This document shows, in pieces, positions 1 to 64,000 of a stretch of 64,000 bases of DNA. The DNA lies in NCBI GenBank assembly GCA_001692895.1, contig KV748191.1:1240001-1304000 (forward strand). The letters are read 5' to 3'. Position numbers and translations under genes: made by a program. The notes under the pieces were generated by a model that saw only the letters and a program-made list of their open reading frames with translations, was not told the DNA's origin and did no database searches. This stretch comes from Cenococcum geophilum 1.58 (Eukaryota; Ascomycota; Dothideomycetes; Gloniales; Gloniaceae). Each line of letters begins with the position of its first letter. Position 1 is the stretch's first letter.

Positions 1-810
1 TTAGATATTTTAAACTCCTTAGGAACCACTACTTCCTTCTCTAGCTTATTAAAGCTAGGGTTCACTATATCCCAGCTAGGCCTTGCTAATCAATTACTGT
101 GTCTTATTGTCTCTTTATATCCCATATCTTACCCATCCCCTATATGCTATCTCTTATATAGACTACTACTATATACGCCTTACCTCCCCCCCCTAGAGCC
201 ATTAAAGGCGTAAGGGGGATTTATCCATTCTAACTACCGTAATACTAATAAGCGAGCGGGATATTATATTGTATTTAGGTATCTTTTATACCTAGGCCCC
301 AGCTAGGCCCTCTCTAAGGGTTACTACTCTGTTAAAAGGAGATAGGGAAAACCGTAGGTCGCAATCCAAGCTGCTAGGTAGTATTTAGTAGTTAAAAACG
401 GCGAGTAACCGCATACTCTGCGGGCGACTGCCTTAGGGGTTAGAAGGGGCCGTATATTTGCTCGTTCGTTCATTTACTTATACGCTCGTTCATCCGTCAA
501 TATAAGGTCATTAATGCTTTCCATTAGGGGCTAGGGGATGCTTTTAAAAGCTATTTATCCACGTTAGATTATATAGGTGCTTAGTAGGAGAACTAGTAGC
601 TATATTATAAAGGGGTACCGTTAGTAGTAGTTTTCAAGATCTCACTATCCTATATAAAAACTTTTCACTACGCCCCACAACGTACACAACCACTAGGTCC
701 TACTTGCACGCGCTATATAACGTCTCTACATTAGCTCTAGGTCTAAACTTCAAAGACCTAGGTTTATAGCCGTCACCATATACAGGTGCAGAATCCGTTT
801 TTAACGGCTA
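1..810. other. Unassigned left flank, no recognisable gene
   Basis: I find no reading frame, RNA gene or repeat family in this stretch that I can name, and it does not match any other part of the window. It is AT-rich with stops in all frames, like the rest of the region, but has somewhat more CpG. A phrase near 392-402 (acggcgagtaac) faintly resembles fungal large-subunit rRNA but nothing around it does. It lies where the 5' half of GyA copy 1 should be, so the junction near 810 is either a truncation or an unrecognised insertion. Confidence 0.5.
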
Positions 811-1427
811 TGGATAATATATATAATATATATAGAGCACCTAAGGATAAGAATTAAAAATACTCTATAAGAATATATTAGATAGTAAAAGAATAAAAGT
901 ATTAAAACGCTAAGTATATATATAGTTAGTATCTAGTAGAAGTTTAGGAGTTAGGAAACTTAATACTTTAACTAAAAAGATTCCTTATAGAAGAATACCT
1001 AGATAGATAATAGTAGTGGGAATGCCTAGAAAATACGTATCTATAGTATATTAAAGATAAAAAGCAAACTAAGTATTAGCTAAAAGTAGACTAAGTATAG
1101 ATAGGATTAAGTAGCTAGTAGTTAGGAAACTAGTAGTAGAGCCTTAAACCCTTAAAGGAATTTAAGGACAATATCTAAATTTATAAGTTAAATAGTAAGA
1201 TTAACAGTTTAAGGTATTAATAGATAGTGGAGTAATGAGGAACTATATCTTACTAGTAGCAGTTAAGAGAATAGGATTACTATATAGGAAAAAGGAGCAT
1301 CTTTACCTATTAGTGATGATTTTAGGAGATCTAATAGCCTATAGAAGAGGTATTATTAATCTTAAAATAGGACCTATTTAGTTAACTATTAAAGGGAGAT
1401 AAATTAAGATGTCTTTTAATATATTAC
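811..1427 (+). pseudogene. GyA-1 segment 1: protease region of pol
   Basis: This piece aligns with 48560-49228 of GyA-2. The retropepsin active site reads D-S-G at 1223-1231, in the expected position upstream of reverse transcriptase. In-frame TAA/TAG stand where Gln or Trp codons are expected. GyA-2 lacks four bases just after the DSG that are present here, so this copy keeps the ancestral frame at that spot. The segment stops at 1427 where GyB inserted; 1423-1427 (ATTAC) is the duplicated target. Confidence 0.75.
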
Positions 1428-1807
1428 TGTAACGGAATTCCCTAGAAGGTACATATCAGATAAGATAGAAGGAGGTCTTATCTATGTTCTAGAAGGAGGT
1501 CTTATCTATATTTTAAAAGGAGGTCTTATCTATATTCCAGAAGGAGGTCTCACCTATATTTTATCTATGTCCTAGAAGATATAGTTAGATAGATAAGGGG
1601 CAAAGGGTTTTACTAGCGTCTTAGAAAGATTATATAGGGAGTTAGTTCTCCTCTAGAGAAGAACTAGCAATTAGTCTCTAAATAGAAGTGGTTAGAAGCA
1701 TTTATCCTTTAATATATAAAACTTATTCTACCTTTAACTTACCTTTTACTTACCAGTAACACTGTTAATTAGATAATTATACGTTCCAGTTAGGCTAGCC
1801 TCTTACA
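1428..1807 (+). repeat. GyB 5' LTR (380 bp)
   Basis: Starts TGTAACGGAATTCC and ends CTCTTACA; it matches the 3' LTR along its length apart from two length-variable tandem repeats. It has four copies of a 24-bp unit where the 3' LTR has two, and fewer copies of a CTTACCTTCTA-like unit near its end. Most base differences between the two LTRs are transitions in which this copy carries the T or A, so it decayed more than the 3' LTR. Confidence 0.92.
1467..1562 (+). repeat. 24-bp tandem repeat in GyB LTR (4 copies)
   Basis: The unit begins AGAAGGAGGTCTTATCTAT and occurs four times in a row here. The 3' LTR has two copies starting near 8743. Since the two LTRs are identical when an element inserts, the copy number changed afterwards, or was changed by recombination with another GyB copy. 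Confidence 0.85.
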
Positions 1808-1834
1808 ATTCTAATTGCTTACAATCCGTTAGGA

Positions 1835-2997
1835 ATGTACGGCTATTAATTAATAATAATAAACTATACTCCTGTACCCTATGAAGCAACACCCTTACTG
1901 CAAGAGGCTTAAAAAGTCTCCCTAGAGGAGCGCATTCCCTCTTCTTACGAAGAAGCCACGGCTGGTTTATCTAACCTTGCGAGACCCTTAGGAACGATTA
2001 CCGCTGGGGAGTTATTAGAGCGGTTGCTATATAAGACCCTATAAAAAACAAAGGAGTTAGAGATATAATTAAGATAAATATATTAAGACTACCAAGAATA
2101 ATTATAAGGACAATTGGGGAAAGTATAGACACCCTAGACACGAAGCGGACTTAAAGGGGTAACACTATACTATGCTATAACGTTAGAAAAACCTAAATTC
2201 CGTATAAAGGAACCTAATAAGTACTATAGTAATAGTCTTCGGAACTACAATTGTTTTATCCAATAATATAAAACTAAGTTTTAGCTAGATCCGAAACATT
2301 ACTCTAACGAGTATAATTAGATACTAATTACTTCTACCTTCCTGCGTAGCACCGTTAAGAGTTTATAGATACGCTATAAGAAGAAACTTACTACACCCCT
2401 TAAATTTAGCGAACTTAGGATTTGGTTAGTTAATTAGGTCTAAGACCCTACTAATTAAGGGATGGACTATAATTAGCGATACCACAACGCCAAACAGTAG
2501 GATGGTTAGACTGTGGTCTAGTTTATAAACTACTTAGAAGAACTAGAAGATAATATACCCTACTTAGATCTGTGGGATAACGCTATATAACTTTACTAGC
2601 TACTCGCTAAGCTATAACCTAAGATTTAATAGGCTATATAAGAGAAGGGCGAAATTCCTACCTTTTAAGAAAAGCTTATCTCTAAAGCTACTTAAATTAA
2701 GAGTACTAAAAGAGACTATTTAGGCAAGTAAAAGGAACGAGACGCTAATAATAAAGAGTATAGGACTAGACCTAGCTTTAATAATAGGGGCAGATTTTAA
2801 CCTAACCGCTCTATAGAAGGATAACGCGAGCAGGCCTCGCAGCCCTAGAGTAACGCTAGTTAACCCTAAAATAATAATAGGCAAAGACCTAATCCGTAGG
2901 AGGGGAACTGGGAGACACGTACCTGTTATAACTACGGCAAAAAGGGCTATATAAGCCGCTTTTACCGGCAGAAAAAGTAAAAGTCGGCCTAATTAGG
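1835..2997 (+). pseudogene. GyB gag
   Basis: The frame opening with ATG at 1835 (M-Y-G-Y) runs without a net indel to the nucleocapsid zinc knuckle at 2924-2965, a multiple of three away. The CCHC knuckle is still visible, but the second and third Cys and the His read Tyr (TGC or CAC changed to TAC or TAT). All stops in between are TAA or TAG at positions that suit Gln. The product would be the structural capsid protein of the retroelement particle. The ATG 46 bases downstream is in another frame. Confidence 0.85.
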
Positions 2998-5900
2998 AAA
3001 AGAGACAGCCTAGTAGATCTTTACTCCCTTACACTAGGCCAGTAAGAGAAGGAGGGAGTAAACTACCATATAGTTATTCCTATCTCTATTTAAGTTAATA
3101 ATAAATAGGTAACGCAAGACTACCTTATAGATAGCGGCGCGAGTATAAGGTTCATTTCTTAATTACTAGTAAAAGAATTAGATTTAGACCTTAGCGGCTC
3201 GCAAGTGCGCACTGTTTAAAGCATTAGAGGCTACCGGATTCCATACTATAGGGAATAGGCTTTTTCCGTGGCCAGCTAGGACCGCGATAGTCTATGGGAT
3301 ACGTAGAAGATGCGCTTCTATGCCGCAGAAATTAAGGGGTACAACCTTATTTTAGGATACCTATGGCTTCGCCAAGTTAATCCGGACATTAATTGGCCTT
3401 TAGCCTTATATTAACATCGGAAGTCTTAACCGCGCATTATAGTTAAAGATTAAAAGACTTTCTTAAACTATATATAAGAAGAAGGGTGGGTATATACTAT
3501 ATATGCCACTCTTAATACCAAGAACGGGGATATAGGATATTTATTTTTAGATGTCCGGCTATACACAGTTGAGGAACTAGAGATTTTATAAGAATATACG
3601 GACTTAGAGGATATTTCTAGTAAAGAGGCTACACAAACCTTACTTGACCCTATATTAGTTAAGCATAAGATAAATATAGGGAATAAATAACCTCCTTTTG
3701 GACTACTATATAACCTATTAGAAAATAAGCTAGCGGTACTGCGTTAATATATAGTGGATAATCTTTAGAGAGGATAGATTTGGCCCTCTATAAGCCTAGT
3801 AGGGGCGCCAATTATATTTATACCCAAGAAGGACGGGACCCTTCGCCTCTATATTAACTATTAGGCGCTAAATAAGATTACTATAAAGAATCGCTACCCG
3901 TTACCCTTAATAGGGGAGCTTATTAATAGGCTATTGGGCGCAAAAATATTTATAAAATTAAATCTAAAAGATATATACTATTAAATCCAGATTAAAGCCG
4001 GCGATAAGTAGAAAACGGCGTTCCGAATACGGTACGGCCACTTTAGGTATCTAGTAATGCCATTTAGGCTTACTAACGTACCAGTAATATTTCAGGCCTA
4101 TATTAATAAGGCATTATCGGGCCTATTAGACACGATATGTGTGGTCTACCTTAATAATATTATAGTCTACTCTAATAACTACAAAGTATATATGCACCAC
4201 GTATAAATAGTACTAAAAAGACTGCGGGAATATAAGCTCTATATAAACCTAAAAAAGTATACATTCTATACTACTAGCATTAATTTTTTGGGCTTTATTA
4301 TTAGCGTTAATAGAGTATTAATAGAGAAAAGTCGGGTAGACGCTATTAGGGAATAGCCCTACCCTATAATATTTAGAGAAGTATAGGTTTTCTTAGGCAC
4401 GGCAAACTTCTACTAAACATTTATTATTTACTACTTATAAGTAATACTCCTAATTACTAATCTACTAAAAGGATCTAAGAATAGTAGGAAGTTAGGACCC
4501 TTTATATTTAGGGAAGCTACTAAGTAAGCTATAGACCGGTTAAAGGATTTGTTTACGTTAGCGCCTATCCTAATACACTTTTACTAGGAGCTACATATAT
4601 ACCTTAAAACAGATACATCTAGCTTTGCCCTAAGGGCAATTATATCTTAATTAAAAGACGGAAAATAGCATCCTTTGGCGTTTTAGTTAAGGAAAATAAC
4701 CCCTATAGAGCAGTATTATATAATATATAACTAGGAGCTACTCATGATAATCGCAGTAATAAAGCACTGGCGACATTATTATATAGGAAGTAATTATCCT
4801 ATTAAAGTCCTTACAGACTATAATAACCTAGAATACTTTATAACTATAAAGGTATTAAGCGGTCAATAAGCTAGGTAGGTAGAGGCACTATTATAGTACG
4901 ATTTTAAGATTATATACCGCCCAGGAAAGACAAATCCTGCTAATAGGTTATTAAGACGTCTGAATTATAAGATAGGGAGAATCTAAGACAGCACAGGGGA
5001 AATAATCCCTATATTACAAAATTTGCTTAGGAAGAAAGAAGACTCTTTCCCTAGAACTATAGAATTTCGCGGCAGGGTAGAGGTCCTAGTAATATAGCTA
5101 CAAAGCGATATAATTATAGAGCCGTAGGATATAGTTATAAACTAGGTTATAGACCAAGTAGATATTATAAAGTTGGCGTACCCTAGAATTAGTAAGAATT
5201 CTGCGGGATGTGCTAGAGGTGTCGCGGCACCTTTAACTTAACAGCGCATTAGCTGCGAGTTCTTAGATCTAAGGGGGATAGGCGAGATACCTATCTATAG
5301 CGTAGCATACTATATAATAGTAGGAGAATCTACTAACACTGATGGTTTAAAACGTCTTGTGCCACGCCTTAAGTCCGTAATAGCGGTAGGCGAAATAGAA
5401 GTAAGTAATCTACACAAAACCTTTTTAGATCTTCTTCTTTAAGCTTAATAAAGGGACGCCTTCGCCTCTAGGGAGAGGTAGAAAGATATAGTGGAGACTA
5501 ACTTAGCCGGAGTTATTAAAAAGCTATAGCAGCAAGACTAAAAGGGTCTATTACGCTTTAAGGGTGCTATATATATCCTAAAGGACCAAGCGATTTAAGA
5601 TAAAATTTTAAAGGTCTTTTACGATAACCCTTTTAGGGGTTACTACGGTGCCAATAAAACCCTTAAGGCCGTTTAAAGGAAATACTTTTAGAACGGAATA
5701 TCTAAAGAGGTTAAGGACTATATATTAAGGTATAATACGTGCTAAAGGATATAGATATCCAGGCATCGCCTATACGGCGAGTTATTAGTGCTTCCTATTC
5801 CGTAGGGACCTATATTAGAATTAATAATGGATTTTATTACAGGCTTACCCCCTACTAAAATAAGAACTAGAGAGGTTACTAACGCTATCCTAGTAATTGT

Positions 5901-7187
5901 TAATAGGTATACAAAGTTTTTAGGATACTTTACTGTTATAATAACGATCATAGTAGCAGAACTAGTAGACCTGTTTTTAGAACGGTAGCTCTTATTTAGC
6001 ACGCTAAGGGGAATTATATCTAACAGAGGCACCGTATTTAATAGTACATTTTAGTCTTTATTCTGTCTCTTATTAAAAATATAATAAAGGATAAGTACTA
6101 CCTTCTACCCGTAAACAGACGGGCAAATAGAGCATCTAAATGCGTTATTGGAACACTACCTTCGCTACTATATCAATTATTAATAGGATAATTAGACATT
6201 GTGGTTGACTCTAGCGCAGCATATATATAATACAAGCATCTACAGTAGTATAAAAATGACCCCTTATAAAGCATTATTTGGGGTAAAAGTAAATAACCCC
6301 TAGAACGTTAAGGACATCATTCCTAAAAGAAAGGCACTAGTAGCGTCCAAAAGAATTAAGTAAATAAGAATTCGCAGAGAGAAACTTAAAAAGCACTTAC
6401 TAGATGCCCAGGCCGTGCAAAAAAGGTACTATAATAAAAAATATATGCCGAAAGAATTTAAGATAGGAGACGAAGTCTTACTATTTATAAAAAATATCCA
6501 AATAAAACGCATTAAGAAGAAGCTGGATCACCAGTAGCTCGGACCCTTTAAAATAGTTAAGAAAACTAAAGGAAACTAAGCCTATAAATTAGAATTACCA
6601 AAATCTTATCCAATATATCCCATATTTCATATTTCCTTACTAGAGCCATACCGGAGAAAAGATGGTGTAGAACCGCCCCTATCTAGCAAAATTAATAGGG
6701 AACTAGAATAGAATGTAAAAAACATTCTAGACTAAAGATGGCGCCAGAAAAAGCGCGAATTTTTAATTTATTAAGAAGAATACTCTTAGGTATATAATAG
6801 TTAAGAACCTAAAGAGTACCTTTAGCCGGGATGTAATACCGTAATTAAAACCTTTCTAAGAACTAAAGGTAAAGACTTAGAAATAGTTCCGAATATACCA
6901 TAGGTAAAGCAATAGGGAAGACCCTATAAATTAAAACTATAGGATTAAGTATAGGCATTAAGAACGGAAACGTTTTACTATTATAATAGGGATCCTAGAA
7001 TCCTATAAGAGGAAGCCTATAGGGATCTATAGAAGAACCACTAGGGATACTGTTTAAAGAAGACGCTATATAAAAAGGAGCAGTAGCACTATAAGAAGTG
7101 GCCTTAGGGATTTAGTAAGATCCCCTAGGGATAAAAGGAGAGTATCCGGCCTAGCACCGGAGATACGTAGTAGAGTTAATAATACGA
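2998..7187 (+). pseudogene. GyB pol: protease, RT, RNase H, integrase, chromodomain
   Basis: Pol lies in the minus-one frame relative to gag. Landmarks all share one frame: protease D-S-G-A-S at 3130, RT palm L-K-D near 3970, the RT catalytic box read as Y-L-N-N at 4147-4158 (expected Y-x-D-D), RNase H K-T-D-T near 4610, integrase first Asp in M-D-F-I-T-G at 5830, and second integrase site read S-N-R-G at 6019 (expected D). A chromodomain follows at 6721-6840 (I-L-D-x-R-W-R, E-E-Y). Frame is kept for over 3.5 kb despite many in-frame stops, so decay is by transition only. Chromodomains of this class direct integration to heterochromatin. The C-terminal tail beyond the chromodomain runs about 110 more codons to a probable stop near 7185. 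Confidence 0.88.
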
Positions 7188-8689
7188 AGAGGAGTAAAAA
7201 AACAGCCTATAAAGAATTAGAAATTTTAAGGAATTGTAAGGCACCTATAGAAATACCACCTATTTATTATATATAGGGATTATAGTAGTGCTAGGTAATA
7301 ACTTAAATACCAGCAGTAGTAACAGGAGCCTCTTCTTCCATCTTAACGTCATTATCGACGGTATTATTGGCTCCTTTATCCCCAGAAGCATTAGCACTTT
7401 CACTAATATTCTTCTTAGAACAATGGGTACTAAAAGAACCAGCACGGGTGGAAGACTGGCGAGGAAAACGTTTATCTTAACCTTTATTACTATTCTTAGT
7501 ATCCCTAGGTTCTAAATCGGCGTCTAAGCAGGGATTAGAGAGATATTAGCTAAAGAAGTTAGCACAGTTCCTAAGCGAGTCACTAGAGAAACTTACCTAG
7601 CTAGAGTAGCCCGCGTAAGAGTATAAATATTATTATTAATAAGGACAAGCTGTTTGTATATGCGCTCCTAGACACTATATATCCGAGAATATTGCGTCTC
7701 TATAGTAATGGAAACCCTTATAGAATTAAAGAGTCTACAAGCGAGGAAAGACACCTTCTGTCCCTACCTGTTACTATTAGGATATTAGCGGAAATCTTAG
7801 ATGGCGCGTTAGAGCCTATAAGTCTTATGCGTATAAATAGCGGGGATCTAGTATAATTAGCGAAATCTAGAATAGGACGGAATGGGAAATACTAGGACGT
7901 AGGTCTTTCTCCTACTGCGATAATAGGAGCACTTAGATTTGTTTTTGCTAGAGTAAGGCATCTTATAGACGTAGGAAGGATCCTGCGTGAAAGTATAAAT
8001 ACAGCAATAATAGCATTTTAGGGAAACTGCCGTAGGAGCAACAGACGCTGTCTGGGGCGTCACTAGGAAATTAACGACACTGCCGCCGGTCTAGGGACCA
8101 CGAGCCATTATAAGAGAATACTTTAAGAAGTTAGCATTATTATAAGAAGATGAGGTAGGGATTCTATTACTTATAGACGTGTTATAAGAAGAGAATAAAG
8201 CAGCTGTAAAAGAATAGCTGGAGATATAGAAGCTAAAAGCGGAGATGTAGAGGAAATAGTCTGCTGAAAGACGAGACGAATAGTGTTGTTAATAAAAAGA
8301 CACGTGAGAGGCGACAGCTTATAAACTGGAAGAAAATTAAAATAAAGACGTCATTATTAGAATCTATTTTAGGTAAATAGGGATAGTGGCTTGTAGACGC
8401 GTTGTATAGGACAACCTCCAGATTAACTTATAACAAACTCTTATAATAAGAAAGGTAAATCCCATCCAATTTTCATTATTATCATTTTAGTTCCATCACA
8501 AAGGCATTATAGGAAACTATAGTGGGAAAAGAGCAGAGGAACTAAGGACAAAGTAAGGTTCCACGCTAGTGAAGAACTAGCTATAAGCCGCATTATAGAG
8601 TACCTTTCCACTAAGAATTTCCCTAGTGGTTTTAGCCGGAACTCTATAAAAGCTTAATAGAGGCAAAGTCTTAGAGGACCAAGACCCTT
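7188..8689. other. GyB post-pol region
   Basis: About 1.5 kb between pol and the 3' LTR, longer than a usual gypsy 3' untranslated region. No plus-strand protein could be recognised. Several short open stretches exist on both strands; the only one with a persuasive residue pattern is the antisense cysteine-rich stretch at 7857-8063. The size is consistent with an accessory gene. Confidence 0.5.
7857..8063 (-). pseudogene. Antisense cysteine-rich accessory reading frame in GyB
   Basis: A 68-codon open stretch on the strand opposite to gag-pol. It shows K-C-x2-Y-C-C followed 25-30 residues later by K-S-K-C-S-Y-Y and R-K-T-Y-V. Reading the Tyr codons as RIP-changed Cys codons gives paired C-x2-C motifs rich in Lys and Arg, a pattern I associate with antisense genes of some fungal gypsy elements. 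The ends are set by stops only and the original gene was probably longer. It may instead be a chance open frame. Confidence 0.4.
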
Positions 8690-8703
8690 AAAGGGGAGGC
8701 AAT
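8690..8703 (+). other. GyB polypurine tract
   Basis: The purine run AAAGGGGAGGCAAT directly precedes the 3' LTR, the place where plus-strand DNA synthesis is primed in LTR retrotransposons. Confidence 0.7.
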
Positions 8704-9057
8704 TATAACGAAATTCCCTAGAAGGTACATATTAGATAAGACAGAAGGAGGTCTCATCTATATTCTAGAAGGAGGTCTTACCTATATTCCATCTACGTCC
8801 TAGAAGATACAGTCAGACAGATAAGGGGCAAAGGGTTTTACTAGCGTCTTAAAAAGATCATATAGGGAGCTAGTTCTCCTCTAGAGAAGAACTAGCAATT
8901 AGTCTCTAAATAGAAGTGGTTAGAAGCATTTGTCCTTCAATACATGAAACTCATTCTACCTTTAACTTACCTTCTATTTACCTTCGACTTACCTTCTACT
9001 TACCGGTGACACTATTAATTAGATAATCATACGTTCCGGTTAGGCTGGCCTCTTACA
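8704..9057 (+). repeat. GyB 3' LTR (354 bp)
   Basis: Matches the 5' LTR; it begins TATAACGAAATTCC, with the terminal TG changed to TA, and ends CTCTTACA. It is less mutated than the 5' LTR and has two 24-bp units against four, but extra CTTACCTTCTA-like units near its end. The target copy ATTAC follows at 9058-9062. Confidence 0.92.
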
Positions 9058-11093
9058 ATTACTATTAGGAAATAATAAGGCAGTACTAGGAATGCCTTAG
9101 TTATAGAAATATAATTTAAAGATTAATTAGGTTATAGGTTAAGTTAATATTAAGGATACTTAATAATGTAAGATATAATAGTAAACCAAGTTAGTATAGT
9201 ACTAAATAGGGGCAACCTATAAAGAAACGGAAAAAGGGTTAAGCTATATACCAAAGAGATACCACTAGTATAATAAAAAACTATAGTTACCGGAAAGTAA
9301 AAAACTGTTAAAATATATAGCGTAGGACTATAAGATAGAATTAGAACTAGGAATAAGTTTAAAGTTTTTTCTAATCTATAAGCTTACTAAAGAAGAAGGT
9401 AGAGCATTAAAAAAGTTTATCTAGGAAAATCTACGAAAAGGATATATTAGACTATTATAGTTATTAGCGGGTTATCTAGTACTATTTATACTAAAGAAGA
9501 ACGGCAAACTAAGACTGTGTATTAACTATAGATAATTAAACAGCATTACTAAAAAGGATAGGTATCCTTTACCCTTAATTAGCAAAATCTAAGACAGGAT
9601 AGGCAATGCGTAAATCTTTATAAAGATAGATCTGAGATAGGTATACTATTAGATTAGAATTAAGGAAGGTAACGAATAAAAGGCAGCCTTTAGGTTAAAG
9701 GAAGGACTATATAAACTATTAGTTATATAATTCGGGCTTATAAACGCACTAGCGACGTTCTAGAAGCGTATTAATAATATATTAGGAGAATACTTAGATG
9801 AATTTATTATAGTATATTTCGATAATATTATTATCTACTTAATAACTAAGGAAGAATATGGAGAATATGTTAAATGGGTTTTAAAGAGACTATAGGAAGA
9901 ACAGATGCTAGTAGCAATTAAGAAATGCGAGTTCTTTACTAGGAAGACCAATTTCATCAGATTTATTATTAAATTAGGCTAACTTAGCATAGATTTAAAG
10001 AAGATTAAGGCTATAGCGAATTAGTAGGAACTAGAGAACGTTACGCAGTTAAGATCGTTTTTAGGGTTTTATAATTACTGTAGAAGGTTTATAGCGCAAT
10101 AGTTAAAAGATATTAAGCTATTTACACAATTAATAAAGAAAGAAGAACTATAGGCATGGGGAAAGGAACAGTAGGAGTTATTTAAAAAAAGTTAAGGAAC
10201 TATTTACCTAGGAGCTAGTTCTTAAGATCTATTAACTAGGACTAAAAACGGTTATAGAAATAGATGTATTAGACTATATACTAGGGGTATACTTTATGCA
10301 GAAATATTAAGATAGATAGCACCTAGTAGCATATTACAGTCGGAAGATAATACTACTAGAGTTAAACTACGACATCTATAACAAAGAGTTATTAAGTATA
10401 ATTACAGCACTAAAGGAATAAAAAGTATTCTTATAAGGTATAGAGAAATTATTTATAGTTAAGACGGATTATAAAAACCTAATAGGATTCCTAACAATAA
10501 AGGAACTTAACTAAAGATAGGTTAGATGGGCAGAGATGCTTATAAAATACTATTTTAAGATTTAGTATATTAAGGGTATAGATAACACACAAGTAGATGC
10601 TCTAAGTAGAAAAGCTAAACTATAGACTAATAAAAAGCCATTAGGGGCTTTACTGCGAAAAGATATAAATAGACTAATTAGGTATAATTATATAAAGATT
10701 ATAATAACTTAGGAACTAGAGAAGATTTATAAGTTACCGGAAAGCTTTTAGATATAAAGAATTTTAGAAGTATAACTAGAAGATCTATAAACGGATATAT
10801 ACGAGAATTAAGAAGTAAAGTATATCCTAAAAAGCATAGCAAAATAATTCGTAGAAGATTTCTATAGGGTAATAACTTAAGGATATAATGGAGCTATAAG
10901 CTTAGTATTAAGACTTTAGGAGGAGTATATTATTAATAGAATTTAGGGCTTAGCACGAAAAGTTATAAAGGAATATCTAGATTGCTAAAGGAATAAACTA
11001 ACGAGGTATAAGCTATATAGAGGGCTACAACCTATTAAAATACTAGAAAGACTATAGGAGGTTATATTATAGGACTTTATTATTAAGTTACTA
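9058..11093 (+). pseudogene. GyA-1 segment 2: RT, RNase H and integrase zinc-binding region
   Basis: It resumes GyA pol immediately after GyB and is homologous to 49228-51250. Reverse transcriptase is recognised by K-K-N-G-K-L-R-L near 9494, the D-R-Y-P-L-P-L segment near 9560 and the catalytic box Y-F-D-N around 9828 (second Asp changed to Asn). RNase H and the N-terminal HHCC zinc region of integrase (near 10885-11000, with a changed Cys) follow. Stops are abundant. The segment ends at the LINE insertion; 11077-11093 is the left copy of its target duplication. Confidence 0.85.
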
Positions 11094-11568
11094 CTAAAGT
11101 AAACAAACTCGAAAAAAGGAGCTCTTGCTACACCCGGCCTAAAAAGACCAAAACTAACTAAAAGAACCCTAAAAAACACCTAGAGAATCCCCCTAAGATA
11201 CATGCATCGCAGAGGAGGCACACGTCAAATGACGGTAGCTCGCACTCGCGCGCAACCGCTAAAACTACGCCTAGCAATGGCCCTCTATAATAAAGATAAG
11301 TAAATACCACACTATAAAGCGGAAATACCTCTATTAAGAAGGCATTTAATAAAATATAAAGCCTATTAGATGCGTTTAGTATCTAGAATTATAGGGGAGT
11401 AACTATTAGCTATAATAAACTAATATAGCTAGTAAAATGGCTCCGCTAGTCTAGTAAACCTTAAACGCCCCTTTAGTAAACCCTTAATTAAATCCTCTAA
11501 CGGCTAAGCAAAATTAAAAATAAGTATAACCCCCCTTTACCAGCGAACCGTACCTAGGCCGCTATCCC
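11094..11568 (+). other. LnA-1 5' untranslated region and ORF1 start
   Basis: This is the sequence between the LINE 5' junction and the piggyBac insertion. A possible ORF1 start is the ATG near 11230, which opens a short Arg- and Ala-rich run (M-T-V-A-R-T-R-A) that is CpG-rich and little mutated. Beyond about 11290 stops accumulate. Assignment to the LINE rests on position, not on a domain. Confidence 0.5.
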
Positions 11569-11572
11569 TTAA

Positions 11573-11593
11573 CCCGTTGATTTGGGTCCTACG
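11573..11593 (+). repeat. PbA left terminal inverted repeat
   Basis: Begins CCCGTTG and contains GGGTCCTACG. Its partner at 14947-14963, read on the opposite strand, begins CCCGTCG and runs directly into GGGTCCTACG. The CCC start next to TTAA is typical of the family. Confidence 0.85.
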
Positions 11594-13204
11594 GTTATCG
11601 ATAAGGGCCAGCCAATCAAATCAATAGAATCAAGACCCGTGCTCAGGAATACGAAGTTGGTGATATTACTTAATTCTCATACAAAATTGATATATAAGTT
11701 TATTCTTTAGAGTTAAGTCGCTCGATATAAGGCCTCCAGCAGTCGTCGTTCCTGCAGAACGGTATTTTGCAGATACTGCAGCCAAAAAGCGTCCTTGGAA
11801 GACGCCTGCGCCTATCCCATTCCTTACTATCGCAAGGCTTCCTTGTAGTATTTGGTGAAAGCTCTAATAGAGCTTTTCAACGTCCTACATGCTCTACCTG
11901 AGTATATATGCTAGCCGTTGCGCAAGCCGAGCAGTAAACAGGTTTATAAGATATCTTAATTAGCTCGTGCAGCTGCGTAGGAACCCATATAATATCGTCT
12001 ATAGAGCGTTAAGGAAGGTGTTCGTGTTCGTATATAGGAGCCTTTCACTTCCAAATCGAGCGTTCAAATAAGGCGTTGCGTAGATTAATTCGAAACTACT
12101 TATGGCCGTCGTAACGGCCTTCGCAACGATCAGTAGGACGGTAGGAAGATAGTAGAAAGCAATTTCCAATTACTGTATCGAGCAGGAAGTATAATAGAGG
12201 CTTCCAAGTCTGCCTGTGGATCCTCTGCGTTATAAAATACTGTCGTAATTAATCCGCAATATCTACACCGCATATATAGTAATTGTAGTAAAAAATAAAG
12301 GTAGGAATAAGCAACCACTTTTGTACCTCATCACCAAAGACCTTCCGAGTCTGTTTGGCGCCGCTAGAGGTAAAGGTAGGTCGTTTTCGTAAGTCCTTAA
12401 TCTTCTGTTAACCTGGCGATATATGACGTCATTAGCTTTTAAGCCTTATTATAGAGGCGTTCAGCTTACCGTTGTCAACAGTACTCATAAAAAGCACTAC
12501 ATTGGCGTCTTTCTAAGCAAACTCTATCACCTAGCCGTCTTTAGAAAGCTCGCCATATAATTCTCCCTATGGAATTTAAGCCGTATGAGTCAATTTAAGC
12601 TCTACAAGCCTCTAGCTAATTTGCTCAATAGGCACCTTCTTTTTCTTTTTTTCTTTTGTAGTTGTAACTATCTCAATATCGCCTTTAAGGTCCCCCTACT
12701 CCTTACGTTGTGTTTTAGTTGTTTAAACAGTTCCTGCGCCTCCAATACTAAGGCCTCGTAGTCGTCTAAGAAGCTTAACGCTTGTAAATAGATTATTAAG
12801 CCAAATAACGTGCTTTCCGGGTGGGTAGAGGCGTTTATCTATTTCGGTGTCTTTTTATAGGAGTAAATCAAGAACTACCGCCTGCGTCTTTAAAAAGCCT
12901 TTATTAATAAAAGACTTATCCAAATTAACTGGGCCCTTCTTATTACCTTTAGCGTGCCACATAAAGTCCAATATATAGCCCTTATTCGCTAAAATCCATA
13001 TCTTAAAGCCTTCTAGTGTAGGTTTAGATGGAATATTACAGTGTGGCCAAAAATTATGCGTTTTAAAACGATTACGATATCGTAAAATCCGATAAAATAT
13101 CCGAATAAAATCCGATATCGGTTTTTTTTTGGTATATAGGTATTTAACTATTCCTAGCCCCTTTTAGAAAGAACTTCTAAGAATATTACTCCTAATCTAA
13201 TCTT

Positions 13205-13833
13205 CTACACGAAGCTCTATACGAAGCTCTGCACGAAGCTCTATACGAAGCTCTGCGCGAAGCTCTNCGCGAAGCTCTCGCGAAGCTCTGCGCGAAGCTC
13301 TGCACGAGGCTCTACGCGAAGTTCTGCACGAAGCTTTACATAAAGCTCTGCGCGAAACTTTGTATAAAGCTCTACGGAAGCTCTATANAAAGCTTTACAC
13401 AAAGCCCTATGCGAAACTCTGCACGAAGCTCTACGCGAAGCTCTGCACGAAGCTTTACACGAGGCTCTGCGCGAAACTCTGCACGAAGCTCTACGCGAAG
13501 CTCTGCACAAAGCTCTACACAAAGCTCTGTGCGAAACTCTGCACGACGCTCTGCACGAAGCTCTGCGCGAAGCTCTGCGCGAAGCTCTGCACGAAGCTCC
13601 GCACAAAGCTCTGCGTACGGAGGCTCTGCCCGAAGCTCTACCCAAAGCTCTGTCCGAAGCTCTACACGAAGCTCTGCGCGAAGCTCTGCACGAAGCTCTG
13701 CACGAAGCTCTGCATAAAGCTCTGCGTACGGAGGCTCTGCGCGAAGCTCTGTACGAGGCTCTACACGAGGCTCTACACGAAGCTCTACACGAAGCTCTAC
13801 ATAAAGCTCTACGCAAAGCTCTGCGCGAAACTT
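13205..13833 (+). repeat. 12-bp minisatellite, about 52 units
   Basis: Units of the form GAAGCTCTGCAC or GAAGCTCTACGC run head to tail for about 630 bp. Two places (near 13614 and 13726) carry the same variant CGTACGGAGGCTCTG, which suggests a higher-order duplication of about 112 bp. It contains two N bases. Because 12 is divisible by three it gives long open frames on both strands (Ala/Arg/Ser or Lys/Leu/Cys repeats), which I regard as artefacts. CpA and TpG remain common, so it escaped most of the RIP seen around it. Confidence 0.92.
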
Positions 13834-14105
13834 GATAGGAGAGTCTCGCAAGGTATTAATTTTTAGTGTTCTATAGATATACGCACGTATAATATACGTA
13901 TATTTTATAACTAATAAGAATATAAGGTTGCGCGTACGATAGACTAACTAAGCTAATAGCAGCTATATAATATCTACTTCCTGCTTTAATATCCTACTAG
14001 AGGGTAGAGGGTTAGAAGAGAAGACTTAAGATTAGTCTCTAAAGCCATAGTTACTAGAAGAATCTAGTATATAGTAGAGATTTTAAAGTGTGCGATCTAA
14101 TATAT

Positions 14106-14187
14106 ATTACGATAAGCGAATTAAAATAAATCGATATCGGATATCGGATTATCGGATATCGATTTATTTCAATTCGCTTATCGTAAT
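14106..14187. repeat. Long palindrome at the right end of HtN
   Basis: Two arms of about 33 bp, starting ATTACGATAAGCGAATT on the left and its complement on the right, with one mismatch, surround a centre of repeated GATATC motifs. The palindrome abuts the right terminal inverted repeat. The left end of HtN has related but shorter CGATATCGT and CCGATATCGG motifs near 13075-13125. Such subterminal motifs are usually transposase binding sites in hAT elements; that role is inferred. Confidence 0.85.
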
Positions 14188-14967
14188 TTTTGGCCACACT
14201 GGAATATTAACAATCTCGGGTGCACGGCCCATAAAGCGTTAAATTGTCTCGTCAACGGCAAGGTATGTTCCAGGCGTGTAAAGCTTCCTATAGGTCAGCC
14301 AAATATGTTCAGCAAGCTCGTTAACTCAATTAAATGTAGATTTGGGTGCTATATTATCCTTTGGCCATAGTGGTAAGGCTCAAAAGTAACGGTTAAGCTG
14401 CTGAAATCGGATAATTAAAATGTACTTTTTAACAATATGCTCCGTGCCATAGGTATCCAAATCCTTCCAGTAATCCTCAATGCACGATTCTATGGTAATG
14501 CCCATATAAATAAGCACACCAAAGTACGCGTACAGTTCCTCCTTACATGTTGGCTGCCATAGGCGCGCATGCTCCGTTTCCTCATGCGACAGATAAAGCT
14601 CCGCGTGCTTATTCGTCCACTCCACAAGCTTATTTATAATATCCTCTGTAAAGAATAAGCTAAATAGCTCATAAGGATCATGCTGATCGACGTCTAAGGG
14701 GAGGTTTGGTGAGCCATGGTCGTCCCAATTGTCAATATGGAGAGGTTCGAAATGGGGCAGCGGCCAGGGCTTTAGGGGGGGTGTTTTCGCCGTCTTATTT
14801 AGTAGAACGTTATACTAAGTCTTCTAAACAAGGTCTGCATCAATTCTAGCGCAATTGCGAGGCATAGTGGTGGTGTAATTAATGGTTGAATTCTATATAG
14901 AGCACGCGTAGTCTTGAGTCTGGTGTTCGCGCACAGACCACCTACTCGTAGGACCCCGACGGGTTAA

Positions 14968-15519
14968 GGGATAGCTGCGCTTTTATAGTATAGGGAACCT
15001 ACTCCCCTTAAGTTAATAACTAGGTATATAATTATAATATAACCAAATATAGAATAAGTAGAGGGGCTTAAAGGATAATTAGAAATAGAAGTCCTTATAA
15101 AGATATATAAAGAGGTCTATAACGCTATTATAGTCTAATACCTTAAAAGCAGAGATATTAGAGTTACCTTAAAGGACTAATAGGTAAAGGAATAAGCCGT
15201 AAGGGTAGGGGATAGGCTAAAAGAACGTATTAGTATAAAAGTACTCTATAAAAATTACCTAGTTAAAGTCCTAGCGGTTCCTATAAGCCTTAGGGTAGAA
15301 AAGGGACGCTAGGTAGATAATATAGCAATTATATAGGAGATAGTAAGATAAATAAAACACCTTATACTAGGACTTAAAATCACCCAAATCTAATAGCTTT
15401 AATAGGAAAATATAAACTAAGCATATAATAAGAATAATAAGAGGATATAAGGGTTGCTAGAGACTTACTAGGGAGACGCTAGACAAACGTATAGCTCCCT
15501 TATTATTAGTATATATATA
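14968..15519 (+). pseudogene. LnA-1 ORF1, first segment
   Basis: LINE sequence between the piggyBac and DIRS-like insertions. One frame reads as a Lys- and Gln-rich, helix-prone protein if TAA/TAG are taken as former Gln codons, consistent with the RNA-binding ORF1 protein of Tad-like LINEs. No catalytic motif is expected. The segment ends in an (AT)n run at 15509-15522, where YrA inserted. Confidence 0.55.
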
Positions 15520-15670
15520 TATCACGTGTCTATACATTGCTTGGCCGAAAACCCTGCAACTTAGGTATTCAACCAGATATTCAACACGGTCAATAACATC
15601 ATCGCTTACAACTGCACTCAATAGGTCGTTCTTTTTATCATAGATTACTTGCAATTAGTGTTCCTAGTGG
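15520..15670 (+). repeat. YrA split direct repeat A, left copy
   Basis: Begins TATCACGTGTCTATACATT and matches 20256-20425 for about 115 bp closely, then more loosely after a gap. The first G of the second copy (TGTCACGTG) reads A here. It contains an intact CACGTG at 15523-15528. A 65-codon antisense open stretch over it is a shadow. Confidence 0.85.
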
Positions 15671-15819
15671 CGATAATTATTAAGGCCCATAACCAACTTT
15701 CCAGCCAATAGCACCCGTTCGAAAACTCCTTGCTTAACCGCCCTATCATCTACCTCCTTATCTACTACCATCCCATCTACCAAATATACTATAGTTTTAT
15801 CTTTAGAAGAAGAAAGAGC

Positions 15820-16800
15820 TAGGAAACAAGACGAGAGGTCCTAATAACTCCATAACCTAGAGATCTAAAAGAGAGAGTAGGAGGAACAGGCACGGATCCG
15901 AAAGACGGAATAGGAAGAGGAGCTTCACCAGGTAAGGCTAGCCGCTCTAAAGCAGCCTACTCCACTAGAGCACACCTCTACTGCTAAGGCAGATAAACTA
16001 GGTAAGTCCTATAACCTACCGGAAGGCTTAGGCACGCTTAAGCTCGACCTCCCTAGCCTAGCTAGAAGAGACCTCTATAATATATAGAAAGGATCCTTCC
16101 GCTTAAAGAACCTAGCCCATCTACGGGTACACTTTGGCCGCCCAGACCTTTCTAATATGGCTACTATTAAAAACGGAAAGCTTATTTTAAAGAGACCTAC
16201 TACTAGCCGCAAGGTCTACAAGAACAAGGAGGTCTAGTTTACTGGATTTATGAACTACGTAGTAATCATAAGCACTCTCTATATATGCCCAACTAACCTC
16301 TATACAAGAATATTGCTCTAGATAAATAAGATCCGCGACTACTCCGCGACCTATAACTAGACCTCTATCCTAGACCTCACGCTTAACTACTATAGGTATG
16401 TTATAGATCGCAATTAGCTTAAGCCTAGTAACTGGGATATACCTACCCAGTTTAAGGCCCTATACTGCCGGGCAGCTAATATAAAGGTATAGAGCCAGGG
16501 ACTTAAAGTCCATGGTATAGCATTAAAAAGATCGCAAAAGAATACCTCCCCTCCCCTTCCCTTTAGTAAGCCCTGTTACAGCTAGAACAACTAGCAGGCT
16601 TATAGAGAAGATCTATATCGTTACCGCCACGCATACTCTAAATATAACAAAAACCACCCATCAAAGTCGTGCCCTAGGTAGCTTACCGCCGTGAGTAGTT
16701 AGACCTAGGATTTGATGGTAGATGAAGACATCTTCCTAGGTTTAACTATCCAGATAGACCTGCCACAGACGCCAAGGCTCTAAGGCAGGCCTAATTTAGT
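15820..16800 (+). pseudogene. YrA gag-like protein
   Basis: A decayed frame upstream of reverse transcriptase. Its C-terminal part near 16575-16672 shows a zinc-finger-like series: C-Y-S at 16574, then R-Y-R-H-A, then N-H-P-S-K-S-C-P-R, with several Tyr codons at positions where Cys would complete the fingers. A Cys/His cluster of this form, with RYRH and NHPxxxC, is typical of gag-like proteins of DIRS-type elements. Start and end are approximate. Confidence 0.65.
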
Positions 16801-16929
16801 ACCTTTTTTCAAAACTTATTTACAAACGACTTTCCTAGCTAACTCACTATCACCTTTAAGACCTCTCGCTTAGAGCACGCTCCTTCATAGGTACCCTGGA
16901 AATCTCCCAGCAATTTTATAAGGCATCCT

Positions 16930-18400
16930 TACCTATAGGGCGGAGATAGGTCCCTTATTACCTATACTACCTAATATCTGCAAAAACCACCTCTCCTCAC
17001 ACAATAACAAAGACCTCATCTCTAAAAAGATCGTTACTAACCTGGCCCTAGGCCGTATACAGGCCACCAACTCTATAGTTACCTCACCCCTAGGCCTAGT
17101 GCCTAAGGCAGATAGCGGCTTCCGCCGTATTTACAACCTCTCTTCACCTAAGGGCTTCTTAGTTAATGACTCTATCGACCCAGCCTAGGCAGCACTACAC
17201 TATACCCGGATAGAGACTATACTAGCACACGTAATTACAGCTAGTAAAGGCTGCTACCTAGTTAAACGAGACATTAAAGATGCCTTCCAGATGGTGCCCA
17301 TTTCAGTACGGTCACGTTACCTACTTGGCTTTATCTGGAAGGGAGTTATATACGTCAAATACTGTCTGCCATTTAGCTTATAAACAGCCCTATTCCTTTT
17401 TAACTTATTCGCCGAAGGTCTCTACTAAATCCTAGCATAACAGATTAACTCCGCTATTAAGCACTACCTTAATAATTTTATATTCGTGGTTAAGTGTCTA
17501 ACTATACTGCCGTTACTAAGGGAGGTATACCTCTCAGTTACTAACNAGCTAGGGGTACCCTAAAATAATACTAAGAATATTAAAGGTACGGAGGCTAAAG
17601 TATTAGGTTACACTATTAACACTATAGCGATGGAGATAAAACTCTTACCAGCTAAGTAATAGAAAGCTATTAATTAGGTGACCAAAGCCCTCCAGAAGGG
17701 CTGGCTATTATTATAGCAAGCCTAATAACTGGTGGGCCGCCTAGCATAGTATGCAAGAGTTATCCGCCTTAGGCGCTTGTACTCTCGCTCCTTATAGGAC
17801 TTTATAACAAAATAGCCTACTAGGTTATTAAGAAATATGCCCTAACGCCTCCCCCTAGAGCTAAAAGAAGACCTTAACCTCTGGCTTAAGGTTCTTATAT
17901 CAAGTAACGGTATACTATTCTTTAATAACAAGGAGAGGCCGCAGTTTCACTTATTTACTAACGCCTTATTACTTAAAGGCTATAGAGGCTTCTATTTCAG
18001 CAAAGAGAACGGCCACTAGCCTAATTACGCGGCTTCCCTACCCCAGGCCCAGGCCTTCAGCTATTATCCCCCACTAGACTAGGCGGATAACTATATTAAC
18101 CTAAAAGAAATACATGCTATTGCGAAGGCATTTAAAAAGTGGTTATCGGTCTGGCGGTATAGGTCTCTCTATATTTATATAAACAATATAGTTACTTACA
18201 GCGGCATCTAAAATAATGTTATAAAAGGTTCTAGAAACCAATTACTCTAAGAGATACTTATATCCTTAATAACAAATGATATTACTATAATAACCATATA
18301 GGTCTCTAGCGCTAACAATAGGCTTACTAATGCTCTCTCGCGATTTAACCACAAGAAATTATTATTACTGTGCCCTAAGTGGCAAACAAATAACGGCTTC
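16930..18400 (+). pseudogene. YrA reverse transcriptase and RNase H
   Basis: The RT is of the DIRS type: F-R-R-I-Y-N-L-S-S-P-K-G near 17120, V-K-R-D-I-K-D-A-F near 17263-17290, C-L-P-F near 17364, and the catalytic box near 17467 reads Y-L-N-N-F-I-F-V, with both Asp changed to Asn. RNase H follows (L-K-E-I-H-A-I near 18103, the end A-L-S-R-F near 18333). The stops are mainly TAA/TAG at Gln sites. There is no protease or DDE integrase. An N at 17546 lies in the RT thumb region. Confidence 0.85.
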
Positions 18401-18559
18401 TTGCCAGATAAATAACGGCTTCTTACTAAATAAAGGACGGCTTCTTGCCGGATAAATAAAGGCTTCTTACCAGAAAAATAATATCTCTCCTCTAGGTGGC
18501 TACTAACTCTTGCAGTTAACCCAAAGTTATTTAATTAACCCCCCCCGACCTTCTGGAGT

Positions 18560-19510
18560 AAGATCGGTGGGTTTTATTACTTTTCACTACTTATATAGCA
18601 TAGCTTGGCAGCTAACACAAGGAAAGGCTACTCCTCCGCTATTAAGAGCTGGGAGGCCTTCTTAGCCCTAAACGGTTTATTACTGTATCCGGCTAAGAGG
18701 ATAAACTTAGGGGAGTAGATTACCCAATAAGCGTTCGGTACAGCCGCCCCTTTAATAGGTAGGATTAAGCTAGAAACCCTCTCTAACTATATCTCCGCAA
18801 TCTAATCTTGTCATATAGACCTAAGTCACTTAATTACCGCCTTTAAAGACCATACTATTAAAAGGGCCCTAGCGGGGGCTATATTACTATTCCCATCTAC
18901 TAAGAAGACCAAACTACCAATTACAAAGGACATCTTAGACAAGATTGTTACCTCTAGACCCTATAAGGCGGATACAAACGTAGACGCGGCATTTACAATA
19001 GCGTTTGCGGGTTTCCTATATATAGAAGAGATCACATACCCAAATAGGAAAGCTAAGGACTTTAGCACTATAAGGGCCCTCCGTAATAATATCAGGATCG
19101 CCCCTAATGGCCATTTAATGGTCTTCTACCTAAAACAGAGTAAGATAGACAAAACCTATAGTGGCGTTAATATCCAGATCGCCGCTGTACTAGGAGATCG
19201 TCTATGCCCCATAGCCGCGATAATACGGTTATTCAACTATAACCCCCGGCCTCTATTAGATCTATTATTCAGCGTTAATAATAAAGCATTTTCGGCGCCA
19301 GTAGTGCGTAAGATTCTATTAACCCGCCTAGCCGCTAGCGGTATCCTGCCTAACGGCTACTCTAACCACTCCTTCCGTAGGGGTACAGCGCAGCATACGC
19401 ATAATTATAGCTTTGCAGAGTTATAAACGGCACAGTTAGGTCGATGGACATTAAATGCGGTAAAACTTTACTATAATACCTTGGAAACTAAACGACTTTA
19501 ATTAAACTCA
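18560..19510 (+). pseudogene. YrA tyrosine recombinase
   Basis: It follows RNase H directly. The catalytic core is readable at 19118-19480: N-H-S-F-R-R-G with His at 19367 and Arg at 19376, then L-G-R-W near 19438-19446 and the nucleophile region K-L-Y-Y at 19463-19474. An uninterrupted run of 102 codons spans 19118-19426 and ends at a TAA that replaces a likely Gln codon, after which the same frame continues to the Tyr. The first catalytic Arg, expected in the G-F-L-R-x-x-E-I-T segment near 19010, reads Tyr. The enzyme would integrate the circular cDNA without making a target duplication. Confidence 0.85.
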
Positions 19511-19727
19511 AATTTCCAGCGGAGTATGCCTATACTGGCTAGGGAAGCCTAAAATAGGGACTCTATACTTTCTGTTACGGGACCACCCCATAATACCTTA
19601 TACACGCTACCTACTACATTCTGCCGCAATCTGCCGCATTCTATTATACTCTGCCTACCACCGCAAGATTATCCTATATTCGCAACACCCGCAATATTAG
19701 TAATATCCGTAACCTCTACTAAGTTCT

Positions 19728-19925
19728 GTTAAGTCTGCTGAATTCTGCTAAACTCTACTAAATTCTGCCAAGTCTGCCGAATTCTGCTAAATTCTACTAA
19801 ATTCTGCTAAATTCTGCCAAATTCTGCCAAGTCTGCCAAATTCTGCCAAGTCTGCCAAATTCTATAAAATTCTGCTAAATCTGCTAAATTCTACTAAATT
19901 CGGCCAAGTCTGCCAAATTCTGCTA
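19728..19925 (+). repeat. 10-bp minisatellite downstream of the YrA recombinase
   Basis: Imperfect head-to-tail units of AATTCTGCCA, with 9-bp variants such as AGTCTGCCA, fill about 200 bp between the recombinase and repeat B. Looser copies extend left to about 19620. The reverse complement resembles the GGCAGAACTT units in the GyC LTR, but that match is short. Confidence 0.8.
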
Positions 19926-20074
19926 GGACTATGGTAATATATTAACTAAGCAACCAAGTTAACAATATATACCCATTCTCCTTATTCCCTTACCTTCTTT
20001 CCTTATATAATGTCTTAATTTTATTACACAGTTTATACTACAGAAATCGCTCCCGTTTTAACTTAATTCTTTAT

Positions 20075-20255
20075 AGGTAGCAGGCGCTTCGCTAGTGGGC
20101 ACCGGGTAGGATTCAGGTCAGATCTCCGAAGTTTAGGCCTAAAAAGCCTTATAAACGCTAGGATATCGCCTGGATCCTACCCTATAGGCCTATACCCCCC
20201 ACAATCGATATATTTAAAATGGACTATAACCTATTTATGCCGTGCGAGAGATAGA
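20075..20255 (+). repeat. YrA split direct repeat B, first copy
   Basis: Matches 20426-20612. The strongest identity starts at GGGCACCGGGTAGGATTCAG (20097) and ends GCGAGAGATAGA, with looser homology further left. It is joined directly to repeat A at 20256, as expected for the internal B-A junction. Confidence 0.87.
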
Positions 20256-20425
20256 TGTCACGTGTCTATACATTACTTGGCCAAAAACCCTGTAACTTAG
20301 GTATTCAACCAGATGTTTAACACGGTCAATAACATCATCGCTTACAACTACACTTAATAGGTTATTCTTTTCACCTACCCACCCCCCTTATAATATACAT
20401 TAGATTAGTTACTTGTAGTCCTATT
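20256..20425 (+). repeat. YrA split direct repeat A, second copy
   Basis: Begins TGTCACGTGTCTATACATT and matches the left A copy at 15520. It lies between the two B copies and contains CACGTG at 20259-20264. Confidence 0.87.
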
Positions 20426-20612
20426 TAGGTCTAGCGGCGGGCTATCCTATTAGGGGCACCGGGTAGGATTCAGGCCAGATCTCCGAAGTTTAGGCCTAAA
20501 AAGCCTTATAAACGCTAGGATATCGCCTGGATCCCGCCCTATAGGCCTGCACCCCCCACAATCGATATATTTGAAATGGACTATGACCTGTTCGTGCCAT
20601 GCGAGAGATAGA
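20426..20612 (+). repeat. YrA split direct repeat B, terminal copy
   Basis: Matches the first B copy and ends GCGAGAGATAGA at 20612, after which LINE sequence resumes. It is less mutated than the first B copy, keeping several C and G where that copy has T or A. Confidence 0.87.
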
Positions 20613-21450
20613 CTAAGAATATAAAAACTTCTTATCTAAAAAGGAATAATTATAAATGGCCTTATATATAATATAAGGCTCTATAACTATAGACTACGCC
20701 TAGAATAATACTATTACTATATATAATAGGGACATACCTAATCTATATACGCAGTATAGGTATGCTGCGGCCACTATATAGGCCCCTATAATATAAGATA
20801 TTACTTAAATTAAGACTAAATAAAATATATAAACTGCCACTAAAGCATATATAAGGCGTAGGAGAGAGAAGACTGTATTAAATATAGGAGATAAAAGGTA
20901 AGGGCTTAATAGCTACAGGAATAACTACACGCTAGGTTATATAAATAGAAATAATAGGTAATAAGCTAGGGGGACACAAGTGCCTTTTTAGCGTTTCCTA
21001 CCTTTAATACTAGAGGGCTAGGCTAGCTATCCTAAGCCTTAACGGGCTAGAAGTGACGCCGCGTAATATTACCAAACTAATTAGGGATATAAGGGTTATA
21101 GGGGACATAAGGGAGAAAACGCCCCGTAGAAAGACCCCTATAAACAGCAATAGTAGGCTTAAGACTAGGATAATTAAGAATTAGACTTAATACGGTAAAT
21201 ATAATATTTATAGCCAACCTATAAAGGGTATATAGCCGACTAGTAAGAATAGGGGAAGAACTAGTAATAATAATAGATTTAGATATAGAAGCACTAATAG
21301 GAATATAAAATATGGGAATAAAAAGCTCTATATAAAATAAGTAGTAACTAGGGTATAGACATAAGAGATAGAAGCTCTAAATATTTTAGAGAAAGTAGAA
21401 ATAGAAGAAGTAAGGAACAAAGGAGAGTTAAAAGACCCTTACTGGGGGTC
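20613..21450 (+). pseudogene. LnA-1 ORF1, second segment
   Basis: LINE ORF1 resumes after YrA. Near 21180-21240 a stretch reading T-Q-Y-G-K-Y-N with a downstream changed His/Cys series may be a CCHC zinc knuckle (Tyr in place of Cys), as found near the C terminus of Tad-like ORF1 proteins. The rest has no recognisable motif. The boundary with ORF2 is approximate. Confidence 0.55.
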
Positions 21451-24400
21451 CGCTACCTATCTATTATATAGTATAACTACGGCAATATAAACCACCGCTT
21501 TGTAAGGCCCCTACTAGACAGTTTAGACCTAGAGAAATACTATATCCTTACTATATAAGAGCCGTATTATAATACCTTTATATAATTAATATACTACCCC
21601 TAAGGATTTCAGCTCCTATACAAACTAAAAGCAGCTATACGCGTATGCTTTATAATTAGTAAGGCTATTAGCCTATCCTTATAGTTATAGTAGGTAGTTA
21701 ACCTAGATATTATAGTTATAATAATCCAAACATATAGGGGACCGGTATAAATTATTAATATATATAACCCTAGGGTTAAAGGGGTCCTATAAATAGAGAA
21801 TATTATATTAGTAATAAGCTTATTAGAAACCAAAGGTATAGAGTTTATCCTATTAGGAGATATAAACCTCTACTACCCGCAGTAGGGGGGTATCTATATT
21901 GCTATAGATTAACAGTTAAAGTGCCTATTAAGAGTTATAGATATTTAGGGCCTTAAGCTAGCCACCCCTTTAGGAGCAATTATATAGCAATAAGGCACCG
22001 CCAGAAGTATAATTGACCTTATATTTATAGATAAAGGCCTATATTAGAGACTTAAAAGGTATAACCCTAAAGAAAAATAGATACTTACCCTAGACTATAT
22101 CCCTATTTAGATATAGCTAGACCTAGATACTAAAGCGTAACTAAATAGAAAAAGATACGTAATAAGGAAGCTTAAGATAAACAGTTTCTTTAATATAGTT
22201 AAATAATAACTCTAAGACCTAGAAGAAATCTACCTAATACTAAACAAGCGAGGCTTATTAGCTACCCCTAAGGAAATTAACTAAAGACTAGAAAGGATCT
22301 AGGCAGTAATTAAAAATGGGCTAAAAGAGCACTACCCAATCTTAAAACTAGGCCCCTACGCGCGATATATATAGTCTATATAATACACAGTTCTAATTAC
22401 TAGCTAATAATAAGTAAGAAGGAAATATATAAATAGCTATAACCCTAAAGATAAGAGATAATATAAAGATATAAGAAACTAGCTAAAGAAGTAAGGAATA
22501 ACTAGAGACGGTTTATAAATAAGCATACTTTTAACCTAAGCCTCCCCTATAATAAGGGCCTTTAGGCTATAGCAAAATAGGTAAAGAAAAAGGTAGGGCG
22601 TCTAGCAGAAGACTTATACCTACTACCCCTATAAAGAGCCGGAGAATTATAGGCTATAAATAATAATAATAAGAAGGTAAAGATCCTTATAGAAAGGTTC
22701 TTCCCTTAACCGGCTTTAGTAGACCTTAGTAATATTACGGGCGAAATACCGGTGACTTGCCTACGGGTCAATAGCGATATAATAATAGAGGAAATGGCTA
22801 GAACCATCAGCCGCCTTTTAAATAATATAGTATTAGGACTAGATGGGATTCTAAATAAGGCCCTAAAAACCTATAGGCCACTTATAGCACCTTAGCTTAT
22901 AAATATAGCCAGAGTATACTTTACTATAGGCTACTACCCGTAACTCAGAAGATCTATAACGACGGTTGTCCTATAAAAAGAAGGTAAAGCAGATTACTTA
23001 ATCCTAGGAAGCTACCGCCCTATTGCCTTAAAAAACACCCTTAGTAAGATCTTAGAAAGGGTAATAGCGGAACGTATAGCAGATACAGTAGAGAAATACG
23101 CCCTACTACTATAAAGCTAAATAGGGGCAAGAAAGAACCGCTTAACACTATTAGCACTTACGCTACTCGCTACTACTATTAAATCTACATAGGCGATATA
23201 AAAGGACTTTATAGTATTAATGCTTAGCCTAAATATTAGTAGTACCTACGATAATATACCCTATAAGCGTCTTTTATATATCCTTAGGGTAAAGGGCTTT
23301 CTAAAATAGATTATATAATTTATCTAAGGGTTTATAGGCCAAAAAGAAATATTATTAGTCTTTAGCGGATACCAGAGCCCCCCTATTATAGTTGTAATAG
23401 GAATACTATAAGAATTACCCCTCTCGCCTATACTCTTCCTTTTCTTTATAAGCAACCTACTTAACTTCTTTAAAAAAGGGGCAACCTAGGGGATAGGCTT
23501 TATTAATAATATAAACCTAATTATATACGGGCTAACAGCCGCAGAGAATTATAGAATACTAGAAAAAGCCTATAATACTTATATAGAATAGGCAAGATAT
23601 TATAAAGTCTAATTCTTACCAGAGAAATACTAGCTAATTTATTTTATAAGAAAACGTAACTAATCTATAGATCTCTAGCATATAATTTACATTTAAGGCT
23701 TTAGGGGTTAACTAGTTTAGGGCCTAAGGGTACTAGGAGTATAGGTAGATAATAAGCTCCAGTAGAGCGTATATACGGCGTAAGCGGCCTATAAAGGCCA
23801 AGTATAGTTTATCGCTTTATCTAGGATTGTTAATTCTATATAGGGTCTATACTTTTAGAGGTTACGCCTACTATATATAGCAGTCATCCGGCCAACCATA
23901 ACATATAGATCTAGTATTTGGGCTATTAGAGAAACTAAAAAGGGCCCCCTAAAATTACTTCTTAAACTACTTTAAAAGGTCTAAACAGCCTACCTTTAGA
24001 GTATTATAGGCGGATATAAGCGAACGGCTATAGCACTGCTTAAGAAGGAATCTAATATTCCCCCCCTATAGTTATATATTAAAGCCGCTGTAATATAAAG
24101 GATATAAAATAAACGTAACTCTAATATTATAAAGTATATTAAGATACGCCTAAGTAAACTATAAAGGGACCTTAGGGTGCCCTATAGGAGAATAAACTAA
24201 TAACCCTAAAGTAGGGAAGAGATATTAGAGAAACAGGTAAAGAAAGCAAAAGAAGAATAGTGTTACTTTAGGGCCTAGGCCTATATAGAGGAGAAAGGGA
24301 GACGCGTAAGAGGTTAGTAAAGACAATAGTAAGACAGAGAAAGGAGCTAAAGTAAAACATATAAGAACGCTAGGAAACTATCTACCGCAATATAATACTA

Positions 24401-24890
24401 GTTGGACTAACGCTGGAGAGGTAAATAGGAGTTAAAGGTATAGAGGCTAACTTAAGTAAGACGAACCCAAGCTATAGCATAGTTAACGTTATAAGGGGTA
24501 AATACCTAAGGGCTCCGAGAAGGCCTAATAAAGGTAGAAAATATAATAGCAACACTCTTAAGAATAGGAATAATAGGACTAAAAGATTGGCTTTACTAGG
24601 TAGGTGTCCTAGTAGGTAGCCTAAGATATAAATATAGCTAGTTAAGACAAACACTAAAATACGTAATACTGCTATGCCCCCTATACACTAATTAAGAAAT
24701 AATACTCTTAGCAGCTAGTATAGAGAACTATAATATACTACTCTTAATATAAAAAGGCCTTAAGGCGGTTACCTAGTAGCTTATTAGTTAAAATATACTA
24801 AATTAGTTCCGGGTTATAAGGGAAATAGTAATAAAAGGCAAGGGGGCAAGCAGCAGGTGCCCCCTAGTAACTCTATAGTAGTAGAGTAAA
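21451..24890 (+). pseudogene. LnA-1 ORF2: endonuclease, reverse transcriptase, C-terminal region
   Basis: The endonuclease of the exonuclease-endonuclease-phosphatase fold is recognised by Q-E-P (21555) and L-G-D-I-N-L near 21855. Reverse transcriptase follows: N-K-A-L-K near 22853, R-P-I-A-L near 23013 and the catalytic box read F-I-N-N-I-N-L-I near 23500 (expected F-x-D-D). The C-terminal third should hold RNase H but its motifs are too eroded to assign. Stops are frequent. An antisense 60-codon open stretch at 24472-24654 recurs in LnA-2 and is a shadow of this region. Confidence 0.82.
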
Positions 24891-25142
24891 AGTTTATAAT
24901 ACTAGCGCGTCTATAGGCTTATTACGGCAGCAGTAGTTCCTAAGAAGGTTAAATAGTAAGGTAGTAGAGCACTATAGGCGACTTATAGGCGCTAAGTAGG
25001 CGAGTCCTAAAAGGCGGGGAGATGGATTACAGGGTTTTCTCATTTTTCTTAAATAGAGTTTTCTCCCTATATATAAATAAGGAGTAGTCCGCGTGGGCCC
25101 AATAGGGATCCGAATCGGACGTTAAGCAATGAATTATTATTA
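24891..25142 (+). other. LnA-1 3' untranslated region and (TTA)n tail
   Basis: Non-coding 3' end with a conserved block (GGGCCCAATAGGGATCC at 25096, then CGGACGTTAAGCAATG) that is nearly identical at the start of LnA-2. It ends in six or so TTA/ATT units from about 25132, merging with the TTATTATT of the target duplication. Confidence 0.8.
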
Positions 25143-25298
25143 TTATTATTAAGTTACTAAAATTAAGAGATCCTATTACTGGGTAAGATTATAACGCGAT
25201 CTTAGTAATAGTAGATAAGCTTATAAAGTGGGGATACTTTATAGCGTATATAGAAGAAATATTGGTAGAAGATGTCGCTAAAATCTATATTAAGGAAG
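25143..25298 (+). pseudogene. GyA-1 segment 3: integrase core
   Basis: A 156-bp piece between LnA-1 and CoA-1, homologous to 51235-51390. It reads R-D-P-I-T-G then the V-D-K-L-x-K-W-G-Y-F segment of a gypsy integrase core (near 25210-25245). The last five bases, GGAAG, are the CoA-1 target, repeated at 31622-31626. Confidence 0.85.
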
Positions 25299-25398
25299 TG
25301 TATAATTACAGCACCTGTCGCACTAAACGCGTAAACGCGTACTCGGCGTACCGAACGCGTAAGTACGCGGTTAGTACGACAGGTGCTATAATTATACA
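25299..25398 (-). repeat. CoA-1 aberrant 100-bp terminal repeat
   Basis: In element orientation it contains the first about 80 bp of the LTR, with its ACGCGT sites, followed by about 20 bp that are the inverse of the LTR start. The block is thus bounded by a 20-bp inverted repeat (TGTATAATTA-AGCACCTGT type) and can fold as a hairpin. U3 remainder, R and U5 are absent. The same first 80 bp are present in full-length form at 31540-31621. Confidence 0.88.
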
Positions 25399-25648
25399 CT
25401 GACGGTACTTGGAAAATGAAACCACTTATGTATAGCCTCCGTAATTATCTTAATAGAACTATAAAACACATAAGAAAATATATAGGAAATCCCTCCTAAG
25501 GTGCCTTCTGGGTTGCCTTCCAAATGGTGCTCCAAGCTGGCCATAAATCCTGCTTAGAGTCCGTAAAATGAACTATACGGCCTTTTAACGGGCTGTAAAT
25601 GCACTATACGGCCTTCTAACGGGCCGTAACTAAACCGTAAATGCTCCG

Positions 25649-28600
25649 TTAGTCTCGCTCTACCTATTCTATAACCTTTAGGTTAAGCTTATTTATATTA
25701 ATTAGGGTTTTAAGAGCTTAACACGGCTTTGCCTTAGTTATAGCGTCTGCTAGGTTATCTCCGCTGCTAATCTATTTAACCTCTATAATCTTATATTATT
25801 TATAGACCTAACGTAAGCACATTAGGTCGACCATAAGCCTCTTCTCTTATATCGTACCTAGTTTAACTAGGCAGTCGTAAAGGGACTTTAAATCAGTGTA
25901 TAAAACTAGGGGTAACTACTCTAGTTATAGAATCTTCTAGACCGTTAATTTAATTGCGGCTGCTATATTAAATCCATAAGCTAGTATATATAGTTTAGAA
26001 GCTAGTACACTATAGGTTACTCGTTTACACTTAATTAAAGACTAGTATAGTATATTTACGTCCTAATTACGGTCTATAAGTATAATTACAAAGCCGATTT
26101 ATAATAATAGGTCTTTATTATTAGTAAAAGATGCGTTTATAAATACTAGTAGGCTAAGGGAATTTAGGTCTAGTAGTACAAAAGTAAGTCCCCTTACTGT
26201 ATTATTAATTTGCCACTAGATGCGCTTATTAAGCTACTTAATATTTTCTTCTTATAGGTCTACTGCCTGGGCCGCAAAGGACAGATCATAGGTAGATTTA
26301 GGTTAACAAACTGTGGCAATATAGGCGCCTCTTGCACGCTATACAGCGTATTAGTCCTTTATATTTATAGTCTTACGGGTCTCTCCGCGGGAACTAGTAA
26401 GGTCCGTAGGTTTTACTATAATAGGCTTTAGGTTTTAAGCTTAGCGTTCCTAAGTCAGCTTAATTAGGTTGCTCTTTTATATAATTAAGCCTCTATTAAA
26501 CTTAATTAGAGTCTGCTTAGTTAACTGCTCTTACGGCTTTATTAAGAACTTTACCTTTTATAGTTTAGTTTCTTTAGCATCCGCAAAGGTTTAGTCTGCT
26601 AGGAAGAGGGTATTATTAGTTTAAAGTCCAACAATACCAAGGCCGTTTAATAGGGTATATAAGAGGTAGGGGTTGTAGGTCAACTGTTCTATTTTAAGTT
26701 TACTAACGTGATATTAGTGGTATATCTTAAACTAATAGTTTCCAGCTTCTAGTACTCTATAAAGAGGTTTTATAACCCGTAAAATTATTCCTAGTTATAG
26801 GTTAAGCTTACGGGGTAGTTATATAAAGATGTCCCTACTTAGGTAGATATTAGACTACACGTAGGCTTATAAGATATCCCGTAAGTAAAGGGCTATAAGT
26901 TTAATTTGCTGTAATCTAGGCGTAAGTGTAAGTATAATCCATTAACTAACTTATTAAATTATAGGCGATTGCATAAGGACTAAACCCTTTTCCTAGTCGT
27001 TATAAGCTTATACAACGAGCCTTAATTTCTTAAAGGCTTTATTAGTACTAGGGTGCTTAATTTCGTTAATAAAGCGTAAGTTGAATATATAAACGCCTTG
27101 CGGAACATCTTTCTCCATTATAACCGCAAAGACGCCCTTTTCAAGTAGTCCGTTAATCTCTTTACGTCGTAAGTCCGTAAAAGGGGTTTCCTATACTAAA
27201 ACTAATATATCTATAGGCGGAAATTGCCTTGCGGATATACCTATAGAGGTTAGGTAATTCTTCGTTATAGGGTTCTTACGGGGGCGTCCTCGGCCACGCT
27301 TTACGGTAGGTTTAGTAGGTGTAAGCTTTATAGTATATAGGAATTAAATAAGCAACTTAATTATAAATCTATAGAAATTAAGTAATATAAATACATAAAA
27401 GTAGACCCCGAACTCCGAAGCCTATAACTCATTTCAAACATATCCGAGATATATAAGGGTAGTGCTAACGCTAGTGAAATAGGGCAATATATAGGGTCCG
27501 GTAGTCAGTTATAGTAGGTTTAGTGGGTTTCTGGGGAACCTTTAGGGTAGGTAAGGGTGCTTCTAGTTTATTTAATTCGGCGGGTGTTTCTAGTTTACCT
27601 AATTCGGCAGGTGCTTCTGGTTCGTCTAGCTTAACGTCATAGATGTTTTCAGACCAAAAATAGGGTTTTACGGACGTGCTTCTAAAGCTTATTAGTCCGC
27701 TAGGGAGCTATATACAGCAGGTCTCGTCTTCTACGGCTAGTAGACGGTAAAGTCTAGTCCAATTACTACTTTTACGCCATACAAGGACTTTAGAATTAAG
27801 CGGGAGGTTATATATTAGGGTTATATTAGGTCCGTTACGGTAGTGCAGAGCGTTATTAACAGTTTGTTTAGCCTATAATTTAACTATTTTGGCCATTACC
27901 TTCTATATTATAGCTGCTTATTCTATAATAGACGAGGCAGGGGGGCCTAGGTTACTTATCCTTAGGTAAGCTCCGTAAACCAAGAGGGTAGGTACTAGCC
28001 CATTAGGGCCAGCGGTGTTATTAACGGCTTTTACGGCCATCTATAAAGCCAGTTCCTTTTAAATATCCTTACACTTATCTATAATAATCTAGTAAGCTCT
28101 CTGTAAAGCTAGGTAAGCTCGCTTAATAAGCCTAACGGACCAATATACCTTAACTGGAACGGCTTTTATTAAAATAGCTATGGCCATAGCGTACTATTAG
28201 AATTCCTTACTAATAAAGTTCCTACCAGCGTTGTAGGTAATGTACTTAGGGGGTCTAACGTATATGTTAATCCAGTAGGTCTATAAAATATCCTAAGTAT
28301 ATTTTATAGATATATTTTATAACTAACGGGCGGCTTAATAGCGGGTTGCCTCGTTAATTATATATAATACTAGACTGCCGTTAATATACATAATGTCCAC
28401 GTATACTAAGTGGTTAAAGTTAAGGTCCTTATAAAGGGTAAACTTAAATCGGCCTAGGGAACGTCCGTATTTCTGGCAAAAGGAGTAGTATTTAATTAGG
28501 TGGTTAATTGCCTTCCTATTAACGTCGTTATATCTAGAGCGTTTAAGGACTCTATATAGCTTTTCAGCTAATAGGTAGCTAAAACGGCGGTATAGGCGGT

Positions 28601-30817
28601 GGATTTCAGTACTAGTAAGGTAATACGGGTTATAGTTAAAAGATTCCTAAATATAGGTCCGTAAAGTCTCTCCCTATATAAGGAACGGGTGTCCAAATCG
28701 TCATATAATTAGTAAGGTAATATGCTTACTTCCTAGGGCAGTTGCGGGGCCAATTAAGGTGTCTATAACATTGTTATAGTAAACCTATAACCTATCTATA
28801 TCCGTAAGGCAGAGTAGAAAAGGGGTGTCCGCTTTTACTATATAGAAGTTAACTGGGCTAATTGGAGTCTTAACTTTAACTAATCCAATTAATGCGGTTG
28901 AGCTAATGCCGAATTAGACGTTTACGGCCCCAGTTTGCATAGTATTGATATCCATATTATCATTTATGGTGGTCTTATATACAAGGTATTATCCATAACC
29001 TATAGTAGACTTCTTAAAGGCACCTATATCGATTATAACGCTATAGAATTCTTTAGGGGTGTAGCGTTCTGTGGTAATATATACAAATAGGTCCTGTTCG
29101 CGGTCCATAACGTCCGTAACGGGTCTAATAGGTATACTTACGGGCTAGTTTTCGGGTGCAATTAAGTGTGTAAAAGAGCGGTCGGTTAATACGGTCATAA
29201 TATTAAAGGCTTAGTTATCCATAAAAGGTCTAAAAGTAGTTAAAAACATCTCTAAGGTCTCCTATTCCTAAATATCTAAGTTAAAGTTAATTATAAGGGC
29301 TTCTATTAACTTGTTAAGAGACTCCTCCGCTTCCTCTCCTTTATAGTCTAAGATAAACTAGTTAATCTAATTATTAAATCTCTTCTTAGACTTATTATGT
29401 TCTTTCTAGGTATACCTTATAGACCAACATCCTTCCTTACTGCACATAAAGCACTTCTAGCTAGTTTATCTATAGGGGTATACTTTTATACGGGGGTTAC
29501 TATAGGGGTTACATGTAGGACTTAGTCGGTGCGGGTGCTGCTAGCGGTAGCGGCGGTCCGTAAAGTAGACGTCTAAGTCTATTTACGGATATTAAATATC
29601 TGTAATAAAGGCTTAAGTACTGCCTAGCGGGTTTAAGGCTTTATATATTATAATAGAGGACCGTAAATCGTTAATAAGGCCAGCTATAGTATCTACGGGC
29701 TTGTAATAGGCGTATTTATAAGGTTCTATTTCCTAGCAAGCCGTAATAAGTTTATTGTGTAGAAAGTCGTCTATTTAAAGTTTAATATTAAGACCGTGCT
29801 ATAGGTAGTAGAGGTCTTTAATAAGGATTTACAGGCACTCTATAGTTAATTTTTTAGTGTTCTTATCTATTACGGTCCGTAACTTAGTCACATTCCATTA
29901 GGTAAGGATATCACGCTTATATTCCGGTCCTTTAAAGTAGTTGCATATAGCTTCGCATAGCTTATTAAAGGGAACACTAAGGGGGTTACTCTTAAGGTTA
30001 GTGTAGTAGTAGTTAAGTACTAGGCCGCGCAGCATGGTAGAGTAGGCTTAGCTAAACTCCTATTTAGGAATATCGGCCTTCTAACTGAGGTCCATAAAGA
30101 TAGTTAGTTTAAAGTTAAAGTTATCGTTTTTACCGCTATACTTTAATTCGTTAGTATAGAGCTTAGCTAGGTTAGCTAGCTCCTTACTATAGGTCTTTAC
30201 TTAGGTAAGTTACAGATCTATAACTTATAGATCTATAGTTTGCGGATATATGGCTTACGGATATATAGTTTGCGGATATATAGCTTGCGGATCTATAACT
30301 TAAATAACAGAGGTAATTTGGTCCGTATTTTGGTTTACAGGGGTATTATAGTCCGTAATTTAGGTTATAGGGGTATTGTAGTCCATAGCGTGGTCCGTAA
30401 CTTAAGAGTAGGGTATATTTTAGCTAGTAAGGTTAGCTCTAAAACCGCTTAGGTCTATGGGATAAATTTAGTTAAGTAGGTTAGGTATAAGGCTAGCAAT
30501 TATATTAAGTTTAGAAGAAGTAAAGAGTTCCTTAGTTTCTTAGAACTAGTCTATTTTATTTAGTCCTTCTCGTATATTATATTATATAAGGACTATACAA
30601 TAGTAACTCGTTTATTCCTTTTAATCTATACACCTTAGCTATGTAAGAGGGTCCGTAGGTTACGGATAATAGTAGGGTTGTATACTTTAAAGATAGCTTC
30701 CATAAAGTCCGCAAAGTCTTCCTAGTATTGCTCCTATAGGTCGACGTTTATAAGCTTAAAATATTTATATTTAAGAACTTTAAATTTAATATAGTTGTTA
30801 ACGTCAGGTATAGACAT
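25649..30817 (-). pseudogene. CoA-1 gag-pol (copia order: gag, protease, integrase, RT, RNase H)
   Basis: One minus-strand frame from ATG at 30817 (M-S-I-P-D-V-N-N-Y) to TAA at 25649-25651, 1723 codons, exactly divisible by three. This copy keeps the ATG that CoA-2 has lost. By alignment with CoA-2 it holds a gag zinc knuckle near 29460, protease near 29050, integrase about 28600-27700, RT about 27400-26800 and RNase H about 26350-25650. The order integrase before RT defines Ty1/copia. Stops are TAA/TAG/TGA at Gln or Trp sites. It is about 260 bp longer than CoA-2, partly from extra gag repeats. Confidence 0.85.
30209..30303 (-). repeat. Short tandem repeat in CoA-1 gag
   Basis: About six units of 15-16 bp around the motif GCGGATATATAG lie in gag and would encode a repeated Gln/Ala-Ile-Asp-Pro-like peptide on the minus strand. 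CoA-2 has about four units at 52780-52837. The plus-strand open stretch at 30240-30452 is a shadow of this repeat. Confidence 0.75.
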
Positions 30818-31350
30818 AAGGTCGGCTCCCTACCTCTATTTTTCCTAGCCTTTATCAACTTGCTTCCTTAGGTCTGCTATACTATATAATGTAGTGTAGT
30901 ATATAGTGGGTGAAAGAGGTCTTATAGTGGTCCGTAAAGGCGGTTAATGTCCATAGCGGTTCGTAGGAGGGTAGGGGTTTTCCGTAAGGTCTTATAACGG
31001 TCCGTAGAGGCAATTAATAGGTCCGTAGTGGTTCGCAAAAGGGTAGGAAGTCTCTATAAGGGGTCTAAAAAGACGTCGAAGGTATTAAAAGAGGGTGTAG
31101 TAAGAATAGGGGTTTAAGGTTTAGAGGTAAATTAAGGGTAGGGGTTCCGTATAGGTCTATATTCGCGTCTATAACTTCTAGTAAACCGTACTAAGACTTA
31201 AATAAGTATATAGAGTTGGAGATAAGTCCGTAATCCCCGACTTCCGACCTTCTAGTAGGTCGTACTAGGAGTCTAAACGGGTAGTCGCTGTTAAGTATCG
31301 CTCGGGGGAGGTATTGAGTAATTGCTAATCTGTGCGCGCTTACTAATCAG

Positions 31351-31621
31351 TGTTTGTACTAACTTAATAGCACGAGTAAGTCAGATCCAGGGGCACGAAA
31401 TACGTATAGTATCGTATGCTCTTTTGGATAATAGTAACTGTTAATTGTATAAAGTAGACTACGTAGTCTATATACTAATGCGCCTCCCCCCTAATTAGTT
31501 AGTGCTTTAGAAGTGCACCAGACGCGTAAGCGGGTGGTTAGTGCACTAAACGCGTAAACGCGTACTCGGCGTACCGAACACGTAAGTACGCGGTTGGTAC
31601 GATAGGTGCTATAATTATATA
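31351..31621 (-). repeat. CoA-1 5' LTR (271 bp, reverse orientation)
   Basis: In element orientation it starts TATATAATTATAGCACC (TG mutated to TA) and ends GTACAAACA. It matches both CoA-2 LTRs over the full length, including the ACGCGT cluster and the AT-rich TATA-like segment. Confidence 0.9.
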
Positions 31622-31959
31622 GGAAGTATTTATAAAATATAAAGCACTAAGCAAAATTATATTAGATAGAGATCTAAGATTTATAACAGTATTTTAGGAG
31701 GTATTCTTAACGGAATAAGGGGTTAGGGTAGTAACTTCTACCGTATATTATTTATAGACAGACGGTTAAACGGAAAAATTAAATTAGACACTAGAGTAGT
31801 ATCTAAGGTACTATATTAATTACGCATAGAATAATTAGGTATTGTTGTTACTAGTTATATAGTTTATATATAATATAACACTATAAAAAGGAATAGGCAT
31901 ATTACTATTTAAGGCAAACTATAGATATAAGCTAAGGATATTATTATTACTATAATAAG
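31622..31959 (+). pseudogene. GyA-1 segment 4: integrase catalytic core
   Basis: Continues the integrase after CoA-1. The second catalytic Asp sits in D-R-D-L-R-F near 31668-31684, and the glutamate region reads Q-T-D-G near 31770 followed by E-K-L-N-x-T. It aligns with 51385-51566 joined to 57928-58080, across the CoA-2 insertion in the other copy. The last five bases, ATAAG, are the CoB target. Confidence 0.85.
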
Positions 31960-32168
31960 TGTCGGGAATGAGGCAAGTTGCCGCCACGTACGGCAAACTG
32001 CCGTCACGTAATAGCAAGTTGCTATCACGTGTCGCCGCGGTACTAGCGTGGCGAGGAGCCTTAAGTTCCTCGCCCTCCCTTATTCCAATAAATAAGCTTT
32101 TATTAACTAACATTACTATAACCCTACTTAAGTAGTCGTTATTGGTGAGTCACCCTATATAACCAATA
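31960..32168 (+). repeat. CoB 5' LTR (209 bp)
   Basis: Starts TGTCGGGAATGAGGC and ends AACCAATA, where the terminal CA has become TA. It differs from the 3' LTR by about a dozen transitions. An antisense open stretch of 64 codons across it recurs in the 3' LTR only because LTRs are repeats; it is not a gene. Confidence 0.92.
31972..32031 (+). promoter_or_regulatory. Three iterons GGCAA-TTGCC plus CACGT in the CoB LTR
   Basis: Three successive units each combine the palindromic core GGCAAnnTGCC with CACGT, at about 20-bp spacing; the third ends in a full CACGTG at 32026-32031. The 3' LTR has the same array at 37917-37976. The position at the start of the LTR fits an upstream activating region. 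A role in binding a basic helix-loop-helix factor (CACGTG) is inferred from the motif. Confidence 0.6.
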
Positions 32169-32519
32169 CTAATTAGTGGTTGAATACACAGTCAACTATA
32201 GAGCAGCTAGGTTTTTAAACAGAAGAGATAGTCTTATATAGGGGTGCCATATGCGCTTATATGGAATGGATCTCGGCGATACTGTGCTACCTTAAACTTG
32301 CGGAAAACTAGTAATAGAAGTGTCACTAAGTACTAAAAGATACCAAGTTACGTCCATTACGCAGAATAACCATGTTTATGAAGATTTGGTTAAGTACTTT
32401 AGGTCAGAAGTGTTACTAAACCTAGGGTCCTAAGTTAACGTCCAAAACGCGTTAAACGACGTCTAAAACGCGTCAAATAACATCTCGAATTACCTACCTC
32501 TTAACAGCAAACCTACGAG

Positions 32520-34340
32520 ATCCTATAAAACCGAAAATCCTACCTACCTTCAACGTACGACACCCCGTCAATTCTATACCTACTATAGCGTTAACCTACC
32601 TAAAGAAGTATAAGGAAGATATTAACCTAAAGACATAAAATAAAGCTATAATTAACCTTGCAAACGCTAATAAATAAGACTTAAATGGATTTTTATTATA
32701 CCGTATAGTACATTACAAGGATAGTAAATATAACAATACCGCGCTATAGGAATGTATAAAGGAGGACTTTGTTAGATAGATAAAAGAAACATAGGCCCCT
32801 ATAAACAAGGATATCGTATAGGACTTCCGTAACTTCCTTTAGGAGAATAGAGTATTTGTCCCTAAGGACGGGGGTACTATTAAAGACAATATTTAGGAGC
32901 AGGTTATTAACGCAAAAAAAGAGCACAAATAGACTCTATAAGAGATTAAGCACCAACTATATACTATAAGGAAGCTTAACTTATAATAAAACCTAAGTAA
33001 TACACCTTTAGAGACAAACCTACCTCCGCCTTTAACTCCTCTGTATCTAATTTAACCCGTAACCTTAACGTCGGATACTATACCCTAATAAGAGCAGGTA
33101 TAGGATCCTATTGCTTCGCGATTTAACGACCTTTAGACTCTACTAACTAGACCTACGTCCCCACTATAGCCTATAATGTAACTCCTACCTCCTCTACCTT
33201 AATTTTAAATTGGAGGTAGTTTAAAATTGCTTATAGAGCTTACGAAGCTCTACTCGGATTAGGAGAAAAAGTTTAGCGGGGAATTATATAATATTCTTAA
33301 TTCAAAACTACGTATCTTCTATAACTATTACTAGAAGGTAGAAATAGAGTCTAATTAATACTATAACGCCTATTCCGTTATGCTTAAGGGCCGAGCTAGT
33401 ACCTTCTATTATAATTATTTAGTAGGAAAAAGATACAATTTTAACCGTATAATATATATATTAAAATGCCACTTTAAAATAGAAGAGAATAAGTAGCAGT
33501 ATATATTAAAATAGAGAGAGACTACCTTCCTAAGGATTATTGCTATAAACCCAAGTATCCCTTAGCTTAATTATCTTTAAAAGCTCTTTAATCAACTTTA
33601 GATAATTTAGCATAGTTTATCCGAATTATATTAAGAGGATTTTAGCCTATATAATTAAGTCATTAGCATATACTAAGGCGTTAAAGAATATAACCTTACT
33701 CTCTTTAATCCTATAAATACTTATAAAGGAGTATATGCTTAATTAAGATCTTCTATTAGCACTACTCTACGCTCTTAAGAAGTATAACAATTTAACGCCT
33801 AACTCTAACCTACTTTAATTAACCCGCCCAGCCAATATAATTATAATTAGACTAATTAAATATATAGTGGCCGTAGTGGGCAATATAGCAGAGGGTATAA
33901 TTAATAACTATAAGGTAAAGATAGAGGTCCTTATAGAGGTTTATTTTAAAGTAATCGCTAGAAGAAGTGCTATATTTATAAGAAACTAAATTGCTAATTA
34001 ACTAGGCATTCTCTTAATAAGTGAAAGGAGGTATATAATAAGTTTCGCTAGAGTATAAGAAATGTTAGAAATTATAAGGCTACTATAGCTTACTTTTAAA
34101 GCTTTCTAGTTTAATATAAAGGCGTAAAAGATCTTAAGGGTAAGGTTAATAAGGCCAAACAGCTCCTTATAGATATAGAAATTAAGGACTACTCTCCTAA
34201 CCAATACTTCACTAAGTATAGTAAGGTAAATGGCATATAAACCGTTACTATTCTTAATAACTAATCTACGCTCCATTCTATTACAAAGTTAGATATCTTT
34301 AATAAGCTAAGGGAGAGTTCCGCGTTCTCCTTTAATAACA
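32520..34340 (+). pseudogene. CoB gag
   Basis: A long decayed frame upstream of protease. A knuckle-like motif at 33968 reads C-Y-I-Y-K-K-L-N-C, where the second Tyr stands at an expected Cys, parallel to C-F-V-C-S-K-E-G-C in CoA-2. The knuckle shares its frame with the protease and RT further on, so gag and pol were one reading frame. No start codon could be fixed; the frame can be followed back to about 32520. Confidence 0.7.
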
Positions 34341-37300
34341 GATACTTAGCAAACGTCTTCTATAGTATTATACCAGATACTAAAGCCGTAGGAGTATCTA
34401 TAGTAGGAGAACCTTAAGTTCGAGCCCTTTAGTAGCTTAATAGCTCTATCTAGATTAACTATTTAACGGCAGGCCAACACACGATTCGTTTTAGTAAGGG
34501 TACTATAATCTCTCTTAGCATAATTAGGGTCCAAACCCCCCTAGGGTACATCACTTTCTATATTATCCCTATAAACACCCTATTTCTATTTTGCATTAAA
34601 GATATAAACAAATTAGGCGTTAAGCTTAATAACCTTAAGAATATACTTATTTAGGGAGATAATTAGGTACCTATTATGCGCAAGTAGGGTTACCCCTAGT
34701 TGCTTCTTTATTAACTAGAAAAGAGTATTACTTAAAGCTACCTAACTAAGTTAGAGTTACGTTAACTACACCGTCGTTTTGGTTACCTATCCGTTTATTA
34801 ATTACTTAGGGTTCTTTAGCAAGCAGGCTATAAAGTTAAGGTTAAGGCAATTAAGCACCTTATAAAGTACTACTATAACTACTAAATAAACCAGAAGTCC
34901 CCTAGCCAATTTAAGTTCACCCTTAAAGATAACTATAACTTTAACTTCTACATTATCGTCGACGTTATATATCTTAGCGGTAAGCTAGTACTCTAAGTTA
35001 TTAACTTCTTAACCTCCTTCTAAGCCACACGTTTCTTAAAGAATATATTAGCTAGGAATATATAGGATACCCTTTAATTATGCTAGATTAATATCTACCT
35101 AGGACCCCCTAATTAAATTGTCTATAATATAGGAAAGAACTTCTTATCTATGGAATTTTAACAATAAATAAAGGCAATAGTAATTAAGGTTAAGGAAGTC
35201 CCTATTAAGGCACACAATAGTATTAAAAAAGTAGAATAATATCACACGCCATTACGCCGCGTATATAAGATTATCTCTTTAGAACTAGAGAACGCTAGCA
35301 AAAAACTTACCTTATAAATAGCTATTAAAGCCATTAATAATTCCGCTGGCCCAGATAGACTTATACCTACATTGCTAGTCTTTAGCGCCTACCCTTAAAT
35401 AACTAATAATTCTCTACTATTTTCCTCCGTTATATAATAAGCTAAGGCTATTTATAAGGCAATAAAGGAGGTATAACGTCTCTACGCTATATACTAGGTT
35501 AATAACGTACTAGGAATAAGAAATAGCCTAAATACCTTAACTACGCTTAACCTGCCACTCTAGTCTAAGGTACGCGTATAATATAAAAAGGGAGGATAGT
35601 TAGGCCTATATTAACTTATTATAATTAATAGTTAGACTTATACTATTTAAATGCCTTACAGACCTACTTAATTCTATTTAACCGTTATTAAGCCTTACTA
35701 TAAAGATAACAGTTCTAAGCCTTTATAGGATGCCATAGAAAATGCCCTAGAGAAGAGCTATAATCAACGTGCTCTAGAAGGCGACAACAATTCTAATATA
35801 ATTATAGTAGATACACCGCAACTATAACGCGGTAGAGGTTGCCTAAAGGGATTATAAAACCACTAACATCTTATTAATTTTAAAGAGTAATTTGTTGCCG
35901 CTATTAAGAACAAAATTAAGCTATTAATGGCCTTTATAACAACTAAGGAGAAGGCTAACTTTAAGCTTATAAAACAGCTCTAAAAGGAAGGTCGTATTAT
36001 AACTCTAGGAGCTTTTTTCTAAGCATCTAATAAGCAGGAGATTAATAGTCTTATTATAAAAGGAGTCTTTAAATTTAAGAAGTATAACCATACTAAGTTT
36101 AATAGAGTTCGTATCTTTAAGTTAAGAATAGTTAATAAGATTAAGAGTAAAGCTACTAACGCCCTATTTAAAAAATTAAGGCTTATTATCTAAGGCTATA
36201 ACGACAATAGTAAGGAGGTAATTCTTACGCAATCTCCTATAATTTAACGAGCTAGTTAGTAAGTTATTATTGCGCTAGCTCCCTCCTTAATAAAGAATAG
36301 AATGGCGGTTTATTTATAAGATATTACTTAAGCCTATACCCAATTAGAGACGCACCTTTAGTGCTTAATATTAGCATACCTTCTAGAGCAAATTCGCCAC
36401 CAATATCCTAAGGATATAATTATAGTTGTGCTTAAGCCATTATATAGAATCATAGAGGCAGAAACCTATTAGTGGGCTACCTATAGCAAGCACTATAAAG
36501 AGAAACTTTTAATAACTACTTCTATATTTAATCTATGCTTCCTTATCACAACTACGGGAACCCTATTTAGAATTGTTAGCATATAAACTAATAATACAAT
36601 TATCTTAGGAGACGACTGATTTTTAGCCCTTAAAGAAGATAAGCTAGTAAGGGTAAATCTTATAGCAAAGCTAAAGGAAAAGCTTAATTTAATAATACTA
36701 TTACTTTTTAATGGATATATCCTCTCCCTAAATGAGGATGTTATTACTTTACACCAGAAGGGTTAAGGTAAGAAGATTAACGTTATTAATATTAATTCCC
36801 TAAAGTAAGGATATGTAGAGTAACGCGCTTATAGAGCTTATATTACTTCTATCTATTAACCTAAGGCTTTATTTAATCTCTCTATTGCCGCCTAATACTA
36901 AGAACTAATTAAGGATAACGTTCTTGCCCTAAATAAACGTCTTTCCTAGTAAATAAACCATCTTAATTGGGGACTACTTTATATACCTATTAGTCTTCCT
37001 ACCGCTAAGCTCTTTATATTTATTAATAGATTATTTATAAATAATAAAGATTTTAGCTCCTAGTTAGGATATAAAATTATTATTACAAACAAATCTACTA
37101 AAGAAAACGACTTTATAATTTACGGCAACCTTATCTATTAAAGCTTAACTAAGAGTAAGCGCGTTACTTAAAGCGTTCTAGTGTTAAAGATATATAAAAT
37201 GGTTAGCGGAGTTAATATAGCAATTATAATTAGAACTACCCTAAAGATAATTATAGATTAACTCAAACTTCCTATTATCCCTATAATTATATATACCAAC

Positions 37301-37558
37301 TTATACTCCCTTTATAAGTGTTTAGTTAAGCTTAGTACTATAAAGAAGAAGCGCCTTATAATTAATATTATGGCACTTTATTAATCCTACAAACATTAAG
37401 AACTCTTTAAGATTTAATAGATTAATAGCTAAGATAACCTAGCAGATATAATAATAAAGGCGAACCTAAATAAGGCACTAGAGACGTTTATTAATACAAA
37501 TACTCTATATATATAAGTTAAAGGTTAGGTAAAAAGGGAGTCCCTAGAAATATCTTAG
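34341..37558 (+). pseudogene. CoB pol: protease, integrase, RT, RNase H
   Basis: The protease site reads D-T-K-A-V-G-V-S at 34376 (D-T-G family). A pre-integrase region (H-R-R-F-G-Y near 34770) and integrase core (V-D-V-I-Y near 34960, with Asp) follow. RT of the copia type shows L-Q-D-I near 36320 and L-G-D-D at 36605-36616, which may be the catalytic pair; the next codon is TGA where Trp fits. RNase H follows, ending in D-N-L-A-D near 37433-37450. Motifs at 33968, 34376 and 36611 are in the same frame. The end near 37558 is uncertain because the terminal codons are ambiguous. Confidence 0.8.
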
Positions 37559-37640
37559 TCACGTAAGGCCTTAAAATGTCTAGGAACTTTAACCGGCGGT
37601 TAAAGTTGTCTAATTAGTTAGATTCTGCAAACCCTAACTT

Positions 37641-37720
37641 AAACTAGCCAATTAGGATTTTCCATCCCTAGGATAGAAAATCGCTATTAGCTCGCTTATA
37701 GCTAGCGCCTTGGCGGCCCT
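37641..37720 (+). repeat. Hairpin block shared by CoB and CoA-2 (CoB copy)
   Basis: About 80 bp in the CoB 3' untranslated region that match 57352-57432 in CoA-2. It starts with an AACTAGCCAATTA-like segment, has a stem formed by GATTTTC and GAAAATC, and ends with TAGCGCCTTGGCGGCCCT. The LTRs and proteins of these elements are otherwise not alike at this level. Confidence 0.75.
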
Positions 37721-37904
37721 AACGGCCCTAACACAATATCTACCTATAACTCCTTAGCAAGAAAGCACCGCGTGCTAAGAGGCAAATTTTAGGACAGCAA
37801 GACTTATACTATAATGGCAATAGTAAGCAAGGAGGGTTTATATTTGTTATAATAGTTAAGCAGTATTTATATATAGATAGCAACTATAAAAAAAGAGTTA
37901 CTAG

Positions 37905-38113
37905 TATCGGGAATAAGGCAAGTTGCCGCCATATACGGTAAACTGCCGTCACGTAATGGCAAGTTGCCATCACGTGTTGCCGCGGTACTAGCGTGGCGAG
38001 GAGCCTTAAGTTCCTCGCCCTCCCTCATTCCAATAAATAAGCTTTTATTAACTAACATCACTGTAACCCTACTCAAGTAGTCGTTATTGGTGAGTCACCC
38101 TATGTAACCAACA
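37905..38113 (+). repeat. CoB 3' LTR (209 bp)
   Basis: Starts TATCGGGAATAAGGC and ends GTAACCAACA, followed by the target copy ATAAG. It keeps several C and G lost in the 5' LTR. Confidence 0.92.
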
Positions 38114-38757
38114 ATAAGTAAAGAAAATAAGTAGTATAGCTAAAGAAAGAATAAAGATATTAATAAATCTTTATATAGACCTTATAGAATTAATAAAGAA
38201 AGTACTATAAGAAAGAATAAAAAAGTACTATAATGCTAAGAGATCTAAGGGACTAGATCTTAAGGAGGGAGATAAAATATAGCTACTATATAGAAATTTT
38301 AAGAGTTAACGACTAAGTAAAAGGTTAAACTATGTTAAACTAGGACCTTTTAAAATTATATAGAGGATTTTACTAGTTACGTTTAAGTTAAACCTACTAG
38401 CTAAGATAAAGATCTACCCTATATAGTATATTATAATACTAGAGCCAGTATATAGGAATATTAAGCTACTAATCTACAAATTAGACACGTATAGAGAATA
38501 AAAGGAAGATAAATAGTAAGTTTTAAAGATCGTTAGTTATAAGGACATTAACGATAAAATATAGTATAAAGTAAAGTAGATAGGCTATACTAAGACTACT
38601 TAGGAACTACTAGAGAATTTAAAAAATGCTATAGAAAAGGTATAGGAGTATTAAAAGAAATTAGGTTAAGTAGTATTAATAAAGAAGAATTACTAAAGAA
38701 TAAGTTACCTAAGGGGGACCTAAGAAGAGTAGTTGCTAAACTACTTAGATCTATTTC
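38114..38757 (+). pseudogene. GyA-1 segment 5: integrase C terminus and chromodomain
   Basis: Aligns with 58081-58715 of GyA-2. The integrase tail reads G-D-K-I-x-L-L near 38270-38290 and is followed by a chromodomain near 38520-38660 (V-L-K-I-V, then K-V-K-x-I-G-Y-T-K-T-T). Trp codons of the chromodomain cage are changed to TAG. The last five bases, ATTTC, are the GyC target; its partner at 44645-44649 reads GTTTC. Confidence 0.82.
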
Positions 38758-38982
38758 TATTACGGCACTAGCAGAACTTAGCAGAACTTAGTTAGCAGAA
38801 CTTGGCAGAACTTCGCGGTCACGTGACTAGAGGACCGTATAAAAGAACCCTACTTTAACTAGCGCTACTCTTCTTCTCCTTTCCTTTCTTTAGCTTTAGA
38901 TCCTCGTTTATAGACTACTAATTGTATAGGCTTACACGTCCCTCTTACCGTACTCGTGCCTTAATTAACTAAGTCGCTAACA
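38758..38982 (+). repeat. GyC 5' LTR (225 bp)
   Basis: Starts TATTACGGCACTAGCAG (TG changed to TA) and ends AAGTCGCTAACA. It carries four GCAGAACTT units at its start. About twenty transitions separate it from the 3' LTR, nearly all of them T or A here against C or G there. Confidence 0.92.
38820..38845 (+). promoter_or_regulatory. GyC LTR promoter: CACGTG and TATA box
   Basis: CACGTG at 38820-38825 is followed 12 bp later by TATAAAAG at 38838-38845. The 3' LTR has the same pair at 44481-44486 and 44499-44506. A CT-rich stretch and the internal region follow. This is a plausible RNA polymerase II core promoter for the element; the call rests on motifs and position. Confidence 0.65.
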
Positions 38983-39186
38983 TTATCTAAAGCTTAACTA
39001 TCCTTTCTTCCTAAGAAGGAACTTAAATATATTTACGGACTATAAACTAGAATAGAACACCGAATTAAACCTAAAGAATATTACCAGAACTAAAAGAATA
39101 GAAAAGAATAATAAGACCTACAGAATATATATAGACTAGAACCCCTACAAAATCCTACTAAAGGTTACCCTAATAACCGTACTATG

Positions 39187-42100
39187 ATGGTAAAAAATAT
39201 AGCAGCCGGCAAAGCTGCTATAGGACCCTTAAATACCTCCAATAGTAAAATAGCAACTAACTTAAACTTCTAGGTAGAGCTCACAGCAGCTAATACTAAA
39301 ATTAAACGACTTTAAGAGCTGCTTAAAGCCAGAGAACCCCCTACGCTTAGTAAGGAATTATCGGACACCTAAAGACTTGCTATAGTCCTTAAGGCTCTAG
39401 CCTAACGTATAGCATTAGCATTGTCGCGGTCCACAAAGGTCGCGGACCCCCTATTACTTATAGACGGAACCGACCCTATATTTAATAATTAGAAGCTTTA
39501 ATTATAGGATAAGCTTAAAGTTAATGCGGACCACTTCCCTACCACTTAGGCTAAAATGGCCTACGTCTTTGGCCGTACCGGCGGGGACGTATAGACGTAC
39601 CTACGTCCGTAGTACGCATAGGACTTAGTAAAGCCCTTCCTCTTTAAAGAAGAGATAATTGTCTACCTATCTTCTATTTATAAGGACCCCTTTAAAGTAT
39701 AAAACGCCTAACTTAATTATAAAAGCCTAAATATAAAAACGATAGAGACCTTCTTAGCCTTTTAGACCCGCTTTCTGCACCTAGCCAGCTAGGCTTAAAT
39801 TCCCTAAAAAGATCTAATGCCAGACCTATTTAACAAGCTTACCCTAGACCTGCAGCAAGCCGTACTACTAGTTTTTACTACTATATAGACGCTAAAGGAA
39901 CTTATAGACTAGTGCTTAGCTATTAACTAAGGCACGCGCTAAACGGTATAAAGCTAAAAACCCTTTAAATTAGACCACAAGTAATATAAAAACGGCCCGC
40001 AATACCCTAGCATAATCGGCAACCTCTGCAGCACTACCCGTATAGCCTACTACCAATTTAGTAGCTAGCTATACGGCTAGCCCTACTATAGGTCCGGCAA
40101 ATACTTGGCCTATATATAGTAACCCCTATATATAGGCCCTTAGTAATTAAGGAGCTTACTTCTCTTACGGATAGAAAGGTTACCGTATAAAGAATTACCT
40201 AATAAACGCGAAAGCGGACAAGGTTCTATTAATCTAAAAGGATAGCACGGAGTCGGAAAAAGAGGAACTTTAGAGGAAGACTCCTCTTTAGGGTTAAAAG
40301 GGATTAATATATTAGATATTAATCTAGGTCGGCTAGTTAGTAAAAGAAGCTGCACTATCCCTTATACTTTATTCCGCAATAAATACTAAGTTTTAACCTC
40401 TGCTTTAGCTAACTCTAAAGTAAATACCTTTGCCTTAATAGATACCTAGTATACCATAAAGCTAGCTAACTTTCTAAATACACCTATTGAAGAACTGCCT
40501 AAACCAATTCCTATCTATGGGTATAACGGGCGAATAGGATTACCCATTACGACTATCTTATGGATTTACCTCCGTGTTAACAAATAAAGGTAGTATAACG
40601 CCCCCTTCCTTATTACGGACCTAGGTAGCTATAATATAATCTTAGGGCGAAAATAGCTAGCCTATTTAGGCTTATAGCTTAACATATAGAGTAAACGGCT
40701 TATCTAGCCTAAAACCCTACCCCTAACCCCTTCCTTTATAAAAGAAATCAGTATTATAATGGAAAACCTTATACGGCCCTAGATTAATACTATTTACTAG
40801 GCTAATGCTATACATAGGGACTAGGCCTTTAAGAAAGATACATAGCTTAATTCGCAACGGATTTATATACTACGTCGCCCCTAGACTACCTATATTACGC
40901 CACCCGCATTAAAGACCTAGAAAGTTAGTAGTAACCCAAAAAAGCCCCCTATAGAGAGCTTAGGCCCTATATAGCCATAAAGAACAGTAAAGGACGTTAG
41001 ACGTTATACTAAACTAATAGATTAGAGGGATAACCTATAGAAGATAGAATAGAAGCTAAGAAAGATTATAAACCCTAAACCGCAAAATACGGTCTAGAAA
41101 ACGGCTATAAGGAAACTAGCGGACCTCCCACTAGTTAATGTCTGCTACATTAGTGCCATAGGATTCTACTAGAACTTGGTTCAGCTTAATACCGTTACCT
41201 TTTTAACAAGCTTATACGAAATTAATTAAATAATTAAGGAAAAGGGAAGTAAGCTTAGCGGATAAGAAAGCAAGCTTATAGATAAGGAACTAGTAGAATA
41301 AAAGCTGCCCTATTAACACCAGAAATTTAAGGACGTATTCTCTAAAGCAGCATCTAATATACTTCCACCTTACTAACTATATAACTATAAGATTAAGATT
41401 AAGCAGGGCAAAGAAAACACCCTTAGCTTTAGCCCCCTCTATAAGTAGTCTATTACCAAATTATAGGCTATAAAGCAGTATCTTATTAATAACCTAAATA
41501 AGGGCTTTATTAAGCCTAGCTAAGCCCTTTTTACCTCGCCTATTTTCTTTATTAAAAAGCTAAATAGAGAACTCCGCTTCTGTATTAACTACTATAAGCT
41601 AAATAATATAACCCGCAAGAACCGCTATCCGCTACCCCTACTTAATAAGACTCTAGCCCAAATAAGTAGAGCTAAGGTCTTTATAAAGCTTAATATCCAC
41701 TAGGCCTTTTACTAAATTAGAATAAACCCTAGGTTTAAAGATCTTACTATATTTTGGACCTATTACGGAATATATAAATATAAAGTACTCCCTTTTAGAC
41801 TAACTAACGGACTAGCTACGTACTAGCGGTATATAAATAATATACTCTTTAACTACCTTAACAATTTCTATACGGCCTATTTAGATAATATTATAATCTA
41901 CTCTAAGAATAAGCTAGAATATAAGGAGCATATCTATAAAGTCCTACAATAGCTCCGCAAGACTGGCCTCTAGGTCAATATTAAGAAGTTAAAGTTTAGT
42001 ATTAAGCGTATAAAGTACCTAGGTTTTATTATTAGTACAAACAGAATTAAAACCGACCCAAAAAAAACGGCCGCAATTAACTAGTAGGCACCCCTACGGA

Positions 42101-44418
42101 CCATAAAGGGGGTATAATCATTTTTAGGGGTTTATAACTTCTACCAACGCTTTATTAAGAACTACAGCAGAATTACCCGGCCTCTTAACCGTCTTACTAG
42201 AAAAGACCAGCCCTTCTACTTTAACGCCATATATAGGCAGGCCTTTAATAAGCTTAAGAAATGGCTAGTATCGGCTCCCCTACTTGCCTATTTTAACCTA
42301 AAACAGCCCTTAATGCTAAAAACTAATACCTTAGACGGCGTAATAGCTAGTATTTTTTCCCAGAAGCAACCGGACGAAGAATAGCACCCTATTATATACT
42401 ATTTAAAGACTATAATAGATGCCGAGCTAAATTACCACATCCATAATAAAGAAATGCTGGCTATTATCTCTAGCTTTTAGCACTAGCGTATACAGCTAGA
42501 GGAGACCCCTAAGCCAATTAAGGTAATTTTAGATTATAAGGCCCTAGAATACTTTATAACAACTAAGGCCCTTATAGCCTAGCAGGCACACTAGGCAGAT
42601 ACCCTATCTTAGTTTAACTTCTTAATTATATATAGACCAGGCGCTACAAACCGTGCGGACGCTCTTATAAGGCGTAAGCAAAACCTAAATAACTAGACGG
42701 CTATAAAGATCTTATTACAGACCTAGACGCTACTATAACTAAAATACCTTAACCCCTAGATATAGGCAGAACTAAGCACGGACTCCTTAGGCGCCAAGAT
42801 ATATCCTATTAACTCCTCTAAACTTAACCTTATTAATAAACTACTATAGGCTAACCGAACAACCCCCTCTCTATAGAAATACCATAAAAAGGTAAAGAAC
42901 GTTGCTAGCCTATAGTCCCTTAAAAACGGACTACTTAAGCACTAGGAACGGTTAGTAGTAGCCAAAAAACAGAACTTATGGACCCGGCTTATTGCCAAAG
43001 CTTATGCCCAGGTCTTTACGGCCTACCCTAGAAAAAATAAAACCTATAAGATTATTAATAACCGCTATTACTGGCCCGGAATAGTTATAGATATTAACCA
43101 TTATATACGGAACTGCGACAGCTACCATAGATCTATAATCCCACGAGATAAGACCCTAGGACTATTAAAACCACTCCTAATACTAAAACGCCCCTAGCAG
43201 TATATCTTAATAGACTTTTATAAGCTACCTCTAGACCGTAATAGATATGATATAGTTATAATTCTAGTTAACTACTTTAGCAAGCGCCCGTTTTTAATTC
43301 CCTATTATAAGAATATTAATGCTAAAGAGGCAGCCCAACTATATATCTACTACGTCTACCAAATTTATAGACTACTAGACACTATCGTATCTAATTAAGG
43401 GCCGTAGTTTATATCAGCCTTCTAGAACGAGTTTACCCGGATCTTAGGTATTAGATTAAAGCTTTCTATAGTATACTACCCCCAAACAGACAGTTAGACG
43501 GAGATTATAAATTAATACTTAGACTAGAGACTTCAGCCCTTTATTAACTACTTCTAGAACAACTAGGGCGAACTACTACCCCTAATAAACTACGCCCAGG
43601 CAACCCTACCCTATAACTCTACGGGATTTATACCTATCCAACTAAAAATAGGGTATTTACCCTAAATAAGCTTTAATTAGGATAGGCCAGAAGGACCACA
43701 GACCGTACGCGAGAAACTATCTTATAAGGAAGCCCAGCAGTACGCCAAGCGCTTAGAGGAAGCTTGGACGGTAGCCTATATAAATTTAGAAAAGGCCTAG
43801 AAATTAATAAAACAGCAGGCAAATAAGTATAGGCGCGAGCCCGACTTTACTATAGGTGATATAGTTTAGGTTACGATAAAGAACTAGAAGACGGAACGGC
43901 CTAGCCGTAAGCTAGACTATTAGATAGCGGGACTATACGAGGTCCTTAAGAAGATAGGTAACTTATACAAAGTAAAGCTCCCGGATTTAATTAAGGTTTA
44001 CCCCGTTTTCTCGCCGGATAAGCTACGGAAAACTGTAAACGACCTATTACCTAGACAAAAGAACGAACCTCCCCTGCCGATTTAAGTCAATGGCGACGAC
44101 AAATAGGAAATTAAAGAAGTACTAGCCTATAAACTAGTAAGGAAAACGCTAAAGTACCGCGTTAGTTAGAAAGGCTATGACCTAGACCCTACCTAGTACC
44201 CTATATAGAACTTTATTAGTAGTCCCTATAAGCTTTAAGAATTTTATAGCCGTTACCCTAATAAACTAGGACCCCTAAAGTACCTAGATAAGTAGATAGA
44301 GTGCTAGTATAGCAAAGATAATAAGCTACCGGAAGAACATAAAGATAAGAACGCCCTATAGGCATAATACGGACATACAAAGCCTGAGGGCAGGCTTTTG
44401 CGGAGGGGGGGGGGGTAA
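39187..44418 (+). pseudogene. GyC gag-pol polyprotein with chromodomain
   Basis: From ATG at 39187 (M-V-K-N-I-A-A-G-K-A) to TAA at 44416-44418, 1744 codons with landmarks all in one frame: protease Asp at 40441 (D-T), RT box Y-L-D-N at 41878-41889 (expected Y-L-D-D), integrase I-D-F-Y-K-L at 43210, integrase second site S-N-x-G-P near 43391, and a chromodomain from about 44107 (E-I-K-E-V-L-A, then R-V-S-x-K-G-Y-D). There is no gag/pol frameshift. The last codons, R-R-G-G-G, are encoded by the polypurine tract, and the stop abuts the LTR. In-frame TAA/TAG occur throughout, so it is not functional. The second ATG of the start pair (39184) is in another frame. Confidence 0.88.
44405..44415 (+). 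other. GyC polypurine tract, run of eleven G
   Basis: CGGA followed by eleven G lies three bases upstream of the 3' LTR. It acts as the plus-strand primer region in this class and here also encodes the end of the polyprotein. A run of eleven G is prone to sequencing and replication slippage. Confidence 0.75.
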
Positions 44419-44644
44419 TGTTACGGCACTGGTAGAACTTGGTAGAACTTGGTTGGCAGAACTTGGCAGAACTTCGCGGTCACGTGACTAGAAGACCGTA
44501 TAAAAAGAACCCTACTTCGACCAGCGCTGCTCTTCTTCTCCTTTCCTTTCTCTAGCTTTAGATCCTCGTTTATAGACTACCAATCGTACAGGCTTGCGCG
44601 TCCCTCTTGCCGTGCTCGTGCCTCGATTGACTAAGTCGCTAACA
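44419..44644 (+). repeat. GyC 3' LTR (226 bp)
   Basis: Starts TGTTACGGCACTGGTAG and ends AAGTCGCTAACA. It is close to the ancestral state, keeping CpG and TpG sites that are lost in the 5' copy. Confidence 0.93.
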
Positions 44645-45643
44645 GTTTCCTTCTTGGCTAGAAAAGAATCCGTTTTTTTATTATTAAGTTCCTATAAACC
44701 CTATTCTATAAGTGTCTACTCCTTAAAACGGACCTTCTTATAAACCTTTTTAAGACGGATTAACTAAGCGGACGCTACAAGACGAGATTTAAGGGCCCGT
44801 TGCTAAGTATTAGTAGCCTCCTATTTAGTATCCTAAGAACGGCGTAGTTCCGCTAGGGTAACGGACAGTTTATTATCTAGCTACGTAGTAGTAGATTAAA
44901 TATAAAACCCTAAGATAAATTAATTAGGGAACTAAATAACTATTAAGAATAATAGGTTATGTATATTTAGTATTAGAGATAGAGCGAATATTATAGGACA
45001 AATAAACATTTGCTTTAGTACACTTTAAGTAAAAAAACCGTTATTGTAAAGAAGGACTTGCTAGCGCAATATAGACTAACCCCTCTTTTAAATAGCAAGA
45101 ATATAAAGACGGTATAATCTTACCAAGAGATAATATTGCAGCGATAGTGCGAGCACGACAAATAGTTAAAGAGGAAGAAATTACTTTAGGTATAATAAGT
45201 AATAATATTAACTAAATTAATTAGACGGATATTATACCTCTAGTAAATAACTTAGAGATATTTANAATCTTTAAGGANNAANATANAAAGNAGGGAGATN
45301 GTATTACGGACGCTTTAAGTATAATATTATAACTACTTAGAAAAGAGTCGGAAGAAGCTAGTTAGTTAATTTAAGCACGGTCTAGGATAGAGCCGGTAGA
45401 ACTATTACGAACGCTTTAAGTACGATATTACGACTACTTAGAGAGGAGTCGGAAGAAGCTAGTTGGTTAATATAAGCACGGTCTAAGATGGAACCCATAG
45501 AACTATATAATGAGGAATGGTAACTAAGGTTATATAACGTGCTATATATTAAACGTAAGGAATAGGAGGAACTTACGTACCTTATATATAACACGTACCT
45601 TACGTATAAGGAGGATTTTATAGAAGTACGGTTGTGTATTTAA
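44645..45643 (+). pseudogene. GyA-1 segment 6: post-pol third reading frame
   Basis: GyA sequence after GyC, homologous to 58711-59243 joined to 61083-61429. It reads, in a frame interrupted by a tandem duplication and N bases, toward a C-terminal part E-E-L-x-Y-L-I-Y-N-T-Y-L-T-Y-K-E-D that stops at TAA 45641-45643, about 145 bp inside the LTR. The protein is not one I recognise; charged, helix-prone segments (R-L-L-R-E-E-S-E-E-A-S) are evident. Reading beyond the chromodomain into the LTR is seen in both copies. Confidence 0.6.
45303..45497 (+). repeat. 101-bp tandem duplication in GyA-1
   Basis: The segment starting ATTACGGACGCTTTAAG at 45303 is repeated from 45404, period 101 bp. GyA-2 has a single copy at about 61186. 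The period is not a multiple of three, so it breaks the third reading frame in this copy. Ten or so N bases lie just upstream (45265-45299). Confidence 0.85.
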
Positions 45644-45823
45644 GGACCCTTAGTCCCTACCTAGATAGTTCCTTCCTTATAGTAATTCTTAGAATACAAT
45701 TAAAGTTAATCTATTAGGCAACTACTCCACTAGTTATTATTACGTTGTTAACTTACTTGTAATACCTATATACCTAGCCTATTAATAAGTCCACTGTAGT
45801 TCCTGCTATAAGGCTCCGTTATA
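45498..45823 (+). repeat. GyA LTR shared by GyA-1 and GyA-2 (326 bp)
   Basis: Starts TAGAACTATATAATGAGG and ends GGCTCCGTTATA, with TG and CA both mutated. It serves as 3' LTR of copy 1 and 5' LTR of copy 2, so the two copies form a tandem with a single LTR between. The LTR at 61284-61609 has exactly the same length. Confidence 0.85.
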
Positions 45824-45863
45824 TAATTACTACTATAGTTACAGTTTTAATAAGTTAAATAAT

Positions 45864-46985
45864 ATGCTACTAAAAGCAGCCACCACAACGTTATTAACGG
45901 CGGCAACTACTTTAAGATTAGGTAATAACACTAGTATAGTAAATACTAACTTATAACAACCTATAATAGTAAGATAGTTATAAGAGATAGTTAACTAGTT
46001 AACGGAAAATAATATAATACTTAAAAATAGGATTAATGGAATAGAAGTAGTAAAGATTAAGCTACTATTAATTAAAAGATTTTTAGGAGAAAGATTAAAG
46101 TTTAAAGGATTCCTTACGCAAATATACTTTAAGGTTTTATAAGAAGGAGCTAAGCTACTAACACCTATGGATTAAGTAGCGTATGCAGAATTGTTCTTAT
46201 TAAGAAGGGTACTTAAATAGTTTAAGCCTTACCTTATAGAGATATAAGTAAATGGAATAATAACTACAAACTAAGAAGTACGGTTTATGTTCTTAAGCTA
46301 GGGCGGATTCGCAGAGTAACTTATATAAATGTTTGGAGATCTAAAGGTAACGACCATAGCGGAAAGAAAACTCTAAAATATTACGTAATAAACTTTAGCA
46401 ATTAAGTATATAACGTAGTTCTAAACGCTAGTAATATAAGTTAAGTAGAATAATAAGGCGCTTATGGTATAGTATAAATAGGGACTTAAGGCTAAAGTTT
46501 AGGACGTAATTATCCTAATAGAAGATGCGGACACCCTAAGGGAACTAATAGATTAAGTAATAAAGATTAATAATAGGATCTACTAAAGGGAATAGGCTAA
46601 GAAGGGTTAGGATAGAGTTCTATAGTTATATAAGACGTAGAGTACGCAATAACCTAAGCTAAATTAGAAAATATAGTATAGCGTAGAGCTAATAGACCTA
46701 AGTAGTACTAAAGAAACCTATAAGAGATAGAGTAAGAAACTATAAAAACCTAAAGGTTAAGGATTAAGTAATTATAGGACTAGGAAGCATAGGCTAAACT
46801 AAGGATCTTAGTAGTAGAAGATGTTTAAGCGGACTCCATAATAAAAGCAATGGTTTAAAGATAGAGCTTATATAAATTGCGGAAAATAGGGTTATTTTGC
46901 TAGAGACTATAGAAGTAGTTAGAGTTATTACGTAGTAAAGGGAACTAGACTAGTAGTATATAATATATACGTATAGAAGGATAAT
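45864..46985 (+). pseudogene. GyA-2 gag
   Basis: ATG at 45864 opens a frame (M-L-L-K-A-A-T-T-T) that keeps phase to the zinc knuckle at 46869-46910. The body has the gypsy gag pattern F-K-G-F-L-T-Q near 46105 and later Q-M-F-G-D-L near 46326. The knuckle reads Y-I-N-C-G-K-stop-G-Y-F-A-R-D-Y: one Cys of the CCHC survives and the others and the His read Tyr. Stops are TAA/TAG at Gln sites. The end after the knuckle is approximate. Confidence 0.85.
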
Positions 46986-49900
46986 AGTATGCTACAAGGA
47001 ATAAAAGAATGTTTAATTAAAAGTTTTACGTTTTATTATAATAACGTATACCAAATTTATAAAGACGCTAAGTATGGTATAAGCTATTAGCTATAAGAGC
47101 TAGAGTTAAGAGGACTTAAAGGAACTAAAGAGTTAAATAAAGAATAAGATCGACTCTATAAGCTAGATTAAGATATTATAGTAATATATAAATAAAGATT
47201 AGCGATAATAATAATAGAGTTAGAGTACTTATTAATTAATAGCAATAAGAATAATAAAGGAACTAACTAGGGGTATCTAAACCTTAATAACGCAATAGAA
47301 GTAGAGACTAAGACCGCTATAAAGTAAGGTTTAGTAATAGGTATTATAACACTATTAGATACGGCATCTATTATTTTATAAGACAGAAGGAGTAATATCT
47401 AAAGATAATTAAGTAAGCAGATAACTGCTAGTGCTAGCTTACTACTTAATAAAGGTAAAAGGCNAAAGGCTTAAGATTCTTAAGATAAGATAAGAGATAA
47501 CTAAGATTCTTAAGATAAAATAAGGCATACTTAAGGACCTATAATAGACGAAAACCGATAGAATAGAGTAATAGCTTAGTTTAGCAATATACGAATAAGC
47601 TTAGGACGAAGTTTCCTAAAGGTATAAGATTCTTAAAACGAGATAAGTAAAATCTAGGACTCTTAAGACGAGATAAAGACACTAATAAAGCCTAGTTAGA
47701 TTAAGGCTAGAGTATAGCTTAAGAAAGAAGTAAGCTTAGGGTTAAAGAATTTAAGGGGTTAAGAATTTGGAGTACAAATAAGGACACCCATAAGAAAGAA
47801 GTAAGAGACTTTGCTATAGATTAGAGAATCTATAGTATAAACAGCGATTAGATTAGGAGACAAATATATAGACCTAGAAGACTTACTAGGCGAACGTAGT
47901 GTTTAACCTAAAGATTAAAAAGTTAATATAGCGATTAAGAAGTAAGAGAACTTTAAGGATCTAATTACAAGACGCAAATAATAAGAAACTATAGATAAGT
48001 TTAGAGCAAAAATCCTCATATAGTAAAAAAAGAAACTAGATATAAGATCTAGTATACTAAGTCGTATAAGGGACAAAGTACCCATATAAAGAATTACTAA
48101 TAGGCTAAGAATAGGCATACTAAGAGCTAAGTAGCTTACTAAACTGGAAAATAAAGAGAATTTAGGGATTCTAACTAGGTTTAAGAAACAATATATAAAG
48201 GGCTGTTATAACGTAGTAATAAGAAAATACTTCCTTACGGATAAGCCGTATATACTCTAGTAGCTGTATTAAAAGTAGTATAGGTAAAGATATAATGATA
48301 AGTGGGAAGATTTCTATATATAGTTGGACGAAAGAGTTATCTAAGACCACCTAATTACGGAAAAAGCGATAAATTATATTAAGGGAGCCTTAATTATAAT
48401 ATTAAAGGATCTAAAGGAATAATTAGAGGACTAGAGAAGTAAGAGGCGCGTTTTAGTACCTGCAAATAAAGTTATAACGTTTAGATTAACGCAATAAAGG
48501 TTTAAACTTAAGGATAAAAATAAGTTAAGAGTTAACCTAAAGCACGTAGCATACTACACGCTATTATAGATTACATACATAGACGATATATATAAAATGC
48601 ACAAAAATCTAAAAGAGAAAAACCGGAAATACCCTATAAGGATATATTAGGCGCTAAATAAGCAATAGTATAGGAATACTAAGTATATGCATAGCTGGCA
48701 TCTAGTAGAAGTTTAGGAGTTAGGAGACTTAATACTTTAACTAAGAAGATTCCTTACGGAAGAATGCCTAAATGGATAACAATAGTGGGAATGTCTAGAG
48801 AATACCTATCTATAGTATATTAAAGACAAAAAACGGACTAAGCATTGGCTAAAGAATAAGTTAAGTATATAGGGATTAAATAGCTAATAGTTAGGAAAAG
48901 TAGAGGCCTACGGAACCAGAGGGAGCTAGTAGTAAAGCCTTAGACCCTTAAAGGAATTTAAGGACAACACCTAAATTTAAGAGTTAATTGGTAAGATTAA
49001 CAGTTTAAAGTATTAGTAGATAGTGGAGCGAAAACCATATCTTACTAGTAGTAGTTAGAAGGATGGGGCTACTATATAGGCAAAAAGAGCACCCTTATTT
49101 ATTAGTAATAATTTTAGGAGATCTAATAGCCTATAGAGGAGGTATTATTAATCTTAAAATAGGACCTATTTAGATAACTATTAAAGGGAGATAAGTTAAG
49201 ATGTCTTTTAATATATTACTATTAGGGAATAATAAGGCAGTATTGGGAATGCCTTAGTTATAGGAATACAATCTAAAGATTAATTGGGTTATAGGTTAGG
49301 TCGATATTAGAGATATATAATAACGTAAAATGCGATAATAAACTAAGTTAGTATAGTACTAAGCCGGAGCGATATATAAGGAGACTAATTAAGGATTAAG
49401 TTATATACTAAAGAGATACCATAAGTATGGCAAGAAGCTATAGTTACTAGAAAGTAAAAAGCTATTAGATTATATAGCATAGGACTATAAAATAAAATTA
49501 AAACTAGAAATAAGTCTAAAGTTCTACCTAACTTATAAGTTAATAGAAAAAGAGTTATAGGCACTTAAGAAGTTTGTCCAGGAAACCCTTTAAAAGGGAT
49601 ATATTAGACTATCGCAGTTATTAGCGGGATATCCAGTACTATTCGTACTAAAGAAGAATGGAAAACTTAGGCTATATATTAACTATAGATAGTTAAACAG
49701 TATTACTAGAAAGGATAGGTATCCTTTACCCTTAATTAGCGAAATCTAAGATAGGATTAGTAATACGCAAATCTTTATAAAGATAGATCTGAGATAGGCG
49801 TACTATTAGATTAGAATTAAGGAAGGTAACAAATAGAAGGCAGCCTTTAGGTTAAAGGAAGGACTATATAAACCACTAGTTATACAATTTGGGCTTATAA

Positions 49901-51566
49901 ACGCACTAGCAACGTTTTAGAAGCGTATTAATAATATATTAAGAGAACACTTAGATAAATTTGTTATAGTATACCTTAACAATATTATTATCTACTTAAT
50001 AAATAAGGAAGAACATGGAGAATACGTTAAATGGGTCTTAAAGAGACTATAAAAAGAATAGATGCTAGTAGTAATTAAGAAATGCAAATTCTTTACTAGG
50101 AAGACAGATTTTGTTAAATTTATTATTAAACTAGGCCAACTTAGTATAGACCTAAAGAAGATCGAGGCTATAGTAAATTAGCAAGAACTAGAAAATATAA
50201 TATAGTTAAGGTTATTTCTAGGGTTCTGCAACTACTATAAAAGGTTTATAGCTTAATAGTTAAAGAATATTAAGCCATTTATAAGATTAATAAAGAAGGA
50301 AGAACTATAGGTATAGGGAGAGGAATAAAAGGAACTGTTTAAGAAAGTTAAATAGTTATTTACCTAGGAGCCAGTTCTTAAAATCTATTAGCTATAGTTA
50401 GAGATAGTAGTCAAAACAAATACATTAAACTATGCACTAGAAGTGTGCTTTCTATAGAAATATAAAGATAGATAGCACCTAGTAGCATACTATAGTTGGA
50501 AGATAATACCACCGGAACTAAACTATAACATCTATAATAAGGAGTTATTAGGTATAGTTATAGTACTAAGGGAATAGAGATTATTCTTATAAGGTATAGA
50601 GAAACTATTTATAGTTAAGACGGATTATAAGAACCTAACGGGGTTTCTAATAATAAAAGAACTTAATTATAAACAGGTTAGATAGGCAGAGATGCTTACA
50701 AAATACTATTTTAAGATTTAGTATACTAAGGGTATAGAGAATATATAAGCAGATGCTTTAAGCAGAAAGGCTAAACTATAAAATAATAAAAAGCTATTAG
50801 GGGCTTTATTGCGAAAGGATATAGATAGATTAATTAGGTATAATTATCCAAAGATTATAGTAATATAAGAAGAGAAGATCTATAAATTACTAGAGAGTAA
50901 TTGGATATAAAAGATCCTAGACGTATAAATAGAGGATCTAGACTTAAAGCAGTACGAAAATCGGGAAGTAATATATATACTAAGATCTATTGCAAAGGAG
51001 TTTATTAAGTTATTTTATAAAGAACCAACTTAAGGACACAATAGAGCTACAGGCTTAGTGTTAAGACTTTAAAAGGAGTATATTATTAATGGAATTTAAG
51101 AACTAGCTAGGTAAGTTATAAAAGAATATCTAAATTACTAAAGGAATAAACCGACGAGGTATAAGCTATATAGAGAGCTACAACCTATTAAAATACTAGA
51201 GAGACCATAGGAGGTTATATTATAGGACTTTATTATTAAGTTATTAAAGTTAAGAGATCCTATTACCGGATAAGATTATAATATAATCCTAGTAATAGTA
51301 GACAAGCTTACAAAGTGGGGATACTTTATAGCATATTTAGAAGAAATATTAGCGGAAGATATTGCTAGAATCTATATTAAAGAAGTGTTTATAAGACATA
51401 GAGCACTAGGTAAGATTATATCGGATAGAGATTTAAGATTTATAGTAGCATTCTAGAAAGTGTTTTTAGTAGAGCAAGGAGTTTAAGCAGTAACTTCTAC
51501 TATATATTATCTACAGATAGACGGTTAAATAGAGAGATTAAATTAGACACTAGAATAGTATCTAAG
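46986..51566 (+). pseudogene. GyA-2 pol, first part: protease, RT, RNase H, integrase N-terminal half
   Basis: The protease D-S-G-A is at 49019-49030 and is followed by a 4-bp deletion relative to GyA-1, which moves RT into another frame; the RT box at 49972 (Y-L-N-N, expected Y-x-D-D) fits exactly that shift. RNase H spans about 50400-50800, the integrase zinc region G-H-N near 51036, and the core S-D-R-D-L-R-F is at 51420-51440. About 2 kb between gag and protease (46990-49000) is low in recognisable motifs; it is Glu/Lys-rich and includes a 5-letter repeat CTTAAGAT near 47470-47660. CoA-2 interrupts at 51567; CTAAG at 51562-51566 is its target. Confidence 0.82.
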
Positions 51567-51834
51567 TGTATAATTACAGCACCTATTGTACCAAACGCGT
51601 GCTTACGCGTTCGGTACACCAGGTACGCGTTTACGCGTTTAGTGCACCAACCACTCGCTTACGCGTCTGGTGCACTTATAAAGCACTAACTAATTAGGGG
51701 GGAGGTGCATCAGTATATAGACCACATAGTCTGCTTTATATAATTAATAGTCACTATCTAAATAAGCATACGATACTATATATATTTTATGCCCGTAGAT
51801 ACAACTCACTTATGCTATTAAGTTAGTACAAACA
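51567..51834 (+). repeat. CoA-2 5' LTR (268 bp)
   Basis: Starts TGTATAATTACAGCACC and ends TTAGTACAAACA. It contains five ACGCGT palindromes and the AT-rich TATA-like segment. It matches the 3' LTR over the same length with scattered transitions in both copies. Confidence 0.93.
51595..51683 (+). promoter_or_regulatory. ACGCGT cluster and TATA-like box in the CoA LTR
   Basis: ACGCGT occurs at 51595, 51605, 51625, 51633 and 51661, followed by TATAAAG at 51677. The 3' LTR keeps four sites (57684, 57694, 57714, 57722) and one mutated to ACGTGT. ACGCGT is the MluI cell-cycle box bound by the MBF factor in yeasts and other fungi; that this factor acts here is inference. The overlapping palindromes also give strong hairpin potential. 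Confidence 0.6.
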
Positions 51835-52277
51835 CTAATTAGTAAGCGCGCACAGATTAGCAATCACTTAATACCTCCCCCTAAGTAATATACACGACAG
51901 CGACCACCTATTTAGACTCATAGTACGACCTATTAGAAGGTCGGAAGTTAGGAATTACAGACTTATCTCCAACTCTATATACTTATTTAAGTCTTAGTAC
52001 GGTTTACTGGAAGTTATAAATATGAATATAGACCTATACGGAACCCCTATCCTTAACCCCCTTAAATCTTAAACCTTTTTAAACCTTTTATAGAAACTTT
52101 TTACCCTTCTACAAACTATTATAGACCCGTTAATTAATTTTATGGACCGTTTTAAGACCTCCCCCACCCGTTATAAGCTGCTACTACCTACTACGCACTA
52201 TACTATACTATACTATAGCAGATATCAGCAAGTAAGTTAGTAAAGGTTAAAAGAAGTAGAAATAAGGAGTTGACGTT

Positions 52278-55200
52278 ATATCTATAAACAATGTTAATAA
52301 CTATATTAGTTTCAAAATCCTTAAATATAAATACTTTAAGCTTATAAATAATAACCTATAGGAGTAATACCAGGAAGACTTTACGGACTTTACAGAAGCT
52401 ATTCTTAAGGCCTATAACCCTATTACTATCTGTAAACTATAAACCCTTTTATATAACCAAGGTATATAGGTTAAAAGGAATAAATAAGTTACTATTATAT
52501 AGTCCTTATATAATATAATATATAAAAAAAACCAAACGGAATAGACTAAAAAAGAAATCCTAGACTAGTTCTAAGAAACTAAGGAACTCTTTATTTCTTC
52601 TAAACTTAATATAATCGCTAGCCTTATACCTAACCCACTTAACTAAATTCGTTCTATAAACCTAAGCGGCTTTAGACTTAACCTTATTGGCTAAAATATA
52701 CCCTACTCTTAAGTTATAGATTATAACACCCCTATAAACTAAAATACGGACCAAATTACCCCCGCTATTTAAGTCACAGATCCGTAAGCTATATATCCGC
52801 AAGCTATAGATCTATAAGTTATAGATCCGCAACCTACCTAAGTAAAGACCTATGGTAAGGAGCTAGCTAACCTAGCTAAGCTTTATACTGACGAATCTAA
52901 GTACAGTAGTAAAAATGATAATTTTAACTTTAAACTAACTATCTTTACGGACCTCTGCTAAAAGGCTAATATTCCTAAATAAGAGTTTAGCTAAGCCTAC
53001 TCTACTATGCTACGCGGCCTAGCACTTAACTACTACTATACTAACCTTAAAAGCAACCCCTTTAGTGTCCCCTTTAATAAGCTATATAAAGCTACCCGTA
53101 ACTACTTTAAAGGACTAGAATATAGGCGTAATATCCTTACCTAATGGAATGCGACTAAGCTACGGACCGTAATTAACAAGAATACTAAAAAATCGACTAT
53201 AGAGTGTCTATAAATCCTTATTAAAGACCTCCGGCACTTATAGTACGGCCTTAACGCTAAGCTTTAAATAGACAACTTCCTATATAATAAACTTATTACG
53301 GCTTGCTAGGAAGTAGAGCCCTATAAATACGCCTATTATAAGCCTACAGATACCTTAGCTGGCCTTATTAATAACTTACGCTCCTCTATTATAACGTATA
53401 AAGTCTTAAACCCACTAGGCAGCACTTAAGCCTTCGCCACGGATATTTAATATCCGTAGATAAACTTAGACGTCCACTTTATGGACCGCCGTTACCGCTA
53501 GCAGCACCCATACTAACTAAGTCCCACCTATAACCCCCGCAGCAACTCCTATATAAAAGTATACCCCCGCAGATAAACAAGCTAGAAATGCTTTGTGTGT
53601 AGTAAGGAAGGATGTTAGTCTATAAGGTATACCTAGAAAGAATATAATAGGTTTAAGAAGAGATTTAATAAATGGATTAGCTAGTTTATCTTAAAATATA
53701 AAGAAGAGGAAGAAGAGGAGCCCCCTAATAAGTTAATAGAAGCCCTTATAATTAACTTTAACCTAAATAACTAGGAATAGAAGACCCTAGAGACATTTCT
53801 AACTACTTTTAGACCTTTTACGGACAGCTAAGCCTTTAATATTACGACCGTATTAGCCGACCGTTCCTTTATATACTTAGTTACGCCTAAAAACTATTTT
53901 GTAAGTACCCCCGTTATAGATATTATAGATTATAAGTAGGACCTATTTGTATATATTACCACAGAACGCTATACCCCTAAGGAATTCTATGGTATTATAA
54001 TTAACACAGGCACCTTTAAGAAGTCTACTGTAGGCTATAGATAATACCTCGTATATAGGACTACCGCAAATAATAATACGGATATTAATATTACGTAAAC
54101 TAGGGCTGTAAACGTCTAATTCGGCATTAGCTTAACTGCATTAATTAGATTAGTTGCAGTTAAGACCCTAATTAGCCTAGTTAACTTCTATATAGTAAAA
54201 GCAGACACCCCTTTCTTACTTTGCCTTATGGACATAAATAGGTTATAGGTTTACTATAACAATATTACGGACACCTTAATTGGCCCTATAACTGCCCTAG
54301 GAAGTAAGTATATTACCCTACTAATTATATAATAATTTAGACACCCGTTCCTTATATAGGGAGAGACTTTACGGACCTACATTTAGGAATCTTTTAACTA
54401 TAACCTGTACTACCTTACCAGTACAGAGATCTACCGTCTGTACTACCGTTTCGGCTACCTGTTAGCTAAAAAGCTATATAGAGTCCTTAAACGCTCTAGA
54501 CACGATAACGTTAATAGGAAGGCAGTTAATTACCTAACTAAATACTGCTCCTTTTGCTAGAAATATGGACGTTCCCTAGGCCGATTTAAGTTTACCCTTT
54601 ATAAGGACCTTAACTTTAACCACTTAGTGTACGTAGACATTATATATATTAACGGCAGCCTAGTATTATATATAATTAACGAGGCAACCCGCTACTAAGC
54701 CGCCTATTAGTTGCAAAATATATCCGCAAAGTATACTTAGGATATTTTACGGACCTGCTAGATTAATACGTACGTTAGACCTCCTGAGTATATTACCTAT
54801 AACGCTAGTAAAAACTTCATTAGTAAGGAATTTTAGTAGTATGCTACGGCTATAGCTATATTAATAAAAGCTGTTCTAGTTAAGGCGTATTAGTTTATTA
54901 GGCTTATTAAGCGAGCTTACCTAGCTCTATAGAGAGCTTATTAGATTATTACGGACGAGTATAAGGACATTTAAAAGAAACTAGCTTTATAGATGGCCGT
55001 AAAAGCCGTTAATAACACCGCTAGCCCTAACGGACTAGTACCTACCCTCTTAGTTTATAGAGCCTACCTAAGAATAAGCAACCTAAGCCCCCTTACCCTA
55101 TCTATTACGGAACGAGCAGCTATAATACGGAAGGTAATGGCTAAAATAGTTAAATTACGGGCTAAATAAACTATTAATAACGCCCTATACTACCGTAATG

Positions 55201-57185
55201 GACCTAATATAACCTTAGTATATAACCTCCCGCTTAACTCTAAAGTCCTTATATAGCGTAAAAGCGGTAGTTAGAATAGACCTTACCGTCTACTAGCCGT
55301 AGAAAACGAGATATACTGTATATAGCTTCCTAGCGGGCTAACTAGCTTCAGAAGCACGTCCGTAAAACCCTACTTTTGGCCTAAAAATACTTATAACGTC
55401 AAGCTAGACGAACTAAAAGCAACCGCTAAATTAGATAAACTAGAAATAACTACCAAATTAGATAAACTAGAGACATCTTTACCTACCCTAGAGGTCCCCT
55501 AAAAACCTACTAAACCTACTAAACCTGCCGTAAAGCGTGGCCGAGAACGCCCCTATAAGAATCCTATAACGGAGAACTACCTAACCTCTATAGGCACATC
55601 TGTAAAGCAATCTCCGCCTATAAATATATTAGTTCTAGTATAGGAAACCCCTTTTACGGACTTATAGCATAAAGAGATTAACGGACTACTTAAAAAGGGT
55701 ATCTTTGTAATTATAACGGAGAGAGACGTTCTGTAAGGCGTCCATATATTTAACTTACGCTTTATTAATAAAATTAAGCACCCTAGTACTAATAAAGCCT
55801 TTAAGAAATTAAGGCTTATTATATAAGCTTATAATAACTAGGGAAAGAACCTAGTCCTTACATAATCGCCTATAATTTAATAGGTTAGTTAACGGATTAT
55901 ACTCGCACTTACGCCTAGACTATAGTAAACTAAATCTATAGCTCTTTACTTACGGGATATTTTATAAGCCTATGTGCAGTCTAATACCTACCTAAGTAGG
56001 GATATCTTTATACGACTACCCTATAAGCTTAACCTATAACTAGGAATAATTTTATAGGTTATAAAACCTCTTTACAGAGTACTAGAAGCCGAAAACTATT
56101 AATTTAAGATATACTACTAGCACTACGTTAATAAACTTAAAATAGAATAGTTAACCTATAACCCCTACCTCCTATACAGCCTATTAAACGGCCTTAGTAT
56201 TATTAGACTCTAAATAGATAATACCCTCTTCTTAGCAGACTGGACATTTACGGACGCTAAAGAGACTAAATTATAAGAAGCTAAGTTCCTGGCAAAGCTA
56301 TAAGAGTAGTTAACTAAGTAAACTCCAATTAAGTTTAACGGAGGCTTAATTATATAAAAGGGCAACTTAATCTAGCTAACCTAGGAACGCTAAGCTTAAA
56401 ACCTAAAGCTTATTATAGTAAAGCCTATAGACCTTACTAGTTCCCGCGGAGAGACCTATAAGACTGTAAATATAAAGGACTAATATGCTGCACAGCGTGT
56501 AAGAGGCGCCTATATTGCTATAGTCTGCCAACCCAAATCTGCCTACGACTTGTCCTTTGCGGCCCAGGTAGTAGATTTATAAGAAGAAAATATTAAGCAG
56601 CTTAATAAGCGTATTTAGTAGCAAATTAATAATGCAGTAAGGGGACTTACTTTTATACCACTAAACCTAAGTTCCCTTAGCTTACTAGTATTTATAGACG
56701 CCTCCTTTGCTAATAACAAAGACCTATCATTATAAATTGGCTTTATAATTGTACTTACGGACCGCAATTAGGACGCAAATATACTATATTAGTCTTTAAT
56801 TAAGTGTAAATAAGTAACCCGTAGTGTACTAGCTTCTAAACTATATATACTAGCTTATAGATTTAATATAGCAGCCGCAATTAAATTAACGGTCTAGAAG
56901 ATTCTATAACTAGAGCAGTTACCCCTAGTTTTATATACCAATTTAAAGTCCCTTTATAACTGCCTAGTTAAACTAGGTATAATATAAGAAAAGAGGCTTA
57001 TGGTCGACCTAATATGCTTATATTAGGCCTATAAATAACGTAAGATTATAGAGGTTAAATAGATCAGTAGCGGAGATAACCTAGCGGACGCTATAACTAA
57101 GGTAAAGCCGTATTAAGCCCTTAAAACCCTAATTAACACAAATAAGCTTAACCTAAAAGTTATAAAATGGGTAGAATGGGACTAA
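52278..57185 (+). pseudogene. CoA-2 gag-pol
   Basis: One frame of 1636 codons from ATA at 52278 (the position of the CoA-1 ATG, mutated) to TAA at 57183-57185. In frame are the gag knuckle C-F-V-C-S-K-E-G-C at 53589, protease N-T-G-T at 54003 (expected D-T-G), the pre-integrase zinc segment C-S-F-C at 54546 with the integrase core after it, copia RT about 55660-56250 (end segment D-N-T-L-F-L-A-D near 56216) and RNase H about 56690-57180 (D-A-S-F-A near 56698, D-N-L-A-D-A near 57077). Order and motifs define Ty1/copia. Stops are mostly TAA/TAG at Gln sites. An unusual feature is the long single frame with no gag/pol break. Confidence 0.87.
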
Positions 57186-57351
57186 TAAAGTACCTATGGT
57201 ACGCCTACGGCCTATTAGAAGGCCGTACGGCTTATTATACGGCCTATTCTACGGACCGTAAGCTATTAGGTAGAAAAACGGTGGAAAGCTGTAATAGAAC
57301 TTAGTAGACTTATATAACCTACTAAATTCTACTATATTCTACTATAGTAGT

Positions 57352-57432
57352 CAAATTAACTAATTATAATTTTCCATACCGGGCATGGAAAATTGCCATT
57401 GGCTCGCTTAGCACTAGCGCCTTAGCGGCCCT
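57352..57432 (+). repeat. Hairpin block shared by CoA-2 and CoB (CoA-2 copy)
   Basis: Contains a perfect 10-bp stem, AATTTTCCAT and ATGGAAAATT, around a 7-base loop (57368-57394), followed by GGCTCGCTTAGC and TAGCGCCTTAGCGGCCCT. It corresponds to 37641-37720 in CoB. CoA-1 lacks it: its 3' region is about 220 bp shorter. Confidence 0.78.
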
Positions 57433-57654
57433 TAAAATCTAACTTATGGCTCGTCTACTACCTGTTAAAAGGCCGTACGGTTTATTTTACGGACCGTAAG
57501 TAGGACTTACGGCTAGCTTAAGGTACCGTTTGGAAGGCAGCCTAGACGGCACCTTAGGGGAGATTTCCTATGTATTTTCCTTTATGTTTTATGGTTTTAT
57601 TAAAGCAATTACGGAGGCTATACACAGATAGTTTTATTTTTTAAGTACTGCTAG

Positions 57655-57922
57655 TGTATAATTACAGCACCTGTTGTACTAAACGCGTGCTTACGCGTTC
57701 GGTACACCAGGTACGCGTTTACGCGTTTAGTGCACTAACTACTCGCTTACGTGTCTGGTGCACTTATAAAGCACTAACTAATTAGGGGGGAGGTGTATCA
57801 GTATATAGACCACGTAGTCTGCTTTATATAATCGACAGTCACTATCTAAACAAGTATACGATACTACATGTATTTCGTGCCCGTGGATATGACTCACTTA
57901 TACTATTAAGTTAGTACGAACA
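57655..57922 (+). repeat. CoA-2 3' LTR (268 bp)
   Basis: Starts TGTATAATTACAGCACC and ends TTAGTACGAACA, followed by the target copy CTAAG. No clear polypurine tract precedes it; the bases before are TTTTTTAAGTACTGCTAG. Confidence 0.93.
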
Positions 57923-58616
57923 CTAAGGCATTATATTAATTATGCACAGAATAATTGGGTATTACTATTACCAGTTATATAGTTTGTATATAATATAACA
58001 CTATAAAAAGGAATAGGCATATTACTATTTAAGGCGAATTACGGATATAAGCCAAGGACCTTATTATTACTACGTTAAGTAAAGAAGATAAGTAGTATAG
58101 CTAAATAGAGAATAAAGAGTTTAATAAATCTTTATGCAAACCTTACGGAGACAGCTAAGGTGGTATAGTAAAGAATAAAAAGGTACTACGATGCTAAGAG
58201 ATCTAAGGGACCAGATCTTAAGGAGGGAGATAAAGTATAGCTACTATACAAATTTTTTAAGAGTTGACGACTAAGTAAGAAGTTGGACTATGTTAGACTA
58301 GGACCTTTTAAAATTACGTAGAGAATTTTACTAGTTATATTTAAGTTAAATCTACCAGCTAAGATAAAGATCTACCCTATACAGTATATTGCAATACTAG
58401 AGCCAGTATACGGGAATGTTAAGCTACCGGTTTATGAAGTAGATATATATAGAGGATAAGAGGAAGATAAATAGCAAGTTTTAAAGATCGTTAGTTATAA
58501 GGATATTAATAATAAAATATAGTATAAAGTAAAGTGGATAGGCTACGACGAGACTACCTAGGAGCTACTAGAGAACCTAAAAAACGCTATAGGAAAGGTA
58601 CAGGAGTATTAAAAGA
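57923..58616 (+). pseudogene. GyA-2 pol, last part: integrase C terminus and chromodomain
   Basis: Resumes GyA after CoA-2. The integrase tail contains G-D-K near 58230 and is followed by the chromodomain V-L-K-I-V-S-Y-K-D (58479 onward) and K-V-K-W-I-G-Y-D-E-T-T near 58530-58565, where one aromatic-cage Trp survives and a second has become TAG. The chromodomain ends with N-A-I-G-K-V-Q-E-Y near 58612. A 99-codon open stretch at 58534-58833 is a shifted frame of this and the next region. Confidence 0.83.
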
Positions 58617-59243
58617 GAAAAGGTTAGGTAATATTAATAAAGGGGAATCGCTAAAGAACAAGTTACCTAAAGGGGACTTAGGAAGAGCGACTGCCGAACT
58701 ACTTAAAGTTGTTTCCTTTACTATTAGAAGAGAATCCGTTCTTTTATTACTAAGTTCCTATAAACCTTATTTTATAAGTTTCCACTCCTTAAAACAACCC
58801 TTTTTACGTACTTTCTTAAGACGAAGTAGATAGGTAGACGCCGTAATACGAGCATTTAGGGCCTTCTGTTCTATATTCTAAAAACACTTAAGCTCTATAA
58901 GGGCCTACGCTAGGTCACTATTAAGCTTCGCAGTAGTAGATTAAACACAAGACCCTATAACAAATTACTTAGGGAACTTAGAGACTATTAAAAGTTATAG
59001 GACGCGTATACTTAGCGTTAGAAGTAGAATAAATATCGCAAGACAATTAAATGTTTACTTTAGTGCACTCTAAATAGAAAGAGGGTTATTAAGATAAAGG
59101 ACTCGCTAACGTAATATAGACTAACCCCTCTTTTAAACAACGAGAATATAAAGACGGCATTATTTTACTAAGCGATAATATTACAGTAATAGTGTAGGCA
59201 CGACGTTACGCGTATAAAGAAGAAGAAGAGGCTTTAGGTATTA
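58617..59243 (+). pseudogene. GyA-2 third reading frame, first part
   Basis: Beyond the chromodomain the plus strand again shows long frames broken only by TAA/TAG. From about 59100 one frame reads T-N-P-S-F-K-Q-R-E-Y-K-D-G-I and then an acidic stretch K-E-E-E-E-A-L-G-I at 59217-59243, where the LINE LnA-2 interrupts. Upstream of 59100 a different frame looks open (R-L-L-S-F-A-V-V-D and similar), so a frame change or splice may lie near there. I recognise no domain. Confidence 0.5.
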
Positions 59244-61067
59244 ATAATAATTCATTGCTTAACGTCCGATTCGGATCCCTATTGGGCCCATACAGACTAC
59301 TCCTTATTTATATATAGGGAGAAAACTCAACTTAAAAAAGACTTAACTTAAGAAAACCCCATGATCCATCTCCCCGCCTCTTAGGACTCGCCTATAAGGC
59401 GCCTATAAGGCGCCTATGAGTTACCTATGGTGCTTCTACTACCTTACTTTTTAACCTTTTTAGGAACTACTGCTACCGTAACTAGCCTATGGACGCGCTA
59501 GTATTATACACTTTACTCTACTACTATAGAGTTATTAGGGGGCACCCATTGCTTGCCCCCCTACTCTTTATTATTATTTCTTTTATAACCTAGAACTAGT
59601 TTAGTATATTTTAGCTAATAAGCTACTAGGTAACCGCCTTAAGGCCTTTTTATATTAAAAGTAGTGTCTTATAGTTCTCTATGCTAGCTACTAAGAGCAT
59701 TACTTCTTAGTTAGTGTATAAGGGGTATAACAGTATTATATATTTTAGTGTCTGTCTTAGCCAGCCACATTTATATCTTAGGCTACCTACTAGGACACCC
59801 ACCTAGTAGAGCCAGTCTTTTAGTCCTATTATTCCTATTCTTAAGAGCGTTGCTATTATATTTTCTGCCTTTATTAGGCCTTTTTAGAGCCCTAGGGTGT
59901 CTACCCCCTATAGCGTTAACCATACTATAGCTTAGGTTCCTCTTGCCTTAATTAGCCTTTATACCTTTAACTCCTATACACCTCTTTAGCGTTAGTTTAG
60001 CCAGTATTATATTACGGTAAATAGTTTCCTAGCGTTCTTTCATGCTCTACTTTAGCTCCTTTCTCTCTCTTGCTATTATCCTTACTGGCCTCTTATATGT
60101 CTCCCTTCCTCCTTTATATGGGCCTGGGCCCTAAAGCAGCACTATTCTTCTTCTGCTTTCTTTACCTGTTTCTCTAATATATCTTCCCTACTTTAGGGTT
60201 ATTGGTTTATTCTCCTATAAGGCGCCCTAGGGTCCCTCCATAGTTTATTTAGGCGTGTCTTAATATACTTTATAACATTAGAGTTATATTCCTTTTACGC
60301 CCTTTATATTATAGCGGCTTTAATATATAGTTATAGGGGGGGAATATTAGCTTCCTTCTTAAGTAGAGCTGTGGCCGTTCGCTTATATCCGCCTGTTATA
60401 CTCTAAAGGCAGGCTGTTTAGACCTTTTAGAGTAGTTTAAGGAGCGATTTAGGGGGGCCTTTCTTAGATTCTCTAATGGCCCAAATACTAGACCTATACG
60501 TTATAGTTAGCCGGACAACTGCTATATATAGTAGGCGTAACCTCTAGAAGCATAGACCCTATATAGAATTAACAATCCTAGATAATGCGATATACTATAC
60601 TTGGCCCTTATAGGCCGCTTACGCCGCATATACGCTCCACTAGAGCTTACTATCTACCTATACTTCTAATACTCTTAGGCCCTAAACTAGTTAACCCCTA
60701 AAGCCTTAGATGCGAATTATGTACTAGAGATTTATAAATTAGTTGCGTTTTCTTATAAAATGGATTAGCTGGTATTTCTCTAGTAAGAATTGGACTCTAT
60801 ATCGTCTTGCTTATTCTATATAGGTGTTATATACTTTCTTTAGTGTTCTGCAATTCTCTACGGCTGTTGGCCCGTATATAATTAGGTTTGTGTTATTAAT
60901 AAAGCCTATCCCCTAGGTCGCCCCTTCCTTAAAGGAGTTAAGCAGGTTGCTTATAAAGAAAAGGAAGAGTATAGGCGAGAGGGGTAATCCTTATAGTATT
61001 CCTGTTGCAACTACGATAGGGGGGCTTTAGTATCCGCTAAAGACTAGTAATATTTCTTTTTAACACA
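59244..61067 (-). mobile_element. LnA-2: 5'-truncated LINE, reverse orientation
   Basis: An 1824-bp copy of the 3' part of LnA-1 (homologous to about 23340-25142), read on the minus strand. It is flanked by a 15-bp duplication AGGCTTTAGGTATTA (59229-59243 and 61068-61082), diagnostic of target-primed insertion with 5' truncation. It covers the end of the reverse transcriptase, starting near the catalytic box F-I-N-N-T-N at about 60890, the C-terminal region and the 3' untranslated region, ending in a short ATT repeat at 59244. The antisense 60-codon open stretch at 59748-59930 is a shadow. Confidence 0.92.
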
Positions 61068-61429
61068 AGGCTTTAGGTATTATAAGTAACGATATTAACT
61101 AAATTAATTAGACGGATATTACACCTCTAGTAAACGACTTGGAAATGCTAGGTATCTTTAAGGACGAAGATAAAAAGGAGGGAGATGGTGTTATAAACGC
61201 TTTAAGTACAATATTACGACTACTTAGAGAGGAGTTAGAAGAAGCTAGTTGGTTAATATAAGCACGGTCTAGAATAGAACCCGTGGAACTATATAATAAG
61301 GAATAGTAACCAAGGTTATATAACGTGCTATATATTAAACGCAAGGAATAGGAGGAACTTATATACTTTATATATAACACGTACCTTACGTATAAGGAGG
61401 ATTTTATAGGAGTACGGTTGTGTATTTAA
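61068..61429 (+). pseudogene. GyA-2 third reading frame, C-terminal part running into the LTR
   Basis: After the right target copy the frame continues through D-L-E-M-L-G-I-F-K-D-E-D-K-K-E-G (near 61137-61180) and L-L-R-E-E-L-E-E-A-S-W (near 61220) to V-R-L-C-I and TAA at 61427-61429. Only about four in-frame stops occur in 110 codons, all TAA/TAG. The LTR begins at 61284, so the last 48 codons are LTR-encoded. The charged, Glu/Leu-rich segment could be a coiled coil. The antisense open stretch at 61108-61380 is explained by the same low-stop composition. Confidence 0.6.
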
Positions 61430-61609
61430 GGACCCTTAGTCCCTACCTAGATAGTTCCTTCCTTATAGTAATTCTTAGAATATAATTGGAGTTAATCTAT
61501 TAGGCAACTACTCCACTAGTTATTATTATATTGTTGACTTACTTGCAATACCTATATACCTAGCCCATTAACGAGTCTACCGTAGTTTCTGCTATAAGGC
61601 TCTGTTATA
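61284..61609 (+). repeat. GyA-2 3' LTR (326 bp)
   Basis: Starts TGGAACTATATAATAAGG, with TG preserved, and ends GGCTCTGTTATA. It is closely similar to the LTR at 45498-45823. Confidence 0.87.
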
Positions 61610-61938
61610 AGAACTATATAACGAGAAATAGTAACTAAGGTTATATAATATAATCTATATAATCTGTGTAATCTATATAATTTATAATAGAGTAGATAAA
61701 GCATACGTACCTTACGTATAAAGGGGATTTCTTAGGAGTACGGTTGTATATTTAAAGGACCATAGTCCCTACCTAGATAGTTCTCTTCTTTGTAGTAATT
61801 CTTAGAATATAATTAGAGTTAATCTATTGGGCAACTACTCTACCAGTTATTATTACGTTATTGACTTTAATTTGCATCACCTATACACCTAGCTTAATAA
61901 CGAGCCTATTGTAGTTCTTACTATAAGGTTCCGTTACA
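61610..61938 (+). repeat. Diverged GyA-type LTR abutting the previous one
   Basis: Starts AAGAACTATATAACGAG directly after the preceding LTR and ends GGTTCCGTTACA. It keeps the family order but differs strongly between about 61650 and 61690, where it has AT-rich short repeats (ATAATCTATATAATCTG) in place of the family sequence. It is either an older solo LTR or half of a two-LTR junction. Its right end lies in a hAT transposase frame. Confidence 0.78.
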
Positions 61939-63832
61939 AATAAAGACCGCAAGCGTCGCTATATAGTATTGGGCCTTTATAAGGTTATTAGTAAATATAC
62001 TAGTAAGAATATAGTAGCTATTCTAGTCGCTCTATTTAGGGACTATAAAATTATAGGTAATATTGGGTTCTTTATAGCCAATAACACTAAGTTAAATAAT
62101 ACCTATATTAATTTAGTTCTTTAAGCCCTATATTTAAAAATATTAGTAAAGAAATAAAAAGTATATTAACTTTACTGCTTTGGCTATATAATAAACCTTT
62201 ATATATAGGCCTTTATTATTAGAATAGACGCTAATAAAATCTATAAAGAAATAGCAGCTATATACTGTAATTAGAATTACAGCAAGGTTTAAGAGCTTTA
62301 GAAGAAGTAGGGACTAGTTAGTTTACTTTAAAATATTATTTAGTATATTTATATAATCCCCTAGTATTGTAGTTTCTTTAAGAGTATTTAAATAGGAGGT
62401 CCTTTATTAGAATTTAATAGCCTAAAGGTACGTAATAGAGCTATAGTATTAAGATTTGCTACCTAGTAGAACGTTAGACAAATCTCTAATTAGCTATAGT
62501 ATTAGATTTTATATCTATTACCCTTAACGGTTATAATCTAAGCCTTATAGTTATAGTATTTAAACTTATAATACTATCTATAAAAATAATACTAATAATT
62601 TACTAGCTTATCTAAAATAACTAAACGTAATAGAATTTGGTCTTTTTAGCTATTTTATAATATTTAAACTGTAGAGAACGAATTACTATATTTTATAAGA
62701 CTTATAAACCTAGTAATAAAGCTAAAGCGTTTACTAAAGACGGCTTCCTTAGCTAAAGTACTGGCTCTAATTTAAACACCTTTATAACTACCTTAAGATA
62801 TTCTATAAGGCTATAATTATAATAAAAAGTAATTAAAGTTATACTAACTACTTTTAAATACTAAATTGGCTTTTTAAGGAGCTCTTATTAATTAAGTAGA
62901 AGTTTCTTAAACTTTCTACTTAATTACTTTAAAAACGGAAAAAGGCCGACGCTTAAGCCTATTAATACTTAGCAGACTATTTAGAAGTAGTATAAAAGAA
63001 GGGAAATAAGTACTATAATAAGGCTAATAATATAGCAGCGTATTACGCAGTAATTGTCCTTAATCCGACGCTTAAGATATAGTAGTTTAAGGACTATTAG
63101 AGGCCATATCCTATTAGGAAGGATTAGATTAATAGTATTAAGCAGAAGATTAAGGAGCTCTAGCTTAATTATAAAGGCCAGTATTTATCTATTTAATTAT
63201 CCTTACTAGATTTAGTACTAGTTTAGCAACCCCAGTAAGCAAAAATCTATACCTTTACTCAAAATTATAAGCGCCTAAAAACCGTTTATTAAAACGATAA
63301 GGCTACTACGCCTCCTCTAATTAATTGCTTTAATAAGTATTTATATATAAATAAGCTTAAGCTTAAAAAGTATAAACACTTTAACCTTATATAGTACTGG
63401 TAAAACCGCTATATAAGCTAGCCTAATCTTACTTACTTTACCCTTAATATCCTTATAGTGCCTTTTATAAGCGACAAATATAAATAACTATTTAGTAGCT
63501 GTAAGATCCTCCTTAAGGCTTAACGCTCTTAGCTATAGATAGATATAATTAAGGCAAATAAGGGTCTTTGGTATAGATATAGACCTCCACTAAAGGATAT
63601 ATTTAATAATAAGGATATTAACAAAGTAGAGGGAGAGCCGCGGCTACTAAAGCTCTCACCTAAAGAGGAGGCTAAGGCTCGGCTTACTACTGCAGTTGCT
63701 GCGGAGACTACTACTTAGGTGGATGACGGGGGTGAGGAGGCTTTAGCCAAAGAACTTGCTAAGGAGGCTGCTTTAGAGGGCGATAATGAGGCTAACGATA
63801 AGGAGGGCCTTTCTGCTGCTGATATAATGTAA
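61939..63832 (+). pseudogene. HtA: hAT transposase, C-terminal two thirds
   Basis: The frame from 61939 reads R-R-Y-I-V-L-G-L, then L-F-R-D-Y (near 62032), G-F-F-I-A-N-N-T near 62065 (the family's A-D-N, Asp changed to Asn) and C-F-G-Y-I-I-N-L at 62176 (C-F-G-H expected). The middle is eroded. The C-terminal dimerisation region is clear but in a shifted frame: N-L-T-Y-F-T-L-N near 63427 and S-D-K-Y-K-x-L-F-S-S-C-K-I-L near 63470-63515. An Ala/Glu-rich tail runs to TAA at 63830-63832 with almost no RIP stops. The first catalytic Asp and the zinc finger are missing because the GyA array cut into the gene; its 5' half is not in the window. Confidence 0.85.
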
Positions 63833-64000
63833 TATAGGTAATTTTTGGTAAGTTTGGCTACCCCATTGACGACCCAGAAGCATGCCAAGACTTACTATTT
63901 ATAGTATAGACTGCTTATGTAACTGCATTGGATTTATCCTGGAGCTCCAGGAGCCAAACCCTATCTTCTATGGAGTGGAGTGGATTCAAATCAAAATCCA
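63833..64000 (+). other. 3' flank of the hAT transposase
   Basis: Higher in GC and lower in TpA than the rest. The end carries repeated TGGAGTGGA and TCAAATCAAAATCCA, short direct motifs such as occur in hAT subterminal regions. The terminal inverted repeat itself may lie just beyond the window. Confidence 0.4.

Follow-up and report, generated by a model that had tools for sequence, protein, structure and literature searches.

Two ends of the same kind

How can an LTR retrotransposon come to carry the same edge of its LTR at both of its ends, and was such an end made before or after the element entered the chromosome? The question is raised by an old, damaged Ty1/Copia element of Cenococcum geophilum 1.58, which occupies positions 25299-31621 on the minus strand of the window (the whole stretch of 64,000 nucleotides that was analysed), and whose 3′ LTR measures 100 bp versus 271 bp for the 5′ LTR, with 192 bp of LTR gone. 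The mirrored end is most likely a one-off copying error, not a new kind of element, and the two stages at which the error could have occurred leave much the same sequence behind.

Anatomy of the mirrored copy

The earlier note had described a normal 5′ LTR and, at the other terminus, a 100-bp end closing in an inverted copy of the LTR start. This observation is real and was confirmed, the two termini being a 271-bp 5′ LTR and a block composed of U3[1-79] plus 21 nt of inverted U3[1-21] (Table 1). Read in the sense direction, the block at 25299-25398 consists of U3[1-79] and then GACAGGTGCTGTAATTATACA, which agrees with U3[1-21] in reverse complement at all but one base; a 20/21 match sitting at the very terminus of the mirrored end is no chance match. 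Compared with the 5′ LTR of the same element, the U3[1-79] part shows four differences, all of them transitions. A repeat search returned the block as an inverted repeat with 37-nt arms, 92% complementary, that take in two flanking bases on each side, and in a DNA fold the 100 bp form one long hairpin.

Both ends of the copy are of the U3 type. The wording that both read TGTATAATTA holds if a G-to-A transition is allowed but not literally, as the right end today is TATATAATTA through a transition of the kind left by repeat-induced point mutation (RIP). The placement of the 5′ LTR at the right and of the 3′ LTR at the left was borne out, because the polyprotein alignment runs on the minus strand.

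Table 1. Features of the mirrored Copia copy and its target site, in window coordinates
Feature	Position	Strand	Evidence
Target duplication GGAAG, left copy	25294..25298	.	Sequence, and unoccupied target in a host repeat related to the flanks
Inverted copy of U3 positions 1-21 (21 nt), new outer terminus of the 3′ LTR	25299..25319	-	Agreement at 20/21 positions with the neighbouring U3[1-21] in reverse complement
U3 positions 1-79, remnant of the 3′ LTR	25320..25398	-	Direct repeat of 25320-25396 with 31543-31619 (96%); 4 transitions versus the 5′ LTR over 79 bp
U3[66-79], arm on the primer side of the natural inverted repeat, 3′ end at the switch point	25320..25333	-	Fold-back ranking and DNA fold of the block
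U3[22-35], arm on the template side of that repeat	25364..25377	-	Fold-back ranking
Copia interior with broken polyprotein similarity at 30880-30563, 30527-27498 and 27319-25652	25399..31350	-	tblastn with a 1617-aa relative (PF00665, PF07727)
Normal 5′ LTR, 271 bp	31351..31621	-	U3 start and U5 end located
Target duplication GGAAG, right copy	31622..31626	.	Sequence

The empty site is preserved in a host repeat, L009:1110-1335, which aligns without gaps to the joined flanks of the element (204 of 226 positions identical) and holds a single target copy (AGAAG). The flanks at 25188-25298 and 31622-31741 place the Copia copy as nested in another repeat, to which the L009 sequence is related; that L009 copy carries another Copia LTR from L009:1501, at a position different from the window insertion.

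The family to which the copy belongs

The genome assembly comprises 177 Mb in 162 contigs. TpA/ApT is 1.72 and (CpA+TpG)/(ApC+GpT) is 0.47, and such dinucleotide ratios are the pattern of RIP. A fungal host is suggested by these ratios together with the fungal names among the protein relatives listed. The interior at 25399-31350 contains no open reading frame of at least 150 aa. With X-masked frames, Pfam returned 0 families for either strand (E up to 0.001 for the minus strand, up to 1 for the plus strand), and a scan of six minus-strand pieces gave just weak unrelated families under the cut-off (WGR, LD_cluster3 and AT_hook). Searches of solved structures and of Rfam gave no match. RIP damage is the likely reason for the empty Pfam and structure results, since the protein search was clear: with residues 960-1320 of the frame carrying X at stops scored, 345 of 1,893 candidate proteins reached E ≤ 0.001, and the top one (PF00665 plus PF07727) had 69% identity over the searched region. 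This 1617-aa relative aligns collinearly on the minus strand from 30880 to 25652, which puts integrase ahead of reverse transcriptase (RVT_2). The upstream coding part also contains about seven imperfect tandem units of 15 bp (30210-30314). Elsewhere in the window, a distant and different Copia element on the plus strand (33224-37540) is about 31% identical to the same query protein.

The element thus resembles the Ty1/Copia elements of filamentous fungi in its polyprotein with integrase before RVT_2, its TG...CA LTRs and its 5-bp duplication, and is unlike them in lacking a 3′ LTR of normal form. Seven other family copies, chosen for having both ends in hand (six pairs of loci picked by eye plus the window copy at 51567-57922), have LTRs of 268 or 271 bp that start with TRTATAATTA and end with AAYA, and matching 5-bp flanks in 7/7. 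The copy at 51567-57922, on the plus strand, has normal LTRs and the duplication CTAAG. Both LTRs are present in 7/7 of these relatives, whereas the mirrored copy has no direct LTR pair; the 5-bp target duplication was found in 8/8 elements compared at both ends, the mirrored copy included. The missing normal 3′ LTR is a defect of this one copy. The interior boundaries are alike across the compared copies, with no obvious purine tract at the 3′ boundary.

Recurrence in the genome

A mobile variant with a recurring 100-bp end had been considered, and nothing in the junction searches points to one. The family is abundant, the U3-start pattern occurring at 1,406 places with at most one mismatch (746 forward, 660 reverse), and the junction was found once among them. 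A RIP-tolerant pattern of the junction, which demands at least 8 copied nt and which divergent subfamilies may escape, matched 99 places within two mismatches: one at 0, which is the mirrored copy, none at 1, and 98 at 2, where 94 look like a normal LTR stretch (YARTTRRTRYAYTAAA...) and four read TAYTTRGTRTATTAA. Accordingly, no further copy with the same U3[79] junction was found at 0 or 1 mismatch genome-wide, nor was a cloud of inexact fold-backs seen at that level at the U3[79] hairpin. Junctions were also predicted for two other high-ranking fold-back sites. The one for U3[107] retrieved just the mirrored copy, at 1 mismatch. The one for U3[52] matched 265 places; those listed, 100 in number, all had 1 mismatch and resembled the normal LTR stretch, and the mismatch order of the table implies that there is no place at 0.

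The same picture came from pairs of LTR starts. The 83 loci and the window, 84 sources in all, contain 80 distinct U3-like starts, and the mirrored locus is the only one where such a start has a true partner on the opposite strand within 600 bp. Two further pairs closer than 600 bp, at L034 and L081, appeared at the 3-mismatch level and were dropped, as one side alone is an LTR by alignment. Inspection by eye of the U3-start places listed on contigs C1 to C4 found none with an opposite-strand neighbour within 1 kb. As far as searches of the U3[79], U3[107] and U3[52] junctions reach, the mirrored end appears to be a single copy and not a mobile family. A mirrored LTR end was not described in the titles or abstract openings of the literature matches listed. 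One family copy, at L043:1494-1505, has a flank ending in CTTCC, the same 5-mer as the GGAAG target in sense orientation, in different surroundings.

These results also bear on the suggestion that the block is a separate, MITE-like inverted-repeat element next to a normal LTR. By itself it does resemble a 100-bp palindrome with matching termini; however, U3 in its proper place makes up 79 of the 100 bp and gives way to the interior at the boundary seen in other copies, no normal 3′ LTR is left beside it, and the junction was found once. Of 1,159 candidates, 40 were scored, and none but the block itself matched the 100 bp over their full length. This explanation is the most improbable of those considered.

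The switch point

The point at which the sequence turns back, U3[79], lies on a natural inverted repeat in which the 14 nt of U3[66-79] pair imperfectly with U3[22-35]. On a simple 14-nt pairing score, with ties broken arbitrarily, U3[79] ranks 2, 5, 3, 2, 221 and 1 among about 225 candidate 3′ ends in six family LTRs. The switch site is therefore among the five best fold-back priming sites in 5/6 LTRs, and the outlier (221), L015, differs at the 3′ base of the primer. Moreover, the primer-side bases are kept through U3 position 79 and the template is followed from there on, as predicted for fold-back priming. In an energy fold of the native U3, taken from the element's 5′ LTR, the best structure is without this stem.

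Because the junction falls at a high-ranking inverted repeat and the primer was kept before the template was copied, fold-back (snap-back) priming is well supported as the probable origin of the mirrored end. Autointegration was rejected, the inverted piece being 21 nt long and ending at the hairpin. The snap-back route put forward earlier is favoured by the inverted repeat at the switch and by its high rank in 5/6 LTRs, but its plain, one-strand form falls short: such a snap-back would be expected to run past U3[1] into the interior, so that the template strand would need to have its free 5′ end at U3[1].

Timing of the copying

The tail and its source arm differ only at U3[11], where the tail carries C and the source arm T. 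This is a CpA site, occupied by 39 C, 40 T and 1 A among the 80 U3-like starts, a count that takes in both arms of the mirrored block and at least two chance matches. As RIP turns C into T at such a site, the copying preceded that RIP-type change. The timing fits an early event and speaks against an in-vitro artefact, on the basis of one base.

An assembly or library artefact, e.g., an in-vitro hairpin extension joined into the contig, could be suspected from a hairpin-prone sequence met once only. Nevertheless, a RIP-type base between the arms is not expected from in-vitro copying of the same locus, the terminus and the duplication are exact, and Ns are absent from 25299-31621 (the nearest are at 17546 and 45265), which together make an artefact improbable. 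A cluster of single ambiguous bases occupies 45265-45300 of the window.

Before or after integration

The intact GGAAG duplication had been taken as proof that integrase used the mirrored end, and this argument does not hold. Where the inverted U3 start meets the interior, the letters are ACA|CT, and a normal LTR end followed by the target also reads ACA|CT, ACA being common to both LTR ends and CT to the first two bases of interior and target. A normal 3′ LTR mended later by fold-back would therefore show an identical sequence and an identical duplication. The target duplication is kept under either route and therefore does not separate them.

According to the first route, the copy at 25299-31621 is a one-off defective member of a high-copy Ty1/Copia family whose 3′ end arose from fold-back priming during reverse transcription, a proposal to which an even chance is given. 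The plus strand, on copying the U3 of the 3′ LTR, would displace plus-strand strong-stop DNA at its 5′ end; the growing 3′ end would halt at U3[79] and, by way of the natural inverted repeat, anneal to U3[22-35] of the displaced strand. Copying of the displaced strand as far as its free 5′ end at U3[1] would then yield a duplex U3-type end, integrase would join the two U3-type ends over a 5-bp stagger, and host gap repair would fill in the missing complement. That the Copia integrase performed such a concerted integration of two U3-type ends, one of them made by a plus-strand switch onto the displaced strong-stop strand through the U3 hairpin, is put just short of even.

According to the second route, which is a serious but somewhat doubtful contender, a break or a stall at U3[79] in a normal inserted 3′ LTR left a 3′ end that folded back on the inverted repeat, 21-23 nt were copied, and the end was rejoined via ACACT at the border of LTR and flank, with deletion of 192 bp of LTR. 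The imperfect 14-nt repeat, the 30 nt between its arms and the 5-nt match form the same signature as the fold-backs at yeast breaks in the excerpt of PMC11724301, and replication template switching that creates hairpins is described in the part of PMC8794818 consulted. This repair, however, requires the end of the copy and the end of the deletion to coincide exactly at the LTR terminus, beside 82 other registers with a match of at least 5 nt (counted with the RIP-mutated 5′ LTR standing in for the lost part), and it has to come before the RIP-type change on the source arm. The absence of inexact fold-backs at the U3[79] hairpin at 0 or 1 mismatch also counts against it.

Reverse-transcription fold-back is moderately favoured because the register at the LTR terminus is exact, which it explains without an additional assumption. 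It gains support from the copied segment ending at U3[1], the expected strong-stop 5′ end, with GGAAG directly outside, as well as from the high rank of U3[79] in family LTRs, the lack of inexact fold-backs (0 or 1 mismatch) at this hairpin, and copying that predates the RIP-type change at U3[11]. Under this route, the two extra matching bases would be a mild coincidence of about 15%, as target sites start with CT in 11 of 67 terminal flanks, a set that includes the mirrored copy and counts some insertions at both ends.

Several points count against it. A later, microhomology-mediated repair would use just such a 5-nt match as the ACACT of the outer junction, a second mirrored end was not found among the junctions searched, the forked intermediate would have to be completed after integration, and the timing evidence is one base. 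Furthermore, the strong-stop 5′ end is assumed from the LTR boundary, because the sense sequence adjoining U3[1], CATTTTCCAAGTACCGTCAG, has no clear polypurine tract. The anatomy, the inverted repeat at the switch, the duplication and the one RIP-type difference between tail and source are seen directly, and the exact terminus of the mirrored end is seen to within the two bases common to interior and target; we infer the enzyme, the timing before integration and the use of the mirrored end by integrase. The probabilities expressed here are judgements and not computed posteriors.

Relation to known systems

The fold-back insertions at yeast breaks, as presented in the excerpt of PMC11724301, involve an imperfect 10-bp inverted repeat with 41 bp between its copies, and their second end has 0-5 bp (median 2) in common with the inverted sequence. 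The mirrored end is like these inversions in its imperfect inverted repeat near the end, its short inverted copy and its microhomology at the second junction, so that both an inverted repeat at the switch and a match of 0-5 nt, as in that excerpt, are found here. It is unlike them in that its outer junction is an LTR terminus with a target duplication, at a place where no break is known. A second parallel is the TAR-dependent self-priming of retroviral minus-strand strong-stop DNA, with its aberrant products, in work cited in the part of PMC4668388 consulted. There, too, a hairpin allows the nascent strand to prime on itself; however, the retroviral case in that part concerns minus-strand strong-stop DNA, whereas the Copia case would involve the plus strand and an integrated product.

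Meaning for the element and its genome

If the end was made after integration, the locus would be a clean case of short fold-back repair within a genome rich in repeats and mutated by RIP, and a caution that a preserved target duplication is no proof of integrase having used that end. If the end was made before integration, the locus would document, in nature, a strand transfer driven by a hairpin during reverse transcription and the acceptance of two U3-type ends by an integrase. Were such two-U3-end integration true, the U5 terminus would not be strictly required for the integration of such elements.
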